Origin: Paracoccaceae bacterium
GTDB lineage: Bacteria > Pseudomonadota > Alphaproteobacteria > Rhodobacterales > Rhodobacteraceae
DNA: 64,000 nt
Direction of reading: 5' to 3'
NCBI GenBank assembly: GCA_020628545.1
Contig: JAHDEX010000007.1
Location: forward strand, 39,375 to 103,374
The translations under genes and the position numbers were made by a program. Positions 1 through 64,000 of this stretch are shown in pieces. Position 1 is the stretch's first letter, and the number at the start of each line of letters is the position of its first letter. The notes beneath the pieces are model-generated. The model was not told where the DNA came from. It searched no databases and saw only the letters and a program-made list of their open reading frames with translations.

Positions 1-932
1 GTGGCCCCTGGTACATGGTCAAGCCAGTAGCGGATGGTGGCGGGAATAACGCCTGCGGCCCCGTTGGTGGGGGCAGTCACAACCTGACCCCCGGCGGCGT
101 TTTCTTCGTTCACGGCCATCGCGTAGACCGAAATCCAGTCATTGATCACATGCGGTGCGGGCATGTTGAGGCCATGTTCTTGGGTCAGGGAAGTGTGGAT
201 GCCCTTGGCCCGGCGTTTGACGTTCAGGCCGCCGGGCAGGGTGCCGGTCTCGGACAGGCCCCGGTCAATGCAGTTTTTCATCACATACCAAATGCGCATC
301 ACGTTACGATCAAGGTCGCTGCCTGGTGCGCGGGCCAGCTCATTCGCGCGTTTCATCGTGGCAATGCTTTTGCCCGAGTTCGCCGCCATATCGAGCATGT
401 CTTGCGCGGTCTTGAACGGGTAAGGCACGGGTGGGCCGTCGTCTTCAGGCGCGCCTTCCGCCAATTCGTCGGCGGTCAGGACAAAGCCGCCGCCGATGGA
501 ATAATAGGTCTCGGAGATGATCGTGTCGCCCTGCGCGTCTGTGGCGTGCAACTGCAATCCATTGGGATGGCCTGGCAGAGCCGGGCCATAGTCGAAGGTC
601 AGGTCGTTGGCCGGTGCAAACAGAAGTGTTTCGAACCCGGGAGGTGAGACGGTGCCGGTTTCCTTGACCGACGCGAGGGCGGCTTCGGCCTTGGCTGCAT
701 CATAGTCATCGGTGGTGATCCCTGCGAGTCCGAGGATGACGGCGCGGTCCGTGGCATGGCCCACGCCGGTAAAGGCGAGTGAGCCGTGCAGAGAGGCTTT
801 CAAGCCTTTGATCTGAAATGGCTGGGCGCGCAGATGATCGAGAAACCGGGAGGCAGCAACCATCGGGCCGATGGTGTGCGACGATGACGGCCCGATGCCG
901 ATCTTGAACATGTCAAAAACAGAGAGAAACAT
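1..932 (-). CDS. sdaA: L-serine ammonia-lyase, partial (C-terminus outside window)
   Basis: Read on the reverse strand from ATG at 932 and open to the window edge, giving about 310 codons; it is missing from the ORF track because it has no stop inside the window. The N-terminus carries the substrate-domain signature GPSSSHTIGPM (residues about 13-23), and near residue 285 the catalytic-domain motif TAPTNGAAG is seen. These identify the single-chain [4Fe-4S] L-serine dehydratase, which deaminates serine to pyruvate and ammonia in the cytoplasm. The C-terminal cysteines that hold the cluster should lie beyond base 1. It is divergent from rpiA across a 189-base gap that must hold both promoters. 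Confidence 0.93.
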   Translation of the reverse strand, partial: MFLSVFDMFKIGIGPSSSHTIGPMVAASRFLDHLRAQPFQIKGLKASLHGSLAFTGVGHATDRAVILGLAGITTDDYDAAKAEAALASVKETGTVSPPGFETLLFAPANDLTFDYGPALPGHPNGLQLHATDAQGDTIISETYYSIGGGFVLTADELAEGAPEDDGPPVPYPFKTAQDMLDMAANSGKSIATMKRANELARAPGSDLDRNVMRIWYVMKNCIDRGLSETGTLPGGLNVKRRAKGIHTSLTQEHGLNMPAPHVINDWISVYAMAVNEENAAGGQVVTAPTNGAAGVIPATIRYWLDHVPGA

Positions 933-1121
933 TGTCTGCGCGTCCTGTGCCCGGCGAAACCTGTGCGTGAACCTGCACGTAGTGCAATCTGTGTGACAGC
1001 CCAAAAACGACCGGTTCAACGCGTTTTTGCCGTCCCGTTTGCAGACAAACCGATAAGCGTTTCCCCGCAGCCAGAATCTGCCTATAAGCCAAGGCCATCA
1101 GATGGTGTGGAGGCCCCCAAG

Positions 1122-1910
1122 ATGACAACGGATTTGTCGCCGATTGACCGTGCGAAGTTTGTTGCTGCCAAACGTGCAGCGCTGGAAGTCAAAAGTGGCA
1201 TGAAAGTGGGGCTCGGCACCGGGTCAACCGCAGCCTGGCTGGTACAGTGCCTGGGCGAGATGGTGCGGGACAAGGGGCTGTCCATTCAGGGCGTACCAAC
1301 CTCCAGCAGGACCGCCGCTTTGGCGAAAAACGTTGGCATTGAGGTGATCTCGCTCGATGAAGCGCAAACGCTCGATCTGACGATTGATGGGGCCGATGAA
1401 TTTGATGCGCAGATGAACCTGATCAAAGGCGGCGGCGGCGCGCTGTTGCAGGAAAAGATCGTGGCGACCGCGTCAGAGCGGATGATCGTGATTGCCGATG
1501 CGGCAAAACGTGTCGATACGCTGGGGGCCTTTCCCTTGCCGATTGAGGTGATCCCTTTTGGTTGGCAAACAACCAAAGCGCTTGTGGAAGAGACGCTGAT
1601 CGGGATGGATGTGCTCGGCCGGACGACAAGCCTGCGCATGAACGGGGAGGCGCCGTTCACCACGGATGAAGGCAATTACATCCTCGACCTGCATCTGAAC
1701 CGGATCGGGGATGGGCGTCAGTTGAGCCTTGTGCTCAATCAGATCCCCGGTGTCGTCGAGAACGGGTTGTTCATCGACATTTGCGATACGGTGATTGTTG
1801 GTCATGGCGACGGGCGCGTGCTGGTGACGGACCAAGATAAAGAAGGTGTGGAAGAATCGCGCTTTGACTTTGTTGAGAAAGACAACATCTTTGCTGATAT
1901 GGATGGGTGA
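1122..1910 (+). CDS. rpiA: Ribose-5-phosphate isomerase A
   Basis: Interconverts ribose 5-phosphate and ribulose 5-phosphate in the pentose phosphate and Calvin pathways. The 262-residue protein shows GLGTGSTA (30-37), DGADE (89-93) and KGGGGALLQEK (102-112), the phosphate-binding loop and active-site segments of RpiA. The ORF track begins at 963, but ATG 1122 is preferred: it follows a GGAGG about nine bases upstream and gives the normal family length, while the extra 53 residues look like translated intergenic DNA. A glutathione reductase gene follows in the same direction after 151 bases. Confidence 0.95.
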   Translation: MTTDLSPIDRAKFVAAKRAALEVKSGMKVGLGTGSTAAWLVQCLGEMVRDKGLSIQGVPTSSRTAALAKNVGIEVISLDEAQTLDLTIDGADEFDAQMNLIKGGGGALLQEKIVATASERMIVIADAAKRVDTLGAFPLPIEVIPFGWQTTKALVEETLIGMDVLGRTTSLRMNGEAPFTTDEGNYILDLHLNRIGDGRQLSLVLNQIPGVVENGLFIDICDTVIVGHGDGRVLVTDQDKEGVEESRFDFVEKDNIFADMDG

Positions 1911-2061
1911 GGCGACCGCGTCCGCGTCCCGCTCTTCTCTGACCTGCCAACCGCCCGGTTACACCAATCCGTGACCGGGCGTTGTTGTTCTTGTCGCACC
2001 CGCCTATGTCTGGTCCCCGAAGACGCCCGGCAGCGGTGCGACATTGAAGAAGGACGACCTG

Positions 2062-3417
2062 ATGACGTTTGATTATGACCTTTTTGTCATTGGTGGTGGC
2101 TCTGGCGGTGTGCGGGCCGGACGGGTGGCGGCTCAGACCGGCGCAAAAGTCGCGCTGGCGGAAGAGTTTCGTATGGGTGGGACCTGTGTGATCCGGGGCT
2201 GTGTGCCCAAAAAGCTGATGGTCTTCGCCTCGCATTTTGCCCATGCCAATGATGATGCCTCGGCCTATGGCTGGGATATTTCGGTTGGGGATTTCTCCTG
2301 GTCGGCGTTCACGACCAAGTTGCATGCGGAGCTGGACCGGCTGGAGGGCGTCTATGGGCGCATTCTGGCGAACAATGACGTGGAGACCTTTCATCAGCGC
2401 GCGACGGTGAAGGACCCGCATACGGTGGTTCTGGCGGATGGGCAGGAGTTCAGCGCAAAGCACATTCTGGTGGCGACGGGTGGGCATCCGGTTGTGCCGG
2501 ATATTCCTGGCAAAGAGCTTGCGATCACCTCGAACGACATTTTCTGGCTGCCGGAGCTGCCGAAGTCGATCCTGATTGTGGGGGGCGGGTATATCGCGTC
2601 CGAATTTGCAGGGATTTTGAACGGTTTGGGTGTGGCGGTCACGCAGGTCTACCGTGGTGAGCAGATCCTGCGGGGCTTTGATGATGAAGCGCGGGAGATC
2701 ATTGCGGCCGGGATGCGCGAGCGGGGTGTTGATCTGCACGTGTGTCAGAACGTGAAGGAGCTGCGCAAGATGGATGATGGAATCGAAGCGGTGCTGGAAG
2801 ATGGCACGGCGACGACCTACGGACAGGTGATGTACGCGACCGGGCGCCGGCCCAACACCGGTGGGATGGGGCTTGAAGCCGCGGGTGTGCAGCTCGACCA
2901 TGGCGGTGCGGTGGTTGTGGATAAATACAGCCAGACGGCGGTGCCATCGATTTTTGCAATTGGTGATGTCACGAACCGGGTGAACCTGACGCCTGTGGCG
3001 ATCCGGGAGGGGATGGCGTTTGTGGATACTGTCTTTAACGGCACGCCGACGCCGGTGGATCATGCGTTGATCCCGTCAGCGGTGTTCACGCAGCCCGAGT
3101 TCGGGACGGTGGGTCTGACGGAGGCGGAAGCCGCGGCACAGGAGCCGATTGAAGTTTACAGCACCTCGTTCAAGCCGATGAACCATGCGTTCGCAGGGCG
3201 GGAAGACCGGGTACTGATGAAACTGGTCGTTTCAAAGGCCAATCGGACGGTTCTGGGGGCTCATATTGTCGCGGATGGCGCGGGCGAGATGATCCAGATG
3301 GTGGGAATCGCCGTGAAAATGGGGGCCACGAAGGAAGATTTCGACCGGACGGTTGCAGTTCACCCCACAATGGCCGAAGAACTCGTGACGATGAAGGCGC
3401 CGGTGCGGTCGACGTGA
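2062..3417 (+). CDS. gor: Glutathione-disulfide reductase
   Basis: FAD-dependent reduction of glutathione disulfide with NADPH in the cytoplasm. The 451-residue protein has an N-terminal FAD loop (VIGGGSGG, 9-16), the redox-active pair in GGTCVIRGCVPKK (Cys42 and Cys47), a second nucleotide fold (IVGGGYIASEFA) followed by YRGEQILRGFD, whose arginines fit NADPH rather than NADH, and a C-terminal HPTMAEE with the catalytic His/Glu pair. This separates it from dihydrolipoamide dehydrogenase and mercuric reductase. ATG 2062 with AGAAGGA upstream is preferred over the in-frame TTG at 2044. hflK follows after 86 bases. Confidence 0.95.
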   Translation: MTFDYDLFVIGGGSGGVRAGRVAAQTGAKVALAEEFRMGGTCVIRGCVPKKLMVFASHFAHANDDASAYGWDISVGDFSWSAFTTKLHAELDRLEGVYGRILANNDVETFHQRATVKDPHTVVLADGQEFSAKHILVATGGHPVVPDIPGKELAITSNDIFWLPELPKSILIVGGGYIASEFAGILNGLGVAVTQVYRGEQILRGFDDEAREIIAAGMRERGVDLHVCQNVKELRKMDDGIEAVLEDGTATTYGQVMYATGRRPNTGGMGLEAAGVQLDHGGAVVVDKYSQTAVPSIFAIGDVTNRVNLTPVAIREGMAFVDTVFNGTPTPVDHALIPSAVFTQPEFGTVGLTEAEAAAQEPIEVYSTSFKPMNHAFAGREDRVLMKLVVSKANRTVLGAHIVADGAGEMIQMVGIAVKMGATKEDFDRTVAVHPTMAEELVTMKAPVRST

Positions 3418-3503
3418 CGCGAGATCAGCTTGATTTTGGGCTGCGAGACCACACATAAGGCGGGACGGTGCGTGGACTGCGCACAACTGGAATAGGATGC
3501 ACG

Positions 3504-4655
3504 ATGGCAGGCAATAACGGTGGCCCGTGGGGCGGCGGTGGCAACAGCGGCTCTGGTAACAATGGGAACGGAAATCGCGGGAACAACGGCGGACGCCGAC
3601 CCGGAAATGATGGGCCGCAGATCCCTGAAATCGACGATCTCGTAAACAAGGGCCGCGAACAGCTGCGCGTGCTGATGGGCGGCAATGGCGGTGGCAACCG
3701 GACCAGTGGGTCCGGTGGCGGCGGTGGTGGTCCACAGATTACACGCGGCATGGTGGGGCTTGGTGCGGTCGTCGCACTTGGTGCCTGGCTGCTTTCGTCC
3801 TTTTATACCGTGAAGCCGGAAGAACAGTCAGTTGAGCTGATGCTCGGTCGATATTCGCAGACCGGTGGTCCGGGCTTGAACTTTGCCCCGTGGCCCATTG
3901 TCACAAAAGAGATTTTGGCGGTCACAACTGAACGCAACATCGACATCGGCACAAGCCGGGCTGGATCTGACGCAGGTCTGATGCTGACGGGTGATGAGAA
4001 CATCGTGGATATCGATTTCCAGGTGGTGTGGAACATCACCGATCCGCAGCAGTATCTGTTCAACCTCGCAAACCCGCCCCAGACGATTGAGGCCGTGTCC
4101 GAATCCGCGATGCGTGAGATTATCGCGCAGTCTGAGCTTGCGCCGATCCTCAACCGGGACCGTGGTGCGATTGCGGACCGTTTGCGGGACCTGATCCAAT
4201 CCACACTGGATAGCTATGACAGTGGCGTGAACATTGTGCGTGTGAACTTCGACAAAGCTGACCCGCCAGAGCCGGTAATCGCGGCCTTCCGCGCGGTGCA
4301 GGACGCCGAACAGGAACGGGACCGGTTGCAGAACGTGGCGGATGCTTATGCCAACCAAGTTGTGGCGGGTGCACGCGGTGAAGCGGCACAGCTTCTCGAA
4401 CAAGCCGAAGCGTACCGGTCTCAAGTCGTGAACGAAGCACAGGGTGAGGCGTCTCGTTTCTCAGCCGTTTTGGCGGAGTACGAGAAAGCACCCGAAGTGA
4501 CCCGTAAGCGCCTGTACCTTGAAACCATGGAAGAAGTTCTCGGTGGCGTCGATATCATCCTGCTGGATGACAACGCCGGTGGCGGGCAGGGGGTTGTGCC
4601 TTACCTGCCGCTGAATGAACTTCGCCGAACCAACGATGCAGGAGGGTCCAACTGA
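3504..4655 (+). CDS. hflK: HflK, SPFH-domain protease modulator
   Basis: HflK pairs with HflC in a large periplasm-facing complex that encloses and modulates the FtsH membrane protease. The 383-residue protein starts with about 75 residues very rich in Gly and Asn, then a single membrane helix (about 82-101), an SPFH/band-7 domain and a long alanine- and glutamate-rich coiled coil (AEQERDRLQNVADAY region). ATG 3504 follows AATAGGATGC and is preferred to the upstream GTG at 3468. The stop overlaps the hflC start by one base (TGATG), so the two are translationally coupled. Confidence 0.93.
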   Translation: MAGNNGGPWGGGGNSGSGNNGNGNRGNNGGRRPGNDGPQIPEIDDLVNKGREQLRVLMGGNGGGNRTSGSGGGGGGPQITRGMVGLGAVVALGAWLLSSFYTVKPEEQSVELMLGRYSQTGGPGLNFAPWPIVTKEILAVTTERNIDIGTSRAGSDAGLMLTGDENIVDIDFQVVWNITDPQQYLFNLANPPQTIEAVSESAMREIIAQSELAPILNRDRGAIADRLRDLIQSTLDSYDSGVNIVRVNFDKADPPEPVIAAFRAVQDAEQERDRLQNVADAYANQVVAGARGEAAQLLEQAEAYRSQVVNEAQGEASRFSAVLAEYEKAPEVTRKRLYLETMEEVLGGVDIILLDDNAGGGQGVVPYLPLNELRRTNDAGGSN

Positions 4656-5536
4656 TGAGCCGTTCCGCCATTCTTCTTCCCGCACTTGCGGTAATTATCC
4701 TTGGCATCATGTCGTCCGTGTTCATCGTGGACGAACGCCAGAAAGCGCTTGTTCTGCAATTCGGTCAGATCGTTCGCGTGAAAGAGGACCCAGGTCTCAG
4801 CTTTAAACTGCCGCTTATTCAAGAGGTTGTGCGCTATGACGACCGCATCCTGAGCCGGGATCTTGATCCGCTGGAAGTCACGCCGTCTGACGACCGTCGT
4901 CTGGTGGTTGACGCTTTCGCGCGTTATCGGATCGTTGACGTTGAACGCTTCCGTGAAGCTGTTGGTGGCGGCGGTGAAGAAGCCGCTGCGCGCCGTCTGG
5001 ATTCCATCCTGCGCGCTGAAACGCGGGAGGTGCTGGGTTCGGTGTCTTCCAACGACATCCTGTCGACAGACCGTGCCGCACTGATGCTGCGCATCCGGAA
5101 CTCCGCCATTGCCGAAGCAAACGCGCTGGGCTTGCAGGTGGTTGACGTGCGCTTGAAGCGGACTGACTTGCCACCGGAAAACTTGAACGCGACGTACGAG
5201 CGGATGAAAGCAGAGCGGGAACGCGAAGCGGCAGACGAAATTGCCCGTGGTAACGAGGCAGCGCAGCGTGTGCGTGCGGGTGCCGACCGGACCGTGGTTG
5301 AGCTTGTGTCTGACGCGACTCGTCAGTCCGAGATCACACGCGGTGAGGCTGACGCCGAGCGCAACGCGATCTTCGCGGAGGCCTTTGGGTCGGACCCGGA
5401 ATTCTTTGAATTCTACCGCTCCATGACCGCTTATTCGCGAGCGTTGCAGGCTGGAAACTCTTCTATGGTGCTTTCACCGGACAGCGAGTTCTTCAACTAT
5501 CTGAAGAGCGATCAGGGTGCGGCTGCCGGCAACTGA
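4655..5536 (+). CDS. hflC: HflC, SPFH-domain protease modulator
   Basis: Partner of HflK. The 293-residue protein has an N-terminal membrane anchor (about residues 4-23), the SPFH core with the family segment DERQKALVLQFGQ, then a charged helical region (RMKAEREREAADEIARGNEAAQRVRAGAD area split by short loops) and a C-terminal FFEFYRSMTAY segment typical of HflC. It is read from ATG 4655 directly after hflK. A hairpin lies 23 bases after the stop. The degP-type gene further along is on the same strand, but two reverse-strand genes intervene. Confidence 0.93.
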   Translation: MSRSAILLPALAVIILGIMSSVFIVDERQKALVLQFGQIVRVKEDPGLSFKLPLIQEVVRYDDRILSRDLDPLEVTPSDDRRLVVDAFARYRIVDVERFREAVGGGGEEAAARRLDSILRAETREVLGSVSSNDILSTDRAALMLRIRNSAIAEANALGLQVVDVRLKRTDLPPENLNATYERMKAEREREAADEIARGNEAAQRVRAGADRTVVELVSDATRQSEITRGEADAERNAIFAEAFGSDPEFFEFYRSMTAYSRALQAGNSSMVLSPDSEFFNYLKSDQGAAAGN

Positions 5537-5542
5537 AAACGT

Positions 5543-6274
5543 TCAAGCAGATTGCTGCAAAGGCGCTGACGTAATCGTTGGCGCCTTTAAATTTGCGTGC
5601 ATGCCACCCATGTCGGCCGGTGCGACGCTGTAGCTGACTTTCATTGCGAGGTCTTTTGAGATCACAGCGTCGAGCGCCAGTTTCAGGCGTGGTTTTCGCT
5701 GGATCGCGCGGCGCAGCTTTGCGACGTCCCAGACGACCATTTCCGTCCCGGCGGGGACGATGGTGGTCGCGGCGCTATTGGCTTCTAGCAGGTAGGCGAC
5801 CTCACCCACAAATACCGGACCGGGCATCGGGAAGGCGCTTTGACGCTTCAGGACTTGCGCCGTGCCCGAGATGATGAAGTAGAGCTTCTCAATTGGTTCC
5901 CCCTCGCGACTGATGATTGTTTCTTTGAACAGAACCTGCCGTTGCCCAAGGCGCATCAGCGACCTGAAGTCACCGGGGCGGATGGGGGTGAAAAGACTAT
6001 AAAGGTCCTCAGCGGACTTGGGCATGAACATGTTGGCGTTGCGCAGGTAAAGCGCACAAAGCCCGATAATGTTGGTGCCGATCATCAGGATGGAGCCATA
6101 GATGGCACCCCAAAGCGGCGCATCGCCCACCGTGGCGTAGTATGCGATATAGCAGAATGACCCCACCATCATGACAAGGCGGAGCATGACCTGGTTAATG
6201 ATGAGATACCCGATTGTGTAGAGCGCGCCAGCAATGGCAACCCAGACGTCTGGGGAAAATTCGGTCGTAATCAT
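5543..6274 (-). CDS. Popeye-domain-like membrane protein (three TM helices plus cyclic-nucleotide-binding fold)
   Basis: A 243-residue protein with three predicted membrane helices in its first 76 residues and a cytoplasmic domain (about 95-215) of cyclic-nucleotide-binding type: EGEPIEKLYFIISG, then FVGEVAYLL, then VVWDVAKLRRAI and the terminal ISKDLAMKVSYS. This order and these segments match the animal Popeye (POPDC) layout, where an EGK..ID[KR]LSLLLSG stretch precedes the ligand loop and IG.DI..KLY ends the domain. The DSPE/FQVT ligand motifs of animal Popeye proteins are not present as such. Role unknown; membrane sensing of cAMP or a related nucleotide is an inference. It converges on hflC. 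Confidence 0.7.
   Translation of the reverse strand: MITTEFSPDVWVAIAGALYTIGYLIINQVMLRLVMMVGSFCYIAYYATVGDAPLWGAIYGSILMIGTNIIGLCALYLRNANMFMPKSAEDLYSLFTPIRPGDFRSLMRLGQRQVLFKETIISREGEPIEKLYFIISGTAQVLKRQSAFPMPGPVFVGEVAYLLEANSAATTIVPAGTEMVVWDVAKLRRAIQRKPRLKLALDAVISKDLAMKVSYSVAPADMGGMHANLKAPTITSAPLQQSA
5559..5588 (+). terminator. Putative hflC terminator hairpin inside the convergent gene
   Basis: AAAGGCGC (5559-5566) and GCGCCTTT (5581-5588) form a perfect 8-bp stem around a 14-base loop, followed on the plus strand by AAATTTG. It lies 23 bases after the hflC stop and within the last codons of the reverse-strand gene that ends at 5543. The loop is long and the U-tract is weak, so termination activity is an inference. 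Confidence 0.45.
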
Positions 6275-6355
6275 AATTGTCTTTCGGAGCGAAACCCAAA
6301 ATCGGGCGTAGTAATATGCCCGCGACGGTGCGACCGAAGTTGCCGTTGGGTCAAG

Positions 6356-6616
6356 TCAGGTATTCGCCACCATTGCCAAAAAGGCATACCGGCCTAATCC
6401 GTAGGCATAGAGGCACGCAAATGTGACATTTATCCACTTCAACTGCGGCTCTGTGCGCAGCCAGGCGTAGTATATCCAGATGAGGCAAAACGGGAGCGAG
6501 AAGAGCATCGCGCCAAGCTGCCAGCCTTGCACAACACAGATTGTGCTGCACAGACCCAAGCCGAAGGCGACCCATTTCATCGGCTGCTCCCAAGCAGCTA
6601 AATCCACCGAACGCAT
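6356..6616 (-). CDS. Small membrane protein of unknown function
   Basis: An 86-residue ORF with three likely membrane segments (about 14-32, 35-52 and 62-84) and a short polar N-terminus. ATG 6616 follows GGAAAG about twelve bases upstream. The shorter ORF reported at 6351-6593 is another frame of the same DNA. It lies 81 bases upstream of the Popeye-like gene on the same strand and may be co-transcribed with it. I do not recognise the family with certainty; similar short triple-helix proteins are common in Rhodobacterales. Confidence 0.6.
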   Translation of the reverse strand: MRSVDLAAWEQPMKWVAFGLGLCSTICVVQGWQLGAMLFSLPFCLIWIYYAWLRTEPQLKWINVTFACLYAYGLGRYAFLAMVANT

Positions 6617-6690
6617 TGTTTTTTTGACTTTCCGAGAGACCAGCGCCGTGGACCCGGCGATCTGATTAACGAAACGTTAGCCTCAAATTT

Positions 6691-6700
6691 GCTATAATTC
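6691..6700 (+). promoter_or_regulatory. Possible -10 element (TATAAT) upstream of degP
   Basis: A perfect TATAAT (6693-6698) sits in the 260-base AT-rich gap between the small membrane protein and the protease gene, about 180 bases before the GTG start. No convincing -35 hexamer lies 16-18 bases upstream, so this is weak evidence. Nothing else is recognisable in this gap. Confidence 0.25.
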
Positions 6701-6876
6701 TAGAGCATCTCTGGAACTGATAAAGCCGGATGGGTGTTCAATTGGCACAATCAGAACATCACACGGCCGTGACATGGAAGATTGTAATAATTGTGTTGTG
6801 TCTTTGCTGACCTACATAGAACATCAGGAACAGCGCGCGGCATGGCCGCCGCCACACTCATGAGAGGGAGATACTC

Positions 6877-8376
6877 GTGACATCACAAGCAATCGCGATC
6901 TCGCAGGAATGGTCGCATCGATCTGGCCAGATGATCAAAGGGTTGTTGACAGCACTGGCGCTCGGGGGCGCGCTCGCCTTGTCGCAGGCAGCACCTGCTT
7001 TCGCCCAAGAGCGACCAGCGACCTTTGCTGATCTGGCCGAGCAAGTGAGCCCGTCGGTGGTGAATATTACCACATCAACACTCGTCGCCGGACGCACCGG
7101 GCCACAGGGCATCGTGCCCGAAGGCTCTCCGTTCGAAGACTTTTTCAATGATCTTGAAGACGATCCACGTGGGGAGCGGCGCCGGTCGTCGGCCCTTGGG
7201 TCCGGCTTTGTGATCTCGGCTGATGGTTTCATCGTCACCAACAATCACGTCATTGAAGGCGCGGATGAGATCCAGATCGAGTTTTTCCCGGGCGACGGTC
7301 AGCCGGAAGAGCTTTTGGTGGCAGAACTTGTCGGCACCGACCCGAACACCGACATTGCGGTGCTGAAGGTTGAATACGACCAGCCGCTGCAGTTCGTTGA
7401 ATTTGGCGACAGCAATGGCGTCGGGTCCCGTGTGGGTGACTGGGTCATGGCGATGGGTAACCCGCTGGGGCAGGGCTTCTCTGTTTCGGCTGGTATCGTG
7501 TCCGCCCGCAACCGCGCGCTGCAGGGCACTTATGACGACTACATTCAGACGGATGCTGCGATTAACCGCGGCAACTCTGGTGGTCCCTTGTTCAACATGG
7601 ACGGCAACGTGATTGGTGTGAACACCGCGATCCTGTCGCCAAACGGCGGCTCCATCGGGATCGGTTTCGCGATGTCGTCTGAGGTTGTGACGAACGTTGT
7701 CGACCAGTTGATCGAGTTCGGTGAAACGCGCCGCGGTTGGCTGGGTGTCCGCATTCAGGATGTCACACCCGATATGGTCGATGCCATCGAAGGTCTGGCG
7801 GATGCACGCGGTGCACTGGTCACGGACGTGCCAGCGGGCCCTGCAGAAGATGCAGGCATGGTGTCAGGCGACGTGATTACCGTTTTTGACGGGATCGAGA
7901 TCGAGAACACACGTGAGCTGGTGCGGATCGTCGGCAACTCGCCCGTGGGCAAGGAAGTGCCCGTGGTCGTGCTGCGCAATGGTGACACGCAGGACCTGAC
8001 GGTTGTGCTTGGCCGTCGTGAGACCTCTGAGGCGGTCGCTTTCCCGGAAGAGACTGAGGAAGAAGCGGCGCCAGAAGAAACCAATCTGCTGGGCCTGACA
8101 CTGTCGCCGATCACGGAAGAACTGATAGAACAGTTCGCCATTACGGCAGACGAAGGTCTGGTGATCACGGGAATTGATCCCGAAAGCGAAGCGGCCTCAA
8201 AGGGTCTCGTGGAAGGTGATCTGATCACCGAAGCGGGTCAGGAAAAGGTGACCAGCATCGAGGGCTTTGAGACCCGTATCTCGGATGCGCGCGATGCTGG
8301 GCGGAAGTCTTTGCTGCTCCTCGTCCGTCGCGGTGGTGACCCACGGTTCGTGGCGCTGAGCCTCGAAGAAGAATAG
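6877..8376 (+). CDS. degP: Periplasmic serine protease of the Do/DegP family
   Basis: Degrades or holds misfolded envelope proteins in the periplasm. The 499-residue protein has a signal peptide cleaved near AFA-QE (43), a trypsin-like domain with His124 (TNNHVIE), Asp159 (NTDIAV) and Ser234 (RGNSGGP), then two PDZ domains (about 290-370 and 405-495) joined by an acidic Glu-rich linker. GTG 6877 is chosen because GAGAGGGAG lies at the right distance; an internal ATG (6931) has no ribosome site. Two PDZ domains and the triad support DegP/DegQ/MucD; which member cannot be decided. A hairpin terminator follows. It is near hflKC, another protein quality-control module. Confidence 0.93.
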   Translation: MTSQAIAISQEWSHRSGQMIKGLLTALALGGALALSQAAPAFAQERPATFADLAEQVSPSVVNITTSTLVAGRTGPQGIVPEGSPFEDFFNDLEDDPRGERRRSSALGSGFVISADGFIVTNNHVIEGADEIQIEFFPGDGQPEELLVAELVGTDPNTDIAVLKVEYDQPLQFVEFGDSNGVGSRVGDWVMAMGNPLGQGFSVSAGIVSARNRALQGTYDDYIQTDAAINRGNSGGPLFNMDGNVIGVNTAILSPNGGSIGIGFAMSSEVVTNVVDQLIEFGETRRGWLGVRIQDVTPDMVDAIEGLADARGALVTDVPAGPAEDAGMVSGDVITVFDGIEIENTRELVRIVGNSPVGKEVPVVVLRNGDTQDLTVVLGRRETSEAVAFPEETEEEAAPEETNLLGLTLSPITEELIEQFAITADEGLVITGIDPESEAASKGLVEGDLITEAGQEKVTSIEGFETRISDARDAGRKSLLLLVRRGGDPRFVALSLEEE

Positions 8377-8397
8377 CGCTTTCATCAGTGCACGATG

Positions 8398-8427
8398 AAA
8401 AGGCGGTCCAATTGGGCCGCCTTTATT
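8398..8427 (+). terminator. Rho-independent-like terminator after degP
   Basis: AAAGGCGG (8399-8406) pairs with CCGCCTTT (8417-8424); with a T-G and two further pairs the stem reaches 11 bp around an AATT loop, followed by ATT. It lies 23 bases after the protease stop. Confidence 0.7.
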
Positions 8428-8510
8428 GCGTGACGTTCTGGGTACGACGTCCGCCCAAGCATGAAACGATCTGACATCCTTTCCGCATCTCAACTGGAAA
8501 GGACACTGAC

Positions 8511-8966
8511 ATGTTTTCAATCAAATCATTCAGCGCGGCAGTATGCGCGCTTTCATTAGCTGCCTGCGCAGGCACCGGCGACATTGGCGGCCCCGGCGGC
8601 GGGGGTGGCGGACAGCCACCGGTCGATCCGTTTGCGCGAACCATCAACTTTGTCAGCGCGGCTGGCCCCCTGGCCATCGATCAGTCGTTTGCGCCGGGTG
8701 CGGGGACACCGGGTGCCTCTCGTGTTTGCTTTCAGAACAACACCGGTGTGACAGCGACGCTTCTTCATAACACGCCCGGCGTAAACCCGATGCGTGCACC
8801 TGCGGGTGGTCGCAGTTGCGCGAACCATCCTGCGGGCGCGCGTGTTAACTTCACTCTGGTGACCGGGGATTTCATACCAATGCCTGCGACCCCGGACCGC
8901 AACTTCGTCACCAACATGGCACCGTTTCAGAACGGTCTGCTGTCGCTCAACCTGCGGTCAAATTAA
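8511..8966 (+). CDS. Putative lipoprotein of unknown function
   Basis: A 151-residue protein with a lipoprotein signal ending in LAAC (Cys19), then a glycine-rich stretch and a C-terminal domain with two further cysteines (RVCFQN and RSCANH) that could form a disulfide. ATG 8511 follows GGAAAGGA. Its own terminator-separated position after degP suggests an independent unit. Family not recognised. Confidence 0.65.
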   Translation: MFSIKSFSAAVCALSLAACAGTGDIGGPGGGGGGQPPVDPFARTINFVSAAGPLAIDQSFAPGAGTPGASRVCFQNNTGVTATLLHNTPGVNPMRAPAGGRSCANHPAGARVNFTLVTGDFIPMPATPDRNFVTNMAPFQNGLLSLNLRSN

Positions 8967-8994
8967 GAGGTGCGAAAGGCTGAAGACTTCTTGG

Positions 8995-9504
8995 CTAGGG
9001 CGGCGTGCTGATTGGGACGACGCCCAGTTCTTCGGCAAGGCTGCGTGAAAGCTTTGGGCTGTTGATGCCGCGTGGGACCTGAACGGACTGGACGGCCGCT
9101 TGCGTCGCAGCATCGTAGACACCGGTGATCAGCCCTTCATAGACGAGCCGCGCTTTCAGGGCGCGTTGCAGGGTCGCGATACGTTGCTCTGTCAGCTCTG
9201 CGTCACAGAGCGTTTCGAATTCTACCCCATTGTCGATGACTTCGGTGACCGGGAGATCCTCGTTCCGGAAGACTGGCGGGAAGGTGATGCTGCCGTCCGG
9301 GCTGGTTGTTGCGGGTCGCACCATGACCTGCTGCGTGACGATTGTCGTCACTTCTTGCGGCGCGGTTTTGGCAAAGCAGCGGGCGTCAAACACAGTGCTC
9401 AGCTCTGCCACGTCAGGGTTTGACAGGGGCGGTTGCGCCGGTGGGGCGGCGCAATTGATTAGACACATCAAGATGCAAGGAAGGATACAGGCGCGTGGCG
9501 TCAT
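8995..9504 (-). CDS. Lipoprotein with peptidoglycan-binding-like C-terminus
   Basis: A 169-residue reading from ATG 9504, chosen because it places a compact lipoprotein signal ending in LINC (Cys18); the track start at 9540 adds 12 residues that would spoil the signal. The C-terminal third (LQRALKARLVYEGLITGVYD, then TQAAVQSVQ) has the spacing of the PG_binding_1 fold, in which a short helix bundle binds cell wall. Likely an outer-membrane lipoprotein contacting peptidoglycan; no catalytic domain is seen. Confidence 0.6.
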   Translation of the reverse strand: MTPRACILPCILMCLINCAAPPAQPPLSNPDVAELSTVFDARCFAKTAPQEVTTIVTQQVMVRPATTSPDGSITFPPVFRNEDLPVTEVIDNGVEFETLCDAELTEQRIATLQRALKARLVYEGLITGVYDAATQAAVQSVQVPRGINSPKLSRSLAEELGVVPISTPP

Positions 9505-9542
9505 CACATCTACGGCAAATCGTGCAAGTGGCCGCACCATAG

Positions 9543-9962
<420 letters not shown>

Positions 9963-9963
9963 C

Positions 9964-10674
9964 GTGCGATCCTTTTGCCTGTCCGCCTTGATGCTTGCGG
10001 CTGCTGGTGCGCAGGCGGATGGGATTGAGGCGGCCCGGTATGTGTCACCCACGGGCATCTATGGCCACAACGTGGTGCCCGGTGGGGAGTATGCCGCGCT
10101 AGAAATTACCACGGCTGCGGGCGCGACGACAGTGTCCTACGAGGGGGCGGTTTTTGAAGATACCGCGCCGCGTGTTGTTGACCTTGATGGCGACGGGCAG
10201 TCCGAAGTGGTGGCTGTGGTCAGTGACTTTGGCCTCGGTGCCCGCGTGCAGGTCTTTGGGGTTGTGGATGGCGCGGTTGCGCCGGTTGTGGCGAATGAGC
10301 CAATTGGGCAGCGGTTTCGCTGGCTGGCGATTGCAGGCATTGCGGACATTGATGGGGACGGCGCAATTGAGATCGCCTACGTTGACCGGCCGCATCTGGC
10401 CAAGACACTACGCATCTTTGAGGTCGGACGTGACGGTGATGCCTGGACGCTTATGGAAGAGGGCGCGATGGGTGGCGTGAGCAACCATCGGATCGGTGAG
10501 CCTGACATCGCGGGTGGTATTCGGACCTGCGCTGGCGCATCCGAAGTTCTGGTCGCTAGTGCGGATTGGACAGAATTGCTGGCCATCCGTTTTGACGGCG
10601 ATTTTGCGGTGCAGAAGATCGGAGACGATACGTCCCGTCTCGCGTTCGCGGCCGCAATGACTTGCGAAAATTGA
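9964..10674 (+). CDS. Secreted protein with FG-GAP/VCBS-like repeats
   Basis: A 236-residue protein read from GTG 9964, one base after the ferredoxin stop, giving a clear signal peptide (MRSFCLSALMLAAAGAQA). The mature part contains two calcium-site-like repeats, DLDGDGQSE and DIDGDGAIE, typical of VCBS/FG-GAP propeller blades, and a pair of late cysteines (RTCAG, MTCEN). Probably an extracytoplasmic propeller fragment; substrate unknown. The track ORF start at 9925 lies inside the ferredoxin gene and is rejected. It converges on cobS with four bases between stops. Confidence 0.65.
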   Translation: MRSFCLSALMLAAAGAQADGIEAARYVSPTGIYGHNVVPGGEYAALEITTAAGATTVSYEGAVFEDTAPRVVDLDGDGQSEVVAVVSDFGLGARVQVFGVVDGAVAPVVANEPIGQRFRWLAIAGIADIDGDGAIEIAYVDRPHLAKTLRIFEVGRDGDAWTLMEEGAMGGVSNHRIGEPDIAGGIRTCAGASEVLVASADWTELLAIRFDGDFAVQKIGDDTSRLAFAAAMTCEN

Positions 10675-10678
10675 GCCG

Positions 10679-11449
10679 CTAACTGATGTAGGCGGTGAGT
10701 GTGACCAGCATCGCGATTTCGGTCACCTGTTGGGTCGCGCCAAGGATGTCGCCGGTTTGGCCGCCGATCTTGCGACGTGCGATGGCGATGCAGGCCAAGG
10801 TCGCCAGAGTGGCAATCAGACACAAGGAAATGGCGAGACCGCCCGCAACGAGCAGGGCGCAGAGCGCGGCGAGCCCGATGGCAACCCCTGCAGCCTTGCC
10901 TGATGGACGCCCGACCGCGTGGCTGAGGCCTGTGTCGCGGGCGTTAGGCAGGATGTGCATCACAACCACCAACGCGGCGCGGCTGACGGTTGCAGGGACC
11001 AGAAGGGCGATAAGCCAGAGCGGGCTCGCGATCAGAAGCGCAAGACAGATTCCGCGCAGTCCGACACTGAGGATCAGCGCGAGGACCCCGTAGGCGCCGA
11101 TCCGGCTGTCTTTCATGATCTCAAGCCTGCGGGCTTTCTCCCACCCGCCCCAGAGGCCATCCGCGCTGTCCGACAGACCGTCTTCGTGCATGCCGCCGGT
11201 GATGATGATGGCGGTTGAAAGCGCAAGAGCGGCTGTCACCGGCGCGGGGATGCCGATGGTCGACAGGATCGCGACGAGTGCCGCCAGAATGCACCCCACC
11301 GCCAGTCCCACAATCGGATAGGACCAGGCCGCAGCTGCACCGCGCATCTGCGCGCGGTCGGCATCGACGGGCATCGGGATGCGCGTGAGCAGGCCGATGG
11401 CCGCTGGCACGTCCTGCCAATGAAATGCGGACTGGTCGGGTTTCGTCAC
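10679..11449 (-). CDS. cobS: Adenosylcobinamide-GDP ribazoletransferase
   Basis: Joins adenosylcobinamide-GDP to alpha-ribazole in the last steps of cobalamin synthesis; an integral inner-membrane enzyme. The 256-residue protein has several membrane helices and the family motif GGMHEDGLSDSADGLWGG followed by MKDSRIGAYG. GTG 11449 with AAAGGA upstream is chosen over the track TTG at 11515, which shares a base with the cobT track start. Divergent from cobT, which makes its substrate's precursor, with a 77-base gap. Confidence 0.92.
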   Translation of the reverse strand: MTKPDQSAFHWQDVPAAIGLLTRIPMPVDADRAQMRGAAAAWSYPIVGLAVGCILAALVAILSTIGIPAPVTAALALSTAIIITGGMHEDGLSDSADGLWGGWEKARRLEIMKDSRIGAYGVLALILSVGLRGICLALLIASPLWLIALLVPATVSRAALVVVMHILPNARDTGLSHAVGRPSGKAAGVAIGLAALCALLVAGGLAISLCLIATLATLACIAIARRKIGGQTGDILGATQQVTEIAMLVTLTAYIS

Positions 11450-11526
11450 GGATTGGTCCTTTGTGGTCTTTCCATCCCAGCCGCCATCGTTAGACAGATG
11501 CAAAACGCTTTGCAATGAGGGGCTCT

Positions 11527-12537
11527 ATGACCGCACCATTCACTGATCTGTCCGGCTTTCAGGATCTGCTGGCAGAGGCCCCGGGGCCTGACACTGCTGC
11601 GCGCGCGGGTGCTGAGGCCCGCAACGGTCAACTGACCAAACCGCCGGGCGCATTGGGGCGCCTGGAAGACCTTGCGATCTGGTACGCTGGTTGGCGGGGA
11701 ACGGACCGCCCCGAGATCAACAAGCCGCAGGTGCTTGTTTTTGCGGGCAATCATGGGGTTTGTGCGCAAGGGGTCTCGGCCTTTCCACCGGAAGTGACGG
11801 TGCAGATGGTGGCGAACTTTGAACATGGTGGCGCGGCGATCAATCAGCTGTCGAAGGCATTCGGTGCTGAGATGGCGGTGCATGCGATTGATCTGGATAC
11901 GCCCACGGCTGACTTCACAACCGCGCCGGCGATGAGCGAGGCGGAGGTCGTCTCCGCCCTGCAAACCGGGTGGACCGCAATTGATCCTGATGCGGACCTG
12001 CTCGTGACCGGCGAGATGGGGATCGGGAATACAACGGCTGCTGCGGCGGTCGCGGCCGCCTGTCTTGGCGGGACGGCAGCGGATTGGACCGGGCGCGGCA
12101 CGGGCATTGACGATGCGGGGCTGTCGCGCAAGACCGACGTGGTCGCTAAGGGCTTGGCATTGCATACGCCGACTGACCCGCTCAACGCGCTGCGGTGCCT
12201 TGGGGGGCGCGAATTGGCGGCAATGGCTGGCGCGATTGCGGCGGCACGTCATCACCGGATCCCGGTGATTTTGGACGGGTTTATCTGCTCGGCTGCGGCG
12301 TCTGTTCTGGAAACCGCCCAGACCGGCGCGTTGGATCATGCAGTTGCTGGGCATCTGAGTGCTGAGGGCGCGCATGAGCGGATGTTAGAAGCCCTTGGGA
12401 AAGAACCATTGTTGCGGCTTGGCCTGCGGTTGGGGGAAGGGTCCGGCGCGGCGCTGGCGATTGGCGTGCTGAAAGGGGCGATTGCCTGCCATTCTGGCAT
12501 GGCGACCTTTGCCGAGGCCGGTGTCTCTGACGGCTAG
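11527..12537 (+). CDS. cobT: Nicotinate-nucleotide--dimethylbenzimidazole phosphoribosyltransferase
   Basis: Makes alpha-ribazole 5-phosphate, the lower-ligand precursor of cobalamin. The 336-residue protein shows [13 protein letters not shown] near the N-terminus, [20 protein letters not shown] and the late [12 protein letters not shown], all typical of CobT. ATG 11527 follows GAGGGG; the ORF track start four codons earlier lacks a site. Its TAG stop overlaps the stop of the convergent antiporter gene within a CTAG. Confidence 0.94.
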
Positions 12538-14444
12538 TCTGGCTTCTTGGGGGCTTGGCCGACGCGCCGTCTGAGCGCGTCGGCCTTTGCCTCGCCGGTC
12601 TGCTGTTTTGACGCAAAGGCGGTCTCAAGGTCGTTGTTGAGCGCCTTCGCGCGGGACAGATACTCCGCGTTTTCCATCACGGGCATGCCGGGCTTCCAGA
12701 CCTCTGCCAGTTCGCGCATCGCGGCGCGGTCGTGGGTGTAGAAGGTGTGTTCCACCTCTGCCGCCTCGTATTCCGACAAGCCGAGGTTTTCGAGGGCGTA
12801 GCGCCCGGCACGCAGCGACCCGTCAAACATCTCGCGTACAATGTCGTTGGCGCCTGCTGAATAGAGCTCGTAAACATGGACGCGGTCGCGGGCGCGTGCG
12901 ACGATGTGCAGGTCGGGGCGCGTCTTGCGTGCATAGGCCACAAGCGTATTCGCCATCTTCTTGTCGTCAATCGCCACCACAAGCACGCGCGCGGATTCCA
13001 AACCGGCGGCTTTCAAAACATCGGGGCGGGTTGGATCGCCGAAGAACCCTTTGAAGCCGAACTTGCGCATCATTTGCACGGTGCTGAGGTCGCTGTCGAT
13101 CACGACGGTTGAAAAGCCAGCGGATTGGACAAGGCGGTTCACGATTTGGCCAAAGCGGCCAATGCCGGCAATGATCACAGCACCTTGTTCGTCCACGACG
13201 TCGTGCGCGTGGTCGTCGGTTTTTTGATTGCGGCTTATGTAATTGGCCAGGATGAAGAGCAACGGCGTGATCAGCATGGAAAGCGCAGTCACCAGCAGCA
13301 ATGTGCCGGATTGTCCGGGCGAAAGAACGCCTTGCTGTTGGGAGAAGGATATCAGGATGAACCCAAATTCACCCGCCTGTGCAAGGCCGAGGGTGAAGAG
13401 CCAGCGGTCGCGATATTTGAGGCGGAAAAGGTAGGCCAGCCCCAGCAGAACCGCGCCTTTGATCAGCATCATGCCAATCGTCAGGGCAAGGATATAGCTG
13501 GGTTCGCGGAAGAAGAGGCCGAAGTCGATACCTGCGCCGACCGTGATGAAAAAGAGCCCAAGAAGGAGGCCCTTGAACGGCTCAAGGTCACTTTCCAGCT
13601 CATGACGGAATTCGGAGTTGGCAAGGACAACACCTGCGAGGAATGTGCCCAGAGCAGGAGAGAGCCCCACCATTGTCATCAGCACTGCGATGGAGACGAC
13701 GATCATCAGGGCGAGCGCGGTATACATCTCACGCAGTTTGGCCTGATGGATGTAACGGAACACAGGGCGCGTGGCGAAGATCCCCGTCAGGATCACAGCC
13801 GCGACGGCACCGAGGGTTACAAGCGTCACGCCCCAGCCGGGCAGCCCTTCCACCAGACTGATCGTGGCATGATGATCCTGATCATCGAGCGTCCGTTGCA
13901 GTGACCCGTCTTCGGCCAGTCTGATCGCAGGGGCTACGGCCAGAAGGGGCAGGATGGCAAGCATCGGAATCACGGCGATGTCCTGCGTGAGCAGGACCGA
14001 GAAGATCGACCGCCCGCCGCTCGTCTGCACCAAGCCACGCTCTGTTAGCGTTTGTAAGACGATGGCGGTGGAGCTGAGCGCGAAGATCATGCCAACTGCG
14101 AAAGCCACCGAGAACCTGTAGCCAAGCGCCATGGCGGCAAGAGTGATCAAGGCGACGGTCACGGTGATCTGCAAACCACCCAGTCCGATCAGGCGATCAC
14201 GCATGTTCCAGAGGACGCGTGGTTCCAACTCCAGCCCGATGAGGAAAAGCATCATGACCACGCCGAACTCTGCAAAGTGCTGCAGGTCCTTTGTCTCGGT
14301 TCCGACCAGACCAAAGACGGGTCCGATCAGGATCCCCGCAGCGAGGTAGCCCAGAACTGAGCCGAGCCCCAGGCGCGCGGCCAAAGGAACGGCAAGCACG
14401 GCCGCGCCGAGATAGATGGACGCTTGAAAAAGGAAGGACTCCAT
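12534..14444 (-). CDS. Monovalent cation:proton antiporter-2 (KefB/KefC type)
   Basis: An inner-membrane potassium or cation/proton antiporter of the CPA2 family. The 636-residue protein has about 12 membrane helices (1-400), including the FLIGLEL segment and the LTQDIAVIP and [10 protein letters not shown] segments typical of Kef transport cores, then a TrkA-N nucleotide-binding domain ([11 protein letters not shown] near 415). There is no RCK_C domain; the tail (about 550-636) is charged and helical. Glutathione gating is known for E. coli KefB/C but is not deducible here. Convergent with cobT. Confidence 0.88.
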
Positions 14445-14502
14445 AGACCCTTTGTTGCAAGTGCAGCAACAAGTGGCAACGCGTTAGATACGGATGAGGG
14501 CG

Positions 14503-17445
14503 TTAGCCCGCGGGAAGTTGAAGTGCGTAGGTCTGCCCGCGCTTCACAAAGTTCAGGGCGCTGTCACCAATGGCAGTGACGCGCCCACCGTCGAGACGGC
14601 TGCCGACCTCGACTTTGACGAAACGGCCATTCGGCATACGGATCAGGGCGCGTCGCGCGCCCGGTTTTCCGTACACGCCAATGAGGTTCATGTCGCGCAA
14701 GCGGATCGCGTTATCGACAGTGGCGGCGCGCGCGACGGTCACGCCGGTCTGCCCGCCGGTGACGGGTGCGGAGCGTGGTGCCTGCTGCACCACGGCTGCG
14801 GATGTTGCGGCAGCGGTGTCGCGGGTTTGCTGGCGATTGGTCAGGGTTTGGGCTGAGGCCACGACCCGCGCGAAATTGCGGGGGCGCGCGTCAGGGCGTG
14901 GCGAGACGGCAATGGCTTGCGCTGTTGGTGCAACGATGAGGCTCGGCGGGGCGGCTTCTGCAATCGCCGCGACGATGGCGGTGATATTGTCGTTGTTGGG
15001 GGCTGCCGGGTCTGCGATAGGGGCTGCAATTGGCTCTGGCTCCGGTTCGGGCAAGGGGGCCAGATCGTTCGGACGTAAGCTGGGGCGCGCGCCAGCAAGC
15101 GCGGGGATCGCTTCAAAAGTGATCAGCGATGTGGGGGCGAGGCTGGCAGGGCGCACGAGCGGGCGGAACCCGGCAAGTGCCGGGTCTTGTGCCACCGCGG
15201 GCACGGGCAGCGCCTCTTCCAATGCTTCCTCAACCGCGCTGGCGAGGGCTGGGATGTCCGCGGCCTCTGCATCTTCCGGGGTCTGTTCTGCGATTGCCGT
15301 ATCGGTGTCTGTTTGTGTAAGCGTCTCATCGGCGGTGGCGGTGGCAGTATCTACAGGAGCTGCCGCCTCCGGCGTTGGACGCAGCGGCGGTTCGATGGCT
15401 GGACGCCCGAAAATCACCTCGACAAAGCCAAGCGGGGCGTTGGCATCATCAAGCGGCGGTGGTGCTAAAGGTTGATCGGCAGTCACGGCGCTGACGGCCT
15501 CTGGCACACGCTGGTTCAGCGAATCGTCGATTTCGCTGACTGCGCCGAATGTGCGCCCGACAAGCTGTTCCGCCGTTGGCAGTGCGGGAGTGATTGTGCT
15601 TGCGGTATCCTGTAGCTCGCTCAGAATCTCGGGGCCAGCTTCTGGTGGAAGCGGCTCTGCCGGTTCGGTGATGATCGCGATTTTCTCTTCAAGCGTTGGG
15701 GCTTGCACGAATTTCGGGACAACCACCGGGTCAGGCTGGCTGAGCACCGGCGCAATGAAGGCACGGGCGGCTGGGACTTTGGAATCGACTGTGAAGTTGG
15801 CGAAGGCGATCTGCGAGATGCCATCGGTCAGCACCTGCGGGATCGAGTCGTCGCGCAGATACACGCGTTCGTCCGTCGGCCGCAGGGGCGGGCGCGCGGC
15901 GGGGGCGCGGGCGTAGATCGTGACGCCGGTGGGAAGGACAGTGCCTGTCTGCGCCGCAAGGATGAAGCCATCTTCATCGCGGGGGCGCGGCTGGTTGATG
16001 GGCGCGGGGTTGAGTGGGGCGATCATCTGAAGCTCATGCTTCAAAGAGGCGTTCTCTGGCCCTGTTGGGCGCGGCAGACGGTCTGCGGCTGGCAAGGTCG
16101 CAAAGCTGTGCAGACCTTCGAGCGTGCCTTGTTCATCGACGTCGCGATCCGGCAGGCGTGGTGCGCGCTGCCAGACGCCGGTGGCGGCATATATCCGTGC
16201 AGCATCTGCAGGGCTGAGGACGCGACCGGGGATCGCCGTGACAATCGGCGCGGCCTGTTCTGTTTCGTCCACAGTTGCAACGACCGGTGTTTCAGGCGCC
16301 GCAGTCGGAGCCTCTTCCACGACCAGAGCGGGCTGTTCAACGACGGCGACCTGCGCTGGCGCTGCGGCGAGCGGGTCTTCCTGCAGGCCGGGGTCAAGCG
16401 TCAGCAGTTCGCCCAGGTTGCCGTCGACGCTGCGTGTGGCCCAGATACCTGCGCCAACAACGAGGGCCGCAAAACCTGCCGCCAATGCAAGACCGCCAAC
16501 GGAGCGTGATTTGCTTGCTTTGTTTGCGCCCAGTCCACGCGAGAGGGCCATGTCTGCTGTTGCTTCGGTCCGGCTCTGCGTGCGCCGCGCAGTCATGAGG
16601 GCACCGGTCTTGGCCGCTTTCGGTTCCGATTTGCGCGTTTCCGGAGCTGTCGGCTTGAGGTTTGCGATGACGGATGTCGGTGCTTCGACTTTCGGGGCCT
16701 CTGACGGGGCATCAGCGGGTTCACGCCGTTTGAAGGTGATCGCTGGCGTTTCGACGGCAGATTCCGCCACCGTTGTCTCGTTCTCGCGGGGGCGCGCGAT
16801 GAAAACCGGCTGCTCTTCGTCCGCTTGATCTGCCGTGTCAGGGGTCTCCGCGGCGTCCTCCGAAATATCCGTCAGCGCGATGCTAAAGTCCGGACCGTCG
16901 GCGGTGTCGCGCAGCGCCGCGCGCAGTGGCTCAGCGTCGTCGCGCGCAATGTCGTCATCGATGCCGAGTGTGTCTTGCGCAAAAACCGTCGGGCCGAAAC
17001 TGACCTCAGACGTGAAGGTGTAAGGTTCGGCCAATGCGGTGAATGAGACGGGCGCAAAGCCATGCTCTTGCGCGAAGGTTTCAGCTTCCAGAAGCGTCTG
17101 GCGTGCGACGGCGGCGATGTAAGTGCGGCCGCCAAACCGTTCAAAATCCAGACGTATTTCATCAAGGGTCATCGGTGTTGCAGCCAAAACCGCAGCCTCG
17201 ATATCCTCTTGTGTGGTGCGCGCCGTTTCAATTGTCAAAAAGCGGATTTGATCGTCTGGCAGGATCAGTTTCGTGCGGATCTCATCGTCTGACAGCTTTG
17301 CCGCGATGGCCCGCAGCGCCGCCATTTCGGCGTTGAGATCTTCGGCTTCAAGGCTCGCTTCACCAACACGCGCCCAAGCGTCGTCCTGGCGTTGCAACAA
17401 CACGAGTCCATCAGAGGACAGCAAAAGCGCAAAATTCGGCGTCAT
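14503..17445 (-). CDS. Large single-pass membrane protein with GspL/PilM-like N-terminus and PilP/GspC-like C-terminus
   Basis: A 980-residue protein. Residues 1-140 resemble the cytoplasmic actin-like part of GspL/PilM proteins (MTPNFALLLSSDGL, then KLILPDDQIRFLTIE). One membrane helix lies at about 316-337 after a basic stretch. A long Pro/Ala/Glu-rich region follows, with recurrent R-P-x-x-R-P units (for example PPLRPT, PSLRPND, FRPLVRP). The last 70 residues (LIGVYGKPGARRALIRMPNG..FVKVEVGSRLDGGRVTAIGD split here) look like the compact domain of PilP/GspC that binds a secretin. This suggests a fused secretin-assembly factor, but no secretin or ATPase gene is nearby. Start ATG 17445. Domain calls rest on eye comparison only. 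Confidence 0.6.
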   Translation of the reverse strand: MTPNFALLLSSDGLVLLQRQDDAWARVGEASLEAEDLNAEMAALRAIAAKLSDDEIRTKLILPDDQIRFLTIETARTTQEDIEAAVLAATPMTLDEIRLDFERFGGRTYIAAVARQTLLEAETFAQEHGFAPVSFTALAEPYTFTSEVSFGPTVFAQDTLGIDDDIARDDAEPLRAALRDTADGPDFSIALTDISEDAAETPDTADQADEEQPVFIARPRENETTVAESAVETPAITFKRREPADAPSEAPKVEAPTSVIANLKPTAPETRKSEPKAAKTGALMTARRTQSRTEATADMALSRGLGANKASKSRSVGGLALAAGFAALVVGAGIWATRSVDGNLGELLTLDPGLQEDPLAAAPAQVAVVEQPALVVEEAPTAAPETPVVATVDETEQAAPIVTAIPGRVLSPADAARIYAATGVWQRAPRLPDRDVDEQGTLEGLHSFATLPAADRLPRPTGPENASLKHELQMIAPLNPAPINQPRPRDEDGFILAAQTGTVLPTGVTIYARAPAARPPLRPTDERVYLRDDSIPQVLTDGISQIAFANFTVDSKVPAARAFIAPVLSQPDPVVVPKFVQAPTLEEKIAIITEPAEPLPPEAGPEILSELQDTASTITPALPTAEQLVGRTFGAVSEIDDSLNQRVPEAVSAVTADQPLAPPPLDDANAPLGFVEVIFGRPAIEPPLRPTPEAAAPVDTATATADETLTQTDTDTAIAEQTPEDAEAADIPALASAVEEALEEALPVPAVAQDPALAGFRPLVRPASLAPTSLITFEAIPALAGARPSLRPNDLAPLPEPEPEPIAAPIADPAAPNNDNITAIVAAIAEAAPPSLIVAPTAQAIAVSPRPDARPRNFARVVASAQTLTNRQQTRDTAAATSAAVVQQAPRSAPVTGGQTGVTVARAATVDNAIRLRDMNLIGVYGKPGARRALIRMPNGRFVKVEVGSRLDGGRVTAIGDSALNFVKRGQTYALQLPAG

Positions 17446-17614
17446 GTAATCTACTTAGCAAACCCCACCACATACCAGAAAGCACCAGTTCCGGCGAAAA
17501 CACATGTATCGCGAAAATCCGCCGTATCCAAGCCTTTCGACCTGCATCGCCGATGTGCCTTGTTAAAAAGGAATTGAAGGTCAATGTGGCACAAACACAA
17601 GGCGGAGGTGCGAA

Positions 17615-18316
17615 ATGTACAAAATGAAGGTCTTGAGTACGGCTTTATGCATCGCAGGTGCAGGCATGATGCCGGCTTCGGCTGATACGTCGTCGCACCG
17701 CATCAGCGTTGTGGGCGAAGGCGCGGTGACTGCGGTGCCCGATATGCTGGAAATCTCATTGTCAGTGCAAGCGACCGCAGCAGATGCCAGCGCGGCCATG
17801 CGCGAGATGGCGACCGATCTCGATGCCGTTCTGGTCACGCTAATGGAAAGCGGGATCCCGGAGGACGACTTGCAAACCTCGGGCATCAGCCTCTCACCCC
17901 GCTACGCAAATACCTACGAGACAAATGAAGCACCGCGCATCACCGGTTTCGTCGCAAGCAGCGATATCGCCGTGACATCCCGGGACTTGTCTGCCGCTGG
18001 TGCGATCCTTGATGCCGTGGTTGTCGCCGGAGCAGATCAGCTCAACAGCTTGCGATTTGATGTTCAGGACCGTGCGGCGCTGGAAGACGACGCCCGCCGC
18101 GCGGCTGTCGCAGACGCAATCCGCAAGACCACCCTTTACGCGCAGGCCGCTAAGATCACGACCGGGTCGATCCTGTCGATCTCCGAGATCGGGACCAGTG
18201 GCGGTGGTGGTCCGCAGATGTTTGAAACGCTTGGTGCCCGCAGTGTTGCCATCGCGCCGGGCACTTTGGATATCACAGCACAGGTGTCCGTGGTCACCGA
18301 AATTGTGGCGGAGTAG
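17615..18316 (+). CDS. SIMPL-domain (DUF541) periplasmic protein
   Basis: A 233-residue secreted protein: signal peptide (1-23, ending ASA), then the SIMPL/DUF541 pattern RISVVGEGAVTAVPDM, ISLSPRY and a repeated half with VQDRAALEDDARRAAV. Family members (BP26/OMP28, YggE) form oligomeric rings in the periplasm and have been linked to oxidative stress, but no reaction is known. ATG 17615 follows GGCGGAGG. A strong hairpin overlaps the stop and separates it from metY. Confidence 0.88.
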   Translation: MYKMKVLSTALCIAGAGMMPASADTSSHRISVVGEGAVTAVPDMLEISLSVQATAADASAAMREMATDLDAVLVTLMESGIPEDDLQTSGISLSPRYANTYETNEAPRITGFVASSDIAVTSRDLSAAGAILDAVVVAGADQLNSLRFDVQDRAALEDDARRAAVADAIRKTTLYAQAAKITTGSILSISEIGTSGGGGPQMFETLGARSVAIAPGTLDITAQVSVVTEIVAE

Positions 18317-18335
18317 GCGCGGGTCACCCCGCGCC
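18316..18335. terminator. Bidirectional terminator between SIMPL gene and metY
   Basis: GGCGCGGG (18316-18323) pairs perfectly with CCCGCGCC (18328-18335) around TCAC. It begins on the last base of the SIMPL stop codon and ends eight bases before the metY stop, so it can serve both convergent genes; the U-tracts are short (CTTCCGTCTT on the plus strand). Confidence 0.6.
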
Positions 18336-18343
18336 CTTCCGTC

Positions 18344-19636
18344 TTATGCGGTCGCTTTTGAGAGCGCCTGATCGAGATCTGCGATCAGGTCATCGGCGTC
18401 TTCGATCCCGATGGAGATGCGCACGATATTCGGACCGGCGCCCGCCGCAACCTGCTGTTCCTGTGTCAGCTGACGGTGCGTGGTCGACGCGGAGTGGATG
18501 ATCAGCGAGCGTGTATCGCCGAGGTTCGCCACATGGCTGAAAATTTCCAGACTATCGACGAGCTTGATACAGGCATCATAGCCGCCCTTGACCGCGACCG
18601 TGAAGAGCGCGCCCGCACCGCGCGGGCAGATCTTGGTGACAAGCTTGTTGTAAGGCGAGGATTTCAGGCCTGCGTAGGTCACGTAGTCGACCCGGTCATC
18701 CCCCTCGAGCCAGTTCGCGATCTTTTCGGCATTGGCGACGTGCCGGTCCATGCGCAGTGACAGAGTTTCAATGCCCATCAGTGTGTAATGCGCCGCCTGT
18801 GGGTTCATCGTCATGCCAAGGTCACGCAGGCCTATGGCGATGCCATGGAACGTGAAGGCAAGAGGGCCGAAGGTTTCGGCAAATTTCAACCCGTGATAGG
18901 CGGGCTCCGGCTGGCTGAGCGAGGGGAACTTATCGTTCGCGGCCCAGTCAAATTTGCCCGAGTCCACAACACAACCACCGGTGACGGTGCCATTGCCGGT
19001 GAGGTACTTCGTCGTGGAATGCACCACGAGCGTCGCCCCATGTTCAATGGGACGGCAGAGGTATGGCGTGGCAGAGGTATTGTCTACGATGAGCGGGATT
19101 CCAGCCTCATCCGCGACATCGGCAATCTTGCGCAGGTCGGTGATGTGCCCGCCGGGATTGGCAATCGCCTCGCAAAAGACGGCGCGCGTATTCTCATCAA
19201 TCGCCGCTGCGACAGCTTTGGGATCGTCCATATCCACGAAAGTCGCCGACCAGCCGAAGCGTTTGATGGTCTGGCTGAACTGCGTGATCGTGCCGCCGTA
19301 AAGCCGTGATGAGGCGACGATATTCAAGCCTGGGCTCATCAGCGGGAAAAGCGCCATGATCTGTGCGGCGTGACCCGAGGAACAGCAGACGGCACCAACC
19401 CCGCCTTCCAGCGTGGCGACGCGTTCCTGTAGGGCGGCCACGGTTGGGTTTGTCAGCCGCGAGTAGATGTAGCCAACTTCCTGCAGGTTGAAGAGTGCCG
19501 CTGCGTGATCGGCGTCGCGGAAGACGTAAGCCGTGCTTTGATAGATCGGCACCTGCCGGGCCCCTGTAGCCGGATCTGGCCGCGCACCGGCGTGAATTTG
19601 TAATGTGTCAAAGCCGTAGCTTGGGCCGTCGGTCAT
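18344..19636 (-). CDS. metY: O-acetylhomoserine aminocarboxypropyltransferase (sulfhydrylase)
   Basis: PLP enzyme that makes homocysteine (or methionine precursors) from O-acetylhomoserine and sulfide. The 430-residue protein starts FDTLQIHAGARPDPATGAR and carries the cofactor lysine in HSTTKYLTGNG, SSGHAAQ for phosphate binding, and NPTVAALQERVATLEGG. The roughly 430-residue length and GFDTLQIHAG favour MetY over cystathionine gamma-synthase or MetZ. ATG 19636 follows GGAGAAAAG. I looked for a SAM riboswitch upstream and saw none. hom in this window feeds the same pathway. Confidence 0.93.
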   Translation of the reverse strand: MTDGPSYGFDTLQIHAGARPDPATGARQVPIYQSTAYVFRDADHAAALFNLQEVGYIYSRLTNPTVAALQERVATLEGGVGAVCCSSGHAAQIMALFPLMSPGLNIVASSRLYGGTITQFSQTIKRFGWSATFVDMDDPKAVAAAIDENTRAVFCEAIANPGGHITDLRKIADVADEAGIPLIVDNTSATPYLCRPIEHGATLVVHSTTKYLTGNGTVTGGCVVDSGKFDWAANDKFPSLSQPEPAYHGLKFAETFGPLAFTFHGIAIGLRDLGMTMNPQAAHYTLMGIETLSLRMDRHVANAEKIANWLEGDDRVDYVTYAGLKSSPYNKLVTKICPRGAGALFTVAVKGGYDACIKLVDSLEIFSHVANLGDTRSLIIHSASTTHRQLTQEQQVAAGAGPNIVRISIGIEDADDLIADLDQALSKATA

Positions 19637-19725
19637 CTCTTTTCTCCCATTGATGGTTTTGCGGCAGACTTAACACCAATTGCGCCCTAAGCTGCAACGG
19701 CGCACCGCAAAAAGGGACCAAAGAC

Positions 19726-20139
19726 ATGCCGCATCCATTCCATCTTGCCTTACACGTTCGTGATTTGGACGAGGCGCGGGAATTTTATTCTGACGGGCTT
19801 GGTGCGGCCGAAGGGCGGTCCACCGAAACCTGGGTGGATTTCGATTTCTTCGGGCATCAACTGTCGCTGCATCTGGGCGAACCCTTTGCCAGTGCGCCCA
19901 CAGGTCAGGTTGGCGATCATATGGTGCCGATGCCCCACTTTGGCGTGGTCCTGCCGCTGGAGGAGTGGAAAGAGGTGGCAGAGCGCCTCGAGAGCCGCAA
20001 GACGGATTTCATCATCAAACCGTCCGTGCGGTTTCAGGGGGAGCCGGGGGAGCAATGGACGATGTTCTTCCAGGACCCCTCCGGCAACCCGATTGAAGTG
20101 AAAGGCTTTTCCGACGCGAGCGGCCTTTTCAGCCAGTGA
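19726..20139 (+). CDS. VOC (glyoxalase/bleomycin-resistance fold) family protein
   Basis: A 137-residue protein with paired beta-alpha-beta-beta-beta modules: FHLALHVRDLDEAREFYSDGLG at the N-terminus and FFQDPSGNPIEVKGF near the C-terminus, with His and Glu residues placed as metal ligands of the vicinal-oxygen-chelate fold. The substrate cannot be inferred. ATG 19726 follows AAAGGGA. It overlaps the convergent DUF2239 gene by 11 bases. Confidence 0.88.
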   Translation: MPHPFHLALHVRDLDEAREFYSDGLGAAEGRSTETWVDFDFFGHQLSLHLGEPFASAPTGQVGDHMVPMPHFGVVLPLEEWKEVAERLESRKTDFIIKPSVRFQGEPGEQWTMFFQDPSGNPIEVKGFSDASGLFSQ

Positions 20140-20632
20140 CACCCGCAAGTCGCATCGCATAGCGCTTCACGTCTTCCGGCCAGTCGGCCATCTCGGCAAC
20201 AAAGCCATCCCAGTCACTCGCAAAAAGCGCACGGCTCATGGCTTCAAAGCGGCGCAGATCGCCCGCGATGGAGCTTAGAAACGCGTAAGTCACCTTCTGG
20301 CGTGCCGCCTCACTGCGGCGCCCGCCTTCAGCCCACATCGCGTCGTCCACCAGACTGCGCAGTTTGGCCGAGGCACCGCCACGTTGCTCTGACAACCACG
20401 CCCAATGGCGGGGGAGCAGAGTGACTTCGCGCGGTTTGACACCGAGCTTGGGGCGCCCGCGCTGCGGCGGTGGCGCGTCGCGCAGGTCGACGTCGCGGAC
20501 CTGTCCAGTCTCATCATCATAAATCAGCAGGTTCACACCGCGCGGGAGTGCTGCGCGCTGGGCGGCAATCATCGCGGTCATGTCGCCCGTGGCAACAATC
20601 TCAAAATCTTCAAATGCGGTATAATGGGTCAT
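20129..20632 (-). CDS. DUF2239 family protein
   Basis: A 167-residue protein with GRPKLGVKPREVTLLPRHW in the middle, the hallmark of DUF2239, followed by a helical region with QRGGASAKLRSLVDDA and a conserved tryptophan-rich end (FASDWDGF). ATG 20632 follows AAGGAG; the track start at 20743 adds 37 intergenic residues. Function is unknown for the family. The 213 bases upstream hold a perfect 14-bp palindrome and no gene that I can support. Confidence 0.85.
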   Translation of the reverse strand: MTHYTAFEDFEIVATGDMTAMIAAQRAALPRGVNLLIYDDETGQVRDVDLRDAPPPQRGRPKLGVKPREVTLLPRHWAWLSEQRGGASAKLRSLVDDAMWAEGGRRSEAARQKVTYAFLSSIAGDLRRFEAMSRALFASDWDGFVAEMADWPEDVKRYAMRLAGVTG

Positions 20633-20778
20633 CGCTGTCTCCTTCGGAAGGCAATTAATGCCCGGATTTAAATGAGTCAATATTACCGGGGTATAAATTG
20701 CTTCTTTGATCCAAAACCGGCGGGGGGAGGGCAGCGTCCCCAAAGGTCGGTGCCACGCGGTTCACGGGCGCCTGCGGA

Positions 20779-20792
20779 CCGCAGCGCTGCGG
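20779..20792. repeat. Perfect 14-bp palindrome
   Basis: CCGCAGCGCTGCGG reads identically on both strands, in the gap between DUF2239 and the glycosyltransferase-like gene. It could be part of a transcription terminator for neither or either gene; no U-tract follows on the plus strand and both neighbours run leftward. Confidence 0.4.
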
Positions 20793-20845
20793 CGCATGCT
20801 GTCAGAAAACATGATTTGCGGCGCAGCCGCACTGCGAGGTCAAGC

Positions 20846-21841
20846 CTAGCGGATCCAGAAGCCTTCGGATTTGATCTTGTTGCGGATCTGCTGCTCTTTG
20901 CGGGGCAGGTTGTCGCGATCAAATAGTGCGCGGACTTTTTGGCCGCGGCCCTGAAAGACCATGCGCTTGTAGGGCTCGTAGAGCTTCAGAAGCTTTTTGA
21001 TCTTGTTGGGTGCGGCGACGGCTTCCATCACCGCAACCGCATGATCGCTCTCGCGCGCGTAGAACAAGGGCAGCAGCCGGTAATGGCAGGTGATGTCGCC
21101 GTCCAGCCCGCTGAGTTCAGGTCCGGGGCGACCGCCGCCGAAACTGTGGATCACAAGGGGGAGGACAACCTGATCAAGCCAGGGGTCGAGCGACTGCACG
21201 ACCAGCTCTTCTGGGCGGTCATCGCGTACTGCCACGGCCCAGTCGGTGAAACGTTTCCCAAATTCTTGAGGGCAAGCGCCGAAGAACCAACCGGCGTTGA
21301 AGTAAAGATAGCGCTGCCAGTAGTCGTCGGGCTGCGACAGATCGAGGCTGCTGGCGAAGTCGAGGTCGAACTTGTCGTAAAGCGACTTCCAGACGGCGGT
21401 GTACCCGGGCCAGTAGAGCTCTTCTTTCGGCCAGGTATTTTCGCGCTTCATCGAGGCTGCAGGCCGCGAAAAATCGAATGGCACCAAGCTGATATCTCCG
21501 GTGATTAATGTGTCGGTATCAAAAAAGACAAAGGGTTCGCCTGCAGGCATGGCCGTCAGGCCTTCGATCTTATTGCCGTAGGGATAGTCTTCGCCGAAAT
21601 GGACATTCTCGAAGGGGCGAACTTCAGCCTCAAGTTCTCCAAGCCGTTCTTTGACGGCGTCGGACATGCGGGGATCGTGGGTCCAGCGGTCGCCCGGTTG
21701 CGGCTCGACCACGATCATCTTGCCCGCAAACCCGGGCGCCATCGCACGCAACGAGGCGACAAAAAGAAGGGCCTCATACTCTAACCGGCCTGATTGCCCG
21801 ACGATCATGATATTGAACGGGCCTGAATGCTGCTCTGCCAT
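20846..21841 (-). CDS. Putative GT-A-fold glycosyltransferase-like protein
   Basis: A 331-residue soluble protein without a signal peptide. FVFFDTDTLITGDI (about residues 104-117) contains a D-x-D typical of metal and nucleotide-sugar binding in GT-A glycosyltransferases such as GT8, and NIMIVGQSGRLEYEALLFVASLR resembles the start of that fold. YFNAGWFFGACP and LDPWLDQVVLP fit the acceptor and second half of such enzymes. No donor or product can be named. The capsule genes at 52-57 kb are distant, so no context supports a pathway. Confidence 0.5.
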   Translation of the reverse strand: MAEQHSGPFNIMIVGQSGRLEYEALLFVASLRAMAPGFAGKMIVVEPQPGDRWTHDPRMSDAVKERLGELEAEVRPFENVHFGEDYPYGNKIEGLTAMPAGEPFVFFDTDTLITGDISLVPFDFSRPAASMKRENTWPKEELYWPGYTAVWKSLYDKFDLDFASSLDLSQPDDYWQRYLYFNAGWFFGACPQEFGKRFTDWAVAVRDDRPEELVVQSLDPWLDQVVLPLVIHSFGGGRPGPELSGLDGDITCHYRLLPLFYARESDHAVAVMEAVAAPNKIKKLLKLYEPYKRMVFQGRGQKVRALFDRDNLPRKEQQIRNKIKSEGFWIR

Positions 21842-22087
21842 CGATTACCTGCGTTTTGTTGCGGGCACTCTAGTGGCTCGCCAGTTGTGTGACGAGAGAC
21901 CCGTCGCATCCCATCACAATCGGCACGCGGGCGTGCCGTCGTTGCACCAGCCCTGTGCTTCTTTCATGGGCGTTTTGAAGACTGGACATTGCAGAAGTTT
22001 CATCATCGCGCCCAATTATTGGGCAATTGGTTGCCGGGTGGGCGCTGAAAACGGGATTTTCCGTGCATCCCTTCCGGAGTTGCGGGA

Positions 22088-22963
22088 TTGTTGCGAGGCA
22101 TTATCGCTCCGGGGTGGAAGATTAACCAAGCTGCCAAAATAGACGTGTCTGATCTGTCAGCACCTGCACTGCCGCGGGCGCGGGGGACCATTGACCTTGC
22201 AGCCAAGCGGCGCGGCGCTTCGAGCGTGATTTCAGACTTTCGCTCATCAGGCTCCATGAAAATGCTCTTCCCGCATGGGTCTGATGCGGCCTTGAATGCG
22301 GTGCTCCTTAATACCGCCGGGGGGATGACCGGCGGAGATGCCTTTACGGTGCAAGCGGCGGCAGAGGCGGGCGCGCGGCTGACGCTGACGACGCAAGCTG
22401 CGGAACGCATTTATGGCGCAGTTGACCCATTGCCAGCGACGCTTACCACCCAATTGACCGCCGCTGCAGGCGCGCGGATCGACTGGTTACCGCAGGAAAC
22501 AATTTTCTTTGATCGCGGTGCGTTGCGGCGCAAGCTTCATGTCGATCTCGCATCGGATGCAACGCTTCTGATGGTTGAGCCGCTTGTCTTTGGCCGCGCC
22601 ACCATGGGCGAGACGGTGAACCATGCCGTCTTTTCAGATGACGTGCGTGTCTGGCGCAACGGAGAACTCGTTTTTGCCGATGCGGTGCGTTTGCAGGGCG
22701 ATGTCGATGCAGTACTCAAAGGATCGGCCGCAGGACAGGGCTGCATCGCGATGGCTAGTCTTCTGTATGCTGGGTATGATGCCGAGGCCTTCCTTAGACC
22801 CCTTCAAGTGATGATGCCTGCGACCGGCGGCGTTAGCCTGATCCGCGAAGGCGTGCTTTTCGCACGGATTCTCGCGCCTGATAGTTTTGACCTCCGCCGC
22901 GCGATGGTGCCTGTGATCCGGCACCTGCTCGGCGGCCCGCTTCCCAAGACATGGATGCTTTAA
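22088..22963 (+). CDS. ureD: Urease accessory protein UreD
   Basis: Scaffold on which UreF and UreG assemble to activate urease. The 291-residue protein shows [34 protein letters not shown] and VFGRATMGE, all conserved UreD segments. The only start giving full length is TTG 22088, with CGGAG about eight bases upstream; no ATG is suitably placed. First gene of the urease operon, with ureA beginning one base after its stop. The 246 bases before it hold no gene that I can support. Confidence 0.92.
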
Positions 22964-22964
22964 G

Positions 22965-23267
22965 ATGCAATTGACCCCTCGTGAAAAAGACAAACTGCTT
23001 GTGGCAATGGCCGCTGAGGTTGCCCGGAAACGGCTGGCGCGTGGTGTGAAGCTGAACCACCCTGAAGCGATTGCTTTGATCACTGACGCGGTGGTGGAAG
23101 GCGCGCGCGATGGCCGCTCGGTCGCCGATATGATGCAGGCGGGTGGGCAGGTGATTACTCGCGATCAGTGCATGGAGGGTGTCCCCGAGATGATCCACGA
23201 AGTGCAGGTGGAGGCCACTTTTCCGGATGGGACCAAATTGGTGACTGTCCACAATCCAATTCGTTGA
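22965..23267 (+). CDS. ureA: Urease subunit gamma
   Basis: The 100-residue smallest structural subunit of the cytoplasmic nickel urease that hydrolyses urea to ammonia and carbon dioxide. It starts [13 protein letters not shown] and has [11 protein letters not shown] and the terminal THVHNPIR-type end (VTVHNPIR), all typical. It lies one base after ureD and 36 bases before ureB. Confidence 0.96.
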
Positions 23268-23303
23268 TTTGAGTAAGTGAAGCAAAGCGGAAGGGAGTTC
23301 GCG

Positions 23304-23609
23304 ATGATTCCAGGAGAAGTTATGACTGCAGAGGGCGAGATCGCCCTCAATACTGACCGAAAGGCTGTGACGCTCATGGTCTCCAATACCGGCGACCGCC
23401 CCGTCCAGGTCGGCAGCCATTACCATTTTGCTGAGGCCAACAGCGCGCTGGATTTTGATCGGGACGCCGCTCGCGGCTGTCGGCTGGACATTGCCGCAGG
23501 GACAGCTGTGCGGTTTGAGCCGGGTCAGCGGCGCGAGGTCAACGTGATCCCGCTCTCGGGGGGGCGCAAGGTTTATGGGTTTAATCAGGCTGTGATGGGA
23601 GAGCTGTGA
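23304..23609 (+). CDS. ureB: Urease subunit beta
   Basis: The 101-residue beta subunit. MIPGEV at the start, [31 protein letters not shown] and GFNQAVMG are diagnostic. ATG 23304 follows GGAAGGGAG; the track GTG at 23277 is nine codons too early. Its TGA overlaps the next ATG by one base, coupling it to the small gene that separates it from ureC. Confidence 0.96.
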
Positions 23610-23935
23610 TGTTCCGGCTATTCACGCATCGCAATACCCCGCTGCATTACTGGGCGAACGCTATGGAAGTCGGCTACGTGATGGCGGAGGCGCAGGCCGT
23701 GATCGCCATGCGCCTCATGGGCATGGCTGGGGTCTGGTCGGTGACGCCGACCGAAGACGGGCGGATGATCTCGGAAAAGGTCTACGCAATGACAAAGGCT
23801 GCAACGGATTCGACGAAGGTCGCACTGCGCGGCGGCACCGCCGATCAGATCGCCGCGGCTGCCATCAAACCGGTGCGCCGCAAGACGCGATCCAATGCCC
23901 GGCGGCTCGGCAAGCGCGGTGTGAAAATCAAATGA
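23609..23935 (+). CDS. Small protein inserted between ureB and ureC, function unknown
   Basis: A 108-residue protein starting [15 protein letters not shown] at ATG 23609, overlapping the ureB stop as TGATG. The first half is helical ([24 protein letters not shown]), with a phasin-like or amphipathic character; the tail is strongly basic ([15 protein letters not shown]). Homologues in Rhodobacterales have been labelled 'antifreeze protein' by weak similarity; I see no support for that function. Its coupled position in the urease operon suggests a role with urease or simple hitch-hiking. Confidence 0.6.
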
Positions 23936-23957
23936 GACTGACGATGGAGACCGCCTG

Positions 23958-25667
<1,710 letters not shown>

Positions 25668-25676
25668 GGTAACGTC

Positions 25677-26270
25677 ATGCGTACCTTTATCATGACATCC
25701 CTCGGGCTCGCTGCGTTTCCGTTCGCGGTGCAAGCCGCTTGCCCAACTGCAGAAACGCTCACCAAGGGCGCGATTGTTTTCACTGTTGATGGCGAGGAAG
25801 AGGTTCATACGCGTGCACCCAACGGTGTCGTGACGATCCGCACCGAGGAAGACGCGGACGGTGTGGCCATTCAAACCATCGCGGCGCGCGGTATTCACGT
25901 GTTGCAGCTGGCGGATGTGGTCGATGGGAAGCTTGACTTCGACACGATCTGGCGCTTCGCCTTCACCGACCCGATTGAGCAGTTGCCTGCTCCCACACCG
26001 GGTGGATCCTGGCTCGGGAAGTCCACCAGCTATGTCGATCGTGTCGCGGAAGAGGAAGATATCCAGCACACATGGGGCCCGATGGAGGCTTTTACGATCG
26101 GATCCTGTACGTTTGATGCAATTCCGGTGCGCGCTGAGTTCGACGGGGAAGAGTATGACCACGTGGAAGACATGATCTACTTTCCGGAGCTCGATACGGG
26201 TATCCTGATCGGCTACAGCGATACCGAAGGCACCGATACCTACACTTACACCGATGTGCGCGCGCAATGA
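25677..26270 (+). CDS. Secreted protein of unknown function within the urease operon
   Basis: A 197-residue protein with a signal peptide (1-20, ending VQA-AC), two mature cysteines (ACPTAE and GSCTFD) that may pair, and an otherwise acidic beta-rich sequence ending in a tyrosine-rich tail. It starts ten bases after ureC and overlaps ureE by four bases (ATGA), so it is embedded in the operon. I do not recognise its family. A periplasmic protein inside a cytoplasmic enzyme operon is unusual. Confidence 0.6.
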   Translation: MRTFIMTSLGLAAFPFAVQAACPTAETLTKGAIVFTVDGEEEVHTRAPNGVVTIRTEEDADGVAIQTIAARGIHVLQLADVVDGKLDFDTIWRFAFTDPIEQLPAPTPGGSWLGKSTSYVDRVAEEEDIQHTWGPMEAFTIGSCTFDAIPVRAEFDGEEYDHVEDMIYFPELDTGILIGYSDTEGTDTYTYTDVRAQ

Positions 26271-26758
26271 CCTTGCCCCGCGCGATGGAAGTCATCCCGG
26301 GTGCTGGCACGGGTGAGACGACACTGACGCTCAGCTATGACGACCGTTTTTTGCGGCGCAAAGTGCTGGTCTGTGATGACGGGACGTCGGTGCTGCTCGA
26401 CTTGGCGCAGACGACCTCTTTGAACGAGGGCGATGTTGTTGTCAGAGAGGATGGGCGCCGCATTGCTGTGCGGGCCGCGAAAGAGCCGTTGTTGCAGATC
26501 ACCGCAGACCGGTTGTTGTCTGTCGTTTGGCACATCGGAAATCGCCATTGTCCATGTCAGATCGAAGAGGCACGGGTGTTGATCCAGCCGGATCACGTGC
26601 TGCGTGACCTGATGGTGCGCCTTGGTGCGACGGTGACCGAGGTGGAAGAACCGTTCTCACCCGAGGGTGGCGCTTACGGCCATGGGCGGACCCATGGCCA
26701 CGATCATTCGCATCAGCATGGACCGGACCATGTGCATGGGCATCATCACCATGACTGA
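26267..26758 (+). CDS. ureE: Urease nickel metallochaperone UreE
   Basis: Delivers nickel to the UreDFG-urease complex. The 163-residue protein has the N-terminal peptide-binding fold, the central nickel-site motif HIGNRHCPCQIE, and a C-terminal histidine-rich tail (HGHDHSHQHG, then HGHHHHD) like the tail of Klebsiella UreE that binds extra nickel. It overlaps the gene before it by four bases and ureF by eight. Confidence 0.94.
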   Translation: MTLPRAMEVIPGAGTGETTLTLSYDDRFLRRKVLVCDDGTSVLLDLAQTTSLNEGDVVVREDGRRIAVRAAKEPLLQITADRLLSVVWHIGNRHCPCQIEEARVLIQPDHVLRDLMVRLGATVTEVEEPFSPEGGAYGHGRTHGHDHSHQHGPDHVHGHHHHD

Positions 26759-27395
26759 TGCAGATGCCGTGCTGACGCTGGCGCAGTGGTTCTCGCCCAG
26801 TTTTCCCATCGGGGCGTTCAGCTATTCACATGGGCTTGAGACGGCAATTGCTGAGGGTCATGTGACCGATGCGCGGTCAGCTCAGGCGTGGATTGATGAT
26901 ATTCTGCGGCATGGGGCGGGACGCAATGATGCAATCTTGTTGGCGGCAGGGTTTGCGGCGGACGCAAGCACGCTGGCCTCCCATAATGCGCTCGCACGCG
27001 CATTGGCACCCTCGCAGGAGCGTTTGCTAGAGGCTGAGCAACAAGGCGCTGCCTTTGCCCGCACGATCCGGGAGGTCTGGGGCTATGACGTGCCGGACAT
27101 GGTTTTGCCGCTGGCTGTGGGTGCTGCGGCGGCACACCACGGCCTGCCAGTCCAGCTGACAATTGAAACCTACCTGCACAGCTTTGCTGCCAATCTTGTC
27201 TCTGCCGCAGTCCGGTTGGTGCCGCTGGGCCAGACCGAAGGGCAGGCGGTGGTGTTGCAGTTGAAACCTGCGATTACTGAGATTGCGGCCACGGCGCTGA
27301 CCCAAACCATCGACGACCTTGGTGCCGCGACATTTGCAGCCGACATCAGCGCAATGCGCCATGAAACCCAATATGCAAGGATCTTCCGCTCATGA
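26751..27395 (+). CDS. ureF: Urease accessory protein UreF
   Basis: All-helical partner of UreD that gates UreG GTPase activity. The 214-residue protein shows [18 protein letters not shown] near the start and the late [11 protein letters not shown], both typical. ATG 26751 lies within the last codons of ureE; the track start at 26667 would translate 28 residues over ureE DNA. It overlaps ureG by four bases (ATGA). Confidence 0.93.
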
Positions 27396-28039
27396 CCTCA
27401 CCACATGGACCGCTTCGTGTTGGCATCGGTGGCCCGGTGGGTGCGGGCAAGACGACGCTGACGGCGCAACTGGCGCGCGCGTTAAAGGATCGCTGTGACT
27501 TGGCGGTGATCACCAACGATATCTATACGCAGGAAGATGCGGAAGCCTTGATGCGCATGCAGATCCTGCCGCAGGACCGCGTTTTGGGTGTCGAAACGGG
27601 TGGCTGCCCGCATACGGCGATCCGCGAAGATGCGTCGATCAACCTTGCGGCAGTGGACACGCTGAAAAAGCGGCACCCGCAGCTTGACCTCGTGTTAATT
27701 GAATCGGGCGGAGATAATCTTTCTGCAACTTTCAGCCCGGAGCTGGCGGATGTGACGATCTATGTGATCGATACCGCAGCGGGTGAGGAAATCCCCCGCA
27801 AGGGTGGGCCGGCGATCACGAAGTCGGATGTGCTGGTGATCAATAAGACGGATTTGGCACCCTACGTGGGTGCTTCGCTTGAGGTGATGCAGCGTGATTC
27901 CGACCGGATGCGCGGCACGCGGCCTTATGTTTTCGCGAGCCTGAAGTCTGGGCAGGGCGTTGAAAAAATCATCAGTCTGTTGGTTGAAATCGGGGGCCTT
28001 GCCCTCAAACCCGTTCCCGCCACAGCATCATCTTTGTGA
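27392..28039 (+). CDS. ureG: Urease accessory GTPase UreG
   Basis: SIMIBI-class GTPase that powers nickel insertion into urease. The 215-residue protein has the P-loop [23 protein letters not shown], the metal site [17 protein letters not shown] with the Cys-Pro-His triad, LIESGGDNL and the NKTD base motif. It is the last gene of the operon; a CAGCATCA/TGATGCTG hairpin (28023-28044) overlaps its stop but has no U-tract. Confidence 0.96.
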
Positions 28040-28122
28040 TGCTGCATTCGATGGTTAATGCATACGTGCGCCTGTGCATTGAGAGGCCATGCGCGCGTAT
28101 CCGTTAAGGCGATTGTGGAAAC

Positions 28123-28263
28123 ATGATTGGATTATTTCGTCGGACACGGCGGGGGCGGCGATGGCTCAGCCTTCGATGCTTGCTGGGACGCCATGATTGG
28201 CGTGAAAGCACGAGTATGCCTGAGAAAATGTGCCGTCGCTGCGGGCTGCGTGTGCCAAACTAA
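28123..28263 (+). CDS. Small zinc-ribbon-like protein (46 residues)
   Basis: Below the ORF-track size limit. ATG 28123, preceded by TGGAAAC, opens 46 codons ending at TAA 28261-28263. The product is very basic at the N-terminus, then shows CLLGRHDW and CRRCGLRV, giving Cys19, His24 and a C-x-x-C pair (Cys38 and Cys41). This C-x4-H...C-x2-C layout resembles DUF1660-type small zinc ribbons of phage and bacterial origin. The track ORF at 28127-28366 is another frame and runs into the tRNA. Real coding status is probable but not certain. Confidence 0.5.
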   Translation: MIGLFRRTRRGRRWLSLRCLLGRHDWRESTSMPEKMCRRCGLRVPN

Positions 28264-28309
28264 ACGGCGCATTGCCAGTTGTTTCACATCATGTCCGGGA
28301 AGGTCACCA

Positions 28310-28384
28310 TGGTACTCCCTAGGGGAATCGAACCCCTCTTTCCAGGTTGAAAACCTGGCGTCCTAACCGATAGACGAAGGGAGC
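28310..28384 (-). tRNA. tRNA-Glu (anticodon TTC)
   Basis: On the reverse strand GCTCCCT (from 28384) pairs with AGGGAGT, with a G-U first pair; the D arm, the CCAGG/CCTGG anticodon stem with loop TTTTCAA (anticodon TTC) and the GAGGGGTTCGATTCCCCT T-arm follow, then discriminator A and an encoded CCA (28310-28312). It lies 72 bases after the recJ stop on the same strand. Confidence 0.95.
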
Positions 28385-28456
28385 ACGCTGGTGTGAGCGC
28401 TATTTAGGGAAAGCCACCCGATACCGCAAGCGGTTTTTTGGCGCGATCCGCGAAAA

Positions 28457-30229
28457 TTATCCAGCCGGTGCTGCGTCTTCCAGCCGAAGTTGCGGATTGG
28501 TGCGACCCTGCCAAGAGTTCAGTTCCAGCCGCCCAGCGAGGTGAAAGCGGGCACCGTTGTGATTTAGCAGCAATGGGCCAAGTGGGCCGTCCATTGCACC
28601 GAAACTGATGGCGTCAATGCGCGCACCCAAACCGTCGCCAAAGGTGATCTTGAGGTGGTTTGCGCCGACCTGTTTGGCAAAGAGAATCTGGCAGTCTGCA
28701 AAGGCGAAACGGGGGGCAGGTGCACCGGCACCAAAGGGGCCCGCAGTCTCAAGCTGGGTAATCAGCTCGACCGTTGCGGCACCGGGAAACAGCACGCCAT
28801 CAAGCCGCAGATCGGATGGGCCGATACGGTCAGCGCCCTGTTTGGCCAGAAGTGCGCCGATGCGGGCCATTGCCTCATCCAGTTTGTCGCGGGCCACGGT
28901 CAGGCCAGCGGCCATCTTGTGGCCGCCCCCTTTGATCAGCAGCCCTTCGGCGGCAACTTTCTGGATGACGGCACCGAGGTCGATGCCCGAGACGGAGCGG
29001 CCGGAGCCTTTGCCTTCATCCCCATCCAGTCCAATGACGATGGCGGGGCGGTTGGTGGCTTCTTTCAGGCGGGAGGCGACGATGCCCACAACGCCCGGGT
29101 GCCAGCCTTCACCGGCGGCCCAGACCAAGGGTGCGTCGAAGCCGCGGTCTTCGGCTTGTTGCAAGGCCAGGTCACGGACGCGCGTTTCGACGTCGCGCCG
29201 TTCTGTGTTCAACTCATCAAGCCGGGCGGCCATGGCGTTGGCCTCGACAGGGTCGTCCGACGCGAGGAGTCGCGCGCCAAGGTCGGCTTTTCCGATGCGC
29301 CCGCCCGCGTTCACACGGGGCCCGAGCAGAAATCCGAGATGGTAGGAGGTGGGTGCCTGATCAAGTCCTGCGACATCGGCGAGGGCCGTCAGCCCAACCC
29401 GTTGGCGGCGCGCCATGACTGTGAGGCCTTGGCGGACAAGCGCGCGGTTCACGCCTATGAGCGGGGCGACATCGGCAACGGTGGCGAGAGCCACCAGATC
29501 CAAGAGCGCCATCAGGTCTGGGCCGCGTTGATTTGCGAGCTTCAGTTGGCGGTTCGCCTCGACCAGCATCAGGAAGACAACGGCAGCCGCACAGAGATGG
29601 GCAAGGTCGCCGCTTTCGTCTTGCCGGTTTGGGTTCACGACCGCGTGGCAGTCGGGCAAGGTTTCTGCCCCAAGGTGGTGATCGAGGACCACCACGTCGG
29701 CACCCTTGGCGGCAGCAATGGGACCATGGGAGAGCGTGCCGCAATCGACGCAGACGATCAGGTCATGGTCGCGGGCAAGCGCTGCCATCGCGGTTTCATT
29801 GGGCCCGTAACCTTCATCGATGCGGTCGGGAACATAGAGCGTGGCGCGACATCCCATGTCGCGCAGCCATGAGATCAGAAGCGCGGCAGAGGAACCACCA
29901 TCGACATCGTAGTCTGCGAAAATGGCGATGCGCTCTCGGCCCGTCGCCGCCTGCACAAAACGCGCCGCTGCAACCTCCATATCCTTCAGGCTGCGCGGGT
30001 CGGGTAAAAGATCCCGCAGGGTCGGGGCGAGGTAGGCGCGCGCATCTTCGGGTGACACAGCCCGGCGGACCAATGTGCGGCACAGCGGGGCAGGCAGCCC
30101 GGTTGTTTGCACCATGGCTTGCGAGAGCCGGTCCTCTTCCGCAGACGGGCCAATCCACCGCCGCCCGGTGGCAGAGGCGGCAACGCCGAGAAACGCATCA
30201 TCTTGTGGTCGATTCATGACGTCACACAT
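28457..30229 (-). CDS. recJ: Single-stranded-DNA-specific exonuclease RecJ
   Basis: A 5'-to-3' single-strand exonuclease in recombination and mismatch repair. The 590-residue protein has the DHH motifs FADYDVDG, VCVDCGT, VVLDHHLG, then GPRVNAGGRIG and the DHHA1 motif KGGGHKMAAG. The start could be 30229 or ATG 30217, four codons on; neither has a clear ribosome site, and the glpX terminator hairpin sits just before. It follows glpX by 61 bases; hom-glpX-recJ is a recurrent order in Rhodobacterales. Confidence 0.94.
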   Translation of the reverse strand: MCDVMNRPQDDAFLGVAASATGRRWIGPSAEEDRLSQAMVQTTGLPAPLCRTLVRRAVSPEDARAYLAPTLRDLLPDPRSLKDMEVAAARFVQAATGRERIAIFADYDVDGGSSAALLISWLRDMGCRATLYVPDRIDEGYGPNETAMAALARDHDLIVCVDCGTLSHGPIAAAKGADVVVLDHHLGAETLPDCHAVVNPNRQDESGDLAHLCAAAVVFLMLVEANRQLKLANQRGPDLMALLDLVALATVADVAPLIGVNRALVRQGLTVMARRQRVGLTALADVAGLDQAPTSYHLGFLLGPRVNAGGRIGKADLGARLLASDDPVEANAMAARLDELNTERRDVETRVRDLALQQAEDRGFDAPLVWAAGEGWHPGVVGIVASRLKEATNRPAIVIGLDGDEGKGSGRSVSGIDLGAVIQKVAAEGLLIKGGGHKMAAGLTVARDKLDEAMARIGALLAKQGADRIGPSDLRLDGVLFPGAATVELITQLETAGPFGAGAPAPRFAFADCQILFAKQVGANHLKITFGDGLGARIDAISFGAMDGPLGPLLLNHNGARFHLAGRLELNSWQGRTNPQLRLEDAAPAG

Positions 30230-30262
30230 AAAGAAGGGGCGCAGCCTTGGCCACGCCCCACA
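30228..30262 (-). terminator. glpX terminator hairpin
   Basis: On the reverse strand GGGGCG (30259-30254) and CGCCCC (30241-30236) form a stem followed by TTCTTT. It lies between glpX and recJ and abuts the recJ start codon, so it may attenuate rather than end transcription into recJ. Confidence 0.6.
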
Positions 30263-30290
30263 TCTTCAATTAATCAGGTTACCTTGCGGA

Positions 30291-31256
30291 TCAGCCTGTT
30301 GGATTGCGGTACTGCATGCGGCGCACAGAGCCGGTTTTGGACCGCATCAGGATCGTTTCAGCTGTCACAAAACCCACTTCGCGCTTGATGCCAGGCACCA
30401 GCGAGCCGTCGGTGACCCCAGTGGCCGCGAAGATCACATCGTTCGTGACCATATCGTCGCGGGTATAGACGCGGTCGAGGTTCTTGATCCCCGCCTTTGC
30501 CGCGCGGCCCTTTTCGTCGTCATTGCGGAATGTCAGGCGCCCAAAAATCTGCCCGCCCATGCATTTGAGCGCCGCTGCAGCGAGGACGCCTTCGGGCGCA
30601 CCGCCGGACCCCATATACATGTCGATGCCGGTCTTTGCTGGCTCGGCGCAATGCATGACACCGGCAACGTCACCATCAGTGATCAGGCGGATTGCAGCGC
30701 CGGTTGAGCGGATGTCTTCAATCATCTGCTCGTGGCGCGGACGTTCCAGAACGCAGACCGTGATGTCGTTGGTGGAGCAACCTTTTGCAGCTGCAAGGTT
30801 GGATACGCGCTCGGCTGGCGACATGTCGAGTGTCACGACGCCGCTGCGATATCCCGGGCCAATGGCCAGTTTGTCCATGTAGACGTCCGGCGCGTGCAGC
30901 ATTGAACCGCGCGGCCCCATGGCGATCACGGCGAGCGCGTTTGGCATGTCTTTGGCTGTCAGCGTGGTGCCTTCCAGTGGGTCCAGCGCGATGTCCACGC
31001 CGGGGCCGTTGCCAGTGCCGACCTCTTCGCCAATGTAAAGCATCGGCGCTTCGTCGCGCTCACCTTCACCGATGACCACGACGCCTGCGATGTCGAGGGC
31101 GTTCAGCTGGGTGCGCATCGCGTCAACCGCGGCTTGGTCAGCTGCTTTTTCGTCCCCGCGCCCAATCAAAGAGGCGCATGCGATTGCCGCAGCCTCAGAC
31201 ACGCGGGCCAAGCCCAGCGACAGTGCGCGGTCGTTAAAATCAACGGTGTTGGGCAT
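30291..31256 (-). CDS. glpX: Fructose-1,6-bisphosphatase class II
   Basis: Gluconeogenic and Calvin-cycle phosphatase. The 321-residue protein shows GEGERDEAPMLYIGEEVG and DIALDPLEGTT, the metal-binding segments of the GlpX family, and MYMGSGGAPEGVLAAAALK. ATG 31256 follows AAGGA. It lies 125 bases after hom on the same strand and may also act on sedoheptulose bisphosphate, as in other Alphaproteobacteria. Confidence 0.95.
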   Translation of the reverse strand: MPNTVDFNDRALSLGLARVSEAAAIACASLIGRGDEKAADQAAVDAMRTQLNALDIAGVVVIGEGERDEAPMLYIGEEVGTGNGPGVDIALDPLEGTTLTAKDMPNALAVIAMGPRGSMLHAPDVYMDKLAIGPGYRSGVVTLDMSPAERVSNLAAAKGCSTNDITVCVLERPRHEQMIEDIRSTGAAIRLITDGDVAGVMHCAEPAKTGIDMYMGSGGAPEGVLAAAALKCMGGQIFGRLTFRNDDEKGRAAKAGIKNLDRVYTRDDMVTNDVIFAATGVTDGSLVPGIKREVGFVTAETILMRSKTGSVRRMQYRNPTG

Positions 31257-31381
31257 TATTCAATCCTTCGTATGTTCAATGTCGGCTTAGGCAGGATGAC
31301 GTTGAGGAACAACCTTGAGAGCGCTAACAGTTTCGAAAAAAGGGACAGTCTAGACCTTCTGCCCCGGATTTCATCGTGGCG

Positions 31382-32668
31382 TTAAACTTCTTCAATGCGT
31401 AGGGCGACGGGTGTGCCGTCGACAACATCCGTGTCGGCGAAGGCTGCAATCGCCTCGCTTAGTGCTGTGCGCGTGGTCTTGTGTGTCACGATGAGAACGG
31501 GTGCTGTATCGTCCGTGTGATCATACTGACGCATGCGGTGGATCGAGATCCCAGCTTCGCCTAAGATCTTGGCCACCTTGGCAAGTGCACCGGGTTTATC
31601 GACCAGTTGCAGACGCAGGTAGTAGGGCGCAGGGATCGCCGAGTGGGCGGCGCGCGCGGCACGCAGGCCGCTGGCAGGCTGGCCAAATGTGGACAACCGG
31701 AAACCCCGTGCGATGTCGAGAACATCCCCCATCACCGCGCTCGCGGTCGGGCCTTCACCCGCACCCGCGCCACGGAGCACGATTTGCCCGACGCTGTCAC
31801 CTTCGAGCACAACCATGTTGGTGCCGCCCGCGAGCTGTCCAAGCGGCGATGTGTCGGGGACAAGGCAGGGGGCCATGCGCTGTTCCAATCCGCGCCCGCT
31901 CATTTGAGCAACGCCGAGAAGTTTGATCTTGTACCCCATATCAGCGGCTTGGTGGATGTCTTCAATTGTCACCGACCCGATGCCTTCGAGATCAACAGCA
32001 TCAAAGTTGACCTGAGTCCCGAAAGCGATGGATGCCAGAAGCGCCAGTTTGTGTCCCGCGTCGATGCCGCCCACATCCAGTTCCGGGTCAGCTTCGAGGT
32101 AGCCAAGGTTGTTGGCTTCGTCGAAAACCTCCTGATAGCTCAGGCCCGCGTCCTCCATCCGGGTCAGGATGTAGTTACAGCTGCCATTCATCACCCCCAT
32201 AATGCGGAGGATATCATTCCCGGCGAGGCCTTCTGTCAGCGCTTTCACCACCGGAATGCCGCCTGCCACAGCCGCCTCGAACCGGATCACCTGACCACCG
32301 CTTTCCGCTGCTTCGGCCAAGGCCTGACCGTGGATTGCAAGAAGGGCCTTGTTGGCGCTGACAACGTCTTTGCCTGCGGCGAGGGCCGCTTCTGTAGCGG
32401 CCTTTGCAGGACCTTCGGAGCCGCCCATCAGCTCAACAAAAACATCCACGTCCTTCCGTTTAGCAAGGGCAACCGGGTCGTCTTCCCAAGCGTAGTTGCT
32501 CAGGTCAACGCCACGGTCTTTCGACTTTGACCGGGCGGAGACAGCAGTGATTGTGATCGGGCGTCCTGACCGCGTTGCAAGCAGGTCGGCATGGTTTTGC
32601 ACAATTTTCACGACCCCGGTGCCAACGGTTCCTAGTCCGGCAATGCCAAGGCGAAGTGGGGAAGTCAT
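31382..32668 (-). CDS. hom: Homoserine dehydrogenase
   Basis: NAD(P)H-dependent reduction of aspartate semialdehyde to homoserine, precursor of threonine and methionine. The 428-residue protein has the nucleotide-binding GIAGLGTVGTGV (8-19), ANKALLA, GIPVVKAL, MNGSCNYIL and GYLEADPELDVGGIDAGHK, the catalytic core, and a C-terminal ACT domain (about 347-428, LRLQLVDKPGALAKVA) for threonine feedback. ATG 32668 follows GGAGCAG. Its product feeds metY in this window after acetylation. Confidence 0.95.
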   Translation of the reverse strand: MTSPLRLGIAGLGTVGTGVVKIVQNHADLLATRSGRPITITAVSARSKSKDRGVDLSNYAWEDDPVALAKRKDVDVFVELMGGSEGPAKAATEAALAAGKDVVSANKALLAIHGQALAEAAESGGQVIRFEAAVAGGIPVVKALTEGLAGNDILRIMGVMNGSCNYILTRMEDAGLSYQEVFDEANNLGYLEADPELDVGGIDAGHKLALLASIAFGTQVNFDAVDLEGIGSVTIEDIHQAADMGYKIKLLGVAQMSGRGLEQRMAPCLVPDTSPLGQLAGGTNMVVLEGDSVGQIVLRGAGAGEGPTASAVMGDVLDIARGFRLSTFGQPASGLRAARAAHSAIPAPYYLRLQLVDKPGALAKVAKILGEAGISIHRMRQYDHTDDTAPVLIVTHKTTRTALSEAIAAFADTDVVDGTPVALRIEEV

Positions 32669-32723
32669 GCGGCTGCTCCGGTCGTGGTGGTCATGTCTTG
32701 AGGCTGTTATCGAATTCCAAACC

Positions 32724-33029
32724 TCACCGCAACGCGGCGCGCGTCACAGCTGCGTTCATCCTCTGACGTGTCGCATTATCGACGACCGGGCGCGACAATT
32801 GCGCGGCACGTGCCCGCAAGGCTGCGAGGCGTTGAGCAAAGGCAACTTCAGAGCGCGGCGTGATTTGCCCGAGACCGGCCGCCTGGGATTGGAGTTGCGA
32901 CAGGGGGAGCAGGTTCGGATAGGTATCATGCCCGTCACCGGACAATTGCGAAGTGGGTAAGTCCGGCGCAGGTGCGCAGGCCAAAGCCAGACAAGCTGTT
33001 GCGGTGCTCAGAAGGGGGCGGAAGCGCAT
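32724..33029 (-). CDS. Small putative lipoprotein
   Basis: A 101-residue protein starting MRFRPLLSTATACLALAC, with a lipobox at LALAC and a mature part made mostly of one long helix (PRSEVAFAQRLAALRARAAQL). ATG 33029 is preferred because it gives the tightest signal peptide; the track start is five codons earlier. It precedes hom on the same strand by 55 bases and may be co-transcribed with it. No family recognised. Confidence 0.6.
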   Translation of the reverse strand: MRFRPLLSTATACLALACAPAPDLPTSQLSGDGHDTYPNLLPLSQLQSQAAGLGQITPRSEVAFAQRLAALRARAAQLSRPVVDNATRQRMNAAVTRAALR

Positions 33030-33123
33030 CTGTGGTCCCGGCATTGCGTTGCCGGCACCCTAATGGTCGCAACTTACAAGGTGCAACCCCTCAAGGCTGC
33101 CCATGCCTGACTGGATGGAGGGG

Positions 33124-33816
33124 TCAGCTCGAGTTTGTGCTACGCCGCTCTTCAAGTTCAAGAATTCTGGCTTCCAGTCCTTCGCGATCTTTAATGACGA
33201 CCCTGCCTTTGGCGATTTGGATCACGTCGCGCTGCTTCAGCAAACTCAATTCTTTGTTGACGGTCTGGCGCGTGCAACCGACCGCTGTCGCAAGGTAGCT
33301 TTGACTTTGCCGGAAAGTGCTTGTTTCAGCGGCGAGGCGGCCAAGATAGCGGCAAATGCGCTGTTCGGCTGAGTAGTATTGGTCGATGGCTTTTGAGGCG
33401 TTGTCATGTTGCAGCGCAAGGAAGGCGAGGTTTGCAAAGTTGCGACGAAAGATCGGGTCGCTCATCGCGTCGCGAATGTCTTCCGGTTGCCAGGCAAGCG
33501 CGGTTGACCCTGCATGCAGGATACAATTTGCGGCGCACACACGCTCTGCGACAGCTTCAATCGCGCCAAGTGTCCGTCCGGGGCCGCCGTGCCCGATGAT
33601 GGTGCGATAACCTTCCGGGCTCACGTAACTGATCTCAACTGTCCCCTCGACCATCAGGTACACACTGTTGCAAGGTTCGTCCTGTAGAAGGATCGGACGA
33701 TCCTTGTCCGCCGCGACCACTTGGCACCTTTCCAAAAGGCTCTTTCGCATGTCTTCCGAAAGTCCGCTGAGGAGGACCGCGCTGTTCAGGCTGGAAAATT
33801 GGTCAATGGGTTTCAA
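33124..33816 (-). CDS. Crp/Fnr-family transcriptional regulator
   Basis: A 230-residue regulator with an N-terminal cyclic-nucleotide-binding-like domain (VYLMVEGTVEISY, GRTLGAIEA) and a C-terminal winged helix (SQSYLATAVGCTRQTVNKELSLL). There is no Fnr-type cysteine cluster, so oxygen sensing by an iron-sulfur centre is unlikely; the effector is unknown. The best start is TTG 33816; no ATG or GTG gives a complete sensor domain. The 401-base gap upstream contains inverted repeats that could be its own operator. Confidence 0.85.
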   Translation of the reverse strand: MKPIDQFSSLNSAVLLSGLSEDMRKSLLERCQVVAADKDRPILLQDEPCNSVYLMVEGTVEISYVSPEGYRTIIGHGGPGRTLGAIEAVAERVCAANCILHAGSTALAWQPEDIRDAMSDPIFRRNFANLAFLALQHDNASKAIDQYYSAEQRICRYLGRLAAETSTFRQSQSYLATAVGCTRQTVNKELSLLKQRDVIQIAKGRVVIKDREGLEARILELEERRSTNSS

Positions 33817-34217
33817 TGGCTTGCCCGCATTAGATTGAAAATCAAGTGGACGTTATGCGACGGTTACGGATGAAAAAAGTGTTGGTGTAAGCGGTTACAA
33901 AATATTTATTAGGCACGATAGCGAGGGAGATGCCTAATTTCTAAGCGCTAGCGCGTTAATTCAAACGAAAACAATTACGTAAACTACTTGACTACGTATG
34001 CATTATGGGGGTCGGTATGAGCCTTTGCCCGCCCAAAGAAACCATTTTACGCGGCGGAAGTTTACAAACCTACCCGTTCGTATCGGTGCGAGCGTTGGAA
34101 TCGGCTTAACCAGCCTCTCAGACCCGTCCGGTGAAAAGAAGCGTTGGTGAAAGATATTCTTGACGGCTTCGCGCGCCCCGCATCTGATCTGACCGATCAA
34201 GGGGAAGGGCACTTACT
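33817..34217. other. AT-rich intergenic region between crp-family gene and NAD-dependent dehydrogenase
   Basis: A divergent 401-base gap. It holds an 8-bp inverted repeat ATTAGGCA (33908-33915) and TGCCTAAT (33931-33938) with a 15-base spacer, and a perfect palindrome GCGCTAGCGC (33945-33954). A TTGACT at about 33989 could be a -35 box. The reverse-strand ORF at 34003-34212 has no recognisable features and I do not accept it. Confidence 0.5.
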
Positions 34218-35165
34218 ATGCAAATTGGTTTCATTGGGTTGGGGAACGTCGGCGGAAAGCTGGCGGGCAGCCTTTTGCGCAATAAGATGGCGTTGCAGGT
34301 TTACGACCTCGACGAAACCCTCGTCGCGCGGTTCGAAGACCGGGGCGCGGTTGCAGCGGGATCACCTGCCACGATGATGGCCGCCTGTGATGTGGTGATC
34401 ACTTGCCTGCCTTCCCCTGCCGCCTGTCGCGCAGTTGTGACGGAGATGCTGCCGCATGTCAGGCCCGGAAAGATCTGGATGGAAATGTCGACGACGGATG
34501 CGGACGAAATGATTGCTCTGTCTAAGAAGGTCATCGCCAAAGGCGGTGCGGCTGTTGAATGTCCTGTTTCGGGCGGATGTCACCGTGCAGATACCGGCAA
34601 CATCAGCATCTTTGCAGGCTGCGAGCGCGCAACGTTTGAGCAAGTTCTGCCTATTCTGACCATTCTGGGACGACGGGTTTTGCATACGGGGCCGATCGGA
34701 TCGGCGAGCCAGCTGAAGGTCATGACAAACTACCTCGCGACCGCAAACCTCTTGACGCTGTGTGAGGCGCTCGTGACGATGAAAGCTGCAGGCCTTGACC
34801 TCGCAACGACATATGAGGCGATCAAGATCAGCTCTGGCACGTCATTTGTGCACGAGACTGAAAGTCAGATGATCCTCAACGGGTGTCGCGACATCAATTT
34901 CACGATGGATCTGGTGAAAAAGGACATCGGATTGTTCCAAAGCCTTGCGCAGGCGCATGATGTTCCGCTGGAAATTAGTCCGCTGATGGTCTCTATCTTC
35001 GAGGATGGCATTGCGCGGTATGGCGAGCGTGCGCAATCAGACGAAATCATCCGCAGGCTGGAGGACGCGACCGGCCTGACAATCACGGCACCCGGTTTTC
35101 CGTCTGAAATGATCGACGATGAACCGGAAGAGCGTGGTTACGAAGTGCGCCCCCTGGGCGTCTGA
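34218..35165 (+). CDS. NAD(P)-dependent oxidoreductase, 3-hydroxyisobutyrate dehydrogenase family
   Basis: A 315-residue beta-hydroxyacid dehydrogenase. The N-terminal Rossmann loop is IGFIGLGNVGGKLA (3-16), the substrate loop is ECPVSGGCHRADTGNISIFAG, and the catalytic lysine fits LKVMTNYL. The final 25 residues are acidic and extend past the usual end. Candidate substrates are 3-hydroxyisobutyrate, tartronate semialdehyde or similar; the sequence does not decide. ATG 34218 follows AAGGGGAAGGG. Confidence 0.87.
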   Translation: MQIGFIGLGNVGGKLAGSLLRNKMALQVYDLDETLVARFEDRGAVAAGSPATMMAACDVVITCLPSPAACRAVVTEMLPHVRPGKIWMEMSTTDADEMIALSKKVIAKGGAAVECPVSGGCHRADTGNISIFAGCERATFEQVLPILTILGRRVLHTGPIGSASQLKVMTNYLATANLLTLCEALVTMKAAGLDLATTYEAIKISSGTSFVHETESQMILNGCRDINFTMDLVKKDIGLFQSLAQAHDVPLEISPLMVSIFEDGIARYGERAQSDEIIRRLEDATGLTITAPGFPSEMIDDEPEERGYEVRPLGV

Positions 35166-35229
35166 GCTTTCTTTCTCGCATTGCGCGGGGTAGGGAACCG
35201 AAAGGTCGGGGCGGGGACAGCGGACGAGA

Positions 35230-35718
35230 ATGAGAGACGATGGGGTCATTGCGGTTGTCGAGGCATCTTCCCTGCGCAGAGTGATGGGAGCGGGAGCGCT
35301 TTTTGGCCTTGGTGCGGTGCTACTCTATACGGTCTTCAGTGATCCGCCGGGAGCGGTGACAGCCACCTTCGGCATCATATTGGCGTTGGTCGTCGTTGCC
35401 ATGGGCACCAAGATGTGGCGGGCGACCTCTGGTCGTGTGGAGCTACGCGAGGATGCGCTGGTCGACTCGCACGGCACAACCCTTGTACGGATTGACGAGA
35501 TTGAAGGGGTGGACCGGGGTATTCTTGCGTTTAAGCCGTCGAATGGGTTTGTGCTGACACTCAAAAGCAAACAACCCCGGAGCTGGGCTCCGGGGTTGTG
35601 GTGGCGGTTAGGCCGTTATCTTGGTGTCGGTGGTGCTGTGTCAGCAGGGGAAACCAAATTTATGGCCGAACAGATTGCATTTCTGCTGTCCCAGCGATCC
35701 GACGTTCGAGGCGACTAG
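35230..35718 (+). CDS. Small membrane protein, PH-like C-terminal domain
   Basis: A 162-residue protein with two membrane helices (about 17-35 and 44-62) followed by a beta-rich domain (GRVELREDALVDSHGTTL, RGILAFKPSNGFVLTLK) resembling bacterial PH-like YdbS/photosystem-assembly folds. ATG 35230 follows GGACGAGA. Its 3' part encodes a perfect 13-bp inverted repeat that reads as a terminator for the convergent tad-like genes, and its stop overlaps theirs in CTAG. Confidence 0.6.
   Translation: MRDDGVIAVVEASSLRRVMGAGALFGLGAVLLYTVFSDPPGAVTATFGIILALVVVAMGTKMWRATSGRVELREDALVDSHGTTLVRIDEIEGVDRGILAFKPSNGFVLTLKSKQPRSWAPGLWWRLGRYLGVGGAVSAGETKFMAEQIAFLLSQRSDVRGD
35571..35599 (-). terminator. Strong terminator hairpin of the tad-like genes, inside a convergent CDS
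   Basis: ACAACCCCGGAGC (35571-35583) and GCTCCGGGGTTGT (35587-35599) are perfect inverted repeats around TGG. On the reverse strand the stem is followed by TTGCTTTTG, a U-rich tail; on the plus strand it is followed by GGTGGCGG. Direction therefore favours ending transcription of the three leftward genes that stop at 35715, about 115 bases upstream of it. Confidence 0.7.
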
Positions 35719-36311
35719 CACCGTGGCACAATCGTGTCGTCAGTCTCACTTGCGAGCCAGCACAGCTGCGGGACGAAGCGCGGAGCAGCGACCAGGAAGT
35801 TCTCGAAAGACGTCGAACTCTCGTCGTAACCGATTGAGTGCAGAGGCTCGTAGTCGACCCATGTCTCAACAAGAATGGCGCGCTGGCCCTTCTTCAACGT
35901 TGGAAGACGATCAGAAACCGCGTTGAGATCCGCATGTGTCAGTGCACCGTGGCTGCTGTCGTGCTTTGACCAGCGGACACGGTATTCACCTGCGCGTTGG
36001 TTCCACGTGAATGCGGTCAGACGATATTCTGGCGTTTCATCTGTTTCGATCATCGTGTCCATCAGGCCGGAAACGCCGGTCAGATAGGTTGGGGTGATCG
36101 GGTTTGTTTCACGGCTGACCATATCAGCGATAACCGTTGCGGCCCGTGTTGCCTGCGTCTTCGCTTTGAAGGCTGTGAAGAATGTAATCAGACCAAAGGT
36201 GATCACTGCAAGCAGCGGAACCATGAAGACCAGTTCGACGGATGCGTTACCGGTTTCGTCATCACGAAACGCTTTCACGCGGCTGCGGAGTGTTTGTGGA
36301 AAACGCATCAT
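35715..36311 (-). CDS. TadE/TadG-family pilus-assembly-like protein
   Basis: A 198-residue protein: basic N-terminus, DDETGNASVELVFMVPLLAVITFGLITFF (split: DETGNASVE, then one hydrophobic helix) and a mature C-terminal domain with two cysteines. The Glu at +5 after the processing-site glycine is typical of TadE pseudopilins. It overlaps the upstream gene by four bases (ATGA), forming a three-gene unit. Other tad genes (cpaF-type ATPase, secretin, prepilin) are not in this window. Confidence 0.75.
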   Translation of the reverse strand: MMRFPQTLRSRVKAFRDDETGNASVELVFMVPLLAVITFGLITFFTAFKAKTQATRAATVIADMVSRETNPITPTYLTGVSGLMDTMIETDETPEYRLTAFTWNQRAGEYRVRWSKHDSSHGALTHADLNAVSDRLPTLKKGQRAILVETWVDYEPLHSIGYDESSTSFENFLVAAPRFVPQLCWLASETDDTIVPRC

Positions 36312-36856
36312 TTGTACGGCTCCAATACGAAGGATGAAGTTGCGACGAGGGCATAGGCGCCTTCGCTCTGCTTAGGTACGGAGGCCCCGATCTTTGCCGT
36401 TGGCAGGATTGGGTCGAACAATGAGCATGCACGCAGGATCATCAGTTCGTTGTTGCCACCGTTGGCCCAGTTGATCAGTGGCGTACCTGTTTCGGCACGG
36501 TCCACACAGTCAGGCTGGCTGTCCATCGGCGTGTAGTTCCGGATGTCGTTGCGGACCATTTCCAGCTTCAGCTGGTTTTCACAGTCCGGTATGATCATCG
36601 CGTTGTCGCAGATTGCGGTGCGCAGCGTGTCGTGATCAGGGTCTGGCAGCAGGCCAATCCGAACTTCACGAACGGTAACGTCAACACCGCGTTCAAGCAT
36701 CATGTCCCGCAGGCCAATCATGCCGGTTTCGAAAGTTGCCGCAGCGAACAGGAAGGCTGTTGGCAGGGCAATGGCGAAGTCGACTGTCATGTTGCCGTCT
36801 TCTTCGCGACGGAATGCAGTACAGGCGTTTGCCAGTTTTTTCATGTACTTGTTCAT
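36308..36856 (-). CDS. TadE-family pseudopilin-like protein
   Basis: A 182-residue protein starting MNKYMKKLANACTAFRREEDGNMTVDFAIALP, with the G-N-M-T-V-[DE]-F pattern of a TadE pseudopilin and one membrane helix (about 24-45). The C-terminal part has cysteine pairs (AICDNA, PDCENQ, PDCVDR, ACSLFD) suited to disulfides outside the membrane. It overlaps its neighbours by four bases on both sides. Confidence 0.75.
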   Translation of the reverse strand: MNKYMKKLANACTAFRREEDGNMTVDFAIALPTAFLFAAATFETGMIGLRDMMLERGVDVTVREVRIGLLPDPDHDTLRTAICDNAMIIPDCENQLKLEMVRNDIRNYTPMDSQPDCVDRAETGTPLINWANGGNNELMILRACSLFDPILPTAKIGASVPKQSEGAYALVATSSFVLEPYK

Positions 36857-38310
36857 TGTGTCAGCCTCAGGCTTGTCACCTGCTCAGCAATGGCTTCGAA
36901 CACAGAGTTCAGGTCATCGCCGTTGGTGTTAAAGAAGTGGTTAATCGTTGTCGCACATTCTGACATCACGCGGGCACCGTCTTCTGGCGCTTCGAACGCA
37001 ACGGCAAACACCTGGACGTTCTTTTCGCGTGCTGCGTCACAGCTGTCAGCAAGAAGTTGGTTACCCTTTGCGTTGTTGTAACGCACTTCTTTGAAGTCCC
37101 ACTGGCTGTGGTAGCTGCTGTGGACGTTGTTGCTGTACCAGTACCGGAATGGATTGTTCGCCCAGTGGTGCGCATCGTTTGCGTCCTGGTAGAACTCATC
37201 CTTGATGTAGGTTGCGTCCGTGTTCTGACCGTCTGTCATCACAACAATCACTTTCGTGGTGTCGTACTGCGCATCTTCAGAGCTGAAGTTTGCGGGGCGG
37301 CCTGCAAAAGCTGGATCCAGATCAGGCGCAACCAGTGGGCGTGTTGATGGATCCAGCAGCGCGAGGCCCCACTTCATGCCGAGGAAGATCGACGTTTGCG
37401 TGGTTGGTTCCATCTGGCTGATTTGATTCAGCAGGTGAGCACGGTCCTGTGTCACGGCAGAGATCTGCTCGAAGGAGCGAGGTGCACACATTGGATCGTT
37501 CAATGTGCTACCGGATGACCAGTGGTCCATAAACTGACCCTGCTGATACGTCTTGGACATATCGATGCCCGGCTCAGCGAAGTCACCGTCTTCAAACTCA
37601 ACGCAGTATGCATAGTCATGCAACTGGTTTGTGTTCATCCGGCTGAAGATGTTTGGGCCGACATTCACGTGCTGTGCGTAAGGAACCAGCGAGATCGACA
37701 CGCGATCTGCGTTGCTGTCTTGCAGAGCGGTGTTCACGAAGGTTGTGGCCGCTTCTTGCAGCGCTTCCATCTTCGTTAGGCCAGTCGCGTTACCATCGGC
37801 GTCATAAGTTGGGTGACGCATGGAGCCGGAGATGTCGAGAACCAGAGAGATTTCGACGTTACCAACACCTTGTGTCGCAACTGAGCGGGCGCCTGCGTCC
37901 AAGCTCTCGATGCCGGCGAGCTTCAAGAAGAAGGTGTTCATCGGGCGAGTCACATTGACCTCAACCGTGCGGTTGTTGATCGTCTCGGTAACGATGGCAT
38001 CGCCGTCGAGATACTGATCAAGGTTTGCCTTTTCGAAGAAATCACGAACTTTGCCGACACCTTCGCCTGGGTTTGTGAACTCCAGGTTCGCCGCAGCCAG
38101 TGCCGCGCGGTCAGCCGTGTCTTGCAGCAAGGCACGTTCGCTTTCAAATCGCATGAAGTCGACGGACATCCCGCCGAGTACAAGCATCAGTGGAACGAGA
38201 AACACACCCATAGTGGTGAGGTTTCCGTCCTCGTTTTTCCGGAACTCGTCCATCGGTTCTTGCCGATTGGCGAGGAACCTGCGGAACTCGCAAGTCAATC
38301 TATGGCGCAT
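36853..38310 (-). CDS. TadG-like protein with von Willebrand factor A domain
   Basis: A 485-residue protein. The N-terminus (FRKNEDGNLTTMGVFLVPLMLVLGG, read in two parts) is a TadG-type membrane anchor; the rest is a vWA domain with the MIDAS motif LDISGSMR, and later VVMTDGQN as second MIDAS element. vWA TadG proteins are found in Alphaproteobacteria near Tad pili and may bind surfaces or matrix. ATG 38310 follows AGGGAAGA; the track start at 38508 adds 66 residues over the promoter region. First gene of the three-gene unit. Confidence 0.82.
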   Translation of the reverse strand: MRHRLTCEFRRFLANRQEPMDEFRKNEDGNLTTMGVFLVPLMLVLGGMSVDFMRFESERALLQDTADRAALAAANLEFTNPGEGVGKVRDFFEKANLDQYLDGDAIVTETINNRTVEVNVTRPMNTFFLKLAGIESLDAGARSVATQGVGNVEISLVLDISGSMRHPTYDADGNATGLTKMEALQEAATTFVNTALQDSNADRVSISLVPYAQHVNVGPNIFSRMNTNQLHDYAYCVEFEDGDFAEPGIDMSKTYQQGQFMDHWSSGSTLNDPMCAPRSFEQISAVTQDRAHLLNQISQMEPTTQTSIFLGMKWGLALLDPSTRPLVAPDLDPAFAGRPANFSSEDAQYDTTKVIVVMTDGQNTDATYIKDEFYQDANDAHHWANNPFRYWYSNNVHSSYHSQWDFKEVRYNNAKGNQLLADSCDAAREKNVQVFAVAFEAPEDGARVMSECATTINHFFNTNGDDLNSVFEAIAEQVTSLRLTQ

Positions 38311-38696
38311 AATCGTCTTCCCTGGTTTACGCACGTAACCTGCAGCAACCCCCCGGCCGCACACCTGTGCAAATACAATCGGCTCCCGTTTTACCCGCCG
38401 ACTTTTGTTTGAAATGTGGCGAACATCGCAAAAACCGTGCACAAATCGCTCGGATTGCAGCTTGATTTTTCTAAAAATGAATAAAAACAAAACGTTAACG
38501 TGTGCCACAAGTGTGTCATAAATGCTGAAAGTGTCCTTGTCGGCGGATATCCACTTTTCGGGCTTGGAAACGGTCTTTCGGGGCTTGGCGGATTGTTCAC
38601 GCAGGTGCAGGAATCTCGACTTCGGATGAGAGAATCACCGCCGATGAGTCACATGCGGATTGGCTCGACTCTGCCGGTCACAGACACGATAATGCC
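38311..38696. other. Divergent intergenic region between tad-like unit and dnaG
   Basis: A 386-base gap. The tad-proximal half is AT-rich with a palindrome ACGTTAACGT (38492-38501). The dnaG-proximal part contains four GANTC sites, described separately. I see no open reading frame with a ribosome site; the track ORFs here (38122-38412, 38500-38700) lack family features. Confidence 0.55.
38611..38671. promoter_or_regulatory. Cluster of four GANTC (CcrM) methylation sites upstream of dnaG
   Basis: GAATC at 38611, GAATC at 38632, GAGTC at 38646 and GACTC at 38667 lie within 61 bases, ending 25 bases before the dnaG ATG. GANTC is the sequence methylated by the cell-cycle enzyme CcrM in Alphaproteobacteria. 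The flanks differ between sites, so the shared feature is GANTC itself. Regulation by methylation is an inference. Confidence 0.5.
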
Positions 38697-40652
38697 ATGA
38701 TGAGTTTGCCACCGGGATTTTTGGATGAATTGCGCACGCGTCTGTCGCTCGGACAGGTCGTTGGACGCAAGGTGATGTGGGATCCGCGCAAATCGAACCA
38801 AGGGAAGGGCGACCTTTGGGCACCGTGTCCGTTCCATCAGGAGAAGACTGCAAGCTTCCATGTCGATGATCGTAAAGGGTTTTATTACTGCTTCGGCTGC
38901 CACGCCAAAGGCGACGCAATCAACTTTGTGATCGAAACCGAAAATGTGTCCTTTATAGAAGCCGTGAAAATTTTGGCGGATGAAGCGGGCATGCCGATGC
39001 CTGAACGCGATCCGCGCGCTCAGGAAAAAGCTGATCTGCGCAGCGAACTGACCGACGTGATGGAGCAGGCGGTGCAGTGGCACAAGCTTCAGCTGAAAAC
39101 CGCTGCCGCGGGGCCTGCGCGCGACTACTTGGAAACGCGCGGATTATCGCCGGACGCCATTGCGCGGTGGGAAATTGGCTTTGCCCCGGAACGCGGTGGT
39201 GTGATGGCGCAACTGACGGGAAAAGGTGTCGCGCAAGAGAAGGTGATTGCCGCCGGGCTCGCCGCCGAAAGTGATCGTGGCGGATCTCCCTATGACCGGT
39301 TTCGCAACCGGATCATGTTCCCGATCCGCGATGGGCGCGGCAAGGCGATAGGCTTTGGTGGGCGCGCGATGGATCCGAACCATCCCGCCAAATACTACAA
39401 TTCGCCTGAAACGCCGCTCTTCGATAAAGGGCGATCACTCTATAACCACGCGCCCGCGCGTGAGGCGGCAGGCAAAGGCCAGCCACTGATCGTCGCGGAA
39501 GGTTATATGGACGTGATCGCGCTGTCCGAGGCGGGGTTTCAGGCGACGGTTGCACCGCTGGGGACCGCGATTACAGAAGATCAGCTGCGGCTTTTGTGGC
39601 GGATCTCGCCCGAGCCGATCATCGCATTGGATGGCGATACGGCAGGACTGCGAGCGGCGATGCGGATGATCGATATTGCGCTGCCACTGCTTGAAGCCGG
39701 TCAATCACTGCGCTTTGCCCTGATGCCGGAGGGGCTGGACCCCGATGACCTGATCAAGCAGCAAGGCAGGCAGGCGATGCAGGGCCTCATCGATGCGGCC
39801 ATTCCGATGGTGCAATTGCTTTGGCAGCGGGAAACTGACGGGAAAGTTTTTGACAGCCCGGAACGGAAAGCGGCGTTGGACAAGGCGTTGCGCGACAAAA
39901 TCAAACTGATCAAAGATCCATCGATCCGTAGCCACTATGGTCAAGCGATCAAGGACATGCGGTGGGAGTTGTTCCGCGCCCGCAAACCTAACCCCGCGCA
40001 AACACAAAAGCGCCAAACACGCGGTGGCCCAGCAACGTGGCGGCAATCGAAGGCGCCGCTGGCCAGTAACAAGTCGTCCATGCTGGGGGCAGGGGCCGCG
40101 AAAACTGACCACATGCTCGAAAGTGCAATCCTCGCGACGTTGATTGCGACGCCAGCGGTTGTGGACGCGTTTGAAGTGCAGATCGATCAGATGGACTGTC
40201 AGGACCCCGATCATGCCGTGTTGCGCGATGCGGTCCTGCGGTTGTCGGGCGCACAAGATATTCGTGAGGCTTTGAATAAAAGTGTCGGAATCGCGCCACT
40301 TGAAAACCTCATGGCGCAACCTCATGTGAAAATCCATCCGGCGGTGCGCCGTGCCGGAGATCTCGAATTCGCGACAGCCTGCCTGACCACTGACTTCAAA
40401 CGCCTTTTTGCGCAACGAAGCTATGGCAAGGAACTGGACGAAGGCATGGACGAGTTGCAGGGCCAGGCTGACGAAAGCCTGACTTGGCGGCTCGCTCAGG
40501 CGGCGCGGATGATGGATACATCGGTGCGTGAGGCGCAGGATGAGACGACAGACTTTGAAAAAGCCGACAACGGCACCATGTTAAACAAAGAAGAGAAGTC
40601 AGCCTTTGATCAGCTTCTTGAGACGATCAAGGCAGGCAAGCCGACAAAGTAG
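38697..40652 (+). CDS. dnaG: DNA primase
   Basis: Synthesises RNA primers at the replication fork. The 651-residue protein has a CHC2 zinc ribbon (Cys44, His47, Cys65, Cys68 in APCPFHQEKTASF and YYCFGCHAKGD), the RNA-polymerase core with RFRNRIMFPIRD and GFGGRAM, the TOPRIM acidic motifs EGYMDVIAL and ALDGDTAGLRA, and a helicase-binding C-terminus. ATG 38697 is followed at once by a second ATG. It precedes rpoD by 163 bases, as in the macromolecular-synthesis operon, but rpsU is absent. Confidence 0.96.
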   Translation: MMSLPPGFLDELRTRLSLGQVVGRKVMWDPRKSNQGKGDLWAPCPFHQEKTASFHVDDRKGFYYCFGCHAKGDAINFVIETENVSFIEAVKILADEAGMPMPERDPRAQEKADLRSELTDVMEQAVQWHKLQLKTAAAGPARDYLETRGLSPDAIARWEIGFAPERGGVMAQLTGKGVAQEKVIAAGLAAESDRGGSPYDRFRNRIMFPIRDGRGKAIGFGGRAMDPNHPAKYYNSPETPLFDKGRSLYNHAPAREAAGKGQPLIVAEGYMDVIALSEAGFQATVAPLGTAITEDQLRLLWRISPEPIIALDGDTAGLRAAMRMIDIALPLLEAGQSLRFALMPEGLDPDDLIKQQGRQAMQGLIDAAIPMVQLLWQRETDGKVFDSPERKAALDKALRDKIKLIKDPSIRSHYGQAIKDMRWELFRARKPNPAQTQKRQTRGGPATWRQSKAPLASNKSSMLGAGAAKTDHMLESAILATLIATPAVVDAFEVQIDQMDCQDPDHAVLRDAVLRLSGAQDIREALNKSVGIAPLENLMAQPHVKIHPAVRRAGDLEFATACLTTDFKRLFAQRSYGKELDEGMDELQGQADESLTWRLAQAARMMDTSVREAQDETTDFEKADNGTMLNKEEKSAFDQLLETIKAGKPTK

Positions 40653-40718
40653 CAGTTTGGACAACAGTCCAGCGCACAGGAAGCAACAGAGACGTTTAAT
40701 CGCAGGTGATGTGCTTGC

Positions 40719-40768
40719 GAATCAGCTGATTCCCAAGTTGATTCGTTCAAAACCGAATCATGCGAATC
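40719..40768. promoter_or_regulatory. Cluster of five GANTC sites / GAATCA half-sites upstream of rpoD
   Basis: GAATC at 40719, GATTC at 40728, GATTC at 40740, GAATC at 40755 and GAATC at 40764 occupy 50 bases, ending 47 bases before the rpoD start. Each site belongs to the hexamer GAATCA or its complement TGATTC. They form a perfect palindrome GAATCAGCTGATTC (40719-40732) and an inverted repeat TGATTCG-N8-CGAATCA (40739-40760). Either CcrM methylation control or a dedicated operator could explain them. Confidence 0.55.
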
Positions 40769-40815
40769 ACCACTGAGGGCTGAACGCCCACGACCCCCGC
40801 GAAGGAGCGACGTGA

Positions 40816-42792
40816 ATGGCCGCCAAGGATACCAACGATCAGAAGGATCGCGATCAGGAGGACGGCACACTGGACATGAGCCAGGCCGCCGTCAAAAAGA
40901 TGATCGCCGATGCGCGCGAACGTGGATACATCACTTACGACCAACTGAACGCGGTACTGCCGCCTGATCAGGTCTCGTCTGACCAAATCGAAGACGTGAT
41001 GTCGATGTTGTCCGAGATGGGCATTCAGGTCACCGAAGACGAGGAAAGCGAAGAGGCCGAACAGGGCTCGCGCGAGGTTGCGACCGTTGCTGGCAACCGT
41101 GAAGTTGCCCTTGGTGGGGCAGAGCAGGAAAAGCTCGACCGCACGGATGACCCGGTCCGCATGTACTTGCGGGAGATGGGCAGCGTAGAACTGCTGTCCC
41201 GCGAAGGCGAGATTGCGATTGCGAAACGCATTGAGGCTGGCCGCAACACGATGATCCTCGGGCTGTGTGAAAGCCCGCTGACCTTCCAGGCGATTACGAT
41301 CTGGCGCGACGAACTTCTCAACGAAGACATTCTACTGCGCGACGTGATCGACCTTGAGACCACCTTCGGCAATCAGATGGGTGAAGACGGCGTGGAAGAG
41401 GTCGCTGTTGTGTCCCCCGGTGCGGGACCGGCCAAGTCTGAGGGTGAGCAGGCTGAAGAACTCGACGCTGACGGCAATCCGATTGTCAAAGACGACGATG
41501 ACGATGACGACGATCAGGCCAACATGTCGCTGGCCGCGATGGAAGCCGCGCTGAAGCCGCGCGTGCTTGAGACGCTTGAGATCATCGCACGCGACTTTGC
41601 CACGCTGTCTGACATGCAAGATGCGCGGATGTCGGCGACGCTGAACGAAGACAGCTCTTTCTCTTCCAAGGAAGAAGACAAGTATCAGGCACTGCGGGCC
41701 GAGATTGTGGAGTTGGTGAATTCACTTCACCTACATAACAACCGGATCGAAGCGCTGATCGACCAGCTTTATGGCATCAACCGCCGGATCATGCAGATAG
41801 ACAGCGCGATGGTGAAGCTGGCGGACCAGGCGCGGATCAACCGCCGTGAGTTTATCGATGCTTACCGTGGACGTGAATTGGACCCGAACTGGCTTGAAGA
41901 AATGAGCCAGAAGTCGGGTCGTGGCTGGCAGATGCTGATCGAACGCTCCACCGACAAGATCGAAGGTCTGCGCGGTGATATGGCGCAGGTTGGACAGTAT
42001 GTCGGCGTCGACATCCCCGAATTCCGCCGCATCGTACAGCAGGTGCAAAAAGGTGAGAAAGAAGCCCGGCAGGCCAAGAAAGAAATGGTCGAGGCGAACC
42101 TGCGCCTCGTGATTTCGATTGCGAAAAAGTACACGAACCGCGGCCTGCAATTCCTTGATCTTATTCAGGAAGGGAACATCGGCCTCATGAAGGCCGTGGA
42201 TAAATTCGAATACCGCCGCGGCTATAAATTCTCCACCTACGCGACATGGTGGATCCGTCAGGCGATCACCCGCTCCATTGCTGATCAGGCCCGCACGATC
42301 CGGATCCCGGTCCATATGATCGAAACGATCAACAAGCTGGTCCGCACTGGTCGCCAGATGCTGCACGAGATTGGCCGGGAGCCGACACCAGAGGAACTTG
42401 CAGAGAAACTGCAGATGCCTTTGGAAAAGGTCCGCAAGGTGATGAAGATCGCCAAGGAACCGATTTCGCTGGAGACGCCGATTGGCGACGAGGAGGACTC
42501 ACAGCTCGGCGATTTCATCGAGGACAAGAACGCGATCTTGCCTTTGGACAGCGCCATTCAGGAGAACCTGAAAGAGACGACGACCCGCGTGCTGGCATCG
42601 CTCACGCCGCGTGAGGAACGTGTCCTGCGGATGCGTTTCGGTATCGGCATGAACACCGACCACACGTTGGAAGAAGTGGGGCAGCAGTTCAGCGTGACGC
42701 GTGAGCGTATTCGTCAGATCGAAGCGAAAGCGCTGCGCAAGCTCAAGCACCCAAGCCGGTCGCGGAAGCTGCGATCGTTCCTGGATCAGTGA
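40816..42792 (+). CDS. rpoD: RNA polymerase primary sigma factor (sigma 70)
   Basis: Housekeeping sigma factor. The 658-residue protein has region 1.1 (about 15-75), region 1.2 ([11 protein letters not shown]), a long non-conserved region with an acidic run of aspartates (about 221-230), region 2 ([18 protein letters not shown]), region 3 and region 4.2 ([20 protein letters not shown]). ATG 40816 follows GAAGGAG. Its stop overlaps the next gene by four bases. Confidence 0.97.
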
Positions 42793-43256
42793 TAGGACGG
42801 GTCGCGGACCTGACCGCTGAAGTTCAGCAGGTTTTGGGCGACCGCGACCTAATCGTTTTTGACGGCGAGTGCGTTCTTTGCTCTGGCTTCTTCCGCTTCA
42901 TGCTGAAAAAGGACCGCAAAGAACGCTTTTCGTTTGCCCTGGCGCAATCTGAGCTGGGAGAGCAGATTTACGCCGCGCTTGGCCTGAACACCCGCGATTT
43001 TGAGACGAATGTTGTCATCGTAAACGGCTGCATCTACGGGCAATTGGGCGCGTTTGCCGCGGCAATGTCGGCTATTGGATTGCCGTGGCGAGCGTTGGGT
43101 GTCATTTCCGTTGTTCCCCACCGCATAGGCGATCCGATCTATCACCTGATTGCGCGTAATCGCTATCGGATCTTTGGTCGCTACGACACGTGTCTACTTC
43201 CGTCGCCGGAAACACGATCTCGCTTCATCGACACTGGATGGGCGGCGGCGGCGTGA
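42789..43256 (+). CDS. DCC-family thiol-disulfide oxidoreductase-like protein
   Basis: A 155-residue protein with the family motif [11 protein letters not shown] (DxxCxLC) near residue 25, followed by the thioredoxin-like fold and the late [21 protein letters not shown] that is typical of DUF393/DCC proteins. GTG 42789 overlaps the rpoD stop, so it may be translated by coupling. The two cysteines could act as a redox pair; no substrate is known. Confidence 0.88.
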
Positions 43257-43786
43257 CAACCGCGCCGTTGGCAATTGTGCTCGCTGACAAAGCGAGCAGT
43301 TTGTCGCCGATGATCCGCGATCTGCATCTGGGGAATGCAACCCGGCGTTTTGCCGGACAGGTTACCGTGAAAGCCGGGGCAGGGTTGGCGCGTTTTGCAG
43401 CCAAGCTGGCCGGGTTCCCGCAACCGATGCAGGATGCACCATTCAGACTTGAGATTGCTGCCGATGACAGGGGAGAGCGCTGGACGCGTTGGTTTGGACC
43501 TTGCACCACGACATCCACCCTGCGCGCGACAGCTGATGGGCTGGAAGAACGATTCGGGCCAATCACCACCGTCTTGCAACCGGCGGTGAAGCAGGACGGA
43601 AGATTGTCTTTCACCACGGGCGCCGCGCGCTTTCTGATCGTCCCGCTGCCGCAATGGCTCGCCCCTCAAGGACGGGTCGCGATCTGGGAGCGGGAGGACC
43701 GCTACCACTTTGACATCACTGGCGACTTACCTGCCTTTGGTCGGGCCATTCGCTATGTGGGGTGGTTGGCGCCAGAGGCGGCTTGA
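43253..43786 (+). CDS. DUF4166-like protein
   Basis: A 177-residue protein read from GTG 43253, overlapping the DCC gene stop as GTGA; the track start at 43190 would add 21 residues over that gene. It begins with LSPMIRDLHLGNATRRFAGQV, has RWTRWFG and ends with AIWEREDRYHFDIT. These match DUF4166, often found fused to or near saccharopine-dehydrogenase-like or DCC proteins. Function unknown. Confidence 0.7.
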   Translation: MTTAPLAIVLADKASSLSPMIRDLHLGNATRRFAGQVTVKAGAGLARFAAKLAGFPQPMQDAPFRLEIAADDRGERWTRWFGPCTTTSTLRATADGLEERFGPITTVLQPAVKQDGRLSFTTGAARFLIVPLPQWLAPQGRVAIWEREDRYHFDITGDLPAFGRAIRYVGWLAPEAA

Positions 43787-43841
43787 ACCTAACGCGGTGC
43801 TGGGCCACTCTTGTATCAAGTACGCACAAACGGAGCATGTC

Positions 43842-44114
43842 ATGTCACTCCTCTCGCGCCTTTTTGGTGGCGGCAACACGCCAGAACCTCCGCAGGGCGA
43901 AGACTACGAAGGCTTCACGATCAAGCCAGAGCCGATGCCCGACGGTGGGAAGTTTCGCCTCGCGGCGCGGATTACGCGTGAAGTAAACGGCGAGTTGAAA
44001 GAACATTATCTGATCCGTGCGGATACGCTGGACAGTAAGCAGGCTGCCGACGAAGCCGCGATCGCCAAGGCCAAGCAGATGATCGACCAGATGGGTCTGC
44101 GCGTTTTCGACTGA
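43842..44114 (+). CDS. HlyU-family protein
   Basis: A 90-residue protein: MSLLSRLFGG, then DYEGFTIKPEPMPDGGKFRLAARI and HYLIRADTL. This is the alphaproteobacterial HlyU (PF10115) family, named after a Vibrio regulator but differing from the ArsR-type HlyU; its role here is unproven. ATG 43842 follows CGGAG; the track start at 43710 lies in the preceding gene. Confidence 0.82.
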   Translation: MSLLSRLFGGGNTPEPPQGEDYEGFTIKPEPMPDGGKFRLAARITREVNGELKEHYLIRADTLDSKQAADEAAIAKAKQMIDQMGLRVFD

Positions 44115-44122
44115 TCCCCAAG

Positions 44123-44533
44123 ATGCAACAGACAACCTTCGAAATCGCAACACGCGGACCGGGGCTCTATGAGTTCACGCGCGACGTTGCTGCCTGGGTC
44201 AGCGGGACGGGCCTTCTGACTCTGATGATCCAACACACATCCGCCAGCATCGTCATTCAGGAGAATGCGGATCCGGAGGTGCAAACCGACCTGCAGAACT
44301 ATTTCCACCGGCTGGTGCCACCCACGACGGACCCTTCGATGTCCTATCTGACCCATACCTACGAGGGGCCGGATGACATGCCGGCCCATATCAAAGCCGC
44401 AATGCTACCCACCCACTTGGCGATCCCCGTGACAGATGGACAGCTGCAGCTTGGGACCTGGCAGGGGATCTACGTCTTTGAACACCGTGATCGCCCTCAT
44501 CACCGCCGGGTCATCGCGCATCTTTCCAACTAG
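44123..44533 (+). CDS. YjbQ/UPF0047 family protein
   Basis: A 136-residue single-domain protein with QHTSASIVIQENADPEV and the late GTWQGIYVFEHRDRPHHRRV, the diagnostic segments of UPF0047 (YjbQ). Some members show weak thiamin-phosphate-synthase activity, but the physiological role is unclear. It starts eight bases after the HlyU-family stop, probably in one transcript. Confidence 0.92.
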   Translation: MQQTTFEIATRGPGLYEFTRDVAAWVSGTGLLTLMIQHTSASIVIQENADPEVQTDLQNYFHRLVPPTTDPSMSYLTHTYEGPDDMPAHIKAAMLPTHLAIPVTDGQLQLGTWQGIYVFEHRDRPHHRRVIAHLSN

Positions 44534-44935
44534 GAAATGTTACAATCGTTCACGGGGCGCGCCGCGCGCCTGAAGAGCGTGTGAGGTCAGGTTTCACGTA
44601 ATTGCCAGCGCGCCGGTTTCTCGGTCAGGTAGTGCGTGAAAGGACTCACCATGACCCGCTTGAACATCACATCCGCTTCGACACGTCTGACTTTGTCACT
44701 GGCGCCAGCATTGCGATGTGATGCGAACATGCACGACAAAGGCCAAGCGTATGCGATCCTCAGCAGTCTGTTTCCCGCACAGATGATGGCACCTTCCGCC
44801 GCGAAGCGCGTCGTCTGACACAGCGCTTTTGATACGCAATTTCCCCTGAAGTTCACTCTTTCTTAGAGGTCCGGCGCTTAGATGCAGGCACCGCGCGTAA
44901 GGCGCGATCGTCAACCGAATGGATGAAGTCTGCGC
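44534..44935. other. Intergenic region upstream of the chemotaxis operon
   Basis: A 402-base gap that should contain the promoter of the chemotaxis operon. I see a possible small ORF (listed separately), a GCGCGCCGCGCGC-type GC run near 44557, and no sure promoter motif. The reverse-strand ORF 44587-44856 overlaps the small ORF and lacks a ribosome site or family features. Confidence 0.4.
44651..44818 (+). CDS. Possible small protein (55 codons), uncertain
   Basis: ATG 44651 follows AAAGGACTCACC, a good ribosome site, and opens 55 codons ending at TGA 44816-44818. The product is mildly hydrophobic with no signal peptide or known motif. The ribosome site is the only argument for it; this could be chance. 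Confidence 0.25.
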   Translation: MTRLNITSASTRLTLSLAPALRCDANMHDKGQAYAILSSLFPAQMMAPSAAKRVV

Positions 44936-45229
44936 ATGTCTTCGGACCCAGAAACCTACAAACTCCCCGCTGACCCGCGCGCCAATGCCTGCGGCGCCTT
45001 TTTTGACGCGCTGAAGGCGCGACGTGGCACGCGAATTGTGGTGGATGCATCCGCAGTCGAACGGATCGATACGCTTGTTGCGCAAGTCTTAATGATTGGG
45101 AAGCGCACTTGGGCCGCCGATGATGTGCCATTCACGCTGCTCGACCCGTCAGAAACCGTCACAGCAGCGCTGAAAAGTCTTGGGCTGGCGGACGAACTGC
45201 TTTCAGAAGGGACCCTGCATGTCGATTAA
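44936..45229 (+). CDS. STAS-domain protein of the chemotaxis operon
   Basis: A 97-residue protein with RIVVDASAVERIDTLVAQVLMIG, the phosphorylatable-loop region of STAS (anti-sigma-antagonist) domains, and PSETVTAALKSLGLADEL. It is the first gene of the chemotaxis operon and overlaps cheY by 11 bases. Similar genes head che operons in Roseobacters; they may influence signalling, but no partner kinase or anti-sigma factor is visible here. Confidence 0.8.
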   Translation: MSSDPETYKLPADPRANACGAFFDALKARRGTRIVVDASAVERIDTLVAQVLMIGKRTWAADDVPFTLLDPSETVTAALKSLGLADELLSEGTLHVD

Positions 45230-45593
45230 AGTGTTGGCCATTGATGACTCTCGCACGATCCGGCACCTTTTATCTGTCACGCTGGGCGATGCCGGTTTCA
45301 ACGTCGAAACTGCTGACGATGGGGTTTTGGGGGTTGAGGCCTTTCAAGATGCCGATGCAGATGTCGTGATCACGGACATCAATATGCCGAACATGGATGG
45401 GTTTGGCGTGATCGAGTCGATCCGCGGCGGGCAGGTGAACAACCGCGTTCCCATTCTCGTCCTCACAACGGAAAGCGGGGATGATCTGAAAGCGCGTGCC
45501 CGGCAAGCAGGCGCGACCGGCTGGATCGTGAAGCCGTTCGACGATGTCTCACTCATTTCAGCGCTCAAGCGTGTGACGGGAGCCGCGGCATGA
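45219..45593 (+). CDS. cheY: Chemotaxis response regulator CheY (first copy)
   Basis: A 124-residue receiver domain. Acidic pocket DDS near the start (LAIDDSRTIRHL), phospho-acceptor in TDINMPNMDG, switch threonine in LVLTTES and lysine in WIVKPFDD are all present. ATG 45219 lies within the STAS gene. It overlaps cheA by four bases (ATGA). Probably the diffusible output acting on the flagellar motor. Confidence 0.93.
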   Translation: MSIKVLAIDDSRTIRHLLSVTLGDAGFNVETADDGVLGVEAFQDADADVVITDINMPNMDGFGVIESIRGGQVNNRVPILVLTTESGDDLKARARQAGATGWIVKPFDDVSLISALKRVTGAAA

Positions 45594-47776
45594 GCGGCAA
45601 CTCAATTCGCGATATCTTCTTCCAGGAATGTGAAGACCTGAGTGATGCGTTGACCGACGGCCTGAATGAGATGGCCGACGGGACAGGCGACAGTGAGACG
45701 GTGAACGCTGTCTTTAGGGCCGTTCACTCAATTAAAGGATCCGGCGGCGCGTTCGGGCTTGAGGACCTCGTTGGGTTCGCACACAAGTTTGAAACCGTGC
45801 TTGATGCCGTGCGGTCGCATGAGCTGCAAGCAGACGACAATCTCATGCCTATCCTGCTGCGCTCCGGCGATGTTTTGATCGACTTGATTGAAGCGGCGCG
45901 CATGGAAACGGAGATCAATCAGGAAGCGGTTGATACAACGCTGGCCGCCTTGGCAGAGTTTCTCCCTGATGAGGATCAGGAGCCCGAGGAGGAGTTCTCG
46001 TTTCAGCCGATGGTTCTGGCAATCCCGGATGTCGCCGTCAGCGGCGCCGAAGAGGATACACAGGCAGGCTTTCGCATCAGTTTCACGCCTGCACGCGCGT
46101 TTTATGAGGTCGGGAATGATCCGCTCCATCTTATTGCCGCGCTTGGTGACCTCGGTTCACTGGAGGTGATCGCTGATCTTTCCCAGATCCCCGATGACAT
46201 CGACAACAGCGACTGGGAAAACGGATATCTTTCGTGGGATATCAAACTTGAAACGCCCGCGACCGATGAAACCGTCAAAGCTGTCTTTGGTTTTGTCGAA
46301 GACCTTTGCACCGTCTCGGTCCATCCAATGGGCACAAACGGTGAGGTGCTGCGCACTACAACGCCTGAAGCGGCAGTAGCGGCTATCCCCGAAAACGGGG
46401 CTGGTGAACCACCATCACCTGAGGCACCGTCAAAACAGGACTCTGAGGGGGACAAGTCGTCTGGACCCCCCGAAGATCCAGCGAAGACTGCAGCGAAGCC
46501 CGCAAAAGGCCCTGTCAAATCCCCCCCGTCCGCCGCGGCGCGCGAAGCAAAAGCGACCTTGCGCGTCGATCTTGAACGGGTCGATCGACTGATCAACGCG
46601 GTTGGAGAACTGATCATCAACCAATCCGTCATCGCACAGCGGATCGAAGATGCGGGTCTTGGGAAATCTGATGATATCCAAGTTGATCTCGAAGATTACA
46701 AACACCTCGCGCGGGAAATCCAGGAAGGGGTGATGGCGATCCGTGCCCAACCCGTAAAGCCGCTTTTCCAACGTATGGCGCGTATTGTCCGTGAGGTCAC
46801 CGCAGCAACCGGCAAGAAAGTGCAATTCGTTACCGTTGGCGAAGGCACCGAGGTCGACAAGACGCTTGTTGAGCGTTTGAGCGACCCGCTCACGCATATG
46901 ATCCGCAATGCGATTGATCATGGGATTGAGGAAAGCGAAACCCGCGTCCGCGCAGGTAAGGACCCTGAAGGGGTCATTCAACTTTCGGCCGAGCATCGCT
47001 CTGGCAACGTGTTGATCGAAATCATGGATGACGGGGCTGGTCTCAATCGTGATCGGATCAAAGCCATTGCGGTTGAGAAGGGCATCGTGGCTGAGGATGC
47101 AGATCTCAGCGTCACCGAAATTGACCAGCTGCTCTTCGCGCCAGGCTTTTCAACCGCAAAAGAAGTGACCAACCTGTCCGGACGTGGCGTGGGGATGGAT
47201 GTGGTCAAGACCGCGATCACGTCGCTTGGCGGTCGCATCGGGATCAGCAGCTCTCCGGGGCAGGGATCAACATTCTCGATCACGCTTCCGCTGACCCTTG
47301 CTGTGATGGATGGTATGGTCGTCACAGTTGCTGACCAGACGATGGTTATCCCAATCGCCAGCGTTTCAGAGACGATCCGACCCCGCAAAGAAGATATCTT
47401 CATGCTCGGCGTGGAACACCCGGTCCTGCAAATTCGCGGTGAATACATTCCCATTGTGGATCTTGGGACAGCACTCGGGCACCCCGCGCGGGATATTCCA
47501 TTGGAAAACCGGGTCTTTTTGCTCGTCCGGACTGAAAAAATCAGTCAGTGCGCGATAGCGGTGGATGGCATCTCTGATCAGCGTCAAGTCGTCATCAAGA
47601 GCCTTGAAGGCGACTATGGCAAGATCACTGGAATCTCGGCCGCAACCATACTTGGCGATGGCAAGATTGCTTTGATCGTCGATCCTGATGGCATCGCAAG
47701 CGCGGTTTCCGCGGCACCAATGTCGCAGCTGCCCGCGCAACCATCTTCACCACTGACGGAGCCTGCACATGTATGA
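45590..47776 (+). CDS. cheA: Chemotaxis histidine kinase CheA
   Basis: A 728-residue kinase. P1 has the phosphorylated His46 in FRAVHSIKGSGG; a second, P2-like or linker domain (about 140-250) is followed by a proline- and lysine-rich linker; the dimerisation helices, the ATPase P4 (LTHMIRNAIDHGIEE, DDGAGLN, SGRGVGMDVVK) and the CheW-like P5 (GMVVTVADQTMVIP) complete it. It autophosphorylates and feeds CheY. Eight-base overlap with cheW. Confidence 0.96.
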   Translation: MSGNSIRDIFFQECEDLSDALTDGLNEMADGTGDSETVNAVFRAVHSIKGSGGAFGLEDLVGFAHKFETVLDAVRSHELQADDNLMPILLRSGDVLIDLIEAARMETEINQEAVDTTLAALAEFLPDEDQEPEEEFSFQPMVLAIPDVAVSGAEEDTQAGFRISFTPARAFYEVGNDPLHLIAALGDLGSLEVIADLSQIPDDIDNSDWENGYLSWDIKLETPATDETVKAVFGFVEDLCTVSVHPMGTNGEVLRTTTPEAAVAAIPENGAGEPPSPEAPSKQDSEGDKSSGPPEDPAKTAAKPAKGPVKSPPSAAAREAKATLRVDLERVDRLINAVGELIINQSVIAQRIEDAGLGKSDDIQVDLEDYKHLAREIQEGVMAIRAQPVKPLFQRMARIVREVTAATGKKVQFVTVGEGTEVDKTLVERLSDPLTHMIRNAIDHGIEESETRVRAGKDPEGVIQLSAEHRSGNVLIEIMDDGAGLNRDRIKAIAVEKGIVAEDADLSVTEIDQLLFAPGFSTAKEVTNLSGRGVGMDVVKTAITSLGGRIGISSSPGQGSTFSITLPLTLAVMDGMVVTVADQTMVIPIASVSETIRPRKEDIFMLGVEHPVLQIRGEYIPIVDLGTALGHPARDIPLENRVFLLVRTEKISQCAIAVDGISDQRQVVIKSLEGDYGKITGISAATILGDGKIALIVDPDGIASAVSAAPMSQLPAQPSSPLTEPAHV

Positions 47777-48248
47777 TGAGACCAAAGCTGTCGCTGATGA
47801 CGGTGCCGTCTTCGAGTTTATTTCGCTCTACGTCGGAGAGCAGAGCTTTTGCATTGAACTCAACCGCATCCGCGAAATTCGGCGGTGGGAACCTGTCACA
47901 ATGCTTCCGCATTCGCCGCCGTTTGTTCTTGGTGTCGTCAACCTGCGCGGTGCGGTCATTCCCATCATCGATCTTGCAAGCAAACTGGGGTTCCCGCCTT
48001 TTGAACCCACGAAGCGCAATGTGATCATCATCTGTAACCTCGGCGAACAGGTGATTGGGCTGCTTGTGGAGTCAGTTTCAGAAATCCTCACCGTCGATCT
48101 GTCAGAAATGCAGGAGGCGCCGCGCATCAAGGAAGACGCCAACAACACCGCAATCTGCGGAGTGATCTCAATCAAGGACGACATGACGCGCGTCATCGAT
48201 CTTGAAGCGATGATGGGCATTGGTGAGGAGCCTGCCCTCAATGAGTGA
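47769..48248 (+). CDS. cheW: Chemotaxis adaptor CheW
   Basis: A 159-residue SH3-like adaptor coupling chemoreceptors to CheA. FISLYVGEQSFCIELNRIREI, VLGVVNLRGAVIPIIDL and GLLVESVSEIL are diagnostic. It overlaps cheA at one end and cheR at the other (ATGAGTGA). Confidence 0.95.
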   Translation: MYDETKAVADDGAVFEFISLYVGEQSFCIELNRIREIRRWEPVTMLPHSPPFVLGVVNLRGAVIPIIDLASKLGFPPFEPTKRNVIIICNLGEQVIGLLVESVSEILTVDLSEMQEAPRIKEDANNTAICGVISIKDDMTRVIDLEAMMGIGEEPALNE

Positions 48249-49098
48249 CCGGCATCGCACACTGGCGTCCGATCTGACCTTCACCGAAGCGGATTTTCGG
48301 CAAATTGCCCGACACGCGTCGCAGCAATATGGACTGAATATCAAAATTGAAAAGAAGGGGTTGATCTACGCGCGTCTGGCCCGTCGCATCCGGACACTGG
48401 GGCTGCCCGATTTCAAAGCTTATTGCGACCTGGCAACCGGACCAAGAGCGGCCTCCGAGGCGGAAGAGCTTCTATCGGCGCTCACAACCAATGTGTCGTC
48501 TTTTTACCGGGAACGGCATCATTTTGATGCTTTGAAGGCGACTGTCTTACCGGCACTGCGTGAAAAAATGCTGAGTGGGGCGGGCATTCGCATCTGGTCG
48601 GCGGGGTGTTCTGCCGGGCAAGAACCGTACTCTATCGCGGCGACCATCAAAGGGTGTTGGCCAGACCTAAAGTCGAATGCGGTCACGATTTTAGGATCGG
48701 ATGTTGACGGACGCATCTTGGAAAAGGCGCAGGCCGGCACCTACCGGGCGACCGAAGTGGCTTCTCTCAAGCCCGACGAGAAAGACTTGCTGTTCGAGCC
48801 GGGAACCCGAGGTAGCGATGTTGTCTACGTGCGCCCGGAACTGAAGGAGATGGTTCGGTTTGAGCGCATCAATCTTGTCGATGAATGGCGGCACGCGGCC
48901 CCTTTCGACATCATTTTTTGCCGAAACGTTGTGATCTACTTCGAACGCAGCACGCAACACAAACTTTGGCAAAGGTTTCGCGACAGTCTTGCGCCACAGG
49001 GTCACCTTTTCATTGGCCACTCTGAGCGTCTCACCGGACCGGCAGAAGCACAGTTTCGCAGTACCGGCATCACATCGTTTGAAAAATTGGCGCCATAA
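48241..49098 (+). CDS. cheR: Chemotaxis protein methyltransferase CheR
   Basis: SAM-dependent methylation of receptor glutamates. The 285-residue protein has an N-terminal helical domain (FRQIARHASQQYGLNI), the SAM motif IWSAGCSAGQEPYSIA, and FDIIFCRNVVIYF. ATG 48241 overlaps the cheW stop; the track start is seven codons earlier. No CheR tetratricopeptide tail is present. The usual partner cheB does not follow. Confidence 0.95.
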   Translation: MSDRHRTLASDLTFTEADFRQIARHASQQYGLNIKIEKKGLIYARLARRIRTLGLPDFKAYCDLATGPRAASEAEELLSALTTNVSSFYRERHHFDALKATVLPALREKMLSGAGIRIWSAGCSAGQEPYSIAATIKGCWPDLKSNAVTILGSDVDGRILEKAQAGTYRATEVASLKPDEKDLLFEPGTRGSDVVYVRPELKEMVRFERINLVDEWRHAAPFDIIFCRNVVIYFERSTQHKLWQRFRDSLAPQGHLFIGHSERLTGPAEAQFRSTGITSFEKLAP

Positions 49099-49121
49099 GG
49101 CACCAGCAAGAAAGGACCAAA

Positions 49122-49511
49122 ATGGCGCTCAAGGATAACCTGAAAGTCTTAGTTGTGGATGATATGCCGACCAGTCGCGGTCTCATTGTTCAAGCGCTTG
49201 AAGAAATGAAGGTGTGGAACAATTCGACCGAAAATAATGGACAGACGGCGATGGAGCGGCTCGCGAAGGAGCCTGCACATCTGATTTTGTCCGACATGAA
49301 CATGCCGGTCATGGATGGCCTCGAATTGCTGCGCAATCTCAGGGCGAACCGCGCGACAAAAGGTGTCGGATTCATCCTGATCACTGGGAAACCCACGCCT
49401 GATCTTGTGGCGAAAGGCCGGTCGCTTGGCATGAACAATATGATCAAAAAGCCCTTCACCACGCCGCAACTTAAGGCCTGCATCGAGCAAGTGGTGGGCC
49501 CACTTGGATAG
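49122..49511 (+). CDS. cheY: CheY-like response regulator (second copy)
   Basis: A 129-residue receiver domain with LVVDDMP, phospho-acceptor ILSDMNMPVMDG, switch threonine LITGK and lysine MIKKPF. It differs clearly from the first CheY and may be a phosphate sink or second output, as in other Alphaproteobacteria with two CheYs. It occupies the place where cheB is found in related operons. Confidence 0.92.
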   Translation: MALKDNLKVLVVDDMPTSRGLIVQALEEMKVWNNSTENNGQTAMERLAKEPAHLILSDMNMPVMDGLELLRNLRANRATKGVGFILITGKPTPDLVAKGRSLGMNNMIKKPFTTPQLKACIEQVVGPLG

Positions 49512-49872
49512 TCACGCCAACCAGACGAAAATCGCCGTTCAGGTTCTGCTAAAGAACATCTGCGGCGAACTTTTCGCGCTTGGCGCCCGCCTGCAAGACG
49601 TTGAGCGGACGATTTTTTCTATCGAGACGGCGGAAGAACTGCGGACGAATTTGGTTGGATTGCAAGATATGGATCTCATCATTCAACAGTTGAACGATTT
49701 GGGGCGTGCCATCCGCGTTGCGTCACATGCTGATCTTGATGAACTGATGCTTCCTGCGGCAGCGCTTGGCGAGACATTACATCTGGCGGAATTACGACGT
49801 CGCTTGATGGGATTGTCAGAGGAGAGAGTATTGTCGGCACCAATGGCAGATGCGGACGTCCAACTTTTCTAA
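49504..49872 (+). CDS. Small helical chemotaxis-operon protein, possible CheZ-like phosphatase
   Basis: A 122-residue protein read from TTG 49504, overlapping the second cheY by eight bases. It is predicted nearly all helical. GLQDMDLIIQQLNDLG contains D-L-x-x-Q, the arrangement of the catalytic Asp and Gln in CheZ (DLTGQ), and it ends in a short hydrophobic tail DVQLF, as CheZ ends in a CheY-binding peptide. CheZ-like CheT of rhizobia is a precedent for small divergent forms. The start codon is not certain. Confidence 0.55.
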   Translation: MDSHANQTKIAVQVLLKNICGELFALGARLQDVERTIFSIETAEELRTNLVGLQDMDLIIQQLNDLGRAIRVASHADLDELMLPAAALGETLHLAELRRRLMGLSEERVLSAPMADADVQLF

Positions 49873-49960
49873 ACGGCAATTGCCAAGTTGATAGGCGCAG
49901 AACGACGCTTCTGAACCGAAAGCAGCAAGTCATAGGTACGGCTGAAGAAAGGGCCTCTGA

Positions 49961-50497
49961 ATGTCAGTCGAAACAGCGAAGGTCATCAGCGTGATCCAGG
50001 GTGAATTCGCGGTTTCCGCAGACCCCACGGCGTGCATGTCAACCGTCCTGGGGTCTTGCATTGCTGCCTGCCTTTACGATCCAACCAATAAAGTTGGCGG
50101 AATGAACCATTTCCTGCTGCCAGAGGCGCGCAATGGCGATAGTCAGCATGTCAAATACGGCGCGCATCTGATGGAATTGTTGATCAATGACCTTCTCAAG
50201 ATGGGCGCGCAGCGTGATCGTCTTCGGGTGAAGCTCGCAGGGGGCGGCAAGATGAGCCAATTCTTGGGTTCCGTGGGCGAGAAAAACATTGAGTTTGTCC
50301 AAAAGTATCTCGCAAATGAAGGTATTCCGATTGACTGGCAAAGTCTCGGAGGGAGGCAGGCAAGACGGATCCATTTCTACCCGACAACCGGTCGGCTGAC
50401 AGAGAAGTTCGTCCAAGCCCCGAAAGGCATTGAAGCCTCCGAAAAAGGCGCGCGCGCGCCCAGGCGACCTGCGAGTTCCGGTGTGGAATTGTTCTAA
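49961..50497 (+). CDS. cheD: Chemoreceptor glutamine deamidase CheD
   Basis: A 178-residue deamidase with the catalytic cysteine in LGSCIAACLYD and the histidine in GGMNHFLLP, plus KLAGGGKM. It deamidates receptor glutamines and in some bacteria binds CheC. The C-terminus is a basic extension ending SGVELF, which resembles the DVQLF end of the preceding small protein. Last gene of the operon. Confidence 0.94.
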   Translation: MSVETAKVISVIQGEFAVSADPTACMSTVLGSCIAACLYDPTNKVGGMNHFLLPEARNGDSQHVKYGAHLMELLINDLLKMGAQRDRLRVKLAGGGKMSQFLGSVGEKNIEFVQKYLANEGIPIDWQSLGGRQARRIHFYPTTGRLTEKFVQAPKGIEASEKGARAPRRPASSGVELF

Positions 50498-50586
50498 AGC
50501 GCTCTTTTCACTCACAACTCTGTGCAACACTGCTCACGCCACTGTGCATCAATGTGCTTCACAACAAGCGGAGCAGGGGTAGCGCG

Positions 50587-50892
50587 ATGGGTGTTCGGGT
50601 TACATATGTTGATCACCAACCCCGCAACTGGATGTCGACCATGACCCGCTTCACACTCGCATTGATCACACTGACCGCCGCCACACCGGCGTTCGCCAAC
50701 TACGGCGACCTGGAGATGAACATCGATGAGCTGTCTCCGCAGGTTGCCATGATTTCACAGCCTTTGCTGACACCGTCGTACGTTGTCGCGACCGAGGACA
50801 CCTGCACTTTGCCGTCCGACCATATCGTGTCGGTTCCGGTCACTTTCACAAGTGAAACCACCACAGAGATGGCGTGCCTGACCACGGAATAG
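50587..50892 (+). CDS. Small secreted protein of unknown function
   Basis: From ATG 50587, which follows AGGGG at seven bases, the ORF gives 101 residues; an internal ATG at 50641 gives a classical signal peptide (MTRFTLALITLTAATPAFA) and an 83-residue protein, but lacks a ribosome site. The mature part has two cysteines (DTCTLP and MACLTT). No family recognised. It stands alone between cheD and nrdR. Confidence 0.5.
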   Translation: MGVRVTYVDHQPRNWMSTMTRFTLALITLTAATPAFANYGDLEMNIDELSPQVAMISQPLLTPSYVVATEDTCTLPSDHIVSVPVTFTSETTTEMACLTTE

Positions 50893-51014
50893 TCCCTTCC
50901 GAAACAACATAAGGCGGTCCCAAATGTGGGCTACCCAAAGTTTTGCGCGTCCCCTATAGTCGCTGTAGGTAAGTGGGCAGAAAGTCCCACCCATGGCAGC
51001 TAACGAGGACGAAG

Positions 51015-51482
51015 ATGCGGTGCCCCTTTTGCGGAAACGTAGATACACAGGTTAAAGATTCACGCCCCGCCGAGGACCACGTCGCGATCAGACGTCGCCG
51101 CTTTTGCCCGGCGTGTGCCGGCCGGTTTACGACCTACGAACGTGTGCAGCTGCGCGATCTCGTTGTAATCAAGTCCAACGGACGCCGCGAGGATTTTGAC
51201 CGCGACAAGCTCGAACGGTCGATCCGCATTTCGCTTCAGAAACGCCCAGTTGAACCCGAGCGGATGGATCAGATGATCAGCGGGATTGTGCGCCGTTTGG
51301 AAAGCATGGGTGAAACGGACATTCCATCGACGACCATCGGCGAGATTGTCATGGAAAGCCTCGCGCGGATCGACACCGTCGCTTATGTCCGATTTGCGAG
51401 TGTCTATAAGAATTTCCAAGCAGCCGATGACTTTGACAAGTTTGTCAGTGAGCTACGGCCCGATCCCAAAATCGAGACGTGA
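51015..51482 (+). CDS. nrdR: Transcriptional repressor NrdR
   Basis: Represses ribonucleotide reductase genes in response to nucleotide levels. The 155-residue protein has a zinc ribbon (MRCPFCGN and [14 protein letters not shown]) and an ATP-cone ([16 protein letters not shown]). ATG 51015 follows GAGGACGAAG; the track start at 50973 adds 14 residues. It overlaps ribD by four bases (GTGA), a common nrdR-ribD coupling. Confidence 0.96.
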
Positions 51483-52570
51483 CAGGTCCATCAGACCGCC
51501 ATTACATGCGGCTTGCGCTGACTTTGGGTCGGCGCGGTCTTGGTCAGGTGTGGCCGAACCCCGCGGTCGGATGTGTGATCGTGAAAGACGGACGCATTCT
51601 CGGTCGCGGCTGGACGGCTGTCGGTGGTCGTCCGCACGCTGAGACCCAGGCGCTGGCGCAGGCAGGGCCTGCCGCAAAAGGGGCCACGGTTTATGTGACG
51701 CTCGAGCCATGTGCGCACACGGGTCAGACCCCGCCCTGTGCGCAGGCGCTGATCAATGCAGACGTGGCCCGTGTTGTAGTTGCGTGCGACGACCCGGATC
51801 CGCGCGTGAATGGCGGCGGGATCGCGATGCTGCGCGCGTCTGGGATGGCGGTCACGACGGGGGTCGAAGAGTCCACGGCGCGGGCTGATCATGCGGGCTT
51901 TCTCTCGCGGATCACACGCAATCGGCCGTTTGTAACGCTAAAGCTTGCGACATCGCTGGACGGGCGGATCGCGACCCAGACGGGGGAAAGCCAGTGGATT
52001 ACAGGACCTGATGCGCGCCGGGCGGTTCACGCCCTCAGAGCGACCCACGACGCGGTCATGGTCGGCGCGGGCACCGTGCGTGCGGACAATCCACAACTGA
52101 CCGTGCGCGGCATGGGCCAGCGGCGTCAGCCAGTACGTGTGGTTTTGAGTACGGGGGCGGATCTGCCCATGGACGCGTCCTTGTTCCAAACTGCCGATGC
52201 GGTGCCGGTGTGGATGTGTCACGGCGCTGACGCTGACGTTTCGCGGTATTTGAGCCAGGGCATCGATAGTGTGCCGTGCGCTTTAACTGCCGGGCAGGTT
52301 GATATGGTCGCTGCACTGAAAGCTTTGGCGGACAGCGGGATTACGCGCCTCTTTTGCGAAGGCGGCAGCGCCGTCGCAGGGAGTTTGTTGCGATCTGGCT
52401 TGGTTGATCGCCTGGAACTTTTTCAGGCGGGAAAGCTGATCGGCGGAGACGGGCTCGCGGCGCTTGGTAGTCTCGGCGTTTCGGCCCTCAGTGATGCGCA
52501 TGCATTTGTGCGTGTTGCGGACCGCGCTGTGGGCGCTGATCTCTGGACCTCATGGGACAGGGCGACCTAG
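51479..52570 (+). CDS. ribD: Bifunctional riboflavin-specific deaminase/reductase
   Basis: Second and third steps of riboflavin synthesis. The 363-residue protein has a CDA-type deaminase domain with HAETQAL and the zinc cysteines in [16 protein letters not shown], and a reductase domain (about 150-360) with [12 protein letters not shown] and [12 protein letters not shown], and the late [15 protein letters not shown] 51479 overlaps nrdR. Its TAG shares CTAG with the stop of the convergent kpsC. Confidence 0.95.
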
Positions 52571-54594
52571 CGCCATAGGTGGGCGTAGCTTGCAAACGCG
52601 CCTTGCAGTTTTGCCAAAAGGCGATTGCCCTTGGTCGGTGCGGGAATATCGCCGTTTTGCAGGCGATCAATGGCAACCTCAACAGGGCAGGCAAGACCGG
52701 TCACAGGATCAAAGTAGCGCGGATATGCAATGAGCGTGGCGTGGGTGAGGGCGACAATGTCGGGGCGTGCCGCGCGGCGCGGACATGGCTTTCCGCGATC
52801 ATCTGTGAGCCCCCAACCCGCGTAGAAGGGTGTGCCAAAACAGGTCACGCTGGTATTGCGGATTAAGGCCTCAAAGCCGAGAAGGGACGTCATCGTCCAC
52901 ACTTCATCGGCGGCTGAAATTGCAGCGATTGGGTCAACGTCGTTCAGAATAATATCTGCGAAGCGTTCCACGTCGTTGACCGCACCATCGCGCAGGCCGG
53001 CTTCCACATCGGGATGCGGCTTATACATAATCGTCGCGGCGGGGTTGGCGGCACGCGTCGCTGCAAGCAGCATACGATTGGTGCAAATCTCGCCCGCGCC
53101 GAGGGCGATGGAGGCGTCATCCTCGACTTGTCCTGGTACGAGAATGCGTCGCCCTGCAGGAAGCCCGGATGGAAGTTCGCCTTTGTTGAGGTTGTACTTT
53201 GACACCGCGTGGGCCTGAAGCCGTCGGATCAAGCGCTCGGCCCGTGCGCGCTGCGGTTGGCTGAGGTTTTCCGATGCGGAAATGATCTCTTCCAACCGGC
53301 TGGGTCGGGTCGGGTCATAGTAGATACCCAGGTCGTCACAGACGAGAGAGAGGGGCGGGACGAGGTCGGCCCCGAGGCCACGGGACCGCAAGAAGCCGTC
53401 TTCGATACGCACGGCACCTTCGGGTGCTGCGTCTGCTTTGCTGGCCCACACCATGGCGCGGCGTTTCTCGTTCACATCGGCTGCGGTTGATTTGAAAGCG
53501 ACTGGTTTGATTTGACCGAACACTGCCTGTAACGGTTTGCGCTTCCACAGCCGCATCCCGTAGGCGTCCCAGCCCGCACGGTCTTCACGCCAGGCACGGG
53601 ATTGGGCCGCGAGCGTTGCGATGACATCTTCGATTTCACAAAGCCTGTCGCGGTAGGGATCGTACCACTTTGGATAGAGGATCATCGCAGCCGCAAAAAG
53701 TTGCGCGCGTGTCAACGTTCTCTGGCGTCGATCCAGTGGCTTGCGGTCGTCACTGAGGCCCCAGCCAATGTAAAACGGCTGCCCAAAGACAACGGGCTTA
53801 TGCCCCATCAGGATCGCTTCAAACCCGACTTGCGACGACACGGTGTAGACGGCAATGGCCCCTTCCAGCAGGGCGTATGGCGACCGTGGCGTGTCGTCCA
53901 ATGTGACGCGCCCAATGCAATCACCCTCGGAAAAGTAGCCCTTTCGATGTCCGGCTTGAGTTTCGGGATGGGTTTTCACGATGATGCGTGCGTTCGGATG
54001 CTCTTCCTGCGCGAAATAAAGCATCTCACGGAAGGTATTCAGGTCAGCACCGCTCGCCGTGACAGAGGCATCTTTGCGGGTCTGGTCGATGACAAGCACA
54101 TATCCCGCCTCTGGGGCAGGGACGGTTGGGTCAAAGGCATTGTATTTGGAAAGGTGGAGGTCCTGCAGTTGCTGCATCGCGTCTCGCGCGCGGTTGAGCA
54201 GGGCGAAATCGTCGAGCGGATGCGTCGCAAGCAGTTTTTCCAAGTCAGACGGTGTGCTCGGGTCGAAATGCACACCGCTGGTATCAATTTGCAGGCCAAG
54301 CGGTGGGGACCCGTCGCGCCCTGGCAGGACGGATCGCAGGAATGCATCCTCGACCCTGACGACGTCCGCATCGGTCATTTCCGCAACCGCCTCACCGCGA
54401 TGCGCTGTTGGAGAATTGCCCCAGACGCCAATCACATCGTCCGCGCCCGGCTTGCCGACTTTGATGTCATACCCCGCGAGCGTCATAATCCGACGGACCT
54501 GCGTTTGGGTCAGAAATCCACCGTTGAAAACGTAAAGCCGCCGCAAAGGGGAGTCCTCTGCGGCGGGCATGCGTCCTGTGTCGGACGTGTTCAC
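52567..54594 (-). CDS. kpsC: Capsular polysaccharide biosynthesis protein KpsC
   Basis: Retaining Kdo transferase building the lipid-bound poly-Kdo linker of group 2 capsules. The 675-residue protein contains two related halves: VEDAFLRSVLPGRDG...DTSGVHFDP in the first and IEDGFLRSRGLGAD...DDLGIYYDP in the second, plus KTHPE and KPHPD and two FG.PFY.GWGL.DDR segments. This duplication is the KpsC hallmark. The start may be GTG 54594 or ATG 54570, which has AGGA close upstream. The wza-like gene lies one base upstream. Confidence 0.92.
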   Translation of the reverse strand: MNTSDTGRMPAAEDSPLRRLYVFNGGFLTQTQVRRIMTLAGYDIKVGKPGADDVIGVWGNSPTAHRGEAVAEMTDADVVRVEDAFLRSVLPGRDGSPPLGLQIDTSGVHFDPSTPSDLEKLLATHPLDDFALLNRARDAMQQLQDLHLSKYNAFDPTVPAPEAGYVLVIDQTRKDASVTASGADLNTFREMLYFAQEEHPNARIIVKTHPETQAGHRKGYFSEGDCIGRVTLDDTPRSPYALLEGAIAVYTVSSQVGFEAILMGHKPVVFGQPFYIGWGLSDDRKPLDRRQRTLTRAQLFAAAMILYPKWYDPYRDRLCEIEDVIATLAAQSRAWREDRAGWDAYGMRLWKRKPLQAVFGQIKPVAFKSTAADVNEKRRAMVWASKADAAPEGAVRIEDGFLRSRGLGADLVPPLSLVCDDLGIYYDPTRPSRLEEIISASENLSQPQRARAERLIRRLQAHAVSKYNLNKGELPSGLPAGRRILVPGQVEDDASIALGAGEICTNRMLLAATRAANPAATIMYKPHPDVEAGLRDGAVNDVERFADIILNDVDPIAAISAADEVWTMTSLLGFEALIRNTSVTCFGTPFYAGWGLTDDRGKPCPRRAARPDIVALTHATLIAYPRYFDPVTGLACPVEVAIDRLQNGDIPAPTKGNRLLAKLQGAFASYAHLWR

Positions 54595-54595
54595 G

Positions 54596-55735
54596 TTAGT
54601 TCAGGCCAGAGACAGTCGTATCCAGGGCACGCACAGCGCCCAGCGAACCTGTCAGGGCCGCAATTGTCTTGTTGAACTGGCTGTATGGTGCCTCGGTCAC
54701 GAAGACGGTGTCTTCGTCACGGATTGCGAAATCGCGGGCCATAAAGATGCCATTTGGCCGTGTCAAATCAAGGACATAGACCACACGTTGTGTGCCGATC
54801 AGATCGGTCCGGCCGGTCAGACGGTTCGCGATCTCCTGCGGTTCGTTGCGGAAGACAAAGACACCTGTTGGATCGGCGAGGGTCGACGACAAACCGCCAA
54901 CCTGGGCAATCGCTTCAATGGCCGAGATCGACTGGCTTTCGAAAGTCACCTCGTTCTGGCGGCCTGTCGCACCCAGCGCGGTGAAGCTGCGGGTGTCGGC
55001 TTCGACAAACACGCGATCGCCGCTGCGCAATGCAATGTCATGGCCGGGGTGATCGTAGAGGTCTTCAAACCAGATGGACCCGGAATGGCTGCCACGGACC
55101 ACGGTCACCTGCGCTGTTTCAGGCTCAATCGCGATGCCGCCCGCGGCGGCGAGCATTGTGGCCAAGGTGCGTGTCGGACGCTCGATCGGGTAGACGCCTT
55201 GTGCACCTACGGCACCTGCCACAGCAACGGTCGCGCCGTCACCGGCAAGGCGGCGCACCTGGACCTGTGGGTCAGGTGTTTGATCGGCGAGTTTGTTGCT
55301 GATGATGCGGCGAATGGCTTCGGGAGAGTTGCCCGCAGCACGAATACGGCCCGCGTACGGCACGAAAATGAAGCCGGAGCCATCAACCTGAACTTCTTCC
55401 AGTACGGTCGCGTTTTGCCCAGTTGGGACAAGCAGACCGTCGTCCACGTTTTCCCATATTGTCAGCGCCAGTACGTCACCCGGTGCAATCGTGTCAGAGC
55501 CGAGGGTCGCCGCATTGCGGAACCCGGCCGAGAAACCAAGGGCAGGTGTCACAGAGGCGATGGCGTTCACACGGTCATCGACGGTCAGGATGAAAGCATC
55601 ACCTTGTTCGAGGACGCTGCCAGAAAAAATTTGGGACTTGTTAGGTCCTGAGCTTGGGACGCCACAGGCAGCAACTGCGCCTAGAGTCACGACGATGGCC
55701 ACGCCTTTTGCAAGGCGCAATGTCAGGGTTTTCAC
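54596..55735 (-). CDS. Polysaccharide export outer-membrane lipoprotein (Wza/KpsD/BexD type)
   Basis: A 379-residue lipoprotein: lipobox VAAC (Cys24), then a poly-export domain (IAPGDVLALTIWENVDDG and EVQVDGSGFIFVPYAGRI) and two SLBB-type domains (VAVAGAVGAQGVYPI and VTFESQSISAIEAIAQVGGL). It should form the outer-membrane exit channel for capsule. GTG 55735 follows AGGAGA. Between kpsC and kpsS; kpsM, kpsT and kpsE are not in this window. Confidence 0.88.
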   Translation of the reverse strand: MKTLTLRLAKGVAIVVTLGAVAACGVPSSGPNKSQIFSGSVLEQGDAFILTVDDRVNAIASVTPALGFSAGFRNAATLGSDTIAPGDVLALTIWENVDDGLLVPTGQNATVLEEVQVDGSGFIFVPYAGRIRAAGNSPEAIRRIISNKLADQTPDPQVQVRRLAGDGATVAVAGAVGAQGVYPIERPTRTLATMLAAAGGIAIEPETAQVTVVRGSHSGSIWFEDLYDHPGHDIALRSGDRVFVEADTRSFTALGATGRQNEVTFESQSISAIEAIAQVGGLSSTLADPTGVFVFRNEPQEIANRLTGRTDLIGTQRVVYVLDLTRPNGIFMARDFAIRDEDTVFVTEAPYSQFNKTIAALTGSLGAVRALDTTVSGLN

Positions 55736-55902
55736 TGCTGGTCTCCTCGACCTTATGTTCTGCCTCAGGGTATTCTTTTGTCTGAAGGCTAGGGGATAAG
55801 GGCGAAAATTCCTAGCAGACGGACAGGTTTACGCCGCAATGCTGTCACAAACTGTGACTTTTGCGCAGCGATGGTGTCTGGTGCAACAAGGTCTAGTGCG
55901 AC

Positions 55903-57198
55903 TTAGTTCACGACCCGCAAGGGTTGGCGCGGCGGAACTTTGCCCGCCTTGAGCGCATCATAGGGGTCTTCCTCAGCCAGCATCATATCCACGACTTCGC
56001 GTAGCAACTGGCGCCGTCCCCGCGATGAATAAAACCCGCCGGGAACTTGTGAGGTTTCCAACAGGAAGCGCCGAAAATCCTTGTATGCTTTGCTGTCGGG
56101 CCTATCCGGGTTGGCGAAGAATGCCGGGAGCGGCTGTTCGGAAACGAACTCCGGTTTGGCATAGACGGCGTCTCCGAATACCTTCAGCGGAATGCCGCGC
56201 CACAGGACCTGCTGGCCAGCGGTTGAATTGACGGTGACAGCGGTGCGGGCTTGATCGAGAAGCCGGGCCAGCTTGCCCCCGCGGACGTAATGGACGCGCC
56301 CAGAAACGCCATGTCGTTGTGCGGCGTTGCGGATCAAGCGCCGCACCGGTGAGCGGTCGTTTTCTAACGGGTGCGCCTTGAAGACGAGGTGGTGATGCTT
56401 CGGCGCCCCGAGAGCGAACCCTTCCATCACGATGTCGATGAACTCATCCATCCGCGAGAAGGGGGAATGTGCCTGGAAGCTGGCGTCATGTTCCAACTGC
56501 ATCAGGACGAGGTGATACGGAAACCCGCCGAGCCTGATCCGACGCGTGGCGAGCATGCGATCAATCGCGATGAGCGGCATGAGAATCAGGCGTTTGGAAT
56601 AAAGCAGTGCCTCTGTCGTGACCGGCAATTCGCGATGGCGCGTAAAGTTACGGAACTTACTGTTCAAGAACATCACAAACCAATGATAGACGGCGCCGTA
56701 GAAGACGTGTTCGCGCATATCGCCCCAATGAGCAGGGGGTGTCGGCACCTCAAGATCGGATCGCGCGAGCAGTTTTTGCATCGTCGCGACATCAAGGCTC
56801 ATCAGGCGGGAGTGACCGTTGCTGCCGCCCCGCTCGTAACTAACCCAGTAGGGACGCATGTAGCCTTCTTCAAAGACATGCACGGTCACACCACGATGTT
56901 CGGCGATGGTGATGGCTTTTGCGTGAATCGGGCGAATATCACCATAAAGCACAACATCGGTGATATGACGCTCTGTCAGAAGGTGATCAAAAGTTTCCGG
57001 CCAGTCATCTGCCGTGCCATAAAATGGCACAAATCCCGGTTTTCCAAACCAGAATGCGCGGTCACCAGCGTTGAACCCGACGCGGGATACTGCGCAGCCT
57101 GCGGTGCGCAACATGTCACCCAAATGCGCAAAGAAAGGCCCGTGGGGCCCCTGCAGGAAAAGGAAGTGGCGTTGGTCTGGCGAAATCACACGGAACAC
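55903..57198 (-). CDS. kpsS: Capsular polysaccharide biosynthesis protein KpsS
   Basis: Adds the first Kdo residue in group 2 capsule linker synthesis. The 431-residue protein shows FLFLQGPHGPFFAHLG at the start, VHVFEEGYMRPYWV, FKAHPLENDRSP and VTVNSTAGQQVLWRGIPLKVFGDAVY, typical of KpsS/LipB. The start GTG 57198 has no clear ribosome site. It is the promoter-proximal gene of the leftward capsule unit and is divergent from ribE. Confidence 0.9.
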   Translation of the reverse strand: MFRVISPDQRHFLFLQGPHGPFFAHLGDMLRTAGCAVSRVGFNAGDRAFWFGKPGFVPFYGTADDWPETFDHLLTERHITDVVLYGDIRPIHAKAITIAEHRGVTVHVFEEGYMRPYWVSYERGGSNGHSRLMSLDVATMQKLLARSDLEVPTPPAHWGDMREHVFYGAVYHWFVMFLNSKFRNFTRHRELPVTTEALLYSKRLILMPLIAIDRMLATRRIRLGGFPYHLVLMQLEHDASFQAHSPFSRMDEFIDIVMEGFALGAPKHHHLVFKAHPLENDRSPVRRLIRNAAQRHGVSGRVHYVRGGKLARLLDQARTAVTVNSTAGQQVLWRGIPLKVFGDAVYAKPEFVSEQPLPAFFANPDRPDSKAYKDFRRFLLETSQVPGGFYSSRGRRQLLREVVDMMLAEEDPYDALKAGKVPPRQPLRVVN

Positions 57199-57339
57199 TT
57201 AGTACAGATACGTTTCGGTTGATATAATGCGCGGTGTCTCTGGCGAAAATATGGCTTGCGGCCTTGATCCCGCATCAGATCGCCGTTGTCACCCGTGCGA
57301 CCCAGCGATAGGTCTGGTTTGAATCGAAAAGAGGCACTT

Positions 57340-57942
57340 ATGTTCACCGGCATCATCACTGACATCGGCACAGTTCTGGAGGTTGAACAGCGCGGCGATC
57401 TGCGTGCGCGGATCGGCACCTCCTATGATCCTGCGACAATCGACATCGGCGCGTCGATTGCCTGCGACGGCGTCTGTTTGACGGTCATCGCATTGGGGTC
57501 GGAGCCGCAGAACTGGTTCGACGTTGAAATCTCTGCAGAAAGCGTTGGTTTGACCAATATCGGGCGGCAAACGTGGTCGGCAGGGCGGCGTATCAACCTT
57601 GAACGCGCACTGAAGGTCGGGGACGAGTTGGGCGGGCATATCGTCTCTGGTCATGTTGACGGCGTGGCCGAGGTGACCTCTGTCCGTGACGAAGGCGACA
57701 GCACGCGCGTCACCTTCAAGGCGCCTGACGATCTGGCAAAGTTTATCGCCCCCAAGGGGTCGGTCACGCTCAATGGTACATCCTTGACCGTGAATGAAGT
57801 GGACGGGGCCACTTTTGGCGTCAATTTTATCCCACATACGAAGGTTGCAACGACGTGGGGTGATGTGCGCGAGGGCGACGCGGTCAATCTTGAGATCGAC
57901 ACAATGGCTCGCTATGTCGCGCGGCTTCGCGAGTACGGATGA
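57340..57942 (+). CDS. ribE: Riboflavin synthase alpha chain
   Basis: Dismutates two lumazines to riboflavin. The 200-residue protein has two similar barrels, each starting MFTGIITDIG.V or ..GDELGGHIVSGHVDG, with IACDGVCLTV and VTLNGTSLTVNEV. ATG 57340 follows AAAAGAGGC; the track start at 57286 is 18 codons early. No FMN riboswitch is seen in the 141 bases upstream. It overlaps the next gene by four bases. Confidence 0.95.
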   Translation: MFTGIITDIGTVLEVEQRGDLRARIGTSYDPATIDIGASIACDGVCLTVIALGSEPQNWFDVEISAESVGLTNIGRQTWSAGRRINLERALKVGDELGGHIVSGHVDGVAEVTSVRDEGDSTRVTFKAPDDLAKFIAPKGSVTLNGTSLTVNEVDGATFGVNFIPHTKVATTWGDVREGDAVNLEIDTMARYVARLREYG

Positions 57943-58493
57943 CGGCGGTTATTGGCCATAACAACGGTCCGACGCTTGAAGGTGGCAGATCGTGGCGGAC
58001 CTATACCTGGCGCAAGGCACGTGCAGATCTGTTGCCACAGCTACCGCTTGAAGTCGTCCGGCTCCGCGTGAAGCGTGCCAAAGCGCTGGGACTGCCTTAC
58101 AAAACCTACGCTGGCATCCGTGCGAGTACGGGGCACGACCTCGTGGGTTTTCTGTTCTCCAGCAATGCTTTGGGTGTCTACCGGGTTGGCCAGCAGGCAC
58201 CCGTTTTGGTAACGGACAAGCTCTCTGATTTAAAGGCCTGCCTGCGCATTGGTCTTGTCCATCAGCTGATTGATCTTTCCGGGATCTCCGTGCTCGACCG
58301 GATCGCGGATGCACCGCATCCCCATCTGTCCTGGTCGGATACGCGCGACCACGTGAAGGCCATCATCCACGCCACAGGCAAACCGGCGGACAGGTTTGTT
58401 CTGGTGGGTGAGACGATGTTTGAACGCGACTGGGCAGAAGCCGCGCAAACCGCAGGTTATCTTTCGGGTGCTCGCTATTTCAATCACCCTTGA
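57939..58493 (+). CDS. Conserved protein of unknown function in the riboflavin operon
   Basis: A 184-residue protein starting MTAVIGHNNGPTLEGG, coupled to ribE by ATGA. It continues with WRKARADLL and LPYKTYAGIRASTGHDLVGFLF. The IGHNNGP start is a short motif seen at the N-terminus of many unrelated alphaproteobacterial and phage proteins. I know no function for this family. It sits between riboflavin synthase and DHBP synthase, so a link with flavin metabolism is possible but unproven. Confidence 0.65.
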   Translation: MTAVIGHNNGPTLEGGRSWRTYTWRKARADLLPQLPLEVVRLRVKRAKALGLPYKTYAGIRASTGHDLVGFLFSSNALGVYRVGQQAPVLVTDKLSDLKACLRIGLVHQLIDLSGISVLDRIADAPHPHLSWSDTRDHVKAIIHATGKPADRFVLVGETMFERDWAEAAQTAGYLSGARYFNHP

Positions 58494-58575
58494 TGCGTTG
58501 TTTTGTGACGTCATGACGGTCTTTCCAAACATGGGGCGCTGGTCTATCCCGGCCACAACGCAATGAGGACCCGCC

Positions 58576-59706
58576 ATGAACGCCAACTTTGAAAAGCCGG
58601 GACCGGTCGAGGAAGACTGGAAAGACGCGATTTCGTCGGTTGAGGACATCATCGAAGATGCCCGTAACGGACGGATGTTCATCCTTGTCGACCACGAAGA
58701 TCGCGAGAACGAAGGCGACTTGGTGATCCCGGCGCAGATGGCGACACCTGATGCGATCAACTTCATGGCAACGCACGGGCGCGGGTTGATTTGTCTGACG
58801 CTACCATCAGACCGCATTGATGCGCTGGGCTTGCCGCTGATGTCGTCGCAGAACTCCTCCCGCCACGAGACGGCATTCACCGTCTCGATCGAAGCACGCG
58901 AGGGTGTGACGACGGGGATTTCCGCACACGACCGCGCCCGGACCGTGGCGGTCGCAATCGACGCGAGCAAAGGGGCCGCGGATATTGCAACGCCCGGTCA
59001 TGTCTTCCCTTTGCGCGCCCGTGATGGCGGCGTGCTTGTCCGGGCAGGGCATACGGAAGCGGCTGTCGATATTTCGCGCCTGGCGGGTCTGAACCCGTCT
59101 GGTGTGATCTGCGAGATCATGAAGGAAGATGGCGAGATGGCCCGTTTGCCGGATCTCGTTGCCTTTGCGCAGTTGCACAACCTGAAGATCGGAACGATTT
59201 CCGACCTGATTGCCTATCGCCGTCGCCACGACAACCTTGTCAAAGTGCGCGAGCAAGAGGTCATCACCTCCGAATTCGGAGGTGAGTGGGACATGAAGAT
59301 CTATACCGATGAGGCGCATGGGGATGAACATATCGTTCTGACGAAAGGAAACATCACCACCGACGCGCCTGTTCTTGTGCGGATGCACGCGATGGACCCA
59401 ATGTTGGACATCATCGGCACGGGCCCCAAAGGCCGCGCAGCAGAGTTCAATCACGCGATGGAGGTTGTCGCGGCCGAGGGGCGCGGAGTTGTGGTGCTTT
59501 TGCGTGATACGTCGATGAAACTCGACGTCGCTGATGAAGTCTCACCCAAGACGCTGCGCCAATACGGTCTCGGCGCGCAAATACTGAGCTCGCTGGGCTT
59601 GTCTCAGATCGAACTTCTGACAAATTCTCCCACGCCAAAGATCGTGGGGCTTGAGGCCTACGGCCTTGAAATCATTGGCACACGCAAAATTTCGGAGCTT
59701 GGATAA
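58576..59706 (+). CDS. ribBX: 3,4-dihydroxy-2-butanone 4-phosphate synthase with degenerate GTP cyclohydrolase II domain (RibBX)
   Basis: The N-terminal domain (1-210) is an intact RibB: VDHEDRENEGDLV, ATHGRGLIC and HVFPLRARDGGVLVRAGHTEA. The C-terminal domain (about 220-376) has the GTP cyclohydrolase II fold but lacks its three zinc cysteines (RMHAMDPML where RVHSECLTGD is expected) and the catalytic arginine segment. This is the RibBX type described in Proteobacteria. It makes the four-carbon riboflavin precursor, but cannot supply the GTP-derived one. ATG 58576 follows GAGGACC. Overlaps ribH by one base. Confidence 0.9.
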   Translation: MNANFEKPGPVEEDWKDAISSVEDIIEDARNGRMFILVDHEDRENEGDLVIPAQMATPDAINFMATHGRGLICLTLPSDRIDALGLPLMSSQNSSRHETAFTVSIEAREGVTTGISAHDRARTVAVAIDASKGAADIATPGHVFPLRARDGGVLVRAGHTEAAVDISRLAGLNPSGVICEIMKEDGEMARLPDLVAFAQLHNLKIGTISDLIAYRRRHDNLVKVREQEVITSEFGGEWDMKIYTDEAHGDEHIVLTKGNITTDAPVLVRMHAMDPMLDIIGTGPKGRAAEFNHAMEVVAAEGRGVVVLLRDTSMKLDVADEVSPKTLRQYGLGAQILSSLGLSQIELLTNSPTPKIVGLEAYGLEIIGTRKISELG

Positions 59707-60239
59707 TGGCCGGTCCCCCGCATTACATCATGCCGCTGCCGGAGTTTGAGAAGCCGGTGAAAGTGCTGATCGTTGCCTCGCCCTACTACAAAGACCTCAG
59801 CGATATGCAGATCGCTGGTGCCGTTGCAGAGTTGGAAAAGGCAGGCGCGACCCATGACATTGCGCATGTCCCTGGTGCATTGGAGATTCCAACCGCCATC
59901 GGCATCGCAGAGCGAATGAGCAACTTTGACGGCTACGTCGCGCTCGGTTGTGTGATCCGGGGGGAGACGACGCACTACGACACGGTGTGCAACGATAGTT
60001 CGCGCGCCATACAGTTGCTGGGCCTTCAAGGACTTTGCATTGGGAACGGCATTCTGACGGTCGAGAATTACGACCAAGCCGAAGTCCGCGCCGATCCTGA
60101 CCAGCAGAATAAAGGTGGTGGGGCAGCCGCCGCGGCCTTGCACCTGATCGCACTCAGCCGTAGATGGGGCCGTCCCGACAAAGGTGTTGGGTTCACCTCC
60201 GAGATTCTTCTCGCCCAATCAGGCAACTCCACTGCATGA
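59706..60239 (+). CDS. ribH: 6,7-dimethyl-8-ribityllumazine synthase
   Basis: Penultimate riboflavin enzyme. The 177-residue protein has VPGALEIPTAI, YVALGCVIRGETTHYDTVCNDSSR with the catalytic histidine, and GNGILTVENYDQAE. It starts at ATG 59706, overlapping ribBX as TAATG, and overlaps nusB by four bases. Slightly longer than usual (about 155) because of both tails. Confidence 0.95.
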   Translation: MAGPPHYIMPLPEFEKPVKVLIVASPYYKDLSDMQIAGAVAELEKAGATHDIAHVPGALEIPTAIGIAERMSNFDGYVALGCVIRGETTHYDTVCNDSSRAIQLLGLQGLCIGNGILTVENYDQAEVRADPDQQNKGGGAAAAALHLIALSRRWGRPDKGVGFTSEILLAQSGNSTA

Positions 60240-60709
60240 CCACGCTGTCGAATAACCAAATCCGTAAGATGAAATCGGCGGCTCGGCTTTATGCCGTCCA
60301 AGCACTGTTTCAGATGGAGGCCTCCGGCCAAACGGTCGAGCAGGTGATGCGGGAGTTTGAAGATCACCGCTTTGGCGCCGTTTATGACGGTGACGAGATG
60401 CAGGAGGGCGATGTTGAGACCTTCCGTGCCTTGATGGATCGCGCAGTCGACGAACAGGCCGCGATTGATCAGATGACCGACCGCGCGCTTGTTGCAAAGT
60501 GGCCTATCGCGCGCATTGATCCCACCTTGCGGGCCCTTTTTCGGGCGGCTGGTGCAGAGCTTTTGGCGAAACAAACACCACCAAAAGTGGTGATTGTGGA
60601 ATTCGTCGGCGTGGCGGAAGCGTTCTTTCCGGACGGAAAAGAGCCGAAATTCGTGAACGCGGTGGTTGATCACATGGCGCGCGAAGCGCAGCCGAACGCC
60701 TTCAGCTAA
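60236..60709 (+). CDS. nusB: Transcription antitermination protein NusB
   Basis: Binds NusE and boxA for rRNA antitermination. The 157-residue protein has ARLYAVQALFQMEAS near the start and helical bundle segments RIDPTLRALFRAAGAEL and KVVIVEFVGVAEAFF. ATG 60236 lies in the end of ribH (ATGA), the usual ribH-nusB coupling; the track start at 60164 is in the ribH gene. Confidence 0.95.
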   Translation: MTTLSNNQIRKMKSAARLYAVQALFQMEASGQTVEQVMREFEDHRFGAVYDGDEMQEGDVETFRALMDRAVDEQAAIDQMTDRALVAKWPIARIDPTLRALFRAAGAELLAKQTPPKVVIVEFVGVAEAFFPDGKEPKFVNAVVDHMAREAQPNAFS

Positions 60710-60730
60710 CGCGCATTTTTACCAAAATTC

Positions 60731-61240
60731 CTAGTTCGCGGATGCCATGCAAACGCTCGCGTCCGCGGGCAGTGTCACTTTCGCGGTGCCTGCGGCATCA
60801 AAGGTGCCTTTCAGAACACGATCGCTGAGCGCCACCCTGATCGATGCGCCTGCGATGTGCGACGGTGTAAATGTCATTCCTGCACCTTGGCCGTGTGTAT
60901 CGCTCAGTTGAGCAGACAGGTTCAGAAATTCACCTCGGGGGAGATCACGGACGAGAACCTGCAGGCGTTTATCGCCGTCGCGAACAGGGCTAAGGGCGCC
61001 ATAACCGCTTATGATTTCAACGGGTTGATGGGCTGACGTACCTTTGCTGGCATCGAAGATCAGATCGCCCGCAGACCCCGCAAGGTCAAGCATGACGATA
61101 GTATTGGACAAGTCGCAACCATTCGCCTCAAAGGAGATCTGGTCGCTTGGCGTGCTACCGGCGAATTTCACGATGAGATCCTGCGCAGCAACAGGTGCTG
61201 CCAAAGCAAGTAGTGCAAATATCAGGGCAGTCTTTTTCAT
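60731..61240 (-). CDS. Secreted protein of the aggregation-factor-core-like family (copy 1)
   Basis: A 169-residue protein with a signal peptide (1-19, ending VAA) and a beta-rich mature part: DLIVKFAGSTPSDQISFE, ANGCDLSN, VRDGDKRLQVLV, and the ending SVCMASAN. It is clearly related to the gene at 61721-62236. Two cysteines at equivalent places may pair. The family label follows annotation common in Rhodobacterales, which rests on distant similarity; function unknown. Confidence 0.65.
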   Translation of the reverse strand: MKKTALIFALLALAAPVAAQDLIVKFAGSTPSDQISFEANGCDLSNTIVMLDLAGSAGDLIFDASKGTSAHQPVEIISGYGALSPVRDGDKRLQVLVRDLPRGEFLNLSAQLSDTHGQGAGMTFTPSHIAGASIRVALSDRVLKGTFDAAGTAKVTLPADASVCMASAN

Positions 61241-61389
61241 TGAAATAGCCTTTCTGGCGATACTCTTTACTTAGGAACGCCTGATTGCGCTTTCCACTCT
61301 GGACAGAAAAATCGCTGAAATGTGTTCGATCTTTCAATCCCCGGAACCCACGCAGCGTTAACCGCTTCGTGAGGCATTTATGCGAAATT

Positions 61390-61401
61390 CGCGTTAACGC
61401 G
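61390..61401. repeat. Perfect 12-bp palindrome CGCGTTAACGCG
   Basis: Lies 20 bases before the ATG of the small secreted protein gene, overlapping the expected promoter or leader. Candidate operator; nothing else supports this. Confidence 0.35.
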
Positions 61402-61420
61402 ATCAGGATTGGAGATTATT

Positions 61421-61720
61421 ATGCGCAAATTGTGGCACGTTGCAATTGTTTTGGCGGCCATTCATGGTCCATCTGTGGTTGTGGCCGATGGCGTCAATGC
61501 GGGACTGCAGGACCCTCTGGTCGTCCCATCAACCAGTCCAACCGCCCTGACCAACGGCACCACAACCGTCATCGTCGGCAGTAATGCATCAGGGCGCCCG
61601 GGTGTGTCGCCAGATCAGATTTACGGCTATGACGTCAACATCGCCTACGATCATGTCGTTGTGGGAATGGCGGTCTTGGGCGGTATTTTTCTGATGACAG
61701 AATGGATGGACGCGCGTTGA
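61421..61720 (+). CDS. Small secreted or membrane-anchored protein of unknown function
   Basis: A 99-residue protein: signal peptide (MRKLWHVAIVLAAIHGPSVVVA), a serine/threonine-rich middle (PSTSPTALTNGTTTVIVG) and one C-terminal helix (HVVVGMAVLGGIFLMTEW). ATG 61421 follows TTGGAG; a 12-bp palindrome CGCGTTAACGCG (61390-61401) lies just upstream and may be regulatory. It converges on the second aggregation-factor-core-like gene with no gap. No family recognised. Confidence 0.5.
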   Translation: MRKLWHVAIVLAAIHGPSVVVADGVNAGLQDPLVVPSTSPTALTNGTTTVIVGSNASGRPGVSPDQIYGYDVNIAYDHVVVGMAVLGGIFLMTEWMDAR

Positions 61721-62236
61721 TCACCCGATGAACAGGCAGTTGGCCACTGCGGCTGGTAAGGGCACCTTGGCGACGCCGTCATTCGCAAAAGTGCCAACCG
61801 TTTGGTCGTCAGCAACTTGCAAAACTGCCGTTGCACCTGCGACCTCATTTTGGGCGACGTGGATCTCGGGGCCAAATCTGCCGCGCTCGGTATCATCGAC
61901 GTCCATCTTCAGCACAATGGGATTGTCGCGGTCGAGGGTCGCGATCAAGAGGATGAGTTGTTGATCGCCGTCGGTCACCGGCAGAAGTGTGGCCAGCCCC
62001 TCGTGCAGTTCTGCGGGCATCGGGTCTTGCGTACCGCGTCCACCGTATTCTGTGTCGATCAGGACACCGGCGACCGATGTTGTCAGGTCGATCGTCATCG
62101 TCGCGCCTGAAATGGCGCAGGTATCAGTTGTGATAGTGAATGAATCCCACGGGTTGCCGTCCCCAAAGGTCACCGTGATATCTGCGGACGCGCTGTGCGC
62201 CGATAGACCGGTGAGGAGCAAGAAGGGTCTGAACAT
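61721..62236 (-). CDS. Secreted protein of the aggregation-factor-core-like family (copy 2)
   Basis: A 171-residue paralogue of the gene at 60731. ATG 62236 follows AAGGGAAA and gives a signal peptide ending ASA; the track start is seven codons earlier. Equivalent segments are DITVTFGDGNPWDSFTI, VTDGDQQLILLI, EVAGATAVLQVADDQTVGTF and the cysteine near the C-terminus. Function unknown. Tail-to-tail with the 99-residue gene. Confidence 0.62.
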   Translation of the reverse strand: MFRPFLLLTGLSAHSASADITVTFGDGNPWDSFTITTDTCAISGATMTIDLTTSVAGVLIDTEYGGRGTQDPMPAELHEGLATLLPVTDGDQQLILLIATLDRDNPIVLKMDVDDTERGRFGPEIHVAQNEVAGATAVLQVADDQTVGTFANDGVAKVPLPAAVANCLFIG

Positions 62237-62303
62237 GACATTTCCCTTCATAAGCAAAAGGGTGGCGAGAACCGCAGCAACCGTAGGGGGTTTATTCCCG
62301 AGG

Positions 62304-62319
62304 ACCTGTATATACAGGT
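62304..62319. repeat. Perfect 16-bp palindrome in a structured intergenic region
   Basis: ACCTGTATATACAGGT is fully self-complementary. It lies in the 244-base gap between the secreted protein start and the desaturase stop. The same gap holds CGCGGG-ATGC-CCCGCG (about 62443-62458) and GAGC-AGAA-GCTC near 62409. The palindrome is upstream of the leftward secreted-protein gene, so it could be its operator; the others could be part of a terminator or RNA. I cannot name an RNA family. Confidence 0.45.
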
Positions 62320-62480
62320 GGGCGCCAGATAACTGAACCAGGGCTCAGACAGAGCCAGCTCCCTCGGATTTGCTTAAGGCCACTGGAATGTAACCGCCCT
62401 GAACACGAGAAGAGCAGAAGCTCGCCAAGCCCGTAGGTAAGGCGCGGGATGCCCCGCGACAAGGGCATGACAGAGATTTG

Positions 62481-63551
62481 CTAAACGGCATGGGGTCGCA
62501 GGCGGTCAACTTCCGGGCGATAAGGCTGTGCAGTGGGCGGAAGCTGCGGAACGATCACCGCCTCCTCATAGTGTAATTGCCGCCACAAGACCGGTAAAAT
62601 TTCTCGCAAAGCTGCCGTGATAGAAGGGGCGGGTGCCGGCGTGTCGTGACGGATCAAGGCATGCAGTTTGGGAAGATTGTAGTAGGGCACCATCGTGAAC
62701 ATGTGATGTTCAAGGTGATAGTTCATGTTGAGGTAAATGAACCGGCTGACCGGGTTCATCATGACGGTGCGCGTATTTAGCCGGTGATCGGTTACGTTTT
62801 CCGCAAGTGCCAAATGCTGCAAAAGTCCTGTCATCACATGGTGCCAGGCCCCGTAAAGGCGCGGCAGGCCGATTAGCATCAGCGGGATCCAAGAGCCGAA
62901 CGCGATGGCTGCAAGGACCGTCGCGGCATAGATCGCAAGCCATACGCGCGCCGTCCAAAAGACCTGCGGACGATCGGTCTCGCGCACGTACATGGCTTCT
63001 TCGGGATGCAGTTGGCCGGAGGCATGCAAGACCATGCGGCGCATCAGGTGGATCGTGTCGAGAAGCCCAAAGAGGTTGAGACAGACCTTGAGCAGATCGG
63101 GCGGTCGCATCGCAACAATCTCCGGGTCGCGCCCGACGATCACGGTATCTGTGTGGTGCCGCACATGGCTCGCCCGCCAGACCGCCGGATTGCGCATCAG
63201 CATGAAACTCGCCAGTTGGTAGACGACCGCATTCATCCAGGGCGTCGCGAAAGCGGTACGATGCCCACACTCATGCCATCGCGAATCCGAGGCAGAGCCG
63301 TAGAGGACGCCGTAGGCCAGCCAGAACGGTACAGACCAAGCCGTGGGCCAAAGCGCAATGCCCACAGCTGCGAAGAAAACCATCAGCCCTAGCCAAAGCA
63401 CGGTCTCGCGCAGGGCAATTTTGTCGGACTTCACCATCAATGCCCGAATGTCAGACGGCTCAACTGGTGAGCGATACCAATTCGGCGAAGCCAAGCCCGC
63501 ATCCTCTGCGGCGGCATCTGTGCGTGATGTCAGTGTGTAGTCCCTTGCCAT
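62481..63551 (-). CDS. Membrane fatty acid desaturase
   Basis: A 356-residue di-iron membrane desaturase or hydroxylase. The three histidine boxes are HECGH (about 93), HVRHH (about 128) and NYHLEHHM (about 277), with membrane helices around 49-88 and 205-235. Such proteins introduce double bonds into acyl chains; some relatives act on other lipids or carotenoids, so the substrate is open. ATG 63551. Divergent from mmcB across a 93-base gap. Confidence 0.88.
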   Translation of the reverse strand: MARDYTLTSRTDAAAEDAGLASPNWYRSPVEPSDIRALMVKSDKIALRETVLWLGLMVFFAAVGIALWPTAWSVPFWLAYGVLYGSASDSRWHECGHRTAFATPWMNAVVYQLASFMLMRNPAVWRASHVRHHTDTVIVGRDPEIVAMRPPDLLKVCLNLFGLLDTIHLMRRMVLHASGQLHPEEAMYVRETDRPQVFWTARVWLAIYAATVLAAIAFGSWIPLMLIGLPRLYGAWHHVMTGLLQHLALAENVTDHRLNTRTVMMNPVSRFIYLNMNYHLEHHMFTMVPYYNLPKLHALIRHDTPAPAPSITAALREILPVLWRQLHYEEAVIVPQLPPTAQPYRPEVDRLRPHAV

Positions 63552-63644
63552 AACAGCAGCTTAGTCTGTTAACGGGAGCAGGGTCAAAACCTTCTGTTTA
63601 CGCGAAGGCTTGATTTTTGTTCACGTATTGTTCATGTTTTGAAA

Positions 63645-64000
63645 ATGCCAGATGATATGCTCATTCCGTCCTTGATGCCCGGCCAACTGCTTGCCCGGGG
63701 CGTTTCGCGTCACATGCGCAGTCACGACTTCGTCACGGTGGAAGAACTGACACCGACGTCAGGCTTGCGCGTTGACGTCATGGCCCTCGGGCCGAAGTCG
63801 GAGATTTGGGTGATCGAATGCAAATCCTCCCGGGCTGACTTCCAATCCGACCACAAATGGCAGGGTTATCTTGAGTGGTGTGACAGGTTTTTCTGGGCGG
63901 TCGACACGGACTTTCCAACGGAGTTGCTACCGGATGAAACTGGTCTGATCATCGCGGACGGCTATGACGCAGAGATCATTCGGATGGGCCCGGAAACGAA
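63645..64000 (+). CDS. mmcB: MmcB-family DNA repair protein, partial (C-terminus outside window)
   Basis: Open at the window edge, so absent from the ORF track. From ATG 63645 118 codons are visible. VDVMALGPKSEIWVIECKSSRADF contains the D...E-x-K pattern of the PD-(D/E)xK nuclease fold, and HKWQGYLEWCDRFFWAV and GLIIADGYDAEI fit the MmcB family described in Alphaproteobacteria. Proposed role in DNA repair or metabolism; nuclease activity is an inference from the fold. Confidence 0.85.
   Translation, partial: MPDDMLIPSLMPGQLLARGVSRHMRSHDFVTVEELTPTSGLRVDVMALGPKSEIWVIECKSSRADFQSDHKWQGYLEWCDRFFWAVDTDFPTELLPDETGLIIADGYDAEIIRMGPET

Follow-up and report, generated by a model that had tools for sequence, protein, structure and literature searches.

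The closest described systems are the promoters of Caulobacter crescentus that are governed by GcrA together with the methylase CcrM. GcrA has been characterised as an activator of sigma that promotes formation of the open complex (PMC7403470), and its binding as well as its activation are reported to depend on CcrM methylation. The mipZ, podJ, ctrA P1 and tipF promoters of C. crescentus carry GANTC sites near −35 to +7 in the form YGAKTCG, which according to PMC7987155 is the extended motif of methylated promoters that GcrA activates; for the GcrA of Brevundimonas, the same paper reports that no preference for an extended motif was found. In the literature searched, GcrA targets outside the Caulobacterales have been predicted for ccrM, ftsZ and others. 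As to the Rhodobacterales, PMC8116508 states that ctrA promoters often lack GANTC, 45% having one, and concludes from this scarcity that the timing of expression by methylation may be of little importance in the order. RbpA, Crl and GrgA resemble GcrA in that they act through sigma domain 2 and help open complex formation, but GcrA alone reads methylated DNA sequence-specifically. A loop in which one of these four cofactors acts back onto the sigma gene was not found in the literature searched. Within the same literature rpoD is not named as a GcrA target, Caulobacter included, and an unremarked listing in supplementary tables is possible.

The locus described here, the spacer between dnaG and rpoD of a marine Paracoccaceae bacterium, shares with the Caulobacter promoters the placement of GANTC near −35 to +7 and the YGAKTCG form, and the genome encodes a GcrA with a nearly identical DNA-binding domain and a CcrM orthologue. 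It differs in the number of motifs, with three to five in a fixed register instead of the usual one or two, and in its target, rpoD, which encodes the very sigma factor with which GcrA associates. Unlike the ctrA promoters of the Rhodobacterales, often devoid of GANTC, this array sits at rpoD, and it is absent at rpoD of the other alphaproteobacterial families sampled.

The GANTC cluster upstream of rpoD and its conservation

Five GANTC sites fall within 100 bp upstream of rpoD (Table 1), each enclosed by the hexamer GAATCA/TGATTC; across the window, meaning the whole stretch of 64,000 nucleotides analysed, GAATCA occurs 11 times, five of them here. The sequence-only reading had described these sites and their common hexamer correctly, and the two symmetries it pointed out are present as well, a perfect 14-bp palindrome, GAATCAGCTGATTC (40719–40732), and a spaced inverted repeat, TGATTCG-N8-CGAATCA (40739–40760). 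The window shows a strong depletion of GANTC, with 67 observed vs 287 in shuffles, and at the genome density of ≈ 0.97/kb, obtained from 463 kb of sequence, the expected number of clusters of five GANTC in 50 bp is 0.0006 per genome. When the 4.34-Mb assembly was searched by pattern, it yielded roughly ten other places with at least three GANTC at gaps of at most 30 bp, dnaG among them; a cluster of five exists only at rpoD and is the densest of its kind genome-wide, in line with the earlier remark that the sites are denser here than at dnaG. The arrangement TGATTCG-N(0-30)-CGAATCA occurs at two places in the 4.34 Mb, one of them being rpoD.

The second such repeat (G000:C87:53603-53632, L142) lies ≈ 90 bp upstream of the gene for a probable secreted protein of 216 aa, which adjoins a folC-like gene. 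Among the densest clusters found away from rpoD ranks G000:C64:12388-12439 (L144, L145), where a gene resembling BCCT-type transporters is preceded by four GANTC within 52 bp.

Sites A, C and D on the one hand and site B on the other represent a single heptamer on the two strands, and four of the five GANTC upstream of rpoD fit YGAKTCG, the exception being the site at 40728 with its sequence TGATTCC. For comparison, rpoD upstream regions were taken from genus, family and named GTDB genomes, the latter including Loktanella, Yoonia, Limimaricola, Ruegeria, Sulfitobacter, Paracoccus and Rhodovulum; the family footprint set comprised 126 distinct 160-bp dnaG–rpoD spacers from relatives, which are not independent samples. 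These spacers hold 507 GANTC, 90% of them of the form YGAKTCG and 73% TGATTCG, and the middle base is T in 98%. The corresponding background values are 11% and 3% in this genome (448 GANTC, 463 kb), and 15% and 5% in the relatives' loci outside the spacer. The density of TGATTCG amounts to 16.5/kb in the relatives' spacers vs 0.06/kb elsewhere in the loci; in total, 458 YGAKTCG were observed in the 126 spacers, vs a shuffle mean of 9.5 and a maximum of 17. At least three YGAKTCG are present in 118 of the 126, a count to be read with the relatedness of the genomes in mind.

The columns between the sites in the family spacer alignment are mostly of low information, and selection therefore acts on the sites and not on general sequence identity. 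Ninety-four genomes, counted before removal of duplicates, show the A-21-B register, with GAATC and GATTC exactly 21 bp apart. Where site C is present, it mostly follows B at a spacing of 13–15 bp (13–16 bp over the set), and site D usually lies 9 bp past C. The GANTC at the 40728 position occurs in 3 of the 94 genomes, this one included; the 14-bp palindrome, to which the sequence-only reading had attached weight, is thus nearly private to the species, and the conserved unit consists of the four sites A to D without the 40728 site. Site number, orientation and several spacings differ between clades, sites having been gained and lost. Footprinting of the dnaG–rpoD spacers had been proposed as a check, with loss of the repeats even in close relatives, together with the lack of a bound protein or methylation mark, named as counter-evidence; the sites turned out to be kept family-wide.

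Predicted promoter anatomy

The hexamers TTGCGA and TTGATT are spaced by 17 bp, and site A overlaps the first and site B the second (Table 1). TTGATT matches the −10 consensus weakly, its second base not being the customary A, and the column conservation of the family reveals an A-rich block that precedes the predicted start by ≈ 50 bp. In Caulobacter RpoD promoters the distance from TTG to the start is 34–37 nt, according to PMC4287350. The AAAA block is placed as the predicted start because it lies 34–37 nt from the 5′ base of TTGCGA, and site A would then rest on the −35 element, site B on the −10 element, and sites C and D at the very beginning of the transcript. At ctrA P1, the GcrA footprint is reported to cover the −35 region and to extend again from ≈ +5, the zones which sites A and C occupy at rpoD. 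Neither a consensus σ70 promoter nor a terminator-like site was found in the dnaG–rpoD spacer, and the absence of the former is to be expected if an activator is needed. On the grounds of spacing and conservation, we infer a promoter over sites A and B. The rpoD spacers of Ruegeria, Sulfitobacter and their relatives (L087 and L097, for instance) share another conserved element just upstream of site A, GGTAAA...GGTAAACGGGTGGCC.

Table 1. Features of the dnaG–rpoD locus, numbered from the first base of the window.
Feature	Position	Strand	Basis
dnaG, DNA primase, upstream neighbour	38697..40652	+	ORF call, Pfam DnaG domains
dnaG–rpoD intergenic spacer holding the array	40653..40815	+	ORF calls; Pfam DnaG, sigma70 domains
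Predicted −35, TTGCGA, overlapping site A	40715..40720	+	TTGCGA in 58/94 A-21-B relatives; column conservation
Site A, CGAATCA (YGAKTCG on minus strand)	40719..40723	.	conserved, 21 bp upstream of B
Extra GANTC, TGATTCC, completing the 14-bp palindrome; not YGAKTCG	40728..40732	.	3/94 genomes
Predicted −10 region, TTGATT, overlapping site B, 17 bp past −35	40738..40743	+	spacing, column conservation
Site B, TGATTCG (YGAKTCG on plus strand)	40740..40744	.	conserved flanking bases, T (0.99) and G (0.93)
Predicted transcription start, AAAA	40749..40752	+	inferred from distance to TTGCGA; conserved A-rich columns
Site C, CGAATCA, initially transcribed region	40755..40759	.	in 79/94 A-21-B genomes
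Site D, CGAATCA	40764..40768	.	in 35/94 A-21-B genomes
rpoD, housekeeping σ70, regions 1.1, 1.2, NCR, 2, 3, 4	40816..42792	+	ORF call, Pfam domains

GcrA and CcrM as candidate regulators

One GcrA is encoded in the genome (PF07750, E = 4e-48 in a profile search); over residues 1–45 it is all but identical to the crystallised DNA-binding domain from Caulobacter (alignment to 5yiu), and the sigma-binding domain matches too (alignment to 5yix). There is also one CcrM, which carries the RAMA domain and matches the Caulobacter enzyme 6pbd over its full length (E = 4e-164). Because the conserved sites equal the reported extended motif of GcrA, the regulator that recognises GAATCA at this promoter is most likely GcrA. 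The sequence-only reading had set CcrM methylation control against an operator for some unknown regulator of GAATCA, allowing that both might apply; the evidence favours the combination, and the regulator need not be an unfamiliar one, the motif being that of GcrA. The promoter region of ccrM itself (L181) contains two GANTC, GAATCG and GACTCA, in agreement with the published predictions of ccrM as a GcrA target.

GcrA was found in all 263 good family genomes, and a RAMA-domain CcrM was not detected in eight of them (G054, G069, G099, G143, G150, G242, G250, G268). Six of these natural knock-outs could be scored, on rows with long tree branches: four (G054, G069, G250, G268) have no YGAKTCG upstream of rpoD, and two (G242, G150) keep three each. 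The observed/expected ratio of GANTC in the loci is 0.94 in the CcrM-less genomes (seven, taken as a group) vs 0.40 in the others (p = 5e-5), and in view of this relaxed avoidance most of the CcrM losses look real. With four losses and two retentions, the evidence leans towards a dependence of the array on CcrM; support for a strict dependence is partial, as G242 and G150 retain three motifs without a detectable CcrM. Their retention may mean that CcrM is not strictly needed, that another methylase takes its place, that the loss is recent, or that the gene lies in an assembly gap. The array is also absent in the early-branching, CcrM-bearing genomes G057, G235 and the 82%-complete G048, as well as in G308.

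We consider it likely that the five GANTC belong to an array of GcrA sites which CcrM methylates and which overlies the predicted rpoD promoter. Counting against this reading are the two CcrM-less genomes with retained motifs, the result for Brevundimonas, the absence of rpoD from the Caulobacter targets in the literature searched, the array-free rpoD upstream regions of the other families sampled and the atypical −10 hexamer. From what is observed here, namely the sites, their exact motif, the conservation and register across the family, and the genes for GcrA and CcrM, we infer methylation of the array, binding of GcrA, activation rather than repression, and the timing. CcrM would methylate the GANTC adenines of the array; GcrA would bind methylated YGAKTCG with its N-terminal domain and region 2 of σ70 with its C-terminal domain, and may in this way bring the σ70 holoenzyme to an otherwise weak rpoD promoter and aid its opening. 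Because rpoD encodes σ70, a feedback loop would arise in which σ70 and its methylation-dependent cofactor drive the σ70 gene. After replication the array would be hemimethylated until CcrM acts, which could tie the output of rpoD to the cell cycle. With a conserved array of GcrA form at rpoD, the basic transcription capacity of the cell is thus probably coupled to methylation and replication. The conserved array suggests that GcrA/CcrM control has been rewired onto the housekeeping sigma factor in this family, and a short fragment common to more than 100 species offers a direct test bed for methylation-dependent feedback on σ70 supply.

The position of the sites on the −35 element, the −10 element and the first transcribed bases would also suit a GcrA that limits rpoD: when fully methylated, the promoter would be covered by GcrA from −35 to ≈ +18 and the polymerase blocked, and hemimethylation after passage of the fork would release a pulse of rpoD transcription. 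Along these lines, when ctrA P1 is fully methylated its stretch from −35 to +7 is protected by GcrA, which according to the authors may interfere with the polymerase (PMC3667746), and hemimethylated ctrA P1 is active (PMC8116508). The extended motif is, however, the one reported for activated promoters (PMC7987155), and the description of GcrA as an activator of sigma that stimulates open complex formation (PMC7403470) points the same way, such that we regard a limiting role as unlikely. Less probable again is a repressor or activator of TGATTCG half-sites that acts independently of methylation and for which the overlap with GANTC is incidental. It would account for conservation beyond GANTC and for the two CcrM-less genomes that keep the motif, but site number, orientation and several spacings vary by clade, unlike those of a dimeric operator, the perfect palindrome is not conserved, and the motif is identical to that published for GcrA and is lost in most of the CcrM-less genomes tested. 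A fixed palindromic or dimeric operator of a helix-turn-helix regulator was rejected, the B-to-C spacing varying about 13–16 bp and the palindrome being private.

The overlap of GANTC with the predicted −35 and −10 regions could further mean that CcrM methylation on its own alters the promoter, via the polymerase or the shape of the DNA, without a dedicated reader. Such an effect would accept any GANTC, yet at the family sites the middle base and both flanking bases hardly vary (98% T, 90% YGAKTCG), and we find this very improbable. The probability of a functionless cluster produced by chance or base composition is negligible in view of its expected frequency per genome, and nothing was found in its favour; it is refuted by the family footprint, in which the sites are kept across the family while the flanking sequence has diverged.

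Range, origin and the dnaG upstream region

The rpoD upstream regions of 68 alphaproteobacteria from other families, 200 bp each and with the start codon approximate for 40 of the 68, contain 19 GANTC, among them one YGAKTCG, and TGATTCG was not found in any of them. In the RpoD tree, which was drawn at midpoint, with unsettled bootstrap values and several long branches, the array-less rows beside the outgroups are early branches of the family, and nearly all other family rows possess the array. Read with the outgroups as root, the tree fits an origin of the array by one gain inside the family. The comprehensive proposal that σ70 of the Rhodobacteraceae is under epigenetic autocontrol via GcrA and a CcrM-methylated array, that transcription capacity as a whole is in this manner coupled to replication and DNA methylation, and that this control arose once in the family and is absent at other alphaproteobacterial rpoD genes, is put forward tentatively, with a confidence that falls somewhat short of even.

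The upstream region of dnaG (38611–38671) contains four GANTC, none of the form YGAKTCG, and the relatives average fewer than one per 200 bp. The parallel that had been drawn between the two adjacent genes did not hold up on this account, and dnaG was dismissed as a twin of the rpoD array, its cluster being neither conserved nor of GcrA form. Many relatives share a GACTC ≈ 30 bp ahead of the dnaG start, as part of the promoter-like sequence GGACTCTG ... GATATT.
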